DNA of 64,000 nucleotides from Heliocidaris tuberculata (Eukaryota > Echinodermata > Echinoidea > Camarodonta > Echinometridae): NCBI GenBank assembly GCA_025618425.1, contig CM046836.1, positions 24,311,030-24,375,029 of the forward strand, read 5' to 3'. Positions 1 to 64,000 of the stretch are shown piece after piece. The notes beneath the pieces were generated by a model that worked only from the letters and a program-made list of their open reading frames with translations, did no database searches and was not told the DNA's origin. How positions within the stretch are numbered: position 1 is the first letter of the stretch; each line of letters begins with the position of its first letter. The position numbers were made by a program, and so were the translations under genes.

Positions 1-539
1 AATAAATTTTTTTTCTTCAGTGAATTCTCGTGGAAAAAAAAAAATCACCCTGGTGGGAGATGATGAATAGATTACCCCCAAACACAAGAACTGAGCAATT
101 GGACACCCTTACTATTTCTTCACTATTTTAAAGAGTATTACAAAGAAATTTAACAAGTGAATTTAATATGAACATTTGACATCCTTTCACATGTAAAATA
201 GAATTCAAAGTTCTACCACAGATATATGAGATTATTAGATAATGGTAAATAAAGTAATCTTACATAAAGATAATCTGTTATATCAAAATACCCAATACTT
301 TTCATTTTAAATGCAAAATGAAATCCGTCATTGAGTTCATACGTCACAGAGCTTACTTTTAAGTCGAGGCAACATTTTAGTCACTTTGACATCTTATGGA
401 GCTCATAGCTGTTTGAGAAGATATTTTCAAGACCTAATATTTTCAGCTTTCAAATGATACATGTATTTTCTTAGATTCAATGCATAAAATTATCTAAGAA
501 ATTTGAAAGTGGACCTTGAAAAACTCCTTTAATATCTGT

Positions 540-604
540 ACAGGTCAAATATCTTCACTAAAAATTTGTGAAAACTTGTGAAAACTTGTAAAAACTTGTG
601 AAAG
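540..604 (+). repeat. Short tandem repeat, unit GTGAAAACTT
   Basis: Four near-identical units of about 10 to 11 bases (TTGTGAAAACTTGTGAAAAC and so on) lie in AT-rich DNA. The rest of 1-720 shows no gene or recognisable element. Confidence 0.6.
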
Positions 605-723
605 ATTAAATCACAATCAATCTCATATGAGATCAAATCATAGGTCAATGCCTATTGTGCCTATGAGCTACGTATACATAATAGTAGTCTTGACATCTGA
701 ACCTAGAAAAGTTATATAGCCAA

Positions 724-813
724 CAGTCACAGCCCTTTGTCCTCCTTACTGAAGGAAGCAGATGGAATCCGCTTCAATCTTTTTCAGTGGTCGAGCACAA
801 GGAAGTGTCTTGA
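724..813 (+). pseudogene. Inverted, truncated copy of the SAMD3-like last exon
   Basis: The plus strand reads QSQPFVLLTEGSRWNPLQSF then SVVEHKEVS and a TGA stop. This is clearly homologous to residues QSQPFVLLIGGTRWKPLQSF of the last exon at 2460-2780, in opposite orientation. After the stop the similarity resumes with the gene's 3' flank (TTGACATTCCTATATAGCCA at 810-829 against the complement of 2361-2380). The copy therefore lost about 250 bp of coding sequence. No acceptor was identified. Confidence 0.75.
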
Positions 814-985
814 CATTCCTATATAGCCAACAGTGTAACCTAGAAAAGTTATTTCTGTTGAAGTTTTTTTGTTGATTCGTGATCGTAAGTGTTCAAAGAT
901 CAATTTTAGCTTTGTTTCCCAAGAGGCAACCTTGAGCCATTTGCATAATTTGCATAAATATAACAGCGACTATTGGTTTACAGAT
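810..985 (+). repeat. Inverted duplicate of the SAMD3-like 3' flank
   Basis: This segment matches the reverse complement of about 2225-2380, including GCAACCTTGAGC and TTTGCATAATTTGCATAAAT. Together with 724-813 it forms an inverted duplication around the MITE at 1608-2152. The duplication must predate that insertion or have been split by it. Confidence 0.65.
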
Positions 986-1607
986 TATGCAGCCCAAGAC
1001 ATATTACTCAATATGTACAAAGGGATTTACATACCACAATATAATACAAATCTCGACCAGTGTTGTTTATCTTGAGTAATGATCCTGTGCTACGACGAGC
1101 GAATTAAATATCAGAAAATGATATTAGATCTGCTGAGGGATTTTGCGGGGAATAGAATCCACTTTCGTCACCTTTTGGAAGTGTGAGATCAGTTTTAGGT
1201 ACTAAAGGTCAAGTGAAGGTCAGAATCGTTATAGTTAACAAGTTTTGACATTTATTTGTTGGGTTGATCAAACGGGAAAAGAAAAGAATTAAAGCAGGAA
1301 AGTATCACAGATTGATCTGAACATCTCTCTAAAATCCCATTCTTTGTGTCCTGATAATGAGTTATGATATTAAAAATTCTACCTTTCTGACCCAGCATAA
1401 TTATCGAACTATGACTTAAACCTGACTTTCAATTTGTGACTTCCATCCTAAATTGAAAAGAGAACGCTATCAGAGGAACATAAGATCCACAAACCCGTCA
1501 TAAATGTACTATATATAAGTAGGCCTACGCGGATGTAAAAAATCAACTATAGCAGTAGTTTCACCTTGTAACACCCCCTTGTGATTGTTATTGACTGAAA
1601 ATTTATA

Positions 1608-2152
1608 TTAAAGGAGAATGAAACCCTGGGAAAAATCAATTTCAATGAAAAGAGAGGATAGAGAGAAGCAATTTCAAAAAAGTTCCATCAAAATCGGTTA
1701 CAAAATGCGAAAGTTATGAAAGTTTGAAAAGTCTCAATTTACTTTCTATGGCGATCCTCAAATTGGCAATGTTGCTTCAAAGTGACAGGTTTAGTAGTAC
1801 AACTCTCCATATGTTTTGTACACAAAATTTCATATTTTCCCCATTCTCTCTCAAGGTGCAGCTTGTCTCCTATGTATTTGACACAACATATGTTAAGTTC
1901 ACAAAAAGACAAGCAGCATCTTTAGAGATAATGGAGAAAAATAAAAATATGAAAAACATATTGAGAGTTGTACTACTAAAGCCTGCCATTTTGAAGCAAC
2001 ATTGCTAATTTGAGGATCGCCATTAAGACTTTTCAAACTTTCATAACTTTCTCATTTCGTAACCGATTTTGATGGAACTTTTTAAAAATTGCTTCTCTCT
2101 ATCCTCTCTTTTCATTAAAATAGATATTTCCCAGAGTTTCATTCTCCTTTAA
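1608..2152. mobile_element. Fold-back MITE, TTAAAGG family (copy A)
   Basis: The left end TTAAAGGAGAATGAAACCCT and the right end ATTCTCCTTTAA are inverted repeats. Complementarity continues about 200 bp inwards (GAGAGGATAGAGAGAAGCAA at left, its complement at right). The arms enclose an 80-bp inner inverted segment around CAAATTGGCAATGTTGCTTC. No coding capacity. A TTAA or TA target is likely because the palindromic ends include TTAA. Confidence 0.8.
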
Positions 2153-2459
2153 ACAAAATAAACACTGTTAGAGATTGGTATCATATTGCAGTACATAGGT
2201 TCCTTCACAAATTTTGCATAAACTGAAACCAGCGATCACTTTTACATTTATGCAAATTATGCAAATTTGCTCAAGGTTGCCCCTTGGGCAACAAAGCTGA
2301 AATTGCTCACTGACCACTTATGATTACAAATTAAAGAAAAAACTTCAACAGAACACTTTTGGCTATATAGGAATGTCAAGCCGACTATAACCTGGTCTTA
2401 AAACTTGCTTCGATAACAACAAATAACAACAAACAAATAACAACAAATAAATAACTGCA

Positions 2460-2780
2460 TTACTGTTGGCTCAGCCAATTGCGAAACCGGAGGACGGATG
2501 CTGCAGTTACAGATCCTCCTAGTTTGTACACGAGACCCTCTAGAAACTGCCACACTGCCATGCAGTGTGGCTGGTAGTCAACATCCAGAACAAATATCAT
2601 CTTGAAGACAATATCTACAGCCGCTTGTACACTCTTGCATGGCACTACCCTGCGCTCCACCACAGCAAAAGATTGCAGTGGCTTCCATCTGGTTCCTCCA
2701 ATAAGGAGGACGAAGGGCTGTGACTGTGGATGTTCGGTGTTAACGATGCTGGATGTATAAAACTCCACACTGGTTCCTTC
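2460..2780 (-). CDS. SAMD3-like last exon
   Basis: Acceptor TTGCTTACAG, 106 codons and a TAA stop (2462-2460). It reads EGTSVEFYTSSIVNTEHPQS, PFVLLIGGTRWKPL, SFAVVERRVVPCKS, then FKMIFVLDVDY and a helical tail ending NWLSQQ. The run 'QPF.L..G....L..F.VV....V....V..A.D..FK..FV....Y' is the most diagnostic part of the SAMD3-like family. An upstream in-frame ATG in the intron should not be taken as the start. A partial inverted duplicate lies at 724-813. Confidence 0.85.
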   Translation of the reverse strand, partial: EGTSVEFYTSSIVNTEHPQSQPFVLLIGGTRWKPLQSFAVVERRVVPCKSVQAAVDIVFKMIFVLDVDYQPHCMAVWQFLEGLVYKLGGSVTAASVLRFRNWLSQQ

Positions 2781-5700
2781 CTGTAAGCAAACAAGTTTAA
2801 AAAGTAATGTACACCTTGCAACCAATCTCACCAAAAAAATAATTGTTTTGTTACATTATTCAGCTTTTTTACCATATCAATTTTGCAATAACTCTACCAA
2901 ACTAGGAGCTGGGGTCATGAAGGTCACGTCATAACCCTAATAGAGCGGTTGAGGCATAATGCCCCCCCCCTTGACCTTTCGTGTGATAAATTCGCCAACG
3001 AAAAAGCTCTCGCCACGACATTTCAAAATTGCTAAAAAACAGGATTTCCTGTATAATTTCAAAACAAACTGTTTTCTGAAAAAAATTCATAAAATGCATG
3101 ATTATTTTTGCTTTTACAGATTAAAATCAAATTCTAAAAGTCTGATTTCATGCATAAATTAATGACATAAAAGTATTTTAGAAAATTTAACTATACAATT
3201 TCGTAAATTCTGCTGCGGGTGACATGTTTGCCGATTTTCGTTGCCTTCGGACAGTCGACGGCTGAGATCTCAGGGGTACCATAATGCCCCCCCCCCCCCA
3301 TAGCATAGACCAAAATAGCCCAGCTCTTTTAGGGTTAAAGCTGAAGGCCTCTTCTAGAAGTCCTTGAAATACAAAGATAGAGATATGGCATTTTATATAC
3401 CGCATGTCTAGATTCTAGGCCTCTGATTGGTCAAATTTGCGGGCATGAAATTCACTACGGACTGCCGGGCGGTATGGTGAAAACTATTGACCTAGCATAG
3501 TTCTGCCCGCGCATACAATACAAATTTATGCATGACCTAAACCACAAAATGACTTGGGGGAGGGGGAATAAGGGCCCAGACAATTTTGTTACGCAATGCG
3601 AACATGCCACACCACTTTCTGACATATCAAAAGGGAAAAAATGAAGATTTTCAAGAAAATAACAATAGATTTGTGTTCTTTACTTGAATTTCGACAAAAG
3701 CCCTGTCTTTTTAGGGTGAAAGAGTTGTGAACCGCAGGCATCGAGTACAAATTAACTTTTTGAATTATCCACTTTTAGGAATAAACTCTGACTCACCACT
3801 TTCCAGTCAATGAAGGACCTTAAAGCCTGCTCAGGTGTGCATCTCCCTCTCATAGTTTTGTTGCGCCCACTAAACAGGAATGGCAGCAAGTTCAAGGCCA
3901 AACCCTGCTGTTCATCTAAGGAAAAATGATATTAGAAGACATGTAAAAGACATCACAGAGCTTATGTTTGCCAATTCTGTCATGTTAAAAACTAATTTAT
4001 TACACACAAATAAGTGAATTGTGACATAACATAAACAATCCTTTACTAAAGATGGTTCCTGTAAGGTCTGAACGTTCCAATAATTTTAAGTCAGCTGACT
4101 CAGCTCATTTCTCACTATGATTGTTCACATCCGAATCATCTTCACATGCAAAGACTGGTCATTGTGCATTTCAAATACAGGGTATCTTCTGTCTTTTCCT
4201 CAAAGATTATATTTGTACAGTGAAATTATTAATTGTCAGTAAGAGGTCATAACAATTTTCACAATATGGACTGACCTTGCAAAAACCAAAACCTACATCA
4301 TCTAGATGACTAATTGGGTTATCCATGAAGAACATTTATGATGCATCTGCAAACATATCTCTACAAATAGACATTTTCTATTCTGCTTATTTTTTTCCAA
4401 ATTACCTACTTTGACATGTAGGGGGTTCTGCCCAATGACCCAGTGTGGACACAGGTCCCCCATTCAAACAAACACTTTCTCTTCCCTTCTTTCCTGATGG
4501 ATTTATGTATTTTAAACAGCAGTCAAAACATGGAAAATTAAAATTAATGACTTCTTTTTGATGAGTAATGGCTTCTGTAAAATATCAAGAGGAATGAAAG
4601 AATGCCACAACATGTATCAGCTTTTTTTTTTTTTTCATCACTATTAATTCTGAGGAGAAATTAGAGAGAAACTTACTTAGTTTTTCATGTAAGATTTTAT
4701 TGTAATCCTTTTGAATTTGTTGGAAACCATAAAACCAGTTATGGACATGCAGAGAGAAGTAAAATGACTGAATAGTTTTTGTAGCCACATGAGCTGGAAA
4801 TTAAACATCACAAATCCTAAAATAAAATACTTGTTTCCACCATGACAGAAACTGATTACGAGTACGTATATGGATTATGTAAGGAAAATAGGGTGGATGC
4901 ACAAACTGTACAGGAAAACATGATAAACAGGAAAACAAAATGTTACCTTCTGGAAGGTCAGCAATTTCAACTCCGCACCCAAGCTTCTCCATCCAATTTC
5001 GTGGGACTTCCACATTCCTGACATAATCAAGAATTTTCTGTGTCATCTTTGGCCATTCGACGAGAAAGCGTTTTGAAGCGTCTTTGGAAATAGTGAGTTC
5101 GAAGTCTTGCTCCACCTGCAGCAAGAAACATGTAAAAGATAACTTGTTTTGATGATATTGGTCGATATCCTTCATAAATGGCACTAAAAATGAGACTGCA
5201 CCTAGCTATGAAGCTTCAAGAATAACCATTAAAACAGTACTTGATATATCCCATTCAGGAGTTTGAACAATGAGACTACCCCAAAACATTACATCTCCTG
5301 CACATCATAAGAAGTAAAACTTACTATCTCGGGCTGCAGCAAATGGGGATATTGGGCAAGAATCTCCAGCACACTTGCTTTAGAAGTTCGTATCCATGCA
5401 TGCCTGTTTTTTGCTGTTTGTTTCATCAAAGTGACGATGTCCCCGGTGTTTTGAGTGTGTTTCAAAACATTAATGAGCTTCTCTTCTTCTTCATCAGACA
5501 CTAAAAAATGAAAAATAAAATTGACTCGTAACACAAAACTTTGTCATCTCTTCAGCTTTCCGGACAGACGAACTGACAAGTTTCACAAGCGTCATGGACC
5601 TACGGCGTCACAAACAGCTGGGGCATTTTTAGAGCAGAGCTTAGCATGTTTGAGAAAAAGATATCAAAAATATTTTTTAAATTTATGAAACGTATTTAGA

Positions 5701-8150
5701 TGTTTGAATAGCAAAATATAAGTTGTATACATCCCTGCACATCAACAGGAATCAACTTGGATTTGGGTTGCAGGGGACCTTAACGTCCAATTCTGCTCCA
5801 ATGATTAGATCCTGATGTGGCCTAGCTAATCCAGCAATCAATAATAAACTTGGACCCCTATTCTGTGATACTTTATGATTCATTACTGGCGAGGCATAGT
5901 GCAAGCCTATCAATTAGAAATTGAAAAAAATATGCATTGCATATTCATAAAATTGCTGGATTATCACTAGTTTTGTTATGCAACATATCACATATTGTTC
6001 CATAATTACAAAGATCAACATTTTTCGCTTTATGATGAATACAAATTTGATATGAAGAATATTAAGAGGTGTCATGGTCTAGTGGATATTTCTTCGAACT
6101 GCGGATCACACGTTACGGGGTTCGAATCCCATCTCTGCACTAATGTCCTTTGGCAAGAAATTAGTCTACATTTGCCACTCTCCACCCAGGTGGAAATGGG
6201 TACCTGATATGCTTGAGCGCTATATACTTTGGAGGCTCGGCTATGACCGGGGTAATAATGTCTAAACGCCATGAGCCTCACAACGTCACAAACATGAGCG
6301 CTAGACAAATGGCCAATATTATGAAGGAGAGAAGTTTTCAGAGTGAAAAAGGAAATTTGAAGAAAAAAAAAATCCCTTCCTCAGTGGGTAGAGCTGCCAG
6401 TGGCAGGCAAAGGGTTAATGAAATGTCATTACTGATTTCTATTACTGACCAGCAAATTATTCTAACAGCGTATTCTTTGATCATGTACGAGTGAAGTTTC
6501 AGTGACTTAAACTCTGGTGATTCTAAAGATAGGATTTTTACCAACCAATAAACTTTGCATTTCAAAAGTTCCTAATCATAAATCTTACACATCGTAGCCA
6601 GACAATTCAATAAAATCCTTTAAAAACAAATTTGTGGAAAGCAGAAGTGAAAATAGACATGCATATCTGTTTTAGTATTAATCCTTGAACGCTTACACAC
6701 AGCCTCAATAGGTTGGTGACACTTTTGTAGCAGCTTAGGGCATGTGGTGGGAGATGACCTCTTTGGGGGCTGAACCTTCTTCTTTGGATTGGTTGGACTT
6801 TGCTCTTTTCGGCGGACATATCGCAGCCTCTCCTCCAGGCACCCACTTGCTGGTTTCCCTTTCCTGCCCTTGATATACCATGCTTCCTGCAGCATAAAAT
6901 ATTTAAATGGGAATACAAAATAAATAAATATATATTTTTTTCATTATTTTGTCCTTATTCCATGGTTAAATTTTTAAGTTAATTGCATCCCATCACCATT
7001 CGCCCCCTTTACCAACTTTGTAATATGCCTTGAGTTCAAACACGATATTTGACAGCCTGTATTTTAACAAGTGAATTAGTAAATTATGCGATGCGTAATA
7101 TATGTCCCCGCCTGAAGTGTAGATCTGTGGAATGGCGTTAATTTTTGTAATTTCTGATAGATCCTTCTAGATAAATACGAGAAATGAATTATTAAATTAA
7201 TATTTTGTAATCATATTGCATTTTTCATTGATTTTGAATACATTTGCATAATTAAAGAATTTCACAATTCTGTGTAGAAGTTTGGAAGCCCCCATCAAGC
7301 CCTGTCAGATAAAACAAACAGAATCAAAATCCGCTGCGAAATAGCGAAGTAGTATTTTTCACTGATTCTGAATAAATTTGCATAAATTTGCATAATTAAA
7401 TAAATGAATTTCAAAGTTCTGTGTAGAAGTTTTGAAGCCCCCACCAAGTCCTATCAGATAAAACAATCAGAATCAAAATCGGCCAAGAAATGACAGAGAA
7501 GAAGCAAATTTTAACATTTCGAGCACACACGGATGGATGGACAGACATACATACATACACACGTACGGAGCCCGTTTCATAGTCCCGGCCTAGGCCCTCG
7601 CGAACTTGAGAAATTGTAACTGTACAGAACTAACGAGTAATACTATCGCCGTTAGAATGAGAAAAGAATTCCTATTTTGTGAAAGCTGAATATCATTTTG
7701 CAAAAATACAAGTGTGCAATCCCACAACAGAAAAATACTGTACACTTACGATTCTAAAGGAAATGAAAGGTCTAAATCAATCTGAAACATTTCTCCATGA
7801 TTGCCTATTCCCTTGCTGGTACTGCAGTCAACAGTGTAACGATGCAGGGACCGGGTACCTAAACGGGCAAGTACCGGTATGTACGCGCATGTTGTCAGGC
7901 GCAGCGCTGCATGCAGCAGCATGAGTACGTACTGCACTCGCAGGGAATTGGCAACCAGGGAGAATAGCGGGCAAGTTTTGGCGACTTTACTACATTATTC
8001 AAAATATTTGGGGGATTGTTACTGCTTCAGATGTATTATAAAAAGTTCATCATTAGAATGGTATAGTAAATATTCGTTTGGCTTACCTTCAAACACCTTT
8101 ATGAGGTCTTCGAACCCCCAGTTTCGTAGTCTCTCTGCCACTGCTTCCAT
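2460..8150 (-). CDS. SAMD3-like gene (whole gene span, minus strand)
   Basis: Gene model built by hand from splice sites and phase. Exons in coding order are 8150-8087, an uncertain SAM exon near 7816-7750, then 6886-6697, 5500-5325, 5115-4947, 4793-4677, 3915-3797 and 2780-2460. From 6886 to the stop every junction agrees in phase (1, 0, 1, 1, 0) and reads 363 residues without a stop. The start exon resembles the first helices of a SAM domain. The C-terminal part carries the family pattern: an acidic start, a stretch with FLVEWPKMTQKILDYV, then PFVLLIGG and VVERRVV before a helical end. This matches the SAMD3-like proteins that are multicopy in fish and echinoderms, whose biochemical role is unknown to me. 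SAM domains usually mediate protein-protein contact. The middle of the SAM domain is not securely located, so the model is incomplete there. Confidence 0.8.
3797..3915 (-). CDS. SAMD3-like exon: linker to C-terminal domain
   Basis: Acceptor TTCCTTAG, 119 nt, donor GTGAGT (3796-3791), ends in phase 0. It encodes NEQQGLALNLLPFLFSGRNK and ends PEQALRSFIDWKV, which joins to EGTSVEFY in the last exon. Family members have the same 'A...FID.....GTS...Y' junction. Confidence 0.78.
4677..4793 (-). CDS. SAMD3-like exon: aromatic/helical segment
   Basis: Acceptor TTTCCAG, 117 nt, strong donor GTAAGT (4676-4671). It reads AHVATKTIQSFYFSLHVHNW and on to FQQIQKDYNKILHEKL. Both phases match the neighbouring exons. 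No catalytic motif is visible. Confidence 0.72.
   Translation of the reverse strand, partial: LMWLQKLFSHFTSLCMSITGFMVSNKFKRITIKSYMKN
4947..5115 (-). CDS. SAMD3-like exon: FLVEWP region
   Basis: Acceptor CTTGCTGCAG, 56 codons plus one base, donor GTAACA (4946-4941). It encodes VEQDFELTISKDASKRFLVE followed by WPKMTQKILDYV, the segment in which family members have '..F......A..FL..WP......I'. The phase-1 end fits the next exon. Confidence 0.8.
5325..5500 (-). CDS. SAMD3-like exon: acidic start of conserved region
   Basis: Acceptor TTTTTTAG, 58 whole codons, donor GTAAGT (5324-5319), phase 0 at the end. It reads SDEEEEKLINVLKHTQNTGD, then a helix ending AQYPHLLQPEI. The pattern of an acidic patch, 'L...GD...LM..T...R..WI', then 'ILAQYPHLL' is the recognisable opening of the SAMD3-like C-terminal domain. 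Confidence 0.8.
6064..6325 (+). mobile_element. tRNA-derived SINE
   Basis: The A box TGGTCTAGTGG (about 6075-6085) and B box GGTTCGAATCC (about 6119-6129) are spaced as in a tRNA gene. The tRNA-unrelated body follows (TTGGCAAG, CTACATTTGCCACTCTCCAC, GGGTACCTGATATGCTTGA) and ends near GGCCAATATTAT. The anticodon-loop part is degenerate, so this is not a working tRNA gene. A second member lies at 58085-58440. Confidence 0.85.
6697..6886 (-). CDS. SAMD3-like exon: basic linker
   Basis: Acceptor TGCTGCAG then 63 codons plus one base, donor GTAAGC at 6696-6691. The frame was chosen because its phase-1 end joins the next exon exactly. It encodes a Lys/Arg/Pro-rich linker (ERLRYVRRKEQ, NPKKKVQPPKR, CPKLLQKCHQPIEAV), as expected between the SAM domain and the conserved C-terminal region. 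The alternative overlapping frame is also open but does not fit the phase. Confidence 0.65.
7239..7545. repeat. Tandemly duplicated interspersed repeat
   Basis: A segment running from TTTTTCATTGATTTTGAATA through CTGTGTAGAAGTTTGGAAGC to CAGAATCAAAATC occurs twice in direct orientation (about 7240-7350 and 7352-7490). It is followed by GGATGGATGGACAGACATAC and an (ACAT)n stretch. It sits in the intron after the SAM exons. No coding. Confidence 0.6.
7750..7816 (-). CDS. Possible second SAM-domain exon
   Basis: A strong donor GTAAGT (7749-7744) follows a frame reading GEMFQIDLDLSFPLES, which looks like the middle of a SAM domain (a Gly-Glu turn followed by alternating Leu/Asp). The acceptor is unclear: the good polypyrimidine/CAG site gives a stop in the phase left by exon 1, while the next AG (ending GGGAATAG) gives an open frame but is weak. 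The phase-2 end does not match the phase-0 start of the exon at 6886, so at least one further exon or a different boundary must exist. Confidence 0.3.
8087..8150 (-). CDS. SAMD3-like exon 1: SAM-domain start
   Basis: ATG at 8150-8148 opens 21 codons beginning MEAVAERLRNWGFEDLIKVF, the typical first two helices of a SAM domain. The exon ends GAAG at a good donor GTAAGC (8086-8081), phase 1. No other upstream in-frame ATG is needed, and a SAM domain starting at residue 1 to 5 is usual for this family. Too short to appear as a long open frame. Confidence 0.75.
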
Positions 8151-8179
8151 GATGAAAGTAGAAATATGCAAACGTAAAC

Positions 8180-8245
8180 GTTAACTGCGACGCGTGGTTC
8201 TCGTTTTCTATTGGCTCATTTCATGTCACATGATCAAAAGTTTTA
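8180..8245 (-). promoter_or_regulatory. Possible promoter elements of the SAMD3-like gene
   Basis: Just upstream of the ATG, the minus strand has a CCAAT box (plus-strand ATTGG near 8211) and a palindromic TCACATGA E-box near 8226. Position and orientation suit a core promoter, but no TATA box or initiator is clear. Inference from motif only. Confidence 0.3.
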
Positions 8246-8269
8246 ACCAACCGTCGAACGGCGGGAATA

Positions 8270-8450
8270 CTATATTTTAATTAACCAAGTTAATTTACCC
8301 AAATGTTGGTTATTTTTTTAACCAACCAATTGAAACTGGCTTTAACGAACCACATTATCACCAAACCACGGCACTTTACCCAACAGTTGGTTATTTTTTT
8401 TAACCAACCAGTTTTAATACGTAAAAATTTTACCAGTGTTTTTAGAGTGT
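8270..8450. repeat. Truncated copy of an ACCCAAC/GTTGGTT repeat element
   Basis: It contains repeated TTACCCAA, GTTGGTTATTTTTTTAACCA and ends TTTTTAGAGTGTA. This resembles the right end of the element at 38765-39691 (TTTTAAGAGTGTA). The matching left end is missing, so it is probably a 5'-truncated relative. Confidence 0.5.
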
Positions 8451-8516
8451 ATAGGACAATTACTATTTACTGAATAAATGACAATGACAGCACAGTTCAA
8501 GCCTGTAATTTTATAC

Positions 8517-8930
8517 CAGTGTTGGGTCCAAGACCAGAGGGTCCGAGTCTCCGAGATCAAGATCAAGATCCGCAGCTCAAGATCGAGATCAGAACATCTG
8601 AGATCAAGATCAGATATGTCCGAGAACAAGATCAAGATCGAGGTTACTGATGCCGATCTCGAGACTGGTGTCGAGATCAAGATCTATCTCGAGGTACCCA
8701 ACACTGAGTCGTGTTTTCGCCGATTGGTGAACGATTCGTTTGATAATTTACGTACTAATAACAATGTTGATCTCGAGCGATCTCGAGCGAAAATTCAGAG
8801 AACAGAAGCTCCGAGATCAAGATCAAGATCAAGACCAACACCTTCGAGATCAAGAACAAGATCGAGGTTACTGATGCCGATCTCGAGACTGGTCTCGAGA
8901 TCAAGATCGATCTTGAGGTACCCAACACTG
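8517..8930. mobile_element. hAT-like non-autonomous element with 8-bp TSD
   Basis: Ends are CAGTGTTGGGT and ACCCAACACTG, a perfect 11-bp terminal inverted repeat. Flanks are TTTTATAC (8509-8516) and TTTTATAT (8931-8938), an 8-bp duplication with one mismatch. CAGTG termini with 8-bp duplications are typical of hAT elements. The interior is AGATCAAGATC-rich and carries an internal duplication of the 3' terminal 67 bp (8640-8706 and 8864-8930). The long open frame across it is a product of this simple repeat. Confidence 0.8.
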
Positions 8931-9783
8931 TTTTATATATACACTCTTGATGCAGAGGTGCGGATATCCACTCTTTCCAGGAATCAGTCTTTTTATAGGG
9001 ATCACTTCCTTTTGGGAGTTAAAATCCACTCAAATGTAGTGGTCGAATCGCTCTTCTGAGAGTGGGTTCTACTAATTTTGTGGATTTCAACTCTTGTATA
9101 TTTGAGAGAGTAGATAGAATCGGTTAATTCATTTTTTTCCTTTTTGCTTCTAGCCCATTATTTGCATATAGCCTACACATTATCAGTAAAACTGGCATAA
9201 TATACATTACCATGATGACTGGCTGTAGTGAATTTTGAAAATTGTTTATTTACTACTCATACCTACTAGCGATTACGCAAATTTAACTACTCCATCCAAA
9301 ACAAAAACAAAAACAAAAACATAACAAACAAACGAAATCAAAATCAAAACAAAAGAAAGCAAAATATGCTGTGCTCGATCGTATTATGCGACTGTAAATT
9401 ATAGATTTGAAATATCACGTTCAAGCTCTAAAAATTAATGGATAGCATTTGGCTGCTGAACATTGAGTGAACCCACGCATCATTTCGTTCAGAAATAATG
9501 ACATGATCCAGATAACAAAAAGGGGTTCCTTTAAAAAGAGTTCTAAATTCCAAGAGAAAACCAAAGGAACAACCAAAGTGCCATGTAGATCTAGAAAGGA
9601 TTTATTGGAGAAAACAACACTTACCGAAATTAATGAATGAGCACACTTTTTGTCCGTTCGACTCGAGACCTTGAAAATGGACTGAATAATGGTTGCAGAA
9701 TAATATATGCGTATAATGCCGGGGGTGTTTTACGTCAATAGCATCAGAAATTATATCAATAACAAAGAGAATGATGAATCCCA

Positions 9784-9828
9784 GGCCTGTGTATGGGTCG
9801 CTTAAAAAAAAAAAAAAAAAAAAAAAAG
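9784..9828 (+). repeat. Poly-A/T and homopolymer tracts
   Basis: A run of about 23 A at 9805-9827. The stretch 9120-9780 has only an (AAAAAC)n tract near 9300 and no gene that I can support. Confidence 0.6.
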
Positions 9829-9959
9829 TGAACAAAGCATACAAACTTTCCAATTATTACCACAATAAAGTTCTTGAAAAGGATGTGGGCAAATTATGTG
9901 CCAGGTTTTACAACGGGTCAGTGCAGTATCAAGTTGCCTCCTCTGTTCGTAGACTAGAC

Positions 9960-10873
9960 TCTCTCTCTCTCTCCCTTTTGCTATGTGTGTCTTTTTTCAG
10001 ATCAATGCTCTTTTCTCTGTCTGTCTATATGCATTTTTATTTTTTGTGTGTCTCGTTGGCTCGAACCATTTCCTCTTTCTCTCTCTCTCTCTCTCTTTCT
10101 CTTTCTCTTTTATATCTTCCTCTTTATGTTTCCCCTATCATGCATAATTATAATTCCCTAACCGGACAGCTTAACAAGAAAAAAGCCACATAAAAGCACA
10201 CCCGAATTTGTTTTTGATTCGTAAAAATAAGGTTCAGAGATTCAAAGTTCATTTTTTATGTCGAGTGACCAAAAGTTCAATATGTAAGGTTTTTTTTTAA
10301 ATTCTTTTCTCCCCTTCTTCTTCCTTTATCTCCCCCCTTTTTTTTTCTTTCCTCTCCCCCCCCCCCCCTCTTTTTTTCCAGGCCGTAGATAATACTGTGA
10401 ACACACAGAGAGAACCCGATGTATACGGGGATGGATAATACAAAAGGAGAGGGGCCCAGGAGCTGGAAAGAAAACAGATTTTTAAAAATTAATTAAAAAA
10501 AAACAAAAAAACGTGAGAAATAGGGTTATGAGAAGTCTTATTTTGAAAACTATTACAGTCGACTCAAGGAACGAATTCAGTTGTAGACAGAAGTGCCGTC
10601 TGGCATTTACAAAGGACGAAAAAAAAGGGAGAAAAACATTCACAATGACACCAATCTGCTAAGGAATTTTTATTGTTCTGTGATAGATTCACCAGTTTCC
10701 TTCAAATGTCTCAATGGTTTCTAATCGGCTTTCTTTACTATATGTAAAGAATGGGTTGTCTTTAGTAGCAAGAAAAAAAAAGTTTTAAAAACGATAAACC
10801 TTTAAGATTTCAAACCATGCACTGACAAACATTATGATAATCGCCTCATGTTTCTCACTTCCCATTTCTCCCC

Positions 10874-10916
<43 letters not shown>

Positions 10917-11006
10917 CCTCCTCTATTCCTCGTCTAATCGTCCATCCCCCCCCCCTTTCCCTCTCTTCCTTCCATTCCTCGTCTAATTGCCCCCTCCCTC
11001 CCATCC

Positions 11007-11049
<43 letters not shown>

Positions 11050-11110
11050 CCTCATCTTGTTTGTCTAATAACCCCTCCCCCTCTCTCTCTCTCTATCCCT
11101 CTCTCACTGG
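9960..11110. repeat. CT-rich microsatellite region
   Basis: Blocks of (CT)n at 9960-9972, 10076-10110, 10874-10916, 11008-11046 and 11080-11106, with poly-C at 10358-10368 and poly-T. No splice-consistent coding frame was seen in 9830-11500. Frames on both strands are low-complexity Leu/Ser or Arg/Glu runs. Confidence 0.7.
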
Positions 11111-13709
11111 ATATTACTCCAACCATGTCATTCCTCATTTTTCTTTCTCTTCTCTCTGTACATCATGTTCGTAGCTGCATTGTACGTGTATGCCTTTATA
11201 CAATATAATAAAAGGGCATTGTGGGAGCAGGGAAATGTTACATTTACTGCTGGGAGGGAGGTTTTCTTTGTATCTGTATTGACAACCCTGATTTGCATTA
11301 TAATATTTTATTGATGCCTGATTAGAGTCGATCTATCCCGATATTCTCTTAAGTATAGAGGGAACTCCGTAAAGCTCACAAAATGATAAGAAATTTATCG
11401 TTGAGCTAATATTTACAGATAATGATTGAAACACGGTTGATCATATTGAAATTGCAGTTGAGATTGCTTGTCTCTATAAAGATAAGACCTCAGCAGAGGT
11501 TAGAAAACTCGTCATTAGCGAGCTTTCGATTTGCACGTCGACATAGTCTACTGATACGATAGATCCACATTTTGAAGCTCTGCGCATGCGTCAAGTTGTC
11601 TCCCTCGTCGACTAGCCGAATCGAGGACGCGTTCACCCTGGTTTTGCCGTCGTCCTCGATTCAGCACTTCGTTCACTTATATGACGTCATACATGCTTCG
11701 AAATGGATAACACTACGATCAACAACTTGATAACCTTTATCAATTCAGAGGTAAGTCATCATCTGTTAGTACTATATTCCATATGATTGAATTTTACCTG
11801 ACATATCTTCAGGACACCGCACATAGGCAGTGGTAGTTAGTTTGCATACGGTATTAGTTTTGGAAATTGGGGCATAGTTTCATTATTGCACCTGCACGAC
11901 GAGTGCAGCGGACAGCGGAGCTTGCCCCTGCCTGGGCGGCGGGGACGAAGCTCCGTTGAGTTATGCTGTATGCAGTTCTATGACTATGGTTCGTCACTCA
12001 CATGGGAAAGACTTCCTTTTTGCATGTTTTTTCGACAGCAACCTAACGCTAAATCCTATAAGTCTAACGTTAAACTAAATTCTAACCCTAACCCGAACCT
12101 TAAAGCCCCTCTTTAGTTTTGGTAAATCTGAATATCATTTGTTGTCAACGTCTGAATTCATTTCCAGGTAAATCATGTTAAATGAAAGATTATCATAAAA
12201 CATACATTGTGTAAAAGAAGCGATCTAAAAACAGATGCACATGGGTACAGTTTGTAATTAAAATGTCTAAAGTTGAAAATTTGGTCCCCCGAAAATTTGC
12301 TCATTTTTTCTTTTTGGTAAAAAACCACTTTACATGCATGGAATTGTAAGAAAATTTCAGGATATAATCTTCATATATAGCTTTGTGATATGCAGTGAAT
12401 AAATCTATAAAATAAGTATTCAGAAGGCACCTATTCAGAGAAATGATAGAGGGTGCTAAGTCTGATTTAACGGTCAAATTCAAATTTTCACAATCAATCA
12501 GTCCATGAAAAGTGATATCAGTCACTGCTATTTTGTGAGATTAAATGTTAAACTGATTGTATAATATTCACATTATTGAATCTTTACCAAAACTATAGAC
12601 TATCTGGCTTTAACTCTAAAAACGAAGCTAAATATATTTAGCTTTCTATTTTAGACCTCTAGACGTTAGGCCTATTTACATGATTAAATTATTATTTTTT
12701 TTTTTTTTTCATTTTTTTTTTTTGCTGTCGCAAAAGGAAGTCTACCCCTCACATGACTGATAATCACAGAAGTTCATTTTGGTCACCCTGGATTTTCTGA
12801 CCTAATCATGGTGACTGCAACCAACATTGCATGTCTGGTATCAATGACAACTGATGAAACTATGTAGCTCATACCCAAGACAAGTCATGAATTATTGTGC
12901 AATTCACTGTCCGATTTTTGTTTTTCAAAGTTGCCTGCAAAGATTTGTTTTTAAGAAGGGTGTAAACTAATGCTTTACTTTTCCAGAAAGCACATTTTAC
13001 AATTAGATTTATTGATTAAGAACAGAAAGGTGATTATGGTATAACTTATTTCATATTTAAATATAGGATAACATTTCCTTTTTAGGAGTAACATGCATGT
13101 AGTCCACCTTTGCCCTTTTTTTCCCCTGAGGCTTAATTATTAAATAATTATCTTTTTTTTCACACAGCAACAGAGGTCCTGCTCTCCAGCATTGTCAGAG
13201 CGAACATGTACCCCATCTCCTACAGCAGTTTCCCCCACTCAACCCTCAACCTCTGAGCAACCCAAGACTAAGCTAATACCATCATCAAAGACGTAAGTAC
13301 CAAATGCAAATATTAATTATTTAAATTGATTTTTACCATGGGAGGGGGATACCCCTCCACTCCCTCGCCGCTGGCACCTCCTCCCCCCTTTCAAATTCTT
13401 GGATCTGCCACTGCAAGCCATTTCATACCAAGCACCGTATACCCTTATTTGATGCCATAATGAGATATGATATTCTTTGTGTTTGTCATTATTGCAATTC
13501 TTTTCTCAAGCACAATCATGACGGTGTCCATACAAAAGAGTAAAAAGCTGTGTACTAGTCATGCTAGTATTTCACTGTTAAATTCCTAATACTGCTGTGT
13601 TTGGTATTTTTATTAAAGGAGGTACATATTAAATGTGTCCATATGTACATGTACTTGAACCATTTTAAATTTTATCCCTTTATCATTTTTATTTCTTTTC
13701 TTCGAACAG

Positions 13710-14122
13710 GACCATAACTTGGACGGAAGAGATGAATGTGACCCTTTGCAGAGAGGTAGAATTTATTAATCCATTTCAGTATAGGGAGTGAACCAAAGAG
13801 AGGGGTCACGCATGGGACAGCATTGCAGAAAATCTCCAGAAGCATGGTTACAATGTGAACAAACGGTCTGTCCGAGACAGGTTCAAATCACTTAAAGACC
13901 AAGTGATAAAGAGGAACAGAGAAGAGGCAAAGGCTAGTGGCATTGCTCCAGAATTGCAGACACCGAGGCTGAAGTAACTCGTATAATTGAGGACCTTGCA
14001 GAGATCGAAAATGACACGAAAGGACAGCAGGCTGAACTACAACAGGAGGAGAAAAAAAAAGATCTAGATGGTGTTGAAATGAGGAAGAGATGTCTCGAGA
14101 CATTCAGTGAGACAAGCAAAAG
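13710..14122 (+). pseudogene. Myb/SANT DNA-binding exon of the Harbinger accessory gene (broken)
   Basis: Acceptor TTCTTCGAACAG, donor GTACTA. The tryptophan pattern (ITWTEEM, HAWDSI) and the following RSVRDRFKSL helix mark a Myb/SANT-like trihelix domain. An in-frame TGA replaces one residue of the REx-TKERG segment. After GIAPEL the reading frame shifts to TEAEVTRIIEDLAEIENDT, which continues in phase to the next exon. Confidence 0.85.
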
Positions 14123-14389
14123 GTACTAGTGAAGATTTATTTCAGTTTGTCTCATCAGATGTACCTTTATTGAAATCCATACAGTAAAGTCACTTGGCTA
14201 AAATATTCCATAGTATTCTTTGCATTTAATGTCAAATATTTTTAAAAAGGAGATGATATCAAAGGAAATATGGGGAAATACTAAAGTGGTTATCGACATG
14301 TTAAGGGCAAATTAAAAAAAAAATTAATGAAATACATTATGACAGAGTATTGCACTCATAACAATTTATCAATTGACTCTTTGTTTTAG

Positions 14390-14783
14390 GGTTAAAGGTG
14401 AAAAAGATGGCCCATCTAGAAAGAGAAGAAATACAGGGAGCGACGCTACTGAGTTTCTTCTGAGGAAGCTAGAAATGGAGAGAGAAATGAAAGAACGTGA
14501 CTTTGAGCTGAAAAGAGAGGATGCTGAGAGAAGGAGACAAGATGAACAGAGAAGTTTGTAGAGGGAGGAAAGAGAGGAAGAAATAAGGCGGCAAAGGGAG
14601 GAACAAGAAGAAGAAAGAAGGAGACGAGATGAAGAAAGACGACGTGAGAAGGAGGAAAGAGAGGAGGACAGGAGGAGATGAGATGATGCAGAGAGACAAA
14701 GAAGAATGGATTTACTGCAGCAACAGCTAATGCAGCAAAATCAGCTGCTTATGGCATTGCTGGAGAAACATAAGAAAGACTAA
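14390..14783 (+). pseudogene. Coiled-coil C-terminal exon of the Harbinger accessory gene (broken)
   Basis: It follows the acceptor TTGTTTTAG. It encodes a basic patch (PSRKRRNTGSDATEFLLRKL), a long Glu/Arg-rich coiled coil and a Gln/Leu-rich end (DLLQQQLMQQNQLLMALLEK). Two in-frame stops (14559, 14679) interrupt it. The layout of DNA-binding domain followed by a charged coiled coil is usual for the family. Confidence 0.8.
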
Positions 14784-17240
14784 CGTCCCACACCCAAGAA
14801 GCTTTAGGAACCTCTACTATGTAAATATGTTTGTATTTACTTTTCTAGTTATTTCTTCCTATATTTTAAATGTTTTATCTTGGTAAAAATAATGCATGTA
14901 TTATTTTTCATGCATTATCAAGTGGTGCTGTAGTTTCTGTTGTTGATTTTTTTTTTGGTTTTTTTTTTGGTTGTTGCCTATGAAATGTTCCTCATTTTCT
15001 TTATTTTGGTTTATTATAGTCTTGCTTAAGTAGAAGTAAATCTAGAGATTATTAAGTAATGTTAGAAGTAATCTGAGGTCATCTTTACATCTCTTACATT
15101 ACATGTATGTTGTAGCTGTTGAAGGTCATTGATTATGCTGACCGTTTTGCACACAAGGTACAAAATAGGAGCAGTAAGCTCACATTTCTTGGAATGGGGT
15201 AGGACAGAAAGCTGATCCTTCTTGGGTAGTAGAGTAGAAATGCTTAACTCTGTGAGTTCGAACAAAACAATATAATCAAAGCCATTTCACATACATGGGT
15301 AAAAATGTGTGCTGGAAATTCCTATGATACTTTCCAGTGTTGTCTACAACATAAAGATGTTTACAACAAACATAATCTATGTAACCAATTATGTAGATAT
15401 GATGTTTGCATTATTTCTGATTTTTTACATGTTAGATATTATATTATCGATTTGGGCAAATCTTTTTTTTTTGTGTGTGTTTATGATTATTTTTTTATTC
15501 TATACCCATACTCAGACTGCATTTGCCAAAGATATTCAGTGTGCAATTACATCCTATCATGTGCAAGCCATGCTTATAACCAGCTTGCCCTGTTGTGTAT
15601 TCAAGTATTTATTCATTGTGGTGCATAATTTTTTTTAAATTAGCACTTTCTCGTTTGCACAAAGAGTTTTTCATACAAACATTTGTTAGGAAGTGTTACG
15701 ACAGTTACGTCGATTCTCTGATGGGGTTTATGAGTCTTGCACTTTTCGTCAGGTGCCTTTATATGTAAACACAAAATGTTACCTGTGCATAAGCTTTTTT
15801 TCTTCCTCAAAATAATAGTGCAATATATATATACCGTTTAGCTACAGAGGGGCACTGGGGGGAATGCCTTCCCCCACTCCCTGTTGAATAACAAGGGCCA
15901 AAAAACAAACAAACAAAAACAAAGAGGAAAAAAGGGACAGGGAGAATGGAAGCAGGATGAGAAAAGAAGCTGTATAGGACCCGTCTTGCACGCCCCCATA
16001 ATCATTTGACTTGTAAATTTTCTGAGTAAGATCATAGCACCCCCCCCCCCCATGATCCCTATGCTCACTTTAGAAACTCTCATAAACTTTCATTTGTTAA
16101 ACTTTTGCAACAGATAAAATTACAGCCCATTATGTGAATATGTTTGTATCTTAGTTCTGATACTAAATTGCAAAAACCATGGAAAAATAATGCCATGACA
16201 AATGATAACGAGTATTGCTGCACTTTTTACGCCTTTTTTAACCATGTATGCCAGATACATTCTGTGTGCAATATCAGGCCATTCATTCATTTATGTGTAA
16301 ATTATGAAACTCACAGCAATTAAACTATGTTTTAAACAAACATGTTCATATGATTATAATCCGACATATGCTATGGCGGCACTTGCAGGCTTTATTTCAT
16401 TAAAGATATAAGGTAAGGGTTAAGGTTGCAAGTGGATTTTGCATTAGGTTTAGTGTTTGGTCCAGGAATGAGTTACTGTATGACATTAACTGCATAGCAT
16501 TTGTCGCTAGAGCATTTGTCATACAACCCAAATGATAGTCTTTGCCTTCTTACTTTTATCATTGTATGGTATACTGCAAGATCTATTAGAAAGGAGCTTT
16601 CCTTTTTAAGTATTTAAAAAAAAAAAAAATGTAAGTTTACTTCTGCCAAAGTACTACTTGGTTTGATTACCACATTTTATCAGTCTTTCCAGGGAAAGAG
16701 AGAGAGAGAGAATATCAGAACAATTGTGCATTCCATTGTTATTAAAATGTTATATAGGTTTTGACTTTAGATGTTTGATAGGTGCTGTAGTTAAAGTATA
16801 CAGCTACTGATTGTAGAAGTGTTGCTTAATCCATTCTTTTCTTTTTCTTCACTTTTATCATGTGCAAAGTTAGTGTGTGTCTTCATATATTTTTCCAAGA
16901 GAGTTTGTAGCTGTTTGAAAACTTTACTTTTGTACTTTTATACATGCCGAGTTACAGTTACTCCTTTTTTTTTTTAATTAAATATGCAGTACTTCTAAAT
17001 TTCTTAAATCAGCACCAGGTGTCATTTTAAAACAGTGCAATCATAGTGAAAGGTGTTTATAAAGTCATGAGATAGAGACTAAGAGAGAGAGAGAGAGAGA
17101 GTAAAATGGAGAGAGAGAGAAAAGACAGTGAGAAGTGAACAAATGAGGGGATGCTTTACTGCACTCAATATATGATGGATAGATAAATGAAGAGATGAAC
17201 CAACTTTAGAAAGATGAAGAGGGATCTACAGTGTACTCTA
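14784..17240. other. Harbinger interior without recognisable genes
   Basis: AT-rich DNA with GA/CT microsatellites (17080-17120, 17275-17310) and poly-T tracts. Short open frames on both strands have no family signature. It probably includes the 3' flank of the Myb gene and decayed transposase exons. Confidence 0.5.
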
Positions 17241-17269
17241 TCAACTGTCTTTCTTCTCTTGCCAACTCT

Positions 17270-17313
<44 letters not shown>

Positions 17314-17426
17314 ATTTCAGCTACTCCTCTTTCTCTATTCTCAAAAGCACAGGGAATGATTTTGTGGTGATACATGTATGTCCTGTACAAATTTTTTCTT
17401 ATCAAATTTGTACAAACGTGAATAAA

Positions 17427-17567
17427 AAAGTCGTTATATTCTTCGTAGTTGAAATCAGGATTCGATGGTTTGTTGATATCGTAGAGAAGTGCAAATTCGT
17501 AGTCATCCAATAAATCAAAAAAATAGCCAAGCGTCAACATATCTCTCACTCGGTGCAGGTTCGCCAT
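17427..17567 (-). pseudogene. Harbinger transposase N-terminal remnant
   Basis: An ATG at 17567 opens MANLHRVRDMLTLGYFFDLL, then DDYEFALLYDINKPSNPDF and NYEEYNDF. The 'D..EF.LLYD.N...NPDF.Y..Y..F' pattern is the N-terminus of HARBI1-type transposases. After it the frame loses similarity and runs into a GA-repeat. No DDE motif, GDSGYP-like or HN..HS-like motif is visible in 14784-17240, so the catalytic exons are deleted or unrecognisable. Confidence 0.6.
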
Positions 17568-17903
17568 CGTGAAACAAAAGTCACATGATCTAAACAAAAG
17601 TGGTCACCTGACTTTCGGAATGACCGTACGTACGTACGTCGAGAGATCGATCGAAAGCGTTTCCGCGAAGAGAACGGACTTGGCCTGTGCGACGAGTCGA
17701 CGAGCCGACGAGCTGCGTTGTAGACGCCGTTCGGAGCAGAAATCGAAAGCTCGCTATTGTTTCCTGTTGTTGACCATTAATACTATATCACACTTTTCAT
17801 CACACTTTAGTTCATCATGATTTATCGACCAATGTCACGGAGACCCTCTGCTTCGGCTTAAATCATGTAAATGGTTAATGGCTGGTCACATTGTCCGATA
17901 ACA

Positions 17904-18491
17904 TTAAAGGGCAATCCAACCTGGGTAATAAGATGATTTGTGTGAAAGCAGAAAAATAAGAAAAACAGGTCGGTAAAAGTTTGAAAGAAATCGGACAAGG
18001 AATAAGAAAGTTATGGATGTTTGAGAAATGAGATCACTATACATCTATGGGAATCTCAAATTGGCAATTTGGTGAGTCAATTGTGATATTTTTGTGGACA
18101 ACTCTCCCATTTGTCGTACACAAAAATATCACTAATTTGCGTTTTTCTTCGAGGCGCTTTTACCCTTGGGGCAGTACTCAAAATATATTGGAGATAGCAT
18201 ATTGTTAGGTCCTCATGAATGAAAAGATCCTACTGAATAATGCATTTTGAAAAAAAATGGTATTTTAGTCATTTTGTGTGTTAGGGCGAATGGGGGAGTT
18301 GTCCGCAGCTAAATCACAGTGACATTACCTATTCGGCCAATTTGAAATTCCCATATGCATAGTGATTAATTCAAAAATTCATAACTTACTTATTGCTTGT
18401 CTGATTTCGTTCAAACTTTCACCAATCTGCTTCTCTGATTTTTGCTCTTTCTTTCAAAGCAACTTGCCATTAAGGTTGGATTTCCCTTTAA
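17904..18491. mobile_element. Fold-back MITE, TTAAAGG family (copy B)
   Basis: Left end TTAAAGGGCAATCCAACCT, right end AGGTTGGATTTCCCTTTAA. The arms of about 180 bp (AGAAAGTTATGGATGTTTGA at left) are imperfectly complementary. The core contains ATTGGCAATTTGGTGA. Non-coding. Confidence 0.8.
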
Positions 18492-18561
18492 GATAACAGG
18501 TTTTCAATTATTAAAAGGTACACCTTACTATGGCGTAAACCTATGAGTATACTCGTGGATG

Positions 18562-19122
18562 TTAAAGGGGAAGTCCACCCTGATAAAAAGTTGCTTTCAA
18601 AAGAAGCAGACATTTACTGAAACAGATCAGTGAAAGTTTGAGCAAAATACGATAAGAAATAAGAAAGTTAGGAATTTTTGAAGTAGTAATCAATCGAACA
18701 CGAATTGGCAACTCCGTGACGTATCTTGTGAGCTCCTCTCCCAATTGCCCTGTACCCCCCCCCCCCCAAATTATTAATTTCCATTTTCTTGAAAGAAAAT
18801 ATTCAGTCATACATGTACATGCACCTTAGATAAAATCGTTGCTGATATGTTTTCACACAAAACATGTAAGACACAAATCTAATTACTCATCAAAAACTAA
18901 GAAAATGAAAATTAATGAGGTTTTCTGTACTGAGCAAATTGGAGTGGAGCTCGCGCAAGATACGCCACGGAGTTGCCAATTTATGTTTAATCGATTTCAA
19001 CTTTAAAAATTCATAAACTTCCGTATTTCTTATCGGACTTTGCGCAAACTTTCACTAATCTGTTTCTCTTATTTTTCTTCTTTTATTCACATTAGCTTAA
19101 TACCAGGGTGGACTTTCCTTTA
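18562..19122. mobile_element. Fold-back MITE, TTAAAGG family (copy C)
   Basis: Left TTAAAGGGGAAGTCCACCCT, right AGGGTGGACTTTCCTTTA. The arms share GATAAGAAATAAGAAAGTTA and AATTGGCAACTCCGTGACGT with their complements. Closest to copies D, E and F. Confidence 0.82.
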
Positions 19123-20074
19123 GGCGGGCAGCTCTATACCTTTAACTCTTTGTTTGCCACATACATACTCTTCTATGGGATTTGAGCCTGTGCCAAATGG
19201 CACAACGGCACCGTAACAGTTAATAATAAAATTTCGTTATCGTTATCGGACAAAATAATGTGACCAGCCCTTTAGGATTAGGGTTGTAATGGGGTTTTAG
19301 GTTAGTTAGGGCATGGACCCTACATGGTTAGGGTTATGGTTAGGTTAAGAATTCGGTAAGTGTAGGATATTGACCACGGAGCAATTGTCACAGGAACATA
19401 ATAATGTCATACAGTTTAAAGGGGGTGTTGCACGCCAAATACTGGTTAACGCCATCTACGTCTTTGTTGGAAAACTGCATGTAAACGAATGGACCTGAGC
19501 TAACGGTAGTCTGCGACTTAATCTCTACATGGTCAGCATACTCTTCGGTTTCGCGGATGTTGCACGTACATCTACCTACATGTACGTCATGTGTACGTGG
19601 GGAGCGATTTCAGCGGTCGCGTCGTAGTTGCGGATAAACCCGATTGGCCGCGAGTCAGGCCACGGGAAAGACACATAGTCTCATCAGTTTACACCCCCTT
19701 TCATCGTATTTGAATTTAACTTGGTCATCTTGACTGCGTGACTGAATTTGGTGAATTTAGAAGACGTACAATAATTATTGTATGATGCCAGACCAAACTT
19801 TCGTTCGTGTGCGGTAGTTGGTTTATGAATATAATGTTTGTACCAGATGTTATGCTGCGGGCTGTATTAAATTATGAGGCGTTAAATTCAATCGATTTTT
19901 TTTAAAAAATCGACTATATCAATTTTGCTTCACAGTATTAATATCTATACAGTAAATGAATGAATATAAAATGTACATGAAACACAGGGCCACCCGGTAA
20001 TACCTTACATGTATATGGCCGAACTGAAAGTAGGCTGCATTGTGCACTGCCCACATGACTTGGCCTTGTAGTTT

Positions 20075-20150
20075 TGGAGGGGCTGCTGCCCTCCCCCCCC
20101 CCCCCCCCTTAATCCCGAACTTTCATTATTCGGGCAGCGAGGTGGTCTCT
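20075..20150 (+). repeat. Dispersed GGGGCTGCTGCCC / GGGCAGCGAGGTG repeat
   Basis: A short GC-rich block GAGGGGCTGCTGCCCTC, poly-C, then TTCGGGCAGCGAGGTG. The same modules occur at 27850-27990 and partly at 49440-49700. Function unknown. 19280-20070 contains no gene that I can support. Confidence 0.45.
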
Positions 20151-20255
20151 TTGTTTGTTTGTTTTGTTTTGTTTTCAATTCTATTCTCAATATTGACGAA
20201 ATTACATCAAAATGCTATAGGCCTAAATGGATAAAATGTACCGACAGTAGTGGAT

Positions 20256-20256
<1 letters not shown>

Positions 20257-20293
<37 letters not shown>
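20257..20293. repeat. (AT)n microsatellite
   Basis: About 17 AT units. Confidence 0.85.
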
Positions 20294-20295
<2 letters not shown>

Positions 20296-21618
20296 ACTAT
20301 TTTTTTCCCCTTTCTCGCTCCCTTCCGCCTGAGCGCACACAATGGAAAAAACTGAAGTTTGTCAGCCTCCTGGTCAAATTCTGCCCATATGTTTGCTTGC
20401 ATGCCCATATACATGTATCTAAATCACTGACATTACTCTTCCATCAGGATTAGCCTGTCTGCTTGTAAAAATAAAATAAATGCATGAATATGTATTTCTG
20501 AAGGAGTGTCATTTATGACTCCCACGGCAGTAAGCAAAGATCACAACTATGACACTATCCAACCATACCATCTAACCAAGGCTACTTAGGCCCTCGACTG
20601 TGTTTGTTTGTTTGTTTGTTGTTTGTACAGGGACAGACTAGCCATGTAGACTTTGAGGACTTTCCCCACGGGCCGGTCAATATTTTGGTTTAAAAGGACC
20701 CGTCATACAAAAAAGGGCCGGTGGCTCCGAAATTCCCCACTCGAATTTTAGTCCCACTGGATGTGTACAACGTAGATTGGGGCATGCGCGATGTCAACAT
20801 GTACATGGTCTAAGGGTGTTATCATTCTTTTTCTGTTTTCAAGTTTAGATGTAAAGTACAAGGTTTTGAGTATGCATGCTAGGTATGAGACATTGCTCAT
20901 AATCTTGATAGTTAGAAAGAAAACACATAATATCGAGGCCGGTAAGGTCCATTATAAGCTTATACAAGCACGATAAGCGATAGATACTCGAGGCCATGAT
21001 GACGATGATATAGTAACTGCGGATGTGATAGGCAGATGCTGGTACCGTTATCAATCATGTTGTGGACAATCTCAAATTATTGTTGTGACACAAAGTGGTT
21101 CACCCAAACATTATGCAGATTGCATCGCAAAACTTAGATGTACATGTACATGCATATATACACCTTTCGCTGCACTGAAAGGATATTCATGGGTTTTGAT
21201 TTAATGTACATTCAATGGTAAGGAGATAGATGTTCTCTGTATGATTCCAGGGTGAGTGAGTATTCAAAATCGAAGGCTTTCGAAAAGAAAGTATTAAGGG
21301 TATATATTCTATAATGGATAGTAAATATATAAAGAGTCTAAAGACCAGACGCAGTTCTAAACGTTTCGTAGTGTTCTAATACAACATCTATAATTTCTCT
21401 CAAATATACTATATATGAAAGAAAATGACATAGGCCTACATGATAATTATTTTGTGTTCAGCCGATAGAAAAACAAATACTGCAATCCAAGGTACGGTAT
21501 TTGAAAGTATTTGAAGGTCTTTCGGTTGGAAGAGACGCAGTCCTAAAAGTTTCTTATGATGCATAGTAATACTATGCATGTAGATCTGCAATACAGCATC
21601 TTACAAGGTACACTGTAT

Positions 21619-21856
21619 CAGTGGCGCAAATCCATTTTGATTTTTTTTTTTTTTTTTTGGGGGGGGGGGATATTCGCCTCCAAAATTCTCTGACAAGCAA
21701 AAAAAAAAAAGTGTGTGTGGGGGGGGGGGGGGGACATTCGCCTGCAAAATTCTCTGACAAGCAAAAAAAAAAAAGTGGGGGGGGGGGACATTCGCCTATC
21801 TTAAAAAAGGTGGGGGACATGTCCCCCTGTCCCCCCCCCCTGGATTTGCGCCCATG
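21619..21856. mobile_element. hAT-like MITE, CAGTGGCGCAAAT family
   Basis: Left end CAGTGGCGCAAATCC, right end GGATTTGCGCCCATG. Flanked by perfect 8-bp duplications CACTGTAT (21611-21618 and 21857-21864). The interior repeats a module (TTCGCCTCCAAAATTCTCTG, ACAAGCAAAAAA, poly-G) twice and part of a third time. A second copy with its own duplication is at 58215-58377. A degenerate relative seems present at 29925-30141. Confidence 0.85.
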
Positions 21857-22429
21857 CACTGTATAAAAAAGAAAATGATCCAGATCTAGGCCTATATAAT
21901 ATTTTGTGTTGAACCACACAACCGAAAGAGCAGGTCCTGCAAGACGAGGTATTTTTAAGCATTTAAAGGTCTTCCGGTGGGAAGAGAACATTTCCTGTAT
22001 TTGGCATGCTTTGTCATTCATCAAAGATAATAGCATGTACTAGGTAGGCTCTACTTTGTACATTAACAATGACATGTAAAATTGTACATGTCATGCATGT
22101 AGATACCGGATAACGGAATTAGGCCAAGTAAAATTGATTCCTAGTTTCTTCTCCAGATTCCCACCCCCTCCCTTTTTTAAATTGAGTTGAAGGAGTTCAA
22201 TGTTATTTCATATTTTGATAATTTTCCGGTACATAAAAATGATACTGTGTCCGATCAATTTTAACACATTTTTTTTTTTGTTATTGTTGTTTTAGTTGAA
22301 GCTCAAAACAAAGTAAAAATGCATTACGGTACATTAATTTCTGTTACATCTTTGTCTATACATCATGTCCTCACATTATTATTCATTTCATTTTAGAAGA
22401 AAAATAACAAATAAATAAATATTGAGGGC

Positions 22430-23098
22430 AGGCTGAAAAAGGAAAGAAGGGGGGACGAGAAACTCGAAATACTTTTTTTTTAATTTGGCCTTATACATGT
22501 ACATGTACAGCGCGTATGGAAAGAAAAATTGTACAACTTTGATAGCTTCAAGCCTTCAAATAAAAACAAAAACAAAAACAAAAAATAAAAAACAAACATA
22601 AATTTGCAGCCGTTCTAAGACATCTTTAAAGTTTGTTTCACGGTAAAGAGTAACGTTAACTACATGTACATGTAACTACATGTACCTTGTTTACAAGACT
22701 TCAAGTCTCACAAAATTACATCACTTTGAAGGGAAAAAAGGTCATGTCAAAAGCTCTATACCGGTACGGTACCAAGTTTTACTCTCATGCAACGAAACTG
22801 ATCAATACGGAGCAAAGTCGTATGCATACTGTTGTTACTTTAAACAATCTAAACTAGAATCCTTTTAAATTGCTAAATTCTGATTCATGATTTTATTTAC
22901 TTAATATTTCCCATGGCTTTGTCAGTCTTTTTATCTTTTCCATTTCTGTTAAAAATTTATTCAGGTTAGCCAATGAAACACCGGTTCCCTTACGACATCG
23001 AAATGTCGACAAAATACATGTGCATGTATGTACAAGTCAAGGATTGTAATTCCGAACAGATTGTATTACCGAACGAGTAGAGTTAAGCGCCTAAAATG
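22430..23098. other. No gene recognised; ACATGTA-rich stretch
   Basis: It contains several TACATGTACATGTA-like palindromes (22496-22509, 22658-22686, 23015-23035) and an (AAACAA)n tract at 22560-22590. No coding frame with splice support. Confidence 0.4.
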
Positions 23099-23134
23099 GG
23101 TTTTCATACGCTTGGGATTACGCGTATGAAAACC
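23099..23134. repeat. Perfect 13-bp hairpin
   Basis: GGTTTTCATACGC (23099-23111) and GCGTATGAAAACC (23122-23134) are exact inverted repeats separated by 10 bases. They lie within a stretch sharing TTGTAATTCCGAACAG with 30910-30930. Confidence 0.75.
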
Positions 23135-24688
23135 ACACTATTGAAACAAAGGTGTGTCTTTTTCCCATAGGTTTCACACGTTCGGAAATACAGTACCTTT
23201 TTCAAGGGACCAAAACGCCGCGTCGTTGGGAAGGGGTTCACTCGGAAGGGAATATCGTATTAAATCTACGTTGTCTTTTTAAAATTCCATCAACTTCTTT
23301 TTCTGTAGGACTTTGAGCATTCATTATGTAAGTTTGACAGATATTCGTTTGATATTTAATTTTCTGTCGTTGATTTTCTGAAAAGTGTTCGGACACTGGA
23401 TCAACCACCATATATCAGAAGGAGGGGGGGGGGGGGGTAATGCCCCATGACCATGTAACGGTCGATCGCCTCATTGGAAGACAGTAGGCCTATTCTCCTT
23501 TCCCAGTGCTATGGACAGATGTAGCCTGAGATGTACATATATAGGCCTATAGGGTCTAGTACACATTTATAACATTTTTTGGACCTTATTATGAGGAAAA
23601 TATTTGGTTGTCTACCTCTTGCAAGCTCATTCATCATCCCCATTTCTACGACAGGCAATAAAGCAAAATAAGATCCACGACAAAAAATAGGCAACCGTTT
23701 TGGAAGGTCGAAAGAAGACTTCTTTAATTCTAGTTCTATACTTACCTATAAATTAGCCAGAGTCGGAGTCATCATCATCGTGCTAGTAGTATACAGTGTA
23801 CACAATGCCTTTGGCTTGTTTTTAGCTCAATGAAAAGATCAATATCTAGAGTTTATGATCATGTCAAGATCGAAACACTAGATCTAAACCTAGACTAGAT
23901 CCTAGATCTAGATCTATAAATATTTAATTCAAATACGATTAACAGATTAAAGGATCTAAGGCTAGGGCTGGGGTTGGGCCTCTGACAGGGCAAGGGCAGG
24001 GGTCATGACTCATCACACGATCGACTGTGGTATCTATCCATATCTATTCGCATCATCAACATGATCAAGCCTCATCATCAAGCAAGGAAGTCTAAACGCG
24101 TTAGATAATATAATTGTTCAAATAAACTCACCGGTCTTTACACTGTTAAAAATGCTCCTCAAGATCCACTCCAAGATTGTGTTTGCTTTATAAATCGTAA
24201 GACCTTTTAATCATCTTGACGTAAAAATGTGTCCGACACGAAATTAACGTGTACACGTCAAATTAATTTTAAAACAAATAGATACCCAGGCTAGGCGGCC
24301 ACAATGCACAGCGCATAGCATCACAGCTGTCATATGTATGGGCCATGGGTCATCACAGACTTGACTAGTCTTTGTTCCTCACTTAAAATCAATGCGAAAT
24401 GTGTATCGTATGCCTATATAGATGCTTGCACGATTTTATGTATACTCTCACTATACACGTCATGGTCGTCGCATCTTATTTATTATGCAGAAGCTCGCGT
24501 GGCGGACACGCGCCAGACGCGCGATCGAGCGAGCGAGAAAGCGCCTTACAAAACCATGCTTCGCCTTCTGTTGGGTCAAATTACGCTCGGTGGTACGTGT
24601 ATATTTCATTATACAAAACAACAACAAAACAAAGAGAGCGTTCAATTTTCAATTTCAAAATGATGACAGATCCAAGCCGAACCCACAG

Positions 24689-25186
24689 AAGAAGTCCACC
24701 CTGATTACAAGTTGGTTTAGTAAAAGAAGCAGAAAAATGAAACCCAGATCCGTGAATGTTTGAGCAAAATCCGATAAAAATTAAGAAAATTATACATTTT
24801 TTGAAGTTGTAATCAATCAAACATAATAATTGGCAACTCTGTGACGTATCTAGCTCTTCTCTCATTTGCCCTGTACCAAAATAAAATCATTAATTTCCAT
24901 TTTTCTCTAAAGAAAATATTCAGTCGTACAAGCACCTCAGATAAATTGCTCATTATGTTTTTACACAAAACCTGTATGAAAGTAATTCATTCCTTCGTCA
25001 AAAACTAAGAAAAATTCGAATTCATGAAATTGTCTGTACTTGGGAGAGGAGCTCACAAGATTACAACTTCAAACAATCATACTTCTTATCGGCTTTTGCT
25101 CAAACTTTCACTAAGGCGTTCCAAGTTCCTCGTATTTTTCTTTCTTATTCAAATCAACTTAATACCAGGGTAGACCTTCCCTTTAA
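24689..25186. mobile_element. Fold-back MITE, TTAAAGG family (copy D)
   Basis: Left GAAGTCCACCCTGATTACAA (the outermost TTAAAGG is lost), right CAGGGTAGACCTTCCCTTTAA. The internal arms match copy C (AATTGGCAACTCTGTGACGT). Confidence 0.78.
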
Positions 25187-25535
25187 AATTGGGGTGATGA
25201 AATTAGGCCTATCACTGAAATCATGGGTCGATCATGCAGCCAAATAATAATTATATAGCCTATACTAGCATGTAGGCTTTTAACTTTTGCTATTAAAAAC
25301 AAACTAGGCCTACAAAACAACGAACAACTTTATCTCTCACCCAGCAGTCGACAGACCTGCACGAAAACCAATTCTTTCGTACACACTCACTATATCCGAA
25401 AGCTAATGACAAAAATGTGATAATTAAAATTTAAAATGGTATTGCATCAATATAGGCCCTTTAATTTCATGGGAATAAGAATAATTCAGGAAGAATCATC
25501 GCATAACCAATAACTCCCAATTGCCCCCCCCCCCT

Positions 25536-25537
<2 letters not shown>

Positions 25538-25567
<30 letters not shown>

Positions 25568-25612
25568 CTCTCTCCCCTCTCTCTCCCTCTATCTCTCTCT
25601 CCTCTCTCTCAG

Positions 25613-25666
<54 letters not shown>

Positions 25667-25700
25667 TCTCTCTCTCAGTCTCTCTCTATCTTTCTCTCCT
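25538..25700. repeat. (CT)n microsatellite block
   Basis: About 160 bases of CT with short interruptions. The overlapping Ser/Leu frame is an artefact. 25700-27150 shows no gene or element that I can support. Confidence 0.85.
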
Positions 25701-27149
25701 CTCTATAACCGTCAGCATCTCTCCAGTCTATCTTTTCAAGTATCTCTCTGGACAATTACTTCTCTTTCTCTTGCTAAGTTCTTTATTTATCTGTCTTTCT
25801 GCGTCTTCCACAGAAGTGAGAAAGGCATATAATAATTACTATTATGTTAGACTTATCCATGTGTATAAGCAACATTACAATCACGCCAGATAAGACACAA
25901 TTCTAATGAAAACAAAGGCAGTTTGTCCTAGGTTTCTACAGTTGTTTAAAAATTTTGTATCGTCTCATATAACAACACGCTTGTAAAAAAAGAATTAATA
26001 AGTATAACTTATAAACGTTTAAAAAATGCACGGGAGAGGACTCAGTAAAAAAGCTAGGGTTGGGGAAGCAAACAGAAAACTATACGAGAGTATGAGTGTT
26101 ACTCGTCGGCCTATATAATACATACAATACAGACAGGATGTATTTTACTTTTGTACATCTAATTGAATTTATACATTACTGAATATGGATTATTGATTTA
26201 TTGATTCATTTATTTATGATACATCTATTATAATCTATACATGCATGCATACACAAGATTAGTTGTAAGAATATTTAAAATGTTGGTCCTATAACCATAA
26301 TAAATTAATTAATTGATTTGTGGTATGATATCGATTTATATTATTCCATAATTTATGATTTGTATTTTGATTGATTTGGGTAAATAAAACTAAACTTAAA
26401 CTGAAACTGAAATTATATTTATTGAGTCCATGTATGTATATCACGTCGCTCGTCTAGTACTTGCCAGGATATGATTTTTTTAAATAAATTAAATTAAGAC
26501 CTTGCATATAAGGATAAATATAATATGATTACCAGTGACATGGATTAGCCGGTTGTATACGACACATGCTCCGACCGGCGAATGCTCCGTGTCAATTTTG
26601 TACACAAACTGAATATACATGTACTAAACTTTGAACTTTTTATTACCCCTGGACCAAACTTTATAGCTATATAACCTAACATAAAATCCTATTGCAACCG
26701 GAACCATAACCTTGACGAAATAAGGCCAAGAGCTATTGTAGCCACAACATTTATGTCGGAGTACCGGATGAGCCACCGATCAGAACAGGGTTGAAGGGGA
26801 TTGCACACTTCCAAAGGTGATTAAAAATAATAATAATATAAGTTTCTTAGGCATGGAACCATCGTAGAGATCGATGAGTGGCACGCACTTTAGAATTGAC
26901 TCCAGGTGGCGCTCTGTGAGTTAGATGTTTGAGGCCAGTTTAGAGATGGCTCCGTCAAGTTTGGAAAGTAGAGTAGGGTTTCCGATTGTGACAGAATTAT
27001 TGGAATTTGTTTGAGTCTGTAGACATTTAGTACTTGGTATTTATGATATACGGATAGACGAAAGCTGTTTTTTCCGTTCGTCGATGGCATTAAAGGATTC
27101 ATGACATTCTGCTCACCAAATGAGCGAAGCGACTTTTAAAACTGTTGCA

Positions 27150-27420
27150 TTTTGAAGGAAAAGTCCACCTGGATTACAAGTTAGTTTTAAAAGAAGCAGA
27201 AAGATTAAAGAAGCAGCATGACTGAAGGTTTTTAGCAAGAAACGATAAGAAATAAGATAGTTGTGAATTTTCGATTTTGTTAAATCAATCAAACACAAAT
27301 GGGCAACTCGGCGTGAGTGCCGCGTGACTAATTTTTGCCCTGTACCCAAAAAGTCATTAATTTCCATTTTCCTCTAAAGAAAATATTCAAACATAATACA
27401 TGCACCTTAGATTGTTCGCA
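27150..27420. mobile_element. TTAAAGG-family MITE, single arm (copy E)
   Basis: It starts GAAGGAAAAGTCCACCTGG and matches the left arm and core of copies C and D (ACGATAAGAAATAAGATAGT, GGGCAACTCGGCGTGA). It then stops near ACCTTAGATTGTTCGCAT with no right arm. A truncated copy. Confidence 0.7.
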
Positions 27421-28473
27421 TAGGAGCGGAAAATTTACGTTGATTTAATTTTGGGGTTAATCAGCTGCGCTGACTGCAGGGGGGTATCATATACAGGGCC
27501 GCTCATTTTTATAGAAGACGGATAATGGTATATGGAATCAGTGATGTCAATTTATGGATAAATTGAATCATCGATGCCGAGTGCTTAACTGGTGAAATCT
27601 CTAGAGCATGTGCGTTTTTGCATGTGCGTTTTTGAAAAAGCATTTTTTTTTTTTTTTTCATTTTTCGTAAAGATGCCTTGTCAGGCAGCGAAGAAAATCG
27701 GCAATTGTTTGCTCACTAGCTTTGCTCACTCATTGGAAAGTTGATAACCTCGCAAGAGACAACCCTGTCACAGCGAGAGCCTAAACTGATTATGCATATA
27801 CTGTGTCCACAGACGTAAGAGCCTGGGCGGCCGGCTAGGGGCTGCAATCATATACACTGGGGATGGGGGGGGGGGGGCTCAGGGGCTGCAGCTGCTGAGC
27901 AGCCCCTCTCCCCTAAGAATTTTTAAAGTTCCGATATTCGGGCAGCGAGGTGACCGCATGTCTTCATATTTGAGGCAGCGAGGTGATCGAGTGCGTATAA
28001 TTTTTTAATGTCTTAGTGTATTTTGATGACAAATTAATAATTTTCAATACCATAAATTGTCATTTTTTGGCTCGCTCGCAAACTTAAGAAACTGGAAATA
28101 TGATGTTCGGGCAAGAGGCGTCGGCCCCAATTTAAAAACAGTGCCTTTACGCCTGTGGCTGCAGTTACGTTTTTTCCAGTGCACTGTAAAGAATTTTGCC
28201 ATTTTTCACGGGAATTTCCTGGCTGCCGGGAATGCCCGTTTTTCTACGTTTTTTTAAACCGGAAATCAGCATATAATATTATTTACAATAAAATTATGTA
28301 AATTTAAATGAAATTATGTAAATATATGTTGATTTCCGGTAGGTAAACCAACAAACTTGCTGTTGTTTTACATATCGGCAATAACTTCAAGGGCTAAAAA
28401 ACCTATAGTTTTACAGTTATATTTTTACAGTGTGGGCCATCGAGTTCCGCTGCAATATTTTACACACTTTGAT

Positions 28474-28690
28474 CACGTAGCCTCTAATCTCGGCGGTTTT
28501 GCTGCTCTGGACATCAATCCCATGGTCGATCCCCGAAACGCTCCGAATTAATTGTCCTCTGATTTCGTGAAGTCGACACAGCTTGTGTGTCGACTCTCCG
28601 CAATCAGAGGACTATTCCACGCGTTTCAGGGTCGACCATGGGATCGACATCAGAGCAGCAAAGCCGCCGTGATTAACGGCTAGTTATGAC
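28474..28690. repeat. Long imperfect palindrome (possible fold-back MITE)
   Basis: The left arm (CGGCGGTTTTGCTGCTCTG, CCCATGGTCGATCCC, AAACGC, GTCCTCTGAT) is matched in reverse complement by the right arm (ATCAGAGGAC, GCGTTTCAGGGTCGACCATG, CAGAGCAGCAAAGCCGCCG). At its centre is GTCGACACA-GCT-TGTGTGTCGAC, a perfect inner hairpin (28572-28593). GC-rich relative to its surroundings. Confidence 0.7.
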
Positions 28691-29409
28691 GCAGTACATA
28701 GTGGAAATTGAAACTAACCAAGTTTTACTATGGAGAGCCTATATGCGCTCCCCAGAAAAACATAGGAAGCCCCCAAGGGGGGGGGGGGTGTCGCTACATA
28801 CTATATACATTCTCTTATTTTGTTTTTGAAAGAAAAATTTCTGCGTAAGAGGATAGGCTATGATTTTCTTTATAATGTACATTACCAGAATTTAGAAATA
28901 TCTATATAAGCTCGTTTTACATTTTTTGTTTGTTGTTGTTGTTTTTCTATCTCTTTATTTTTATACCGAATCTATGGAACTGTGGTCAGATTGGGCTTCT
29001 AGAATTAACTGCAGACACACAATTGTTTATTTATTTATTTATTTTTTTTCAATAATGTAGAGATGAGGAAATGTATACCCGCAAAGCAAGGGAGCTACGT
29101 CTGTCTGTAGGCTTTATTATTATATTTTAAATTTCTATATTTAAAATCCCTTTTAACCAACAAAATAAATGAAAGAAATATGAATCAGAGACCGTTATGT
29201 TAGAAGGCAATTCGAGTAATTAATGCACATTGTATAGCACTGCAGTTTCCTCTTCTTTGCCATCTGACTCGAATGACATATGGGGGAATCCCCGTACAGG
29301 CATTTCGCAATGCGTGGAATTTATAGTTACCAGACCCCCCCCCCCCCCCCTCTCTCTTTCCATCAACTGTTTTTGTCCGTCTGTATATATCTGCCTGCAT
29401 AAAAGCCAC

Positions 29410-29535
29410 TCTCTCCTCCTCCTCCTCCTCCTCCTCCTCCTCCTCCTCCTCCTCCTCCTCCTCCTCCTCCTCCTCCTCTTCTTCTTCTTCTTCTTCTTCT
29501 TCTTCTTCTTCTTCTTCTTCTTCTTCTTCTTCTCC
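29410..29535. repeat. (TCC)n/(TTC)n compound trinucleotide tract
   Basis: About 70 bases of CTC units switch sharply to CTT units. All long frames across it (poly-Glu, poly-Arg, poly-Leu) are artefacts. Confidence 0.9.
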
Positions 29536-29924
29536 TCTCCCCTTCCACACCCCCTCTCTCTCTTTCTCTCTCCTCCTTTCTCCCTTCCCCCCCCCTCCCT
29601 CTCCCTCTCTCTTACTTTCTTCACCCATTCTCTTTATATTGTCCTTTGACCTCTTTATACGGAAATCTCGTTTAACGCTCAATTTTTGTAAAGCAGCATA
29701 AAATGTATCTTCACCGTAGAATGTCATTACATTCCTGACGGATTCTATTTACAACAATCACTATAACCAGATAAGAGATTCCATTGACTAAAAATCGAAT
29801 CGCAGTGACAGGCTATGTCTACTTATTCTTATTAACAATAATTCAATAATAATCATTAGCTGCGATTCAAAGATCCATTTAAAAATGACTTTGGTAACGG
29901 AAAAAAAAATTGCCAGACCTCCCA

Positions 29925-30141
29925 AATTCGCTCATGGGGGGGGGGGGGGGGGGAGGGGGGTTATGGGGTCTAGTTCCCCTCTATAATTCTCTGACAAGCA
30001 AAAAAAAAAAAAAAAAAAAAAAAGGTTTTCGTTCTAAAAGGGGGCCACAATCGAAAAAAGGGGGGCCCGCAAATGCATACTTTTCTTTCAAAGGGGGGGG
30101 GGGCCGGGCCGGATGTGCCCCCCCCCCTAAATCCGCCACTG
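29925..30141. mobile_element. Degenerate relative of the CAGTGGCG MITE family
   Basis: It contains TAATTCTCTGACAAGC followed by a long poly-A and poly-G, and ends AATCCGCCACTG, the complement of a CAGTGGCGGATT terminus. No matching left terminus or duplication is clear. Confidence 0.45.
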
Positions 30142-30556
30142 TAACATAGTCACATACTATTCTCCTTTTATCAAAAGAAACATGTACGAGATTACTTAAC
30201 ATTCCATTCATCATTTCGAACAAATTTTAGTGTAAATATTTGTAAGAAACGCATGTTAACGGCTTTTCACTGCCTCACGCCCTCACGCTAAGACCATATC
30301 CACCCGAAGGTTCCCCACACAATAAACCCAGCGCTCCGCACTATGTTTAGCGTATTCTATAACACACATCAATCCTCATGCCCCCCCCCCCCCCCCCCAC
30401 CCCAATCGGAGGTCGGAGGGACCGCATGCGTGTTCCCAAAATCTCCGGTAAAGGGGTACTTTTCGCGCGACACAATCCGGCCCGTGAATTGTAAAAAAAA
30501 AAGGGTTTATTTGACTTTTCACCCGGAGATTTCTTTTAAAAAGGGGGTGCATGTTT

Positions 30557-30588
<32 letters not shown>

Positions 30589-30642
30589 TTGGACTCCTGA
30601 GAAATTTAAAAAGGGGGTTATAAAATATCTTGAAAGTTATAG

Positions 30643-30789
30643 AAAAATTGATCAAATCCCGGGATCGTGGTGTGCGTCGTGGAACCTGCCAAAAATGTCA
30701 AAATTGCGACGACTTTGAGCAAGACCCAGAGTCTCATCGTTGTGGATATTGTGGCTGCCTACCTGCGACTCACAGGGTCTCACATTCAG
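30643..30789 (+). CDS. Cys-rich putative zinc-binding exon inside the insertion
   Basis: Acceptor GTTATAG and strong donor GTGAGT bound 147 nt that read KLIKSRDRGVRRGTCQKCQN, then CDDFEQDPESHRCGYCGCLP, then ATHRVSHS. The spacing C-x2-C-x2-C ... H-x-C-x2-C-x-C ... H is that of a small zinc-binding module found in uncharacterised invertebrate proteins. Codon use is good and there is no stop. No partner exon is seen nearby, so this is either a captured host exon or part of the element's own gene. Confidence 0.5.
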
Positions 30790-31439
30790 GTGAGTAGTTT
30801 GCCCGGTAGTTTGCTTGCGAAATTAACACTTTAAACTCATTTTCCTACACCCATGAAAATGAATGTGTGGGACTGATATACAGTTTTGTATGATATGTAT
30901 ACCCAGACGTTGTAATTCCGGACAGGTTGTTAATCCGGACAGGTCATTTTTAAACAGTAAATCGAACAACCTTTCATGCAAATTGTCACAAATCTTTCAC
31001 AGGATAGGTTGAAAATCATGTAGATTGCAAATATTCACTGGTTTTAGTGTTACTTAATGCATGTTTTTCGTAAAATCTGACGGCAAAATTGACAGGCTAA
31101 TTTTTGTTAAGTGTCCGGAAATGCAAACCCCATTCGTACACCACGATCTACCGTACGTACCAGGCTAACTGGATCTATAGAAAGTCGCCGGGGATAATTT
31201 CTTAAATGGTATATAGCTTACAAACTATCACTGATACCACCAAAGCTTATATATGTTCTTAAATTCCTTAAAATATAGAAATTTCTTATGACGGCATTGA
31301 GTTCTGAGATCCTTTTTTTAACATTAAAAAAATCTCTCCTAAGGCTAAGGTATTGTACTTGGAATTGACATCTGACAGCTTACCTGAGCTGAGATGAGGG
31401 GGGGGGGGCCTCCTCTGGGAAAATAAAATACAGCCCAAA

Positions 31440-31680
31440 ATGCTGACCTTTTTTTTTTTTTTTTTTTTTTTTTTTGCTTGTCAGAAGTTTTTGGAGTAAA
31501 AAGGGACCCCCAAAATGCTGATTACCATTTTTGGGGGGGTTTTTTTTGCTTGTCAGAAAATTTTCGAGGTAAAAAGAGACACCCAAAATGCTGATGACAT
31601 TTTTTGTTGTTGTTTTGCTTGTCAGAAAATTTTGTTAATATATGGCCCCCTCCGTCATAAAATGGATCTGCCACTGGAGG
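31440..31680. repeat. Tandem triplicated TTTGCTTGTCAGAA module
   Basis: Three direct copies of about 80 bp, each with CCCAAAATGCTGA, poly-T, TTTGCTTGTCAGAA. The same module in opposite orientation (TTCTCTGACAAGCAAA) is the body of the CAGTGGCG MITEs. Confidence 0.6.
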
Positions 31681-32419
31681 GGGGGAGGGGGGTGTCTGTC
31701 CTGAGATATGGGGTTGGAATGAGAGCTCACTTGAGATAGGGGGTACATTGAGCAGTGTTCCGTATTTAGGGGGGGGGGGGGTCTCCAAGGCAGGAAAAGC
31801 CCGCGAAAGGGGGGTTCAGAAATTTTGGCCGACCTGAGATAGGGGGGGGGGGGGTGCTTTCGAAGGGAGGGAACGAGCATACGCTTACCCTAAATAATAC
31901 TGAGTTAGGGGTTGGGGTCCTCATGTGAGTAATGTCTGTGGCCGTTGTTTGAATTTACATCCCCTCTTTTTTGGGCCAGGGATTTTTATTACATTTCACG
32001 TCTCATTCGATAAATATTTCACTTGAGGAGGAAAAAAAACTTCACAGCATCTTAGTTATATTAGTACCCTTCTATTTATTAAGAAAAATCAAAGAAATCT
32101 CACGAAAACTTTTTGAGGGCTTCCCCAAACTATACCTTTAACTTTTTAAGTGCCGATGGCACGTATATGTGACAGATAAACTTGTCATTTTCATTTAACA
32201 ATTGCTCGACCACAGGAAGAGTATATGGTGGTCAATGTATATCAAAATTTTGAGCATAAATCAAGCATTCTAAATTCATGATTATAATTATATGCTATCT
32301 TAGAAAATTTCAGAGAAAATTGCAAATTTTAAAAAGATATTACCTTATTTTAACATTGAACTATATGAGACACCAAAATATAATGACAAAAAAGAAACTC
32401 AAATGTAATTTTCAATAGT

Positions 32420-32966
32420 TATTATGCATAAACTTCAAATTTTATATCTTATAATCCGTCCTCGTGCTCCGGCCATTCCTGCCTCTGTCCTTTCTTGTAT
32501 GCCACGCACCACAAAGCCAGTCTGTTTTAGATGTTTTGGATGTATTCATCATTATTATATATTGTTTTTAATGCATGTATTGCTTTGTACTTATGTCAGT
32601 CTTATTTTGTCTAAATCCCTTTCTATATCAAATTCTCTTTCTTTCTTTTCCCCTCATTCATCATGCCCACTTTCTGTTTATATTCTCTTTCCACCTCTCC
32701 CGCCCCGCATTGTCTCTTCTCTCCTCTCTCTGCTCACAGTTTGTTAATTCTGTATCATATGATTTATTGCATTACATATTTATTTATCAGATGTTTATAT
32801 TTCTTTTTTATGTTTAATTTGGATGCTATTTATATGTCATAAGTGTGTATTTATTATATTGTAACTCTATTGTAATACTTTGTTCATGTACTGCCAGTGG
32901 AGGGCATATTTCTATGTTTTTTAAATATGGATCAATAAAAAGAATCTGAATCTGAATCTGAATCTA
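32420..32966 (+). mobile_element. Probable non-LTR retrotransposon 3' end
   Basis: AT/pyrimidine-rich sequence ending GGATCAATAAAAAGAATCTG and then (AATCTG)4. A short microsatellite tail directly after an AATAAA-like signal is characteristic of CR1/RTE-type LINE 3' ends. No reverse transcriptase frame is preserved here. Confidence 0.5.
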
Positions 32967-33212
32967 AAGTTGGAAAAAGGAATAACGTTTGGTATCATAA
33001 GAAATGGTAAATAATTTCCTACAAATTCTGTACACTCTATTTTGTGAAATAATAGATGGTTAATGAAGTGGAGACATTTGAAAAGCAAGCATTGATCACA
33101 TTTTGGTAAAATTTTGAAGAGAGCTAAACCCCTTGGCACAGTAAGAGTTAAATTGCCATGACGCATTTACATGATATTACAGCGCTACAAGGACAAGTAT
33201 CCCTATAGGTAA

Positions 33213-34127
33213 AGGTAGGTTTTCACGGGGCACGCGAACGATTCGCGAAGTCCAATGCGCGGGGGGTTCTGAAGCGTCGTCAATTGTTCACGGGAGTCGT
33301 TTTTAGTTCGGAGGGAATTTCAAAAAAGTTTGAAATTTCTTGCGAACGTTTCCAGCATCCCAGGTCGTGATTTGTTCGTGATGCTCTCAGAAATGTCTGG
33401 AAAGCTTCGTCATATGTGCGCAACCTACTCACGACGTGCGTGATGTTCGCAAAATTCCCACAGTATGGAGAAAGTCTCCCGCATGTCTTGCAAATGTCTC
33501 GCGAAAGCAGCGAAGTTCGTCCAATCACCTATCGAACTATTCACGAACTGTTCGCGTTCTTGTTGAGAACAAAGAAGCAAACGCGAGCCGTTCACGTCGA
33601 GGCCTCTATCAATTCGCCTACAGTTAGCCACGATTAATTTGCGAATGTTACGAAGTATTCCGGACCATTCGCGAGCTACACACGAACCAAAACCGACGCT
33701 TTTACGAACGTTTTGCGAAGGTTTTGCTCACGCGACATTCTCACGGAGTTCGTACGAAGTTCTCACGAGAGTTTGGCGCACGCTTGCCGCACGTTTGCCA
33801 TAAGGTACATGACCGAGGTGTCTGACTTCATTCTGCAACTAGACAGCGAACTATTCACGAAGAGACTGATCAACTCAAGACAGCTGTCAACTCAAGTTTG
33901 CTTTTAGTCTCGTGTTCTTCGTGGAAGTGGCCTGGCCATAGTTCTGCAACGCTACACACAACCTTTGCACATACGTTGTGAGAACTACGCACAAACTGCG
34001 CAGGAATGGTTTACGGCTCCATTTTCGCGACACATTCGGAGAAAAACTTCTCCGAACGTTGGATTTTTCCATGTTTTGACATTCGCATCCTTCGCGAATC
34101 GTTCCCGTGCCCCTAGAAAACCCACCT
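33213..34127. mobile_element. Harbinger-like element with TAA target duplication
   Basis: The left end AGGTAGGTTTTCACGGGGCA and the complement of the right end AGGTGGGTTTTCTAGGGGCA are inverted repeats. They continue to about 38 bp (CGAACGATTCGCGAAG in both). TAA flanks both ends (33210-33212, 34128-34130), the PIF/Harbinger TWA target. The body of 0.9 kb is rich in CGCGAA/TTCGCG and CACGAAC words and has only short, uninformative frames on both strands. Confidence 0.75.
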
Positions 34128-34409
34128 TAACTTCTAATACAAAGGCACAGTGGGTGACAATTTGGCAGGAGAAAGAGGGAGAGAGAGAGAGCGAGACAGA
34201 CAGACGGAGACAGAGACAGAGACAGTGACAGAAGGTGTTTAGAGGAAACACTGTCATTGTGCCACACGATGAAGTCTCATATTATTGGGGTCAGTTTTCT
34301 CCCTGCACCCCCCCCCCCTCCTGATCGACGCCCCTGGTATATAAAGGCACTGCCTCTGAGAAAAAGCTGCTATCCAGACCACCAGCAAGGGTTCCCGCGA
34401 TTGTAACAC

Positions 34410-34770
34410 TTAAAAAGTGTTGGTAAGCACTTTTTGAAATCAGCAGTTCCTTAAAAGGTGTTAGAGTATCCTTTTTTTTTTAACTAGCGGCTAACCGCTT
34501 TAATGATACAAAAGATTTCTTAGGCCGAAATGCGCCAGGTTTTAGCAATGTTTTAAGGTTATTTTGACGTGACACTCACAAATATAAATATTTTACAGCG
34601 CTACACATCATGGAAATCGTGCCAAGCAGTGCTACTTTTAAGTAGTAGTTAGTGACTTTACCATTACTACACCTTAAAAGAGAAGTAAGTGACTTTACCG
34701 TTCAGAAGGTGCTTACTACCATGACTACCACTTAAAGCTCATAGACAGTCTCGGTAGCAAATTATCATAC
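34410..34770. repeat. Degenerate tandem repeat AGTAAGTGACTTTACC
   Basis: Units such as AGTAAGTGACTTTACCGTTC, AGAAGGTGCTTACTACCA, CTTAAAA recur here and at 35236-35350, on both sides of the duplicated unit copy 2. The repeat appears to be the host sequence into which that unit and the MITE at 35353 were placed. Confidence 0.65.
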
Positions 34771-34787
34771 TGGCAAGAAACTTATCT

Positions 34788-35236
34788 AACATAGTCACAT
34801 ACTATTCTCCTTTTATCGTATCATAAGGCACATGTACGAGATTATTTAACATTCCATTCACGATTTCGAACAAATTTTAGTGTAAATATCTGTAAGAAAC
34901 GTTTACCTTTTCACTACCTCACGCTGAGACCATATCCACTCGAAGGTTCCCCACACAATAAACCCAGCGCTTCGCGCTATATGTGTAGCGTATTCTATAA
35001 CACACAGCAATCCTCGTGTGAGTAATGTGTGTGGCCGTTGTTCGAATTTACATCCCCTCTTTTTTGGGCCAGGGATTTTTATTCTTTTCACCTCTAATTC
35101 GATAAATATTTCACTTGAGGGGGAAAAAACTTCACAGCATCTTAGTTATGTTAGTACCCTGCTATTTATTAAGTAAAATCAAAGAAATCTCACGAAAAGT
35201 TTTTGAGGGCTTCCCAAAACTTTCTAATACCTTTAA
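34788..35236. repeat. Duplicated unit, copy 2 (uninterrupted)
   Basis: Counterpart of 30142-30380 plus 31926-32150. It serves as the empty-site reference for the 1.5-kb insertion. Confidence 0.85.
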
Positions 35237-35352
35237 AAGAGCAGTAAGTGACTTTATCATTCAAAAGGTGCTTACTATCACTTAAAATACCAGTAAGTGA
35301 CTTTACCGTTCAAAAGGTGCTTACTACCACTAAAAAGAGGATTAAGTGACTG

Positions 35353-35611
35353 CAGGGGCGGCGCCAGGGTATTGTGATAGAAGGGGCAAGACGACCTAAA
35401 GATGACGTCATATTTTTTCTCCATTAAATAACAGGGGTAATATATAGAGTTATATGTTTAAGACCTCTCTTTTTAATACTCCTCTTTCTTCTTTCTTCCC
35501 TTTTCTTCCCTTTTCTTCCTCCTTTTCTTCTTTTTTCTTTTTTTTTTTCACCACTTGAAAAATCATAGGGGGGGCGGTCGCCCCCTCTGCCCCCCTGTAG
35601 CGCCGCCCCTG
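35353..35611. mobile_element. hAT-like MITE, CAGGGGCGGCGC family (copy 1)
   Basis: Ends CAGGGGCGGCGCCAGGGTAT and GTAGCGCCGCCCCTG. Perfect 8-bp duplication AGTGACTG (35345-35352, 35612-35619). The body has GATGACGTCATATTTTTTCT, a TTAAGACCTCTC segment and a long pyrimidine tract. No coding. Confidence 0.9.
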
Positions 35612-35813
35612 AGTGACTGTACCATTCATGAGATGCTTTACAACCCTTAATGTCCGTCAACTCTTAAAAGGAGCCGCTGGCGCAATAAGTTTGACCACTT
35701 TTTCATAACCTATTTTGTAGAGTGTTTTAATGTCCGTCAACATTATTTTTAGATCAGGGAGAGTCCTTTTCAAAGGAAAGCGATAAAATTTAAGCCCTCT
35801 TTAGTAACGAGGA

Positions 35814-35816
35814 ATG

Positions 35817-35896
<80 letters not shown>

Positions 35897-36112
35897 CGTT
35901 TTATTTACCCAGGGTAGCCACTTCAGTTATCAAACTGCTCTTCCAGCGGGCCCTATTACCCTTCTCCATTCTAATATGCCGATCGCCTGGCTAGGAGGCA
36001 GAAGATCCCATTTTTGAAGTCCTTGGTATGACTCGGCCGGGGTTCGAACCCACGACCTCCCGTTCATGAGGCGGGCGCTCTAACCAACTGAGCCAACATG
36101 TCCGGTCTGTAA
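35814..36112 (-). mobile_element. tRNA-derived SINE with (TTA)n tail, minus strand
   Basis: On the minus strand: A box TGGCTCAGTTGG (36095-36084), then GAGCGCCCGCCTCATGAACG, then B box GGTTCGAACC (36050-36041), a tRNA-unrelated body and a 3' tail of about 26 ATT units (35895-35818). It looks close to a functional tRNA sequence but lacks a proper acceptor stem. Confidence 0.85.
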
Positions 36113-36276
36113 ACTATAAATATAGATTATAGGCAATATAATATATTTTTTTTGAATTTAGAAGCAAATGCTGTACCATTGCAGAAAGAGAGTCAGAAAA
36201 AAAAGGAGCAAGGGAGAGAGAGAGAGGGGGGGGGGGCGGAGGGGGAATAACAGAAAAGGGGTGAAGGGGTAACGAA

Positions 36277-36530
36277 TCACAGGATGACACAACCCTGGTC
36301 GCTCTCCGAGTGCTTCATGACCCTGTCACCAACGATGGCGCATTGGTAGAGGGCTTCGAGCAGGACCAGGTGCTTCTCGGGGTCGTAGGCGTGGTTTTCG
36401 GTGGTGTAGTTCTCGAGCTCAAACACGTAATCGATGCGCTGCTGCTGCAGACCGGTTCGGAAAGCGCAAATCACCTCCTCTCGAACTTCAGGGTGTCTTC
36501 GATGGGTGATGACCACGATGGGTGGATAGC
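36277..36530 (-). CDS. GTPase exon 4: C-terminal part with CaaX box
   Basis: Acceptor TTCGCACAG. It reads YPPIVVITHRRHPEVREEVI, then LQQQRIDYVFELENYTTENH, LLEALYQCAIVGDRVM and the end SESDQGCVIL before TGA. CVIL at the extreme C-terminus fits the CaaX consensus (Cys, two aliphatics, Leu for geranylgeranyltransferase I). The segment before it is charged and flexible. Confidence 0.88.
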
Positions 36531-39500
36531 CTGTGCGAATATGAGATGGTTCATAATATTATGAATAATATTGTGAAAACCCAGGAGACAAAAGTTAAAT
36601 CACTAATGTCTCTTCTTTTAAAGGGAAAATCCACTCTGGTGCTTAGTTGACTTGAAGAAGGAAAAAAAAAATGAGAGGAAAATTGAGAGAAACAGAATAG
36701 TCAAAGTTTTAGCGAAATCCGATTAGAAATAAGAAAGTTATGAATTTATGAAGTTGTAATCAATCAAACACAACTTGATATCAGGGTGGATTACCCCTAT
36801 AATGGTCCTATTATGACTGCTTTTGGCATGACTGATCCCTCCCTAATACACAATGATTAATCATTTGGGGGACAGAGAGACACCCCCTCCCTCTTCTCCA
36901 AAACAAACTAGAAGAGAGATTGTAGGCTTCTGGTGTCAATATTTCTTATCCACAAGAAAACCTTTTAATGGCTGACTACATCCCCGTTTACAGTACAGTA
37001 GATCTGTGAGACTGAAGATCAGGGGCGGCGCCAGGGTATTTTGATAGGAGGGGCAAGACAAAATAAAGATGACGTCACATTTTTCTCCATTAAATAACAG
37101 GGGTAATATAGAGTTATATGTTTAAGACCTCTCTTTTTAATACTCCTCTTTCTTCTTTCTTCCCTTTTCTTCCTCCTTTTCTTCTTTTTTCTTCTTTTTT
37201 TTTCTTTTTTCACTACTTGAAAAATTATGGGGGGCGGTCGCCCCCTCTGCCCCCCCCTGTAGCGCCGCCCCCGCTGAAGATAAATGAGAGACGGAAATTT
37301 CATTTGGAGAACCTATGGTCACGAGGACAATGGTCTCGTGAAGCTTGAGATCCAAGTAGTTGTCGGGACGCCAACCTGCCAACGAGACAAAAATTTCGCT
37401 TGGCCGGGCCTTCGGTCTTATGCACCTCTGACCAAGCAGGAGACCCATGATTTTGTGAAAGGGGATGGGGCACAAGTCTTAAAATATTCAGACAAGTGTG
37501 CTTTTTTACTCTCAAACTCTCTGATAAGAAAGAAAAAAAAAACAACAAAACAACAAAAAAAAACAAAAAAAAAAAAAGATTTTTTTTTTTTCATTGTAGT
37601 GCCTTTGAAGACGAAAATCTGAAAAATGGCACATTTTTAGGATTGTATACCCAAGGTATACCTCTTTGGTTTCACAAGTGGCCTCAGACCGTTTTCTCTC
37701 CCCCCCCCCCCAAAAAAAAAAAGGCCAGTGTATGATTGACCTCTGGTCAACTGGGCTGTCCGCTTACATAAGCCAGTAAACAACATTGCTATTAATATCA
37801 TGACATGAAATCATTATTCTAAATTTGTCAATGTAAAAGTTTCCAAAGTTCAATGGCTATTTCCCAGGCTTATTATACGATTTTGCTCATTAGATTATTT
37901 TATAGTTGTGCAGATATCAGCAAGGACTTGCAAGATGAGTTTCAAAAATCTCATACTGAAAGGAAACGTATTTAGAACACTGTTCCTTGACCGAATATTA
38001 TGGTATGACGCTAAAAATATATTTTAAAAGCTGAAATAATGAAGGTGGTAATTTGCTTTTAATTCCATATGATTACGGTTATGATTCTCACCGATAAGAT
38101 GCAACATGAGGGGTCCTACCATCTTCTTTTCACCTTTATTTACCCTCCCCTTCTTTCTCGCTACGCTAATGGGGGCGGGGGAGGGGGTATACACTACGCC
38201 ACTTGCAAACAGATGTACTAGCCTACCTGTCATTGTCTTAATTTGGTCAATGAGTTCCTTGAGGTCTGTAGCTCTGAGGCTCAGGTTCAAAGCACTATTC
38301 ATAAAAAGAGCAAGGAGGATCAATAAAGACAAAAATGAAACACTCAATTGGTGGTTTTTTTTTTTTTTTTTTTTTTTTTGGTGAAAAGGGGTATAATGTC
38401 ACCATGATATTTTCATTTTCTTGTTTTATAACTCTATACACTTGGGACGCGTGATCCATTATTTCATGAGCAAGCACCTTCTTCATCTTCCTTCATTAAT
38501 TCAGACTAATGAATTCATCCAGTACACAAGCTAAACATGATAATAATGATTCTTTATTATTTTAGTATACCGTATACAAGCATTGACAGAACTAAATGGA
38601 AGTGAAAGCGATATTACAGATACTGATTTGCACCCCAACCCCCAACCGGGCATCATACGCCTATTCGAACACTTAATGAAATTCACCATTTAGATAACTT
38701 GCTGCTCCTTCAGCTTGAAGAATGGGGCTTACGTAGAAATCAAAAAAGTAAGTAATGCATTTACTACACTCTTAAAAAAGTTGGGCAAAAAAATGCCCAA
38801 TTTTTAACCAACACTGGGCAACATACTGTCCACACAACTTTTGGTTAAAATTTGCCCAACTGATGTTGGGCAATCCATTTACTATGTTGTTGGGCAAATT
38901 AAATTGCCCATCAGTTGGTGACCCATTAGATTTTACCCAACTCTACAATTGCCCAACTGTTGGTTATATTCTCAGTTGGGTAATTATTGCCCAACCAATC
39001 TTACCCAGTAGGATTGCCCAACCCTCTATTTGTTCAGCTGTTTGGTAACAAATATCATGTGGTTAGGCAAATTCAGCTGCCCAATTTATTGTTTCCTTTT
39101 TCCTCCAACCTAGGTTTAAAAAAATGAAATTTGCTTGTTACGTCCTTCTGGGTCTTAACCTAATCAATCCTAACCTATCCTATTTTAAGCTATCCTATCC
39201 TATACATGTATCTTAACCTATCCTATCCTAGTCCTATCCTATCCATTTAGTGCAAACTAGTGCAAGCTCTTATATACCCCTTATATGTTTTTTATGCATT
39301 CGGTGACAGTTAGTAAATCGGGCCACCCCAAACCATACGCTACTAAAAATTCATAAATATTCATATAAGTTTTTTCCCCAATATTGGGTAAAAATATTTA
39401 CCACAAGTTGGGCAAAAGCGAATTTCTAACCAACCATCAGTTACCCAACAAAATTTACCCAACTGGCAAAGGAAATGTGACAAAATTACACAACTACAGG

Positions 39501-42500
39501 GCAACAAGTACCCACCCCATAATTACCAAATACTGTTGGTAAATATATGCCCAATATTTAGGTAAAAAGTATTGACCAATATTGGTTACACCACTCGAGT
39601 GTCCAGTTGGTTATTAATAGCCCAGAATTGGGAATATTTGTAACCAACCAGCAGTTACCCAACTAAATTTGTCCAACATTTTAAGAGTGTATCAGGAAAA
39701 CATCTAAAAAGCAATTAATGCATTTACTATAAGGAAAACATCTAAAAAGTAAGTAATGCATTTACTATAAGGAAAACATCTTAAAATGTACCGAAGACTG
39801 GGGTTATGCTGGCCCCTTTGTCGTTGAGAGCTTGTAATTCTTTGTTGTGTCACTCAATGATAACTGTGTTTAGTATATGCCCCGCTGAATTCTTCATCCC
39901 ATCAAATGAGAAAATCAGCCATTTAGTTCCAAGTGAAAATGTTGTATCCCATCACAAAGCTAAATACATAAACGGTGTGAAGTGGATGGTCAACCACTTT
40001 TCGTGACGCAGTGGATGCATGGTGATTCTGAATATAATTGCATTGCTATATATTTGCATATTTATGAAATTTGGCTAGACCAGTAATTATTTCAATGATT
40101 GCTGGCTGGTATAAAGTGTATCAGCAATACTTTAAAGTAGTATGCACAGATCACTACAGCAATGCTTGGCTAGTCTTATCTGAACGAGATAATGACAAAA
40201 TAGCGTGTATTTATGAAGGGAAAAAATAGTTAGTTTTGGGGGTGGAAAGCTGAGTAATGCCTCTGCATAGTGATATAAAATATGTAAAATTATCAGTTAA
40301 TGTTTTATCACAGCAATCGAAAAAGTGAGAAGGTGGCTACAATTACCCCAGTCTGCCCTTACCTGACGACAAGCACCGCACAGTGGATCTTGCATTCCTT
40401 CTTCGATCTGAAAGTCCTCTCGAGCCCGGCTACGAGACGTCGAAGAAAACCAATGTCCCATTCAACTTCCTGTTCATCGTTGTACACCCCAGCTAGTTAT
40501 ATGGAAACGTAAACAACTTGAATGAATTAAATCCAGTAAACTATTTTAAGGTTTAAGCTAAGGATAATAATATATCTATAAATTCAATATCTATGGGGCG
40601 GTGTTACGAAGTGCATGGGCCAACTTAAAATTGAATATTTCTACAGGAGATTCAGGGCATGGTCTGGCCACTTGGATGGATGGCATAATTACAGTCTAAA
40701 AAAGCGGTTTATTAGAGTTTGAAAAAATAAAAAATAAAGTTTCAGTTACAACAATTAGCGCACTTTATTATATCTTAGACCTTTTTTTGACAGGGATTTT
40801 TATTTAGTTTTTTTTTTTTTGTTGTTGTTGTTGTTGTAAAAGTCGGCCATCGAATTCCAGAAGCATGACATTTTAAGAACTACTCAAAGTGTCTTTTTTA
40901 TACAAAAAAATTAGAAAAAAAAAGGAGAGCTATTTTTAGTGGGATTTTAAACATCTCTTCATTTCACTTCTGAAAAAAAAAGAAGGGCACCTTTAGTTAT
41001 GGAGTTATTTTAAAAATTGGGAGTGAACGTGCCCTTCGCCCCGCCGCCCCCCCCCCCTTCCCCCGGCTTCATCGCCCTGATAGTGAGAAAAAAACATGTC
41101 ATGACAAGTTTTTATTTACATTTATGTTATATAGTCGGTTTCTTCATAATCTTACAGGAACGTGAGACCCTTTTTATGGCGAGGTGCAGATCCAGGATGG
41201 CATAATTACCGGCAACACAAAACAAAGAGAACCATATATGAACTTCAAAAAGGTAGACTGGAAGATATTCGAACAACTATGTGATAAACAATTATCTAAT
41301 ATGGCTCCAAACCCAAATACAGAAGAACTTTACAACGAGTTCATGAACGTTGTCAAGAAAATTATCAAAGAAACAATACCATCGGTATAACTAAAAAGCA
41401 CCAACCCCCCAACCCATGGTGGAATGAAGAATGTCATAAAAGAATTAAAGAAAGAAATCAAGCCAAAAAATAAAGCTATTAAATATATGACAAAAGAATA
41501 TCCCTACGAATATCTAAAAAAAGAAAGCCCTAGCTCAGAGAACTATAAGAGAAGCAAAAAGAAAACACTGGGAAAAATACTGCTCCAAACTTAACAGACT
41601 AACTCCCACTTCAGACGTTTGGAAAATGATAAAAAGATACAACAATATTACGCCCCGAAAAGAAAGCATTCCAACAATACGAGAAAACAACGTAGAATAT
41701 ATTACGGACCAAGAAAAGGCGAACATAATTGCAGAAGAGTATGCTAACGTAACCAAACATAAAGTGGATCCCCACTCTCAATTATATACTAATGTAACAA
41801 AAAATATAAAGAAAGAAATGGATAAGGAATATTTTCCCTCGATTCTAAACGACGATTTTACCATTTCAGAATTAGAAGCAGCAATCGAACGTCAAAATAA
41901 TTTATCAACCCCTGGACACGATAAGATAAACTATCTGATTTACAAAAAACTTCCAAAATTAGCCAGACAAACCATGTTAAGATTGGCAAACCAAATATGG
42001 AAATCAGGAATAATAGCAAAACAATGTAAACACTCAATCCTTATGATACCCTATGGATAGATGGGCTTATATCAAATCTCAATGAACTAGGGATACGAGG
42101 TAATATACTCCAATTCATTCACAATTTCTTGAGTAACAGAACTTTCCAAGTAAAAATAGAAAATACCCTCTCCAACATAAAAAACATATAATGTCATTCC
42201 CCATCCCCTTTTTGCATATCAAAACCCCCTCTATATCCACTGAATTGACTAAATTGTTAAGAAAAAGTGATGACCCGAACGAAAAGAGACTAAAAAGTAT
42301 GGAACTTATGAATTCAAAATGAAATAACAGTCTCCATATATACAAAGATGGATCCAAATCCACATCGGGTACGTCATCCGCATCTTTTTATGTACCATAT
42401 TTCTCCATAAAAGAAGCCAAACGGCTTGCGAACTACACTACCAACTTTAGAGCCGAATTAGCTGCAATATCAACGGCCCTGTTATGGATAGAGCAAGTGA

Positions 42501-44577
42501 ACTTATACAAAGATGATGTAATTTCACAGACTCTCTTTCCGCACTTCTTTCCTTACAGGATCCCAAAGACAATTTCATAAACGACATCCTATACAATTAC
42601 ACCAAATTGTCATACAAGGGCATCCAAGTGTTTCTAGAATGGATCCCATCACATTGTGGAATCAAAGGCAATGAAGTAGCCGATCACCTGGCGAAACAAG
42701 CATTACATGAAGAAATTAGAATAAATAATAAATTTTGTATATCGGAAATGAAAGCTATATTAAAAACAGAAATATACAACAAATGGGAACAGAGAGGGAA
42801 AAATAATGCTGACGAAATAAACCAAAGACCATTTAAACCAACAATCCGACATAATTTTGAATGTGCACTGACCAGAGACAGTGAAGTTATTATTCGCAGA
42901 TTAAGATTATGCAATATTGGATTAAATGCAGATCCTGCTAAAATATGGACATCTGAATCAAACATGAAGAACAAAAACTGTAACCACTGCAATGTCCCTG
43001 AAACAATTGTACATTACCTAACAGAATGTCCCAAATACACAATAGAACGAGCAATGTTAATGATAGAAAGTAATATTGCTAACTCCAGTAAAATATTGGA
43101 ACTCCTAAAATCAACAGAAAACACAGGTTAAAGGGCTATAGTTAGCTTCGTTCGTAGAACGAAGCGTTTTAAGTCTTAGCCCCACCCCCTTCCTTTTTTT
43201 TTCTACTTCTTCTTCCTCTTCTTTTCTTTCCCTCCCTCCTTCCCTCTTCCTCCTTTAACTTATATTATTTCCCTCTCTTCCTCTCTCTCTCTCTCTCACA
43301 CACACAAACCGCACATCATTATAAATGCCCTAAAATGTTGTGGGTTTTTTTTAATATCTTTTGTATGTTTTTTTGTTTTTGATAAATGGGTGCAAATAAG
43401 CATAATCAAAGACGGCAGTAGCGGAGAGACTCAATCAAGATCAACCCATCAGTAGACCGAAAATCAGACACCAGAGTTCCCTAGGCCTCATCATGATCTG
43501 GCCGAGAAGACTGCGCAACATAACGCGCCGGTCTGGCAAGTAGGTATTTGTGGCCTATTGCATGTATTGACCGGATCAGTGGATCAGAGATCATACTCCT
43601 TCTTATTACCAAAAATAAATAGACCATACCGGTAATTAAGAGGAAAAAATAGAAATTTATGTACATGATTTATAAAGAGCATATAAACCACAGATGCATT
43701 AAATTGATAAAAATAATAATATAATAAAAGTAAAAGGCGTAAATATTCTTATCATATGAATGAACGCCGACAACATTAAACAACAACAACAACAACAACA
43801 GGGTTCTGTAAGAGGGGTCACAATTCTGAAAATTTACTGGAACCCCCCCCCCCCCAAAAAAAAAGTCACATTTCATATTTCAAAAATATTTGAAGACCAA
43901 AAACAAAAAATAAAAATGATATTACTAAGATTTTTTTTTCTTTTGCCTCTTTGGGCTAAAAATTTGAAAGGAGTATAACAATAACAGAAATAACAGCCAT
44001 TTATGCGTTCTATAAAAGACGTACTACTAGCAAAGTATATAAAGTGGATGTCTTTCTTTTTAACTTTTTAAAATTCTTTCCTTCCTTTTCCTCCTTTCTT
44101 TTTCTTTCTTTCTCCGTCTTTTTTTTTTTTTTTTTTTTTTTTTGTCGTGGAAATTTTTAGGGGTGCAGCCTCCAAAGCCCCCCCCCCCCCCCACCAGAAC
44201 GCCAGTGCCCGTCACATGATTAACTCACAAATCTGATGACCAAGTTCAACCATGAACTCTCCTCCAAGACTCCTCATCCCTCGATTATCAACCATTGTAA
44301 TCTTCTCCGTCATGGGGAAAGCATTGCGGGCAAGCGTCTTCGAGGCCTCGCTGGCAAACCCCTCGGGGGCCAAACTCTCCCATAAATTCCCCGTGGCGTA
44401 GGCCGTCGAGTTGATCAACGCCGATTTGCCGACGCCCGTCGGGCCGAAGAGCCCGATTCGGAAAACTGGCGGAGGTTGGGTGGGGCGATCTCGTGCAAGA
44501 CGAAAAGTCGAACCTGGACGATAACTTGCTATGGCGTCTTTCAGTTCGTTGATTCGATGTTGTAGTCGATCAGACAT
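36277..44577 (-). CDS. Four-exon P-loop GTPase with CaaX box (whole gene span)
   Basis: Exons 44577-44229, 40492-40363, 38294-38227 and 36530-36277 join in phases 1, 2, 1 into exactly 801 nt, or 266 residues and a TGA. Walker A GPTGVGKS is at residues 45-52, preceded by the strand FRIGLF. DNRG (97-100) is the DxxG motif. VVITHRRHP near 188-196 stands where an NKxD/THxD guanine-specificity motif is expected but lacks the Asp. FELENYTTENH is the later strand-loop typical of this group. The protein ends CVIL, a CaaX box with Leu, predicting geranylgeranylation and membrane attachment. It belongs to a family of small induced-GTPase-like proteins in marine invertebrates and fish; I cannot name the subfamily. 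Introns carry a LINE, repeats and MITEs. Confidence 0.85.
36618..36803. mobile_element. Internally deleted TTAAAGG-family MITE (copy F)
   Basis: Left TTAAAGGGAAAATCCACTCT, right CAGGGTGGATTACCCCTATA, with only part of the arms (TAAGAAAGTTATGAATTTAT, TGTAATCAATCAAACACAA) left. Lies in the last intron of the GTPase gene. Confidence 0.72.
37020..37273. mobile_element. hAT-like MITE, CAGGGGCGGCGC family (copy 2)
   Basis: Same orientation and near-identical body to copy 1. Perfect 8-bp duplication CTGAAGAT (37012-37019, 37274-37281). It lies in the last intron of the GTPase gene. Confidence 0.9.
38227..38294 (-). CDS. GTPase exon 3
   Basis: 68 nt between the acceptor CTCTTTTTATGAATAG and donor GTAGGC. 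It encodes ALNLSLRATDLKELIDQIKT and MT. With split codons on both sides the join reads LVVS-ALNLSL and KTMTG-YPPIVV. Confidence 0.78.
38765..39691. mobile_element. Composite GGGCAA/TTGCCC repeat element with TACACTCTTAAAA ends
   Basis: Terminal inverted repeats TACACTCTTAAAA (38765-38777) and TTTTAAGAGTGTA (39679-39691), possibly with a TA target. The body is dominated by short words TTGGGCAA, TGCCCAAC, TTACCCAAC in both orientations. It interrupts a 38-bp tandem repeat. Non-coding. Located in the second intron of the GTPase gene. Confidence 0.65.
39692..39788 (+). repeat. 38-bp tandem repeat
   Basis: Unit AGGAAAACATCTAAAAAG ... TAATGCATTTACTATA, about 2.4 copies here. A partial unit (AAAAAGTAAGTAATGCATTT) lies just left of the element at 38745-38766. 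Confidence 0.75.
40363..40492 (-). CDS. GTPase exon 2
   Basis: Acceptor ATAACTAG, donor GTAAGG (40362-40357), 130 nt. It reads GVYNDEQEVEWDIGFLRRLV, then AGLERTFRSKKECKIHCAVL and VV. The end CAVLVV is a hydrophobic strand of the G domain. The exon is too short to stand out alone and was found by phase matching. Confidence 0.8.
41184..43140 (+). pseudogene. I-superfamily-like LINE remnant (endonuclease linker, RT fragments, RNase H)
   Basis: In order: the endonuclease-RT linker (TKQREPYMNFKKVDWKIFEQ at about 41211), RT fingers (41620-42050: TISELEAAIERQNN, TPGHDKINYLIYKKLP), a deletion, then LWIDGLISNLNELGI in another frame. RNase H follows (IYKDGSKSTSG, FRAELAAISTALLWI, then FTDSLSALLSLQDPK, EWIPSHCGIKGNEVADHLAK) and a terminal C-x2-C...H-x4-C knuckle (CNHCNVPETIVHYLTEC). 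Stops and frameshifts occur at about 41388, 42058, 42190 and 42520. The element is dead and lies in sense orientation opposite to the host GTPase gene, in its first intron. Confidence 0.85.
42607..43131 (+). pseudogene. RNase H C-terminal part and zinc knuckle of the LINE
   Basis: An open segment of 174 residues. EWIPSHCGIKGNEVADHLAK holds the last catalytic region of RNase H (the HCG...N..AD pattern). The C-terminal knuckle is C-x2-C-x9-C-like with H. RNase H downstream of RT plus this knuckle points to I/Tad-related LINE clades. Confidence 0.8.
44229..44577 (-). CDS. GTPase exon 1: start and G-domain N-half
   Basis: ATG at 44577-44575 in the context GGACAATG (A at -3). It opens 116 codons with an N-terminal coiled-coil-like helix (SDRLQHRINELKDAIASY), a Pro/Arg linker, GLFGPTGVGKSALINS, and MVDNRGMRSLGGEF. 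Donor GTGAGT at 44228-44223. Reading beyond the donor gives only two or three extra residues before a stop. Confidence 0.9.
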
Positions 44578-44679
44578 TGTCCTTTTTTCACAAAGTGGTT
44601 ATCAAACTGCTCTCCTTCAGCTAGTTACTTTTGTAATTGAATTTCTGCTCCACCACAGTAGCGTACGGATTCGAAATTT

Positions 44680-44975
44680 ACTTGAAAACTTCGCAGAAAA
44701 GTAACATGATGTAGACAAAATGGTTCTTCGCAGATAGGCAACCTTTGTTTCTCTTACGTATTCCGCTGTATACATTTTCCGTTATATTCCTTGTCATTGG
44801 TTTTCCCCGCTCCAATCGACCTTTACCCAGACTTGGATAATGTTTCTTGCATCGGGCAAGGCAGGCACATGGAATCGTGAGTGCGTGAGACATTAATGTG
44901 TTATGCGAAATTGTATGCATAAGTGGCAACTACATCAGTAACCAATGTAATGGTAATACAGCCCCCCCCCCCTAC
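44680..44975. repeat. Dispersed repeat (GTPase upstream region), related to 45900-46260 and 52180-52300
   Basis: Shared words include CCGCTCCAATCGACCT versus CCGCTCCTATCGACCT, GAAATTGTATG, AGTGGCAACTA versus GTGTCAACTATA, and a following poly-C. It stands immediately upstream of the GTPase start, so the promoter may lie in or next to it. Confidence 0.5.
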
Positions 44976-45119
44976 ACATCCCCTCAAACACACTCACACA
45001 AACACAAAACCCACACTATAGGATGTATCCGAGACATTATAGAAAGTCACTCATCCACTCTTAATAGTCGATCTAGCTTCTAACAATGATGATGACAATA
45101 CCACCACCAACAACAATAA

Positions 45120-45455
45120 TAACAAATTATAATAATGATGATATTATTAATGATAATGATAATAATAATGACGAAATAATAATAAAAATGATAACAATAA
45201 TAATAAAGATAGTACTGATGATATCAATAATAATAATAATGATGAAAAAAGAATAATTATGATAATAATAATACCAATAATAAGAATAATGATAATGATG
45301 ATAATAATGATAATAATAATTTTATAAATATAAAGATAACACCTTTTTCCATTAGGACCCTGTAAATGTGTGTAAACGGATGGCAGCACCGGGCAATTAT
45401 AGCACCGAACCCAGGACCTCTCGTATGAGAGCTTCACCAGTTTACCACCAGTAAA
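45120..45455 (-). mobile_element. tRNA-derived SINE with (ATT)n tail, minus strand
   Basis: On the minus strand: A-box-like TGGTAAACTGG (45448-45438), B-box-like GGGTTCGGTGC (45413-45403), a short body and a degenerate (ATT/ATC)n tail from 45320 down to 45120. Different subfamily from the SINE at 35814. Confidence 0.65.
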
Positions 45456-46254
45456 TACCTTCGATAAATATATATTTATATCTTCTTATTTCTCTTTTAC
45501 AATTAAAGTAGACAGAGATCACAGTGGAGCGACATGAGTAGACCAATATGTTATAGGAAACCGGAAGTCGTTTAGAGTCCCTGTCTGTCATGCATGTCGA
45601 AAAAAACAATGTAAAGTGTTTTATTGGTAATGCATGGCATGTGATTGCAGATTTATAGCCAAACCATGTCATGGTTAGCTTTCCATTCGAACATCATATT
45701 ATTTTAGTAAATTTATTTCAAAAAAATTTTCCCGAATATACTTCCAAAGGGTGCGATTATCACCTTCAGACCGGTTGTTTATTTTTACTATTCCTTTTTG
45801 TTGTTGTTGTCAAATTCTTTCTAAATATAATTTCTTGCTCAAACTTGCACAACATAACAGCTTAGTAAAAACTAAGTAACTGTAATACAGGGCATAAAAA
45901 GACAGATCAAACAGATATACTGCATGACAAACATATTGTTTATCTGACATGTCGTTGCACGGTTCACTTTCCGTCATATTCTTGTTAGCGGGTTTTCCCG
46001 CTCCTATCGACCTCTATGACCCTTCCGGGGATTTTTTCTTTTCTTTCAGCAGCGAGCATTGCATGTACATGTAGCTAAGAATAAGAAAGGGTAAATCATT
46101 AACATGATCAATGAGTTATACGAAATTGTATATGGATATGTGTCAACTATATATCAGCAAACAATGTGAGTAAAGACAGTTAATGGTCCCCATCCAGAAC
46201 ACATGCACATCACTAATGCAGCAAAAATGGGGAGGGGCGGCAATTACCCCCCCC

Positions 46255-46330
46255 CCCCCACCATACATACACACATACATCTCACACACACACACACACA
46301 CGCACACACCCACACACACACCCGCACACA
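46255..46330. repeat. Poly-C and (CA)n microsatellite
   Basis: Poly-C at 46249-46259, then CATA and CACACA units. Confidence 0.75.
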
Positions 46331-46599
46331 TTGATTTGTGGGGAACTGTATTGTTATCTTTTATTACATTTTGTACCCCACAAGCACTTCTATTGTATTT
46401 TGTACCCCACAAGCATGACAGAATAAAGGCCATCATTGTGCTCTGTTGTTCTCGGTACCCACAGGCGAAGCCAGGTTTTTTCAATGGGGGGGGGGGGCAG
46501 ACGTGAAGGATCCAACCGCGTATACGAAGCCAGAATTTCATTTTAGAGGTGGCGGTTGTGAGCACGAGAAGCGTGCGAAATTGGTGATGAGCATGCGAA

Positions 46600-48470
46600 G
46601 AGTGCTCCCCGGGGAGGGGGGGGGGGTGCAGGTGGGCCCGCGAAGCGCGAAAGCTCTGACGTTTTATAGCAAATTTGAGAGAAAGATAACTGCTCGTAGC
46701 ACCTTTTTTTAGGCGGAAAGTTATGTCGACGTCCGGACTGCTTTTCAATGATTAATTTTGGACGCAATACTGCACTGTATGTAACAGGGGTGGGTCAAGG
46801 GAGGGGGGAGTTTCCCCCTTCCCGCGCGAACGCGAAAGCTCTGACGTTTTTAGCAAATTTGAGAGAATGATAACGGCTCGTAGCAAACAATTTTTTTTAA
46901 GCGGAAAGTTATAGTTCGACGCCCTGACTGCGTTTCAATTATTTGGACACAATACTGCACTGTAGGGGAGAACGGGGTGAACTGGGACGCGGGAGAATTG
47001 GGACACCACCCCTACCTCAAAAAATAATTAACCTTTTATAAATTAGTTTGAATCCTACGAAAGGTCTTCACTATCAATGTTCACAAATACATCCAGAGCT
47101 ATACTGCGATTTTGCTTGTAGGTTCAATTTTCACTTCTTTTTTACCACTTATTTTCTATTTTTCACCATTCCTTGTCAAATATTTTAGTATACCAATTTA
47201 TTGGCTATAGTGAACACCCCGCATACAGCATAAAAGTCTTATAAGACCCTATTATAAGACCCTATAATAATAAATAATAATTTTAGCGATAAATGCCAAC
47301 ACTAATATTTTGCAGGCATTTGTTGTTGTTGTCGTTTTTTTTTTTTTTTTTTTACCATCGGGGTTTATCAGTCATAATCTATAGACATATTACATGAAAA
47401 TATCTTTGGGCCTGCATAAAAATCGTAAAAAGTCATATTGGTCAATTCCTTTTTACAGATCATTCATCCTACTTCAGACAAACTTATTTGTAACCCCAAA
47501 ACATATAAATATAATGAACAATTATTTATTTTTTGCCCAAAACCGTCGAAATATAGGTTAAAAATTTACAAAACGCTCATCGATTATTTCATCCAAAATC
47601 TTTAAAATGGGCATGAATCTTTAAGTCAACTTTAAAAGAGACTCTTAAGCAAGTTTTTTAAAGTGATATATTACCTTTAACATTCCCTGCCAGCACTTAT
47701 TTTAGCCAACTGCGAGAAAAAGGGTGATTTTAGCGTTTTCAAGAATTTTGTCCCATTTCTCCCCGACTGTCCAACTTCACCCCTATAACAGTACTGTCCC
47801 AGTTCACCTCCGTGGTTTCCCACTTCACCCCGTTCACGTACCCCATTTTTAATGATTATTTGCATAAATATAGGGATTGTGTCAAATACCTCTTTTGTAG
47901 CCTGCTACAATATTTACCACGTAAAAATTGAGAGGCTACAATGAACGAGTGCCAAATTACGATTCTTGTCCCACTTCAACCCGCTCTCCCCTATACCGGG
48001 AGGGGGGGGGGAGTTTCCCCCCTTCCCACGCGAAGCGCGAAAGCTCTTACGTTTTATTTCAAATTTGAGAGAAACGGTTCGTAGCATCTTTTTTTTTTTT
48101 TTTTAGGCGGAAAGTTAGTTTGACGCCCGGGCTGCTTTTCAGTTATTTGGACGCAATACTGCATTTTATAATGGGGTGGGTACAGGGAGGGGTGGGGGTC
48201 CCCTTTCCGCGCAAAGCGCAAAAGCTCTTACGTTTTATAGCAAATTTGAGAGAAAGTTAACGGCTCGTAGCATCCTTCATTACGCGGAAAGTTAGTTTGA
48301 AGCGCTGCTTTCAGTTTCTATTATTTGGACGCAATACTGCACTGTATGTAACGGGTGGGAGCAGTGAGGAGGGAGTTTCCCCCTCCCCGAGCGAAGCGCG
48401 AAAACTTTGACGTTTTAGCAAAATCTGAGAGAAAGATAACGGCTTGTAGCGCCTTTTTTAGGTTTTTTTT
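46600..48470. repeat. About 165-180-bp tandem repeat array (five units, interrupted)
   Basis: Units begin GCGAAGCGCGAAAGCTCTGA, continue TTTGAGAGAAAGATAACGGC and end TTGGACGCAATACTGCACTG. Copies start near 46638, 46826, 48028, 48208 and 48388. An inserted element (46965-47991) separates units 2 and 3. Confidence 0.75.
46965..47991. mobile_element. DNA element with GGGGAGAACGGGG ends and TA duplication
   Basis: Left GGGGAGAACGGGGTGAACTG and the complement of the right end GGGGAGAGCGGGTTGAAGTG are inverted repeats of about 24 bp. Both are flanked by TA (46963-46964, 47992-47993), and the split tandem repeat shows the original site. A TA target suits the Tc1/mariner group. Near the right end further CCCACTTCACCCC blocks occur. 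No transposase frame is visible. Confidence 0.72.
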
Positions 48471-49779
48471 TCTCTCACTTCCCCGGCTTTTTAGCTCTCG
48501 CTTTTTTTTTTTTTTTTTTTTTTGGAGGCCCCCCTGGGCCCCCCCCCCTGGCTACGCCTATGTCTGTACCCCACAACTGAATCTATGTAAGATCACCCTG
48601 TAGAGCCCACAAATGTAAAATCAACCACAAATGTAAAAATAACCACAAATGTAAAAACATTGCACCCGCAAATATCAAAATAACCACAAACGTCATAAAA
48701 TGTCAACCACAAGTGTAAAAATAACCACAAATGTGAAAAAAAAATCGCCCACAAATGTAAAAATCTGTTTAACCACAAATGTAAAAACATTTCGCCTACA
48801 AATGTAAAAATTTCCATTTTTACCACAAATGTAAAAACTCATTGCTTGCATAAATGCACCTATGTAAGATCAGTTATTATAATGGTAAATTGCCACTTAG
48901 TCTAATGCCAATTGCTCTAATAGCCATATGGTCTAACATCATTCGGTCTGACAACAATTCGTCCATCACCAATTCGTCTAATCAACATTTCGTCTATAGC
49001 CAATTCGTCTAAACATTACTCGATCTAATAATCAGTTCGTCTAATGTTCACATGCTCCAGTACCTATTTCGGCTAAAACCAGTTGGTCTAATCATCATTT
49101 CGTCTAATAGCCATTTTGTCTAAACCCAGTTGGTCTATCACCCACATCATCTAATCATCATTACGTCTAATCATCGTTTGGTCCAATTCTCAGTTCGTCT
49201 AATAACCGTTTGGTCTAATGTTTATTATTTATATAACCATTTGGTCTAATAATAGAGACAAATATGTTAGCCTGTCATAGTTACATAGGTTTATTGCCAC
49301 TTGGTCTACAGCCAGTTGGTCTAATAATAGTCAATTGGTCTAACATCATCCGGTCTAATATCAATTGATCTAATACCCATTTGGTCGAATACTACAGACA
49401 AATAGGTTAGCTTGTCATAGTTATATATACACTGCATGGGCCGTGGAACCGGGCCCCCGGGGGGGGGGGGGGGGTAATGGGGCGGCAGCCCCTTCACTTT
49501 TTGAGTAGACAAGTTTCATATAATTTTGTTTAATGATTATGTACAGTATATATATTTCTAGAAGAGATCACATTTTAAAGATAATACATTGCAATAATGT
49601 TTGGGCCCTCGCTTCGCTTGCTTGCAAAATGTTGAAAAGGGTTTTTGGTACCCGGGCAAGAGGCGTCAGTCCCCACTTCCAAAAACGTTCCATTTCCCCG
49701 CATTGTGGTACATGTAGTAATAATGATGATAATAATGAATAGAAACAGAATGGCACAATGAGAGAGAGAGAGAGAGAGA

Positions 49780-50300
49780 TTATGGGAGAATGAATATAAA
49801 AAGTAATATAAGGAAAGACGGAAGTGAAGTTTAATCGATGTATATTACAATACAATATGGAGGATCCGAAAGTTAATGGAGAAAAGGATAAAGACATAGG
49901 ACGATTATAAAAAAGGTCACTATATAAAAAGAAGAATAACATAACGAAATTAGAGATGTAAAGCACCAAAAAAAATGTGAAAAGAAAGAATAATGCAAAA
50001 TAGGCAAGATAATAGCAAGATAAACCAAGGAATAAAAAGCGAAAAAAATTAGAGAGACGAAAAGAGAAGAGAAAGATGATAGAATAAATAATATAAAGAT
50101 TAACATACGGGAAGATGGAAGAGGTGATAGAAGGAATTAAAGAATAACACAACTAAAGGAAAGATGGAAAAAATGAAAGGATAAAAGCAAGGAATAACAT
50201 AACGAAAGATAGAGAAATGATAGAAGGATAAATATATACATAAGAGAAGATAGCGAAATAAATCAAAGGATAAAAACAAAATAACAAATGCAAAGTGCAA
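49780..50300 (-). repeat. Degenerate minisatellite in the fold-back loop
   Basis: On the minus strand, units of about 55 bp such as TATCATTTCTCTATCTTTCG then TTATGTTATTCTTT recur roughly nine times. The same repeat occurs in plus orientation at 57920-59110. The hydrophobic open frames across it (up to 194 codons) are artefacts. Confidence 0.7.
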
Positions 50301-51695
50301 TAAAAGAATAACTGAAAATTCACTGAAATATTAACTGATTAATCAATTAATCAATCAATTAATTCACTTGATAATTGATTAAACACATGTAATCAATTCA
50401 TGCCATGCTCCATCAGGTCACCTTTTTTCTCCTTTTTTTTTACCCCCCCCCCCCCAAAAAAAAATAGTTAACATACAATTACTGCAAAAAAAAGTTCGAA
50501 AATTTCGGTCAGTGCGCCCAACCGAGACCTGACTGTTTAGTCAAAGTCACCTAGAGTAGTACTGTTGGGGGAAAACAAGAAATTTGGCAAGTTGGTCATT
50601 AGACGAAACGATGATTAGATCAAATGGGAATTAGACCAGACGGCTATTAGACCAAATGACAATTATTCCAAATGCTTATTAGACTTAACGGGTGTTGACT
50701 AAATGATAGACCAGTTGAAGTTAGACTAACTGAGAAATGGACCAAATGATGCGTAGGCCTAATGGGTATTAGACTAAATGGGTTCAGACTATTTGATGAT
50801 TAGACGAAATGGCAATTAGATCAATTGATAATGGACCAAATGGTCATCAGACCAAATGGCTATTAGATGAATTGACTATAGACCAAATGGTAATTAGACG
50901 AAATGACAATTAGACCAAATGGTAATTGGGCGAAATGATGATTAGACCAATTGGTTATTAGATCAACTGATATTAGACCGGATGATGTTAGACCAATTGG
51001 CTATTAGACCAAGTGGCAATAAACCTATATAACTATGACAGGTTAACCTATTTGTCTCTATTATTAGACCAATTGGTTATATAAAGAATAAACATTAGAC
51101 CAAACTGTTATTAGACGAACTGAGAATTGGATCAAACGATGATTAGACAAAATAGTAATTGGACGAAGTAATGATTAGATGATGTGGGTGTTAGACCAAC
51201 TGGGTTTAGACAAAATGGCTGTTAGACGAAATGATGATTAGACCAACTAGTTCTAGCCGAAATAGATATTGGACCAAGTGAACATTAGACGAACTGATTA
51301 TTAGACCAAGTGATGTTTAGACCAAGTGGGTATTACACCAAATGTGTTTTAGACGAAGTGATTAAACTGATTATTAGACCAACTGGTTATTAGACGAAAT
51401 GTTGATTAGACGAATTGTTGATGGACGAATTGTTGTTAGACCGAATGATGTTAGACCATTTGGCTATTAGACCAAGTGGCATAAGACCAAATGGCAATTT
51501 ACCATTATAATAACTGATCTTACATAGGTGCATTATGCAAGCAATGAGTTTTTACATTCGTGGTAGAAATGGAAATTTTTACATTTGTAGGCGAAATGTT
51601 TTTACATTTGTGGTAAATAGATTTTTACATTTGTGGGCGATTTTTTTTCACATTTGTGGTTATTTTTACACTTGTGGTTGACATTTTATGACATT

Positions 51696-51969
51696 CAGGG
51701 GCGGCGCTACAGGGGGGGCAGAGGGGGCGACCGCCCCCCCCCCCCCTATGATTTTTCAAGTAGTGAGAAAAGAAAAAAAAAAAGAAGAAAAAAGAAGAAA
51801 AGGAGGAAGAAAAGGGAAGAAAATGGAAGAAAGAAGAAAGAGGAGTATTAAAAAGAGAGGTCTTAAACATATAACTCTTTATTACCCCTGTTATTTAATG
51901 GAGAAAAAATATGACGTCATCTTTAGGTCGTCTTGCCCCTCCTATCAAAATACCCTGGCGCCGCCCCTG
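51696..51969. mobile_element. hAT-like MITE, CAGGGGCGGCGC family (copy 3, reversed)
   Basis: Ends CAGGGGCGGCGCTACAGG and CCCTGGCGCCGCCCCTG, inverted relative to copies 1 and 2. Perfect 8-bp duplication ATGACATT (51688-51695, 51970-51977). It interrupts a CACAAATGT array of the fold-back element. Confidence 0.9.
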
Positions 51970-52299
51970 ATGACATTTGTGGTTATTTTGACATTTGCGG
52001 GTGCAATGTTTTTACATTTGTGGTTATTTTTACATTTGTGGTTAATTTTTACATTTGTGGGCTCTACACACCCCCACGCACACGCACGCACTCGCACACA
52101 CACATACACACATATGTTATTGCCATGATACAAATACCGTCAAAATGTGTGATGAACGACAAAAATATGAGAAAAATATTAGGAATAAAATGAGAGAGGT
52201 GGTGAATTGAAATGATTAATGTGGTCTACGAAATTTTATGGACAAGTGGCAAATATATACAATGAGAAGAAGTGCACAGCACCCCCTAGAAGGCTGAAT

Positions 52300-53800
52300 A
52301 TGCTGGGGGTGCAAAAAATGCAAAATAGATAAAGGGAAGAAACTTATGCTTAAGAATTATTCGCCCCCAATCCGCAGGTGCATTAGATATAGAGTTTTTC
52401 TTAGGCTGAAAATATTTTTAAAAATTAAAACTGCTCGTCGCTTTGCTCCCTCACATGTATTGCTTCACGATCTCTTTTTTTAGCACTCCAATATTAGCTT
52501 CATAAACAGCATTTTTAAAAAGGTTCAGAAGTGAAGAAAACATGATATTCTTATTGCTTTTTTTTTTATTATTATTATTCAGTCTTTTTTTTTTTAAATA
52601 TTGCCCCCCCCCCCCCCAATACAGAATAAGTGACTGTATAGTGACTGTAAAGGTTCACCATTTGACAGAAATTTTAACTTCATGTTGCATAGCTAAATTC
52701 CTCAACTATATTTTCTCCTGAATTTTCGATAATTGCACCCCAATAAGGAAAAAGTGAAAAAGTGACCGTTTATCAATTTCCAAAACTCAAAACTGTACCG
52801 GTCGATGCAGTGCTCGCTTGCGAATTTTTTCTGTAAGTAAAATGCTTAAGAAATTTTTTTTTTAAAACTTATTCCTTGGTGCAAAAGAAATTCGAGTATT
52901 TGAAAGGGGTGGGGTGGGGGCAATTTTATTTTTTGCCCAGGGCAATAATACAAAGAGTTTGGAACCTAAAAAAATCATATTCACATTTTCAGCTGCGTCC
53001 GCTCGCTTCGCACACTCGCACAACTGGGACAACACGTTTTTGGCGAAACTTGAAGGGGCTAAATACGCAAAAGAGAGAAAGTAAAAGAGGAGAAAATAAA
53101 AGAAAATTGCGATCATTCTGGATTGTACACCCCCAATTCGCAGGGTAAATGCATTGCAAATACTTTTGTGGAGGGTTTGAAATGCAATTTTTTTTTCTGA
53201 AGCTTGGTCGCTTTGCGTCCTCGCATAATGTTGTTTCAGGATCTCGTAATTTCGCTCCCCACTATAGGATACAGAGTTTTTGAAGGGCTCAGCAAGATTG
53301 ATAAATAATTATCGTTGCTTTGCTTACCGTCATGTAAGTTTCATCATCCTCTTGTTAGATATTGCGCCCCAATAAAGGATTAAGTGTATAAAATCGCTTT
53401 TGCAAAAGTTGAACATTTCAAAGAAATGTCAACTTTCGGATGTCTTCCTAAACTCCTCGACTATTTCTTTAAAATGGTTTCCATTAATTTTACGCTCCGT
53501 TTGAGAAGGAAGTGAATAGAAAACCGTTTATTAATGTTCAAAATTCTGATCTCTAACCCTCGATCGTACCGTTCAATAGCAAATTTTCCCTACAGAGGGG
53601 GCTCTTTCATTAAAAAAAAACAAACTTTAATAACTAATAACTAATAACTAATAACCAATAGCTGAATGTTATTATTTCATTAGTATATGCATTATCAAAG
53701 TTTACTTTCAAGTAATGACATCATACATTGCAATACATTGCAAATTTCTCATTATTTGAAATATTTTCCAGTAGGGCGCCCCCCTTTAAGTCTCTCTTTC
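52300..53800. other. Degenerate repetitive, non-coding stretch
   Basis: Loosely repeated blocks with CGCCCC(A/C)AT, GGTCGCTTTGCGTCCTCGCA, and AGTTTTT-type words at about 52370, 52440, 52980, 53120, 53205 and 53370. No gene seen. 53800-54360 likewise has none that I can support. Confidence 0.4.
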
Positions 53801-54396
53801 GTACTATATGCCTGAGCTTTAAGTTAAAACCGTTTTCACTTTCTGATATACAAGCGTATAGATCGCATTATCAATTTTCTGAAGTAGGAAAATCATTGTA
53901 ATACGAGAAATATGTCATTTTCCATTGGATTTTGGCAGCCAATCAGAAATCGGTATTTTCATGACGTCATAGGTACTTGAAAATATTTTCATTGGATTCT
54001 ACGGGTATGAATACCCATAGACCCATCATCTAAATTTAAATTTTAAGTAAAACTCAGTGAATATGAATTTTGGCGCACTTTGGAGCCATTCTGGCCCTCT
54101 GTGCGGCCCTCCCCATCCCCGACCAAAAAGGCACCTAAATGGTGCTTTGCAGAGATTTTTACTTGATTTATGCCCCACATATATCGGAAATTATTGACCA
54201 ACCCCTATCATCAAGGTTATGGCTAGCTTTGCGTTGAATTACTACAATAATTTATTTTCCATTTTAGCGTGATTAGATATGACTTGTGGTTTGCCGATGC
54301 TTGTACTTTTATTTTTGTTGGTGTTTTTTTTTTCAATACATAAGTATTATTAAGAGTAAGATTAATCAGTTGTCACAAGAAGAGAGCAAACGAGAG

Positions 54397-54438
54397 TTGC
54401 GACGTTTCGACCGCTATCTGCTAGTCTTCGTCAGGCAA
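54397..54438 (-). ncRNA. Hammerhead-ribozyme-like core with minimal stem III
   Basis: Minus strand, 54438 to 54397: TTGC, then CTGACGA (54434-54428), a stem II of GAC/GTC with a 12-base loop, GAAA (54408-54405), C, GTC (54403-54401), GCAA. TTGC pairs with GCAA as stem I, placing the predicted cut after GTC. Stem III would be a single C-G pair with no loop. Small hammerheads of this type in Penelope-like elements are known to act as dimers. Assignment is by eye, without folding. Confidence 0.55.
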
Positions 54439-54513
54439 TGAGGACATAAGCCGCTGCAAGCGCGTCTTATAGCGTAAGCTGCGCTCCGAGGGTGCCGGAA
54501 CCGCCGCGCTGCT

Positions 54514-54536
54514 ATTGGTCAGTGAAACTGACCAAT
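54514..54536. repeat. Perfect 10-bp hairpin with CCAAT boxes
   Basis: ATTGGTCAGT-GAA-ACTGACCAAT. Both strands therefore carry a CCAAT box, which may serve transcription from the Penelope-like terminal repeat. Confidence 0.75.
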
Positions 54537-55064
54537 CAGAAGCCGCGGCGGAGCGACCAGTGGGCGGGATGCCGACGTCGGGAGTTACGGTCAGTGACGG
54601 ACGGTGCTGGTGGCGGGCGAAATGCGGACGTCGGGGAGTCGCCAGCGATAGCTATGGTAACTGCCGTGTTTTGGGTGCGGACGTGGAGGAGTTAGCGTTA
54701 GGAGCTGCGCTGAACTGTGGTGTGGCCGTAAGGCGGTCAACGTAGGGGGCGCATGTCGGGCGGATGGTGGGTAGCCACTCCTCCGGGATTCGATGCCGTT
54801 ATCCCTATTGATATTATTCGGATGCAAGCGGATTTGGATAGCTTAATAATTATTATTTTAAAAAATGTTTCATAATGAAAACTAAATCTTAATGATGTTT
54901 ATCGGTTGTATGACGTGATATTTCTCATCTTTTTTTTTTTTTATTATTATTTTTACATTCCAGTCCCTTGGACAGGAATTATAACCGCAGGTCTGGAGGG
55001 TGCCTATTTATATAAAGCATATTAATACTCACCTTCTTAGAAGTCCGTTGAAACAGAAGCAAGG

Positions 55065-55356
55065 GAGTTTTCGCATCAGCAACGTACGCGGGATTCTGGG
55101 ACGGAGATTAACAATTGCACATGACAAAGGACGCCTAGGCATTCTTTGTCGAAAATGAAAGAACCGGAACGGCAATACCGTGCTAGATCAAGAGCGCACG
55201 ATAAATTGCATCGTTCGCTCTGAATTTAGGACGAAACTACTGTTGCGGCTCTTCAATTTTCCACAAAGACTTTAAAGTTTAAGACGGGCGTCCTTTGTCA
55301 TGTGCAATTGTTAATCTCCGTCCTAGAATCCCGCGTACGTTGCTGAACGAAAACTC
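55065..55356. mobile_element. MITE with 70-bp nearly identical TIRs
   Basis: Left GAGTTTTCGCATCAGCAACG through GTACGCGGGATTCTGGGACG to ACAAAGGACGCC (55065-55135). The right arm (55287-55356) is its complement with only a few differences. The interior of 150 bp has no frame. No convincing target duplication found, so the superfamily is open. Confidence 0.8.
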
Positions 55357-55683
55357 TGTAATAATAAGGTTGACGTACGGCTTTCGTCTGTTGGTGTAAG
55401 CCCCAAATAACCTGTTTTCAGATCTTTTTGAGTTTTTTTTTTCTTCCCTCATATGATATTACCAATTCGATGTCCTGTACAGTTTTATTTGTCCTAAAAA
55501 AAAGAAGAAAAAAATCAACATTGGAGGTAAAATTTGGAGGGGTCCAGGCAATAGTTTTCTGCAAGGCCAAATAAACTTGTTTCTCAGTTTATCGTCCCCT
55601 CCCGCCCTTGTTTTGTTTTGTTTTGATTTGTTTTTAGCTCGCCTCCTTTTTTGGAGGGGCGGAACGTTTTGTTGGCTTTAACA

Positions 55684-55685
<2 letters not shown>

Positions 55686-55748
<63 letters not shown>
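55686..55748. repeat. (AT)n followed by poly-T
   Basis: About 17 AT units then about 28 T. 55750-57730 contains no gene that I can support; the open frame at 57033-57473 lacks any family pattern. Confidence 0.75.
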
Positions 55749-55751
<3 letters not shown>

Positions 55752-58084
55752 GAAATACAGTATAAATTGAAGAAAAAAATACAGAGACAATCAAGAAACA
55801 AAAATATCTTAATAATAGTGCAATTTTACTTGTTGTGAGCCTCGGTGGCGCATATACAGCCACAGATTAGATTAATTTTATCAAGAAAAGCTGTGTTGAA
55901 ATGTGACCCAATAGGAAAATAATTATAGAACATCAAATAACTTGGAACCTCAGCTCATTTTCGAAAAGTCGGGACGAGAAACAAGGATTCAATATTACTT
56001 GGCCTAAAATATCTTTGTCCAAAAATGGTGAATAGAAATACATTCATTTCATTTTCATTGTGATTCGTATCATTAATGTTCATGAGATTGAAAGCAATTG
56101 GCCTTTGATCAATGTAATGTGGCGGGTGCTCATGGTTGCTGTCGCAACGGGGAATTCCCGCGTTCAGTGGTTTTAATTACGACTCTGTTGTCACGTCTGT
56201 TGCCATGTCTGTCGCATGTCTGTGGAACATGGGGTCAGGAGCTCTCTCCAAAAATAGATGATGATTTATCAATAATATAAATTTTGAAGTAAATACATGT
56301 TTAGCAGAGGAGGTACCGGACACTTGGTTGATTCCTCTTGGCTTGGGCTTGGGCTTGGCTGAAACACATGACGGTGTAGGTCAAGAATCTACATTTCTTT
56401 TGTGTCGTGACAACCATTGTCGAGCCATCACTGACACTAGAGACTAGACAGTAGATCTGAGAGTATGATATCTGATAATCTAGGCAGTAGGTCTAGATCT
56501 ATGCTTTTATTACAACCACGACCCTAATTTTTTGTTCTCTTTGTATTGCAGAGCTATCTACCATTGATAAATGGACCAAAGTAGTAAAACACAGTCACAG
56601 GGGGACCATAGCTTAGACGTTGTACTACATGTAGAAACTAGTAGTAGATCTGTAGGATTATGATATACATTGTAGTATTTAAACTCAATAGGCATGTACG
56701 TGTTTTCTGTAGACCCCTAATCTGTACAGTCAAAATCGAAATCTGAAGTCCATTAAATCATTTTGATTGTACCCGCTTACTGATTTAGCCATTTCGAAGT
56801 TTACTAGAGGTCTTGGTCTTGGATCAAATTTGTAATGGAAAATATCTACTTCTGTTAAAAGATTTAAACCTAGATTTTATACATTGCTATCATCTGAAGA
56901 AGAAGAAAAATAAATTGTAACATAAAAGTAGATATGTAGAGATGTAGAGATACCCATTTTCCCCCCTTCTTTAAAATCCAGTCTACAATCTGCAAGAATC
57001 TTTATTTTCTTTTCTTTCTTTTTGTTTTCATTATGCAGGTTGTTCGAAGCTCATCAGCTACAAAGCTTGTTGAATGTGTAGTAATGGAGTCGACTGTCAT
57101 AAAGGATCAAAATTTTCTTTATCTTTATTATTATTTCAAGTTTGAAAAAAAAAAATTTTTAAAGATATTTATTGATGATTTAAATAATGGTAAATATTCT
57201 AAATCTCATAGAGATCCATATATTTCAGAGCTGTACATTGAACTAATGAATGTCAGAAATTGGGTCAACTGGAAAAAGCTATTTAAAGGGGAAACAAGCA
57301 GATTTTTAAAGTTGGGTGTGTGTCGAACTTTAAACAATAAATCTGCCTTTTTCTTTGGGAGGGGGGGGGGGGAGATTGTATCAAGGCTATTGAATGGCCC
57401 TTATTGCAATCACTTGACGTTGAACTCTTGGACTCTTTATAGATACACCCCCAAATTTTTAATTTTTAAATAAAAGCTAATACTTTGGCTACCACTGATG
57501 TCCTTTTTGCAGGTCTACATGTCCATGTACATGTAATTAAAACTTGTAGTTGGTATGATTGGCCCATTTGAAACATGATTATGAAAAAGTCATTACTCTT
57601 GCATGTATTTCATTGTCTAATGGATTTATGATGTATTCTGTTTTTTGTTTTTTGTTTTTTGTTTTTTTGTTCATTTTTTTTTTGTTCATTTTTCATAAAT
57701 TTCATGATACGATTCGTTTTATTTGATACTATCATCTAGATCGGCTTGTACTAAACAGTCGGGTCGCGGCTTGGCACGGTGCGGCTCGCTGCGTAGAAAC
57801 TTTCGAACACTTTCCAGTAATTTAATGTATGGTATCTGTTTTTTGAGCAGCAAAAAAAAAAAAAAAAACAAAAAAACAAAAAACAAAATGAGAAAAAAAA
57901 GGTGTAGTAGTGGTATTTTCTTTTTTATCCTTCTGTAATATTTTTCTTTCCACCTTTCCTTTCATTATGTTATTCTTTGATTCTTCTTATCATCTCGTCT
58001 TCCCTTTTTTCTCGATGTTACTCTTTATAATTGTTCTTTTTATCCTGTCTTTTTTTTTTTTTTTTTTTGCTTACATCTTCAATT

Positions 58085-58440
58085 TGTGCAGAGCACAAGG
58101 TAGGTCTACAGGGTTCGAATCCCACTACGGCACCAACGTTCTTTTGGCAAGACACTAATCTACATTTGCCACTCTCCACCAAGGTGTAAATATGTACCTG
58201 ATATGCTTGATAGCCAGTGGCGCAAATCAATTTTGAAATTTAAATTTTGAAAATCACATTTTGGGGGTCTAGTTTTCCTCCAAAATTCTCTGACAAGCAA
58301 AAAACAAAACAAAACAAACAAAAGGTTATTCAAAAAGGTGGGTGGGGGGGGGGGGGGACAGGACATCTGCGCCCATGTTGATAGCTACTTTGGCGGTTCG
58401 GCTATAACCGGGATATGAGCGCATATAAGTGGCCATTATT
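58085..58440 (+). mobile_element. tRNA-derived SINE (second copy), split by a MITE
   Basis: It retains the B box GGGTTCGAATCCC (58109-58121), TTGGCAAGACACTAATCTAC, TTTGCCACTCTCCACC and the 3' end GGCCATTATTAT. The A-box half is missing or replaced. A 163-bp hAT-like MITE splits it after GCTTGATAGC. Confidence 0.8.
58215..58377. mobile_element. hAT-like MITE, CAGTGGCGCAAAT family, nested in the SINE
   Basis: Ends CAGTGGCGCAAATC and CATCTGCGCCCATG. Perfect 8-bp duplication TTGATAGC (58207-58214, 58378-58385). Shares TCCAAAATTCTCTGACAAGC with the copy at 21619. Confidence 0.9.
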
Positions 58441-60339
58441 ATCATCTTCTCTTCCACCTTTCCTCATGTTTATATCCTTTTATCATTTCTCTCTCTATCT
58501 CTCGTTTTGTTATTCCTTACTTTCATCCTTCTATCAATTATCTTTTCATCCTTCCTTTCGTTTTGATATTCTTTGTGTACTTTTATCATTTTCTCCCCCA
58601 CGTTAATCTTTATCCTTCTCTAACATTTCTCTCTCTATCCTTCGTTATGTTATACCTTTTCATCCTATCATATCTCTCTCTATGATATTCTTTTTAAAAA
58701 ATAATCTTCTGCCTTCCATCTTTACTTACTTTCCTCAAGCCATTCTTTTTTTTATCCTATCATTCTTTCTTTTCATCTTTTTCGTTATGTTATTATTTTA
58801 TTCAAATTATCATCTTCTCTTCTATATCTTTCCTTATGTTACTCTTAATATATTATCTTTCTATCATTCATGTCTCTATCTTTCTTTATGTTATTCTTTG
58901 TTTTTATCTACTCATTTATTCTCTCCAATTTTCTTTTTGTTGTATTCTTTGCTTCCTTTCATCTTCTCTTCGGTCTTTCCTACCCTTATATCCTCTCTCT
59001 CTCTCTCTCTCTCTCTCGTTCACGTTTTTTGTTTTTTTTTTTGTTTTTGTTCTTGTTTTGTTTTTGTTTTTGTTTTTGTTTTTATCCTTCTACTGTATTC
59101 TTTCTTCCCTTGTTTTTTCGTTTTTAGCCAAAAAACGGGAAAATGATACTGAGATGGACACTTTTTCAATTTGTCTCGTTGAAGACACCATACAATTTAA
59201 TGTTCGAAAGTTTCTACCCCGCGAGCCGCGCCACGTCGCGACCCGACTGTTTACAAGCCATCTAGATCAATATTTTGGTCTAAAATACAGAACGATCAAT
59301 TTAAATTATTGTCGCACTCAAAATACTTCACAAAAATATTTAAAGTTATGCACAGTCAATTATCCCATTACGTAAGGCTAATGCAGTTTTAAATGCTAAA
59401 TATAACCAATAAATTTGTAAATTCAAATAATTTTCCTTTTGATTCCAAAGTAATTTAGAAAAAGATTTTGAAAAATGTTGCATGACTATTACTATGATTT
59501 AAAAAAAAAAATCAGCTCTAATGCAACTTGTGTTTGTAATTTTAAGCATAAGTAGTGCATTCAGATTTAATTATGATGATCTTTAACCATGGAGTGATCC
59601 CTTTCATCAGCTCCTTGAAGCTATCCTGAGATAGCTATGATTCTATTTCTTTAAACACAAATGGTTCTAGAATTTGTAATTCGTTCCCATTTTGCATCTG
59701 TGCAATCATGATAAATATGTGCAATTAATCTGGGGCATGTTTCTAGGCAGACGACTCAGGCGCTTGGGAGTTTCAGCCATCCCCCAAATTTTCAAAACCA
59801 ATATTTGGACAAACATGACCTTATGTTATTTTGGGCATTAAGGTGATCTGTTTGTAGTTTTTATGTCTTGTATATTCTGATGATAATTTGAAAGGCTGTG
59901 CATGGATATACATTACAATCCACCTATATCGGATGTCACTAGAAGAATTTAAAATTGTTTGCTTGCAAAAAAGAATAGAAAGAAAAATAGAAAATGGTAT
60001 TGTTCCCCCCGCCCCATGATTTGTTGTCCATGAACCAAATGTTATCTGTATATTGCATTTGCAGAAAGCATTACTATTTATGTTGAAAATTGAGTTATTT
60101 TTATAAACATCATTTCACACAGAGAAACCTTTTCTGTTATTTTTTTCCATAATTTTGTGAAAGGTGTGGTGAGGATATGGTATATGTTCTGAAGTGTGAC
60201 GGTGGATATGTGTAAATACAGCCTTATAGGCATCCTTGAATTACTGAATGATAGACTGAAGTGCTAGGTGTTGTGTGTGGGGTTTCTGTTGATTGACTCA
60301 TTTTACTCATATAACTGAATGACAAGAAAAAAAATAGGT

Positions 60340-60465
60340 TTGTTTTGTTTTGTTTTGCTTCTTTTTTTTTTCTTTTCTTTCTTTTCTTTTTCTTTTTCTT
60401 TCTTTTTCTTTTTCTTTTTTAAATCTTATTTATTTATTTATCATTATTATTTATTTATTTTTTTC

Positions 60466-60506
<41 letters not shown>

Positions 60507-60509
60507 ATA

Positions 60510-60547
<38 letters not shown>

Positions 60548-60565
60548 GGGGGGGGGGGGGGGTGG
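60340..60565. repeat. Poly-T, (AT)n and poly-G tracts
   Basis: T-rich block, 15 AT units at 60472-60502, about 33 T, then poly-G. The open frames here are artefacts. 59270-60310 has no supported feature. Confidence 0.75.
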
Positions 60566-60729
60566 GGTACAGATGGGGAGCACATGCACCGGCATCCAGT
60601 GCATGGGGCTACAAATGAGGAGCACATTTTCTCTCTGTACTTCAGTTTTACTTCATCTATGCCCGATCTGCAAGGCAAAAGGGAATGGGTCAAAAAAGGG
60701 AAATGTAATATCGCAGCAGGGCTACAACT

Positions 60730-61008
60730 ATGTTGATTAGTAACTATGTTGATTATTTTCATGCTCTTGAGTGTTTGGATATTCCCACCCTCGCAGATAG
60801 ACGACAACAATTACTTACGAACTTTGTTAAGTTATTCTTACAATCTAGGCATGTTTTCATGCTTCCCCCACGTAGAGATTCTTTACCCAACTTTCGTCAA
60901 TTGAGGAATAGTGATTCCTTTCGCCAACCATCTTGCCGTACTTCCAGATACCAAAACTCTTTTATACCACAGGCAGTGAAGATAATCAACACTTTAAAAC
61001 TTTTGTAA
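60730..61008 (+). pseudogene. LINE reverse-transcriptase C-terminal tail
   Basis: The frame LECLDIPTLADRRQQLLTNF, then RHVFMLPPRRDSLPNFRQLR and TSRYQNSFIPQAVKIINTL. The 'L..RR..L...F.......LP..R.......R..........RT.RY..SFIP.A...LN' layout is the C-terminal end of many non-LTR retrotransposon polyproteins. No catalytic part is present. It is the first of three tandem partial copies. Confidence 0.65.
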
Positions 61009-62440
61009 GATGCCACTTCTTTCAAATTATCATAGTTGTATTCGGGGTTTCGCTGCAATAATATCTACAAATTTAATTTTGTGTAATTTCAAATTATACA
61101 GATTGTATCGTTATTCCCCATCTCTCTCCCTCTCTCTCCATTCCTCTTTCTTTCTTGCTCTGATTCTATTTTCTTTAATACTGTACTCCTTGGGAATTAC
61201 ATACATTGTACAGGGTATGCTATATCTCTGCAATATATTTGTTTATTTGCTTGCTGAATGTGCTACTTAACTACCACCCCCCCCCCCCTTTTTTTTTTCT
61301 TCCTTCTCTTTCTCTCCCCTCTCCTTCTTCTTCTCCCTATTTCCTTCTTGTTTTGCTATTTCTCCCCTTCTCACAATTCTTCAACCTCTTGGGATAGCTT
61401 AATGTAAAGTACAAGTATAGTATGACATTAATGCAGTACATGTACTATAATGTATACATGTTTTCCTTGCAATATGTTGTAATAAATATGTTGATTATCT
61501 GCAATACTTTGAGTATATGAATATTCCCACCCCTGTGGATGGATGACAGCAATGTAAGATGCCACTTCTTTCATGTTATCATAATCATATTTTCATTTGG
61601 GTTTCACTGCAATATTATCTACAAATTTAATTTTGTGTAATTTCAATTTTTTACAGATTTTATTGTTATTCCCCCTCTCTCTCCATTCATTTTTCTTTCT
61701 TACTCTAATTCTATCTTCTCTCTTAATGCTTTACTCTTATGGGAATTACAAACATTGAACCTGATATGTTATATCTCTGCAATATATGTATTTGCTTGCT
61801 GAATATGCTCCCCCTTCCATCTCTTTCTTTCCCCTCTCCTTCTTCTTGTCCCTATTTCCTTCTTGTTTTTACTATTTCTTCCATTCTCATAATTCTTTGA
61901 CCTCTTGGGGTAGCTTAATGTAAAGCACATGTATAGTATTGTATGACAGTAATGCAGTACATGTACCATAATGTACTATAATGTATACATGTTTTCCTCG
62001 CAATATGTTATGGTAAATATGTTGATTATCTACAATGCTGTTGAGTATTTGAATATTCCCACCCTTGCAGATAGATGACAACAATTATTCATGAACTTCT
62101 AGATTGTACAGACTGTATTGTGATTCCCCCTCTATCTATCTCCTCTCTCCCTCTCTCTTCTTACTCTGTTTCTATTCCTTCTCTTAACTTTATACTCCTT
62201 GGGGAATTGCATGCACTGTATGTTACATTTTGGCAATATAAGGGATTCTTAGCTCTTTGCTCAATCTTCATCAGTTGAGGAATAGTGACATTTATGCCTA
62301 CTACATTGCCCTAAATTCAAAATTCAAAATTCTTTTATGACACAGGCAGGTAGTGATAGTTGTGACAGTAAGAACACCCTGTGTGTATATGTAAGGTGCC
62401 ACATTTCTGCATGAAACCTCAGTAATGTATATACAACTGA
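60737..62440 (+). repeat. Tandem triplication of a LINE 3' segment
   Basis: Three direct units begin TATGTTGATTAT and share GAATATTCCCACCC, CACTTCTTTCA, CTACAAATTTAATTTTGTGT, GACCTCTTGGGGTAGCTTAA, and TATACATGTTTTCC: 60725-61486, 61487-62017 and 62018-62440. Units 2 and 3 have different internal deletions. Only unit 1 keeps the coding tail. Confidence 0.75.
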
Positions 62441-62508
62441 GATAAGTATTTAGAAGAGTACAAAATATAATTTAAACAAACGGATCATCATTGACATAAC
62501 ATATACAA

Positions 62509-62509
<1 letters not shown>

Positions 62510-62542
<33 letters not shown>

Positions 62543-64000
62543 ACGTTGCTTATATAGCGCATATCACTTACATAAGAAAGTCCCTATGCGCTTAAAGAAA
62601 ATATATAAAGAGATAGGTCAGAATAGAAAACAAACATGCCTGGTAGATGGAGTTATAACAATAAAAACCAAATAATTACTTACAAAGAATCAAATAATTA
62701 ATTACAAAGAATCAATTAATTACTTACAGAGAATCAAATAATTACAAAAAATAATTTAGTAAAGTAGACGATGAGAAGATTTTGTGTATCACTGAAACTA
62801 CCAGACAGCCTAAGGAAATGATCAAATATCAACTGACAAAGAGGTATGTTTTCAACAGAGTCTTGAATGACTCTGTTGAATTTGCCTGTTTTACAAGGAG
62901 GGACTTGTCTTTTGATCTTAATCTTCTTGGAGGGGTATATTTTACAATGAGGTCTTGCAGATAAGAAGGAGCTGTACCCTGTAAACAATTATATGTCAGT
63001 AATAAGATTTTATATTTGATGCGGGATTTAACTGGGAGCCAGTGTTATTCATGAAGTATGGGAGTTTAATGATCTTTGCGTTTCGTTCTGGTGATAAGCC
63101 TTGCCGCTGAATTTTGGATTCTTTGTATTTTAATGATATGAACATCCGGAAGGCCGTACAATAAACTGTTACAAAAATCTATGCGAGATATCACTAGGGC
63201 ATGAACTAATTGTTTGGTAGCTTCAGTGGATAGAAATTGGCGAATTTGCCCAATTTTGTGGAGAGCGAATGAACTACTTTTACATATATTATTAATCTGA
63301 GTAGTCATTATAAGTTTTTTATCCAGTTGAACACCAAAGTTTCTTGCAGCACTAACACATCTGACAGAAGTATTATCTATATTTATGCAGTCAATATTGT
63401 CACTGTTCCTGAACTTGCTAGTAAAATGAAGAACCTCAGTCTTGCTGCTATTCAACTTCAGTCCATTCTGATTTGACAAACTTATTACATCTTGGACACA
63501 CACTTGAAGTTTGGAAATAGTATCAGGCTGCTCACTATTTTTCAGCGTTATGTACATTTGGGTATCGTCAGCATACATCATACATCTGATATTGTGGTGT
63601 GTGATAATATCCTGGAGAGGAGCAGCATACAGATTGAAGGCTAGAGGCCCGACAACAGAACCTTGAGGTACCTCTTACCTAGTAAAGTAAGTCTGTGACT
63701 GTGATTCACCTATGACTACAGAATGGTTCCTGTTCTGGAAGTATGACTGAAACCATTACATACAAGTTATTTTCTGACAAATACTCCTGCATCTGTAAGG
63801 TCACCAGTCTCTCAATCGTCTTCCTTATTAGGAATGGAATATGAGCTATAGGTCTATAACTTCGTAGGACCTCATGGTCCAGCTTGTCAGCCTTAATCAA
63901 TGGAGAAATGTTAGCATGTTTTAGCACATCTGGAAAACAACCATCGCGCAACGAAATATTAGCAATACGCGTGATTAACTCATGCAAACACTTCTTCACC
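62510..64000 (-). pseudogene. L2/CR1-like LINE, 3' part, runs off the right edge
   Basis: Minus strand from the edge: RT fingers (ISPLIKADKL, LRSYRPIAHIPFLIRKTIER), a deletion of the palm block with the first Asp, WFQSYFQNRNHSVVIG, an in-frame TAG near 63680, VPQGSVVGPLAFNLY, MMYADDTQMYI (catalytic YADD), and NGLKLNSSKTEVLHF. Then the tail HWLPVKSRIKYKILLLTYNC, GTAPSYLQDLIVKYTPPRRL, and KSLLVKQANSTESFKTLLKT. The 3' UTR ends GCGCTATATAAGCAACGTTC and (ATT)n at 62540-62511, the typical CR1/L2 tail. Several stops; not active. Confidence 0.85.
63066..63660 (-). pseudogene. RT palm and thumb of the L2/CR1-like LINE
   Basis: Longest intact stretch of the element. PQGSVVGPLAFNLYAAPLQD and MMYADDTQMYI are RT motifs B' and C. 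The downstream LSTEATKQLVHALVISRIDF and NSLLYGLPDVHIIKIQRIQN are the thumb signature of CR1/L2 proteins. Confidence 0.85.

What the first reader, a model, noticed from the sequence alone, without database searches (positions are those of the whole stretch)
36277..44577. Complete 266-residue P-loop GTPase with a CaaX box, hidden across four exons and 8 kb of transposons
The exons join perfectly in phase to one frame with GPTGVGKS, DNRG, a degenerate G4 (THRR instead of NKxD/THxD) and a terminal CVIL. A prenylated member of a large-GTPase-like family with an altered base-specificity motif is unusual. It predicts membrane attachment and possibly relaxed guanine specificity.
Basis: partly seen in the sequence, partly recalled or inferred. 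Interest (0 to 1): 0.8.

Follow-up and report, generated by a model that had tools for sequence, protein, structure and literature searches.

The report
Lipid-tailed small GTPase of sea urchins
This is an intact four-exon sea-urchin gene for a small GTP-binding-type protein that belongs to an unnamed family shared with frogs; it probably sits on membranes through a lipid added to its tail, and it may recognise GTP with an acidic residue in an unusual place.

Summary
Exons 44577-44229, 40492-40363, 38294-38227 and 36530-36277 (minus strand) have GT/AG borders and join to a 266-residue frame ending CVIL. A Lytechinus pictus protein of equal length aligns without gaps at 213 of 266 identities. 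In 109 other relatives (named ones frogs) Cys stands at -4 in 55, against at most 2 at any other of the last 12 positions.

The 'degenerate' G4 is a family trait: its Asp is present in 3 of 121 aligned proteins and in P0125. A Glu-Asn directly after beta-6 (E222-N223) is nearly invariant: acid in 120 of 121, Asn in 121 of 121. This resembles THAQ + IENS in Toc34, so I favour guanine reading by Glu222 over relaxed specificity. Fold searches rank GIMAP and Toc GTPases first, by narrow margins. A recalled, unverified IFI44 G domain is the best of four profile matches tried. The protein is not a large GTPase, and about 2.9 kb of its introns is recognisably transposon.

The parts
44229..44577 (-). 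Exon 1 (coding, residues 1-116 and first base of codon 117): N-terminal helix, P-loop GPTGVGKS (45-52), conserved Thr81, DNRG (97-100)
40363..40492 (-). Exon 2 (codons 117-160, both end codons split)
38227..38294 (-). Exon 3 (codons 160-183, both end codons split)
   Evidence: border also marked by an insert in P0002
36277..36530 (-). Exon 4 (codons 183-266 and stop): beta-5 with THRR (191-194) in place of NKxD, beta-6 followed by E222-N223-Y-T, C-terminal helix, CVIL
   Evidence: positions of strands from the model of P0001
40493..44228 (-). Intron 1, holds a broken LINE-like stretch on the + strand at about 41166-43131
   Evidence: RNase H PF00075, E 6.9e-7, in 42517-43128; wider extent by eye
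38295..40362 (-). Intron 2, holds a 923-bp non-autonomous DNA-transposon-like element at 38767-39689
   Evidence: 11-bp perfect terminal inverted repeats, TA on both sides
36531..38226 (-). Intron 3

Best explanation
The gene encodes an intact, single-domain P-loop GTPase. SHOWN by sequence: reading frame, borders, family, conservation of motifs and of the CaaX end. INFERRED: Cys263 is prenylated (10 of the 13 echinoid proteins end in Leu, which by recalled rules suggests geranylgeranyl; the 3 ending in Gln suggest farnesyl), so the protein works on a cytoplasmic membrane face. INFERRED: it still binds guanine nucleotide, with the base read by Glu222 of the ENYT motif after beta-6 and not by a G4 Asp, as I recall for Glu210 of Toc34. 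INFERRED: with Met after DNRG in place of the catalytic Gln (Cys, Phe or Tyr in most frog relatives), hydrolysis would need dimerisation or a partner, as recalled for Toc, septin and GIMAP proteins. The most likely use is a membrane-bound GTP switch or scaffold in cell-autonomous defence, because the best profile match tried is the interferon-induced IFI44 domain, the top fold matches include immune GIMAPs, and frog species each have several copies. That last step is the weakest.
Confidence: 0.5

Rival explanations
1. Relaxed or changed base specificity: with no G4 Asp the protein binds ATP or any NTP.
For: Asp absent at position 194 in 118 of 121 and Lys at 192 in only 13 of 121.
Against: A second acid at the G5 position is conserved in 120 of 121 with an invariant Asn beside it. 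Lack of NKXD is common among guanine binders: 129 of 298 complexes (PMC11594714, passages), although that set also holds proteins that are not G domains.
Confidence: 0.2
2. Pseudo-GTPase: a folded G domain that no longer hydrolyses or binds nucleotide and acts as a prenylated scaffold.
For: G4 eroded and no catalytic Gln after DNRG (M, C, F or Y at 101 in 117 of 121).
Against: P-loop, Thr81 and DNRG are conserved, more than a scaffold would need. Hydrophobic residues after G3 are usual in HAS-type GTPases (recalled).
Confidence: 0.2
3. The CxxX end is not used for lipidation; the Cys is conserved for another reason or by descent.
For: About half of the non-echinoid relatives do without it, and the tail state changes at least 27 times on one quick tree of them.
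Against: Cys is enriched at -4 alone in 109 proteins, with X = L, Q, S or M in 52 of the 55 that have it. Many that lack it end in aromatic or basic segments, such as FSWF or FWWLFG, that could also bind membrane.
Confidence: 0.12
4. Gene-model error: exon 1 and exons 2-4 belong to different genes, or exons are missing.
For: No RNA evidence was available. The codon split by the first join gives Ser117, where 9 of the 12 other full-length echinoid proteins have Ala, two have Gly and one Val.
Against: Same-length ungapped relative P0001 across all joins, GT/AG borders, single copy of each piece in the window, other hits at E 3 or weaker.
Confidence: 0.03

Closest known systems
IFI44 / IFI44L G domain (interferon-induced; oyster IFI44L has TLDc and MMR_HSR1, PMC11682996, one passage)
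   Same: Best profile match of the four tried. With the echinoid profile it aligns confidently over residues 42-255, with the wide profile only over 42-91. Without the N-terminal half the (E/G)NY motif after beta-6 and the helix after it still align. IFI44 letters recalled. The window protein reaches Pfam MMR_HSR1.
   Different: No TLDc domain. CaaX end. G4 THRR v TKVD and ENY v GNY (IFI44 side recalled), so the acid may have moved from G4 to G5.
Toc33/Toc34 (chloroplast import GTPases)
   Same: Highest VIA-align Z, with about 200 aligned residues. G4 starts TH with no Asp, then E-N at the G5 position (Toc34 letters match solved chain 1h65).
   Different: Tail-anchored by a transmembrane segment, not prenylated (recalled). 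No confident sequence match beyond the P-loop region.
GIMAP (IMAP/AIG1) GTPases
   Same: Best Foldseek matches, though with low TM-scores. G4 THKE in GIMAP2 resembles THKT, common among the frog proteins; G5 has N-N where this family has E-N.
   Different: No AIG1 match for the window protein (2 of 20 members weakly, best E 0.032). Some GIMAPs use hydrophobic tails (recalled).
Guanylate-binding proteins (GBP)
   Same: Some are CaaX-ended immune GTPases (recalled; human GBP2 ends CNIL, as P0009 does).
   Different: GBPs are about 67 kDa with a helical stalk (recalled). No GBP match in Pfam at E up to 10.

Membership tests
P-loop TRAFAC-type GTPases (general) | G1 GxxxxGK[ST], switch I Thr, G3 DxxG, G-domain fold | tested here: met
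   motifs; MMR_HSR1 23.7 bits, cut-off 21.9; fold of P0001, not of the window protein itself
P-loop TRAFAC-type GTPases (general) | G4 [NT]KxD | tested here: not met
   Asp at position 194 in 3 of 121; the window has THRR
P-loop TRAFAC-type GTPases (general) | Binds and hydrolyses GTP | not testable with these tools
   Needs purified protein
IFI44/IFI44L | G domain homologous to IFI44 | tested here: inconclusive
   Probability 95.2 and 94.4, above shuffles with and without the N-terminal half, but the IFI44 letters are recalled and unverified
IFI44/IFI44L | N-terminal TLDc domain | tested here: not met
   No TLDc match at E up to 10; P0001 has the same length and start
GIMAP/AIG1 | AIG1 domain (PF04548) | tested here: not met
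   No AIG1 match for the window protein at E up to 10; 2 of 20 members, best E 0.032
Toc33/34 | E-N at G5 with THxx at G4, and the fold | tested here: inconclusive
GBP / large GTPases | Long helical stalk or effector domain after the G domain | tested here: not met
   266 aa in all; one terminal helix 233-260 in the model of P0001
Prenylated CaaX proteins | C-terminal CaaX conserved in orthologues | tested here: met
   13 of 13 full-length echinoid proteins plus 3 of 3 C-terminal fragments
Prenylated CaaX proteins | Lipid actually attached | not testable with these tools
   Needs labelling or mass spectrometry

The most novel reading that the evidence does not exclude
A prenylated IFI44-related GTPase family, so far unnamed and shared by echinoids and frogs, has moved the acid that reads guanine from G4 (Asp) to G5 (Glu of ENYT), an animal parallel to Toc34. 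It also swaps its membrane anchor (CaaX or aromatic tail) again and again within a multiplied, probably immune, gene family.
Probability: 0.35. Interest if true: 0.65.

Novelty: new variant of a known kind. Interest (0 to 1): 0.5.

Why it matters
If true, it adds a family-wide case of a relocated base-specificity residue and so warns against calling a G protein relaxed or dead from G4 alone. It also gives a small, lipid-anchored, IFI44-like GTPase without TLDc in which the still unclear biochemistry of IFI44 proteins could be studied. The unnamed frog expansion would be a candidate set of cell-autonomous defence genes.

Tried and rejected
Large-GTPase/GBP membership: rejected on size and absence of a stalk. 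Solved structures by sequence: the window protein alone matched none below E 0.19, and the profile's best was EngB at 9.8e-4. Toc34 by sequence: hhalign with default settings aligned only the P-loop. With the N-terminal half removed, Toc34 fell below its shuffle maxima (11.9 v 17.1, 13.0 v 19.0), H-Ras too (11.6 v 17.7, 21.2 v 21.8), and GIMAP2 was mixed (16.4 v 13.9, 15.9 v 17.4).

Relatives outside echinoids and frogs: the echinoid-only profile returned 18 proteins at E up to 1, 15 named echinoid and 3 of unnamed source, with only 7999 candidates scored. The wider profile listed 120 of 407 hits, whose named members are echinoids and frogs; the other 287 were not seen. So absence from fishes, amphioxus or molluscs is not shown.

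Literature: searches for IFI44+CaaX (5 papers), sea urchin+IFI44 (5 of 6 listed), GTPase+CaaX+Xenopus+lineage-specific expansion+interferon (0 papers) and sea urchin+GTPase+CaaX+uncharacterized (0 papers) listed no paper whose title or abstract start describes this family; subscription papers are not held. The Toc34 Glu210 contact stays recalled: searches listed no paper that I could use for it, and passages of PMC12973003, PMC7056273 and PMC3042988 do not state it.

Other genes in the window: 20 of the 38 frames of 110 aa or more were scanned with Pfam; only a reverse transcriptase and an RNase H passed their cut-offs. Paralogues in the window's own genome could not be counted. No TATAWA in the 500 bp upstream of the ATG; the nearest AATAAA downstream is at 35905.

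Full report
THE OBSERVATION. The product has GPTGVGKS (45-52), DNRG (97-100), THRR (191-194) and CVIL at the end. Chance is excluded: P0001 of Lytechinus pictus has the same length and 213 of 266 identical residues without a gap, and P0002 of Strongylocentrotus purpuratus has 75% identity. tblastn of relatives against the window returns these pieces, and the window protein finds no second copy (other hits at E 3 or weaker). Two automated gene models of relatives break at the same codons: P0002 has an insert directly after Gly183 and P0010 becomes alignable from residue 117. One oddity is Ser117, split by the exon 1/2 join: of the 12 other full-length echinoid proteins 9 have Ala, 2 Gly and 1 Val. 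The source species was not identified; the nearest proteins are echinoid.

INTRONS. The gene spans 8,301 bp. Intron 1 carries a broken LINE-like stretch on the plus strand (about 41166-43131, extent judged by eye; RNase H match E 6.9e-7). Intron 2 carries a 923-bp element with 11-bp perfect terminal inverted repeats and TA on both sides (38767-39689). Together that is about 2.9 kb, so 'eight kilobases of transposons' overstates it.

FAMILY. One-sequence search: 24 proteins at E up to 0.01, in echinoids (Lytechinus, Strongylocentrotus, Diadema), frogs and an unnamed source. Profile search: 407 proteins, 120 listed, the named ones echinoids and frogs, several per frog species. Most named ones are called uncharacterized or hypothetical. 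A profile of ten echinoid proteins alone returned 18 proteins at E up to 1, without the named frog proteins, but only the candidates sharing most words were scored. The echinoid-frog link therefore rests. On a quick tree the 13 echinoid rows, the window included, form one side of a branch with SH-aLRT 100; the program warns that long branches meet there.

C-TERMINUS. I tested that on 122 full-length rows. Dropped before counting: seven fragments (P0005, P0010, P0012, P0014, P0127, P0128, P0129) and two much longer proteins (P0025, P0026). Result: 13 of 13 echinoid rows end CxxX (CTIL 5, CVIL 2, CSIQ 2, and one each of CAIL, CNIL, CTIQ, CILL), and 55 of 109 others have Cys at -4. At the other eleven of the last twelve positions Cys occurs in at most 2 of 109. 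Three dropped fragments that reach the end also have it: CTIL, CVIL and CLIL. Of the two long ones dropped, P0026 has it and P0025 does not. Of the 54 others without Cys, many end in aromatic or basic segments. On the quick tree the state changes at least 27 times among the 109; some of that may be gene-model error.

NUCLEOTIDE SITE. In an alignment of 121 proteins (11 echinoid, 110 other) the G4 Asp position has Asp in 3 and Glu in 2, and the Lys position has Lys in 13. DNRG is invariant, Thr81 is kept in 120, position 222 is acidic in 120 (114 Glu, 6 Asp) and Asn223 is invariant. Of the 13 echinoid proteins, 2 (P0009, P0125) have the G4 Asp, and both keep Glu222. The model of P0001 (pLDDT 84.7, pTM 0.85) places a strand at 187-191, at the start of the G4 position, and one at 218-221 just before E222-N223, which is the G5 position. 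Toc34, whose letters I recalled and checked against 1h65, has THAQ and IENS in these places. Local alignments stretched to full length pair E222-N223 with E210-N211 and T191-H192 with T162-H163 from both profiles; default local runs cover only the P-loop region and global runs do not show it, so 2 of 6 runs. From memory, Glu210 of Toc34 reads the guanine. A survey of 298 guanine-binding complexes reports that 43.3% lack NKXD and 20.5% use another Asp/Glu (PMC11594714, passages seen); it also counts proteins that are not G domains. Hence I prefer retained guanine reading by Glu222 to relaxed specificity, with moderate confidence.

HOW IT MOST LIKELY WORKS. A single G domain is carried to a membrane by a prenyl group on Cys263, binds GTP with the base read from G5, and hydrolyses it after dimerisation or with a partner, since Met and not Gln follows DNRG. 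A role in cell-autonomous defence is a guess from IFI44/GIMAP kinship and the frog expansion. Nothing here measures binding, lipidation or expression.

VERDICT. The gene is a member of an unnamed family and a new variant of a known kind.

Noticed in passing
window 38767-39689 (-): A 923-bp element in intron 2 with 11-bp perfect terminal inverted repeats (CACTCTTAAAA), TA on both sides and internal TTGGGCAA-rich repeats; it sits in a run of 38-bp direct repeats whose other units look like the empty site.
   Followed up: partly
window 41166-43131 (+): A broken non-LTR-retrotransposon-like stretch with an RNase H match, in intron 1 on the strand opposite to the gene.
   Followed up: partly
window 63069-63674 (-): Open frame with a reverse-transcriptase match, PF00078, E 6.9e-13.
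   Followed up: no
window 35450-35656 and 37137-37312 (-): Two stretches whose frames read alike (RYRG, EGATAPP or RGRPPP, FQVVKK), apparently copies of one dispersed repeat, seen by eye.
   Followed up: no
non-echinoid relatives among P0015-P0130: Within one family the C-terminus alternates between CaaX and aromatic/basic ends such as FSWF, FWLF or FWWLFG, as if one kind of membrane anchor replaced another many times.
   Followed up: partly
P0002 (S. purpuratus LOC115923871): The public model seems to read through the start of intron 3, giving a probably spurious insert after Gly183.
   Followed up: no
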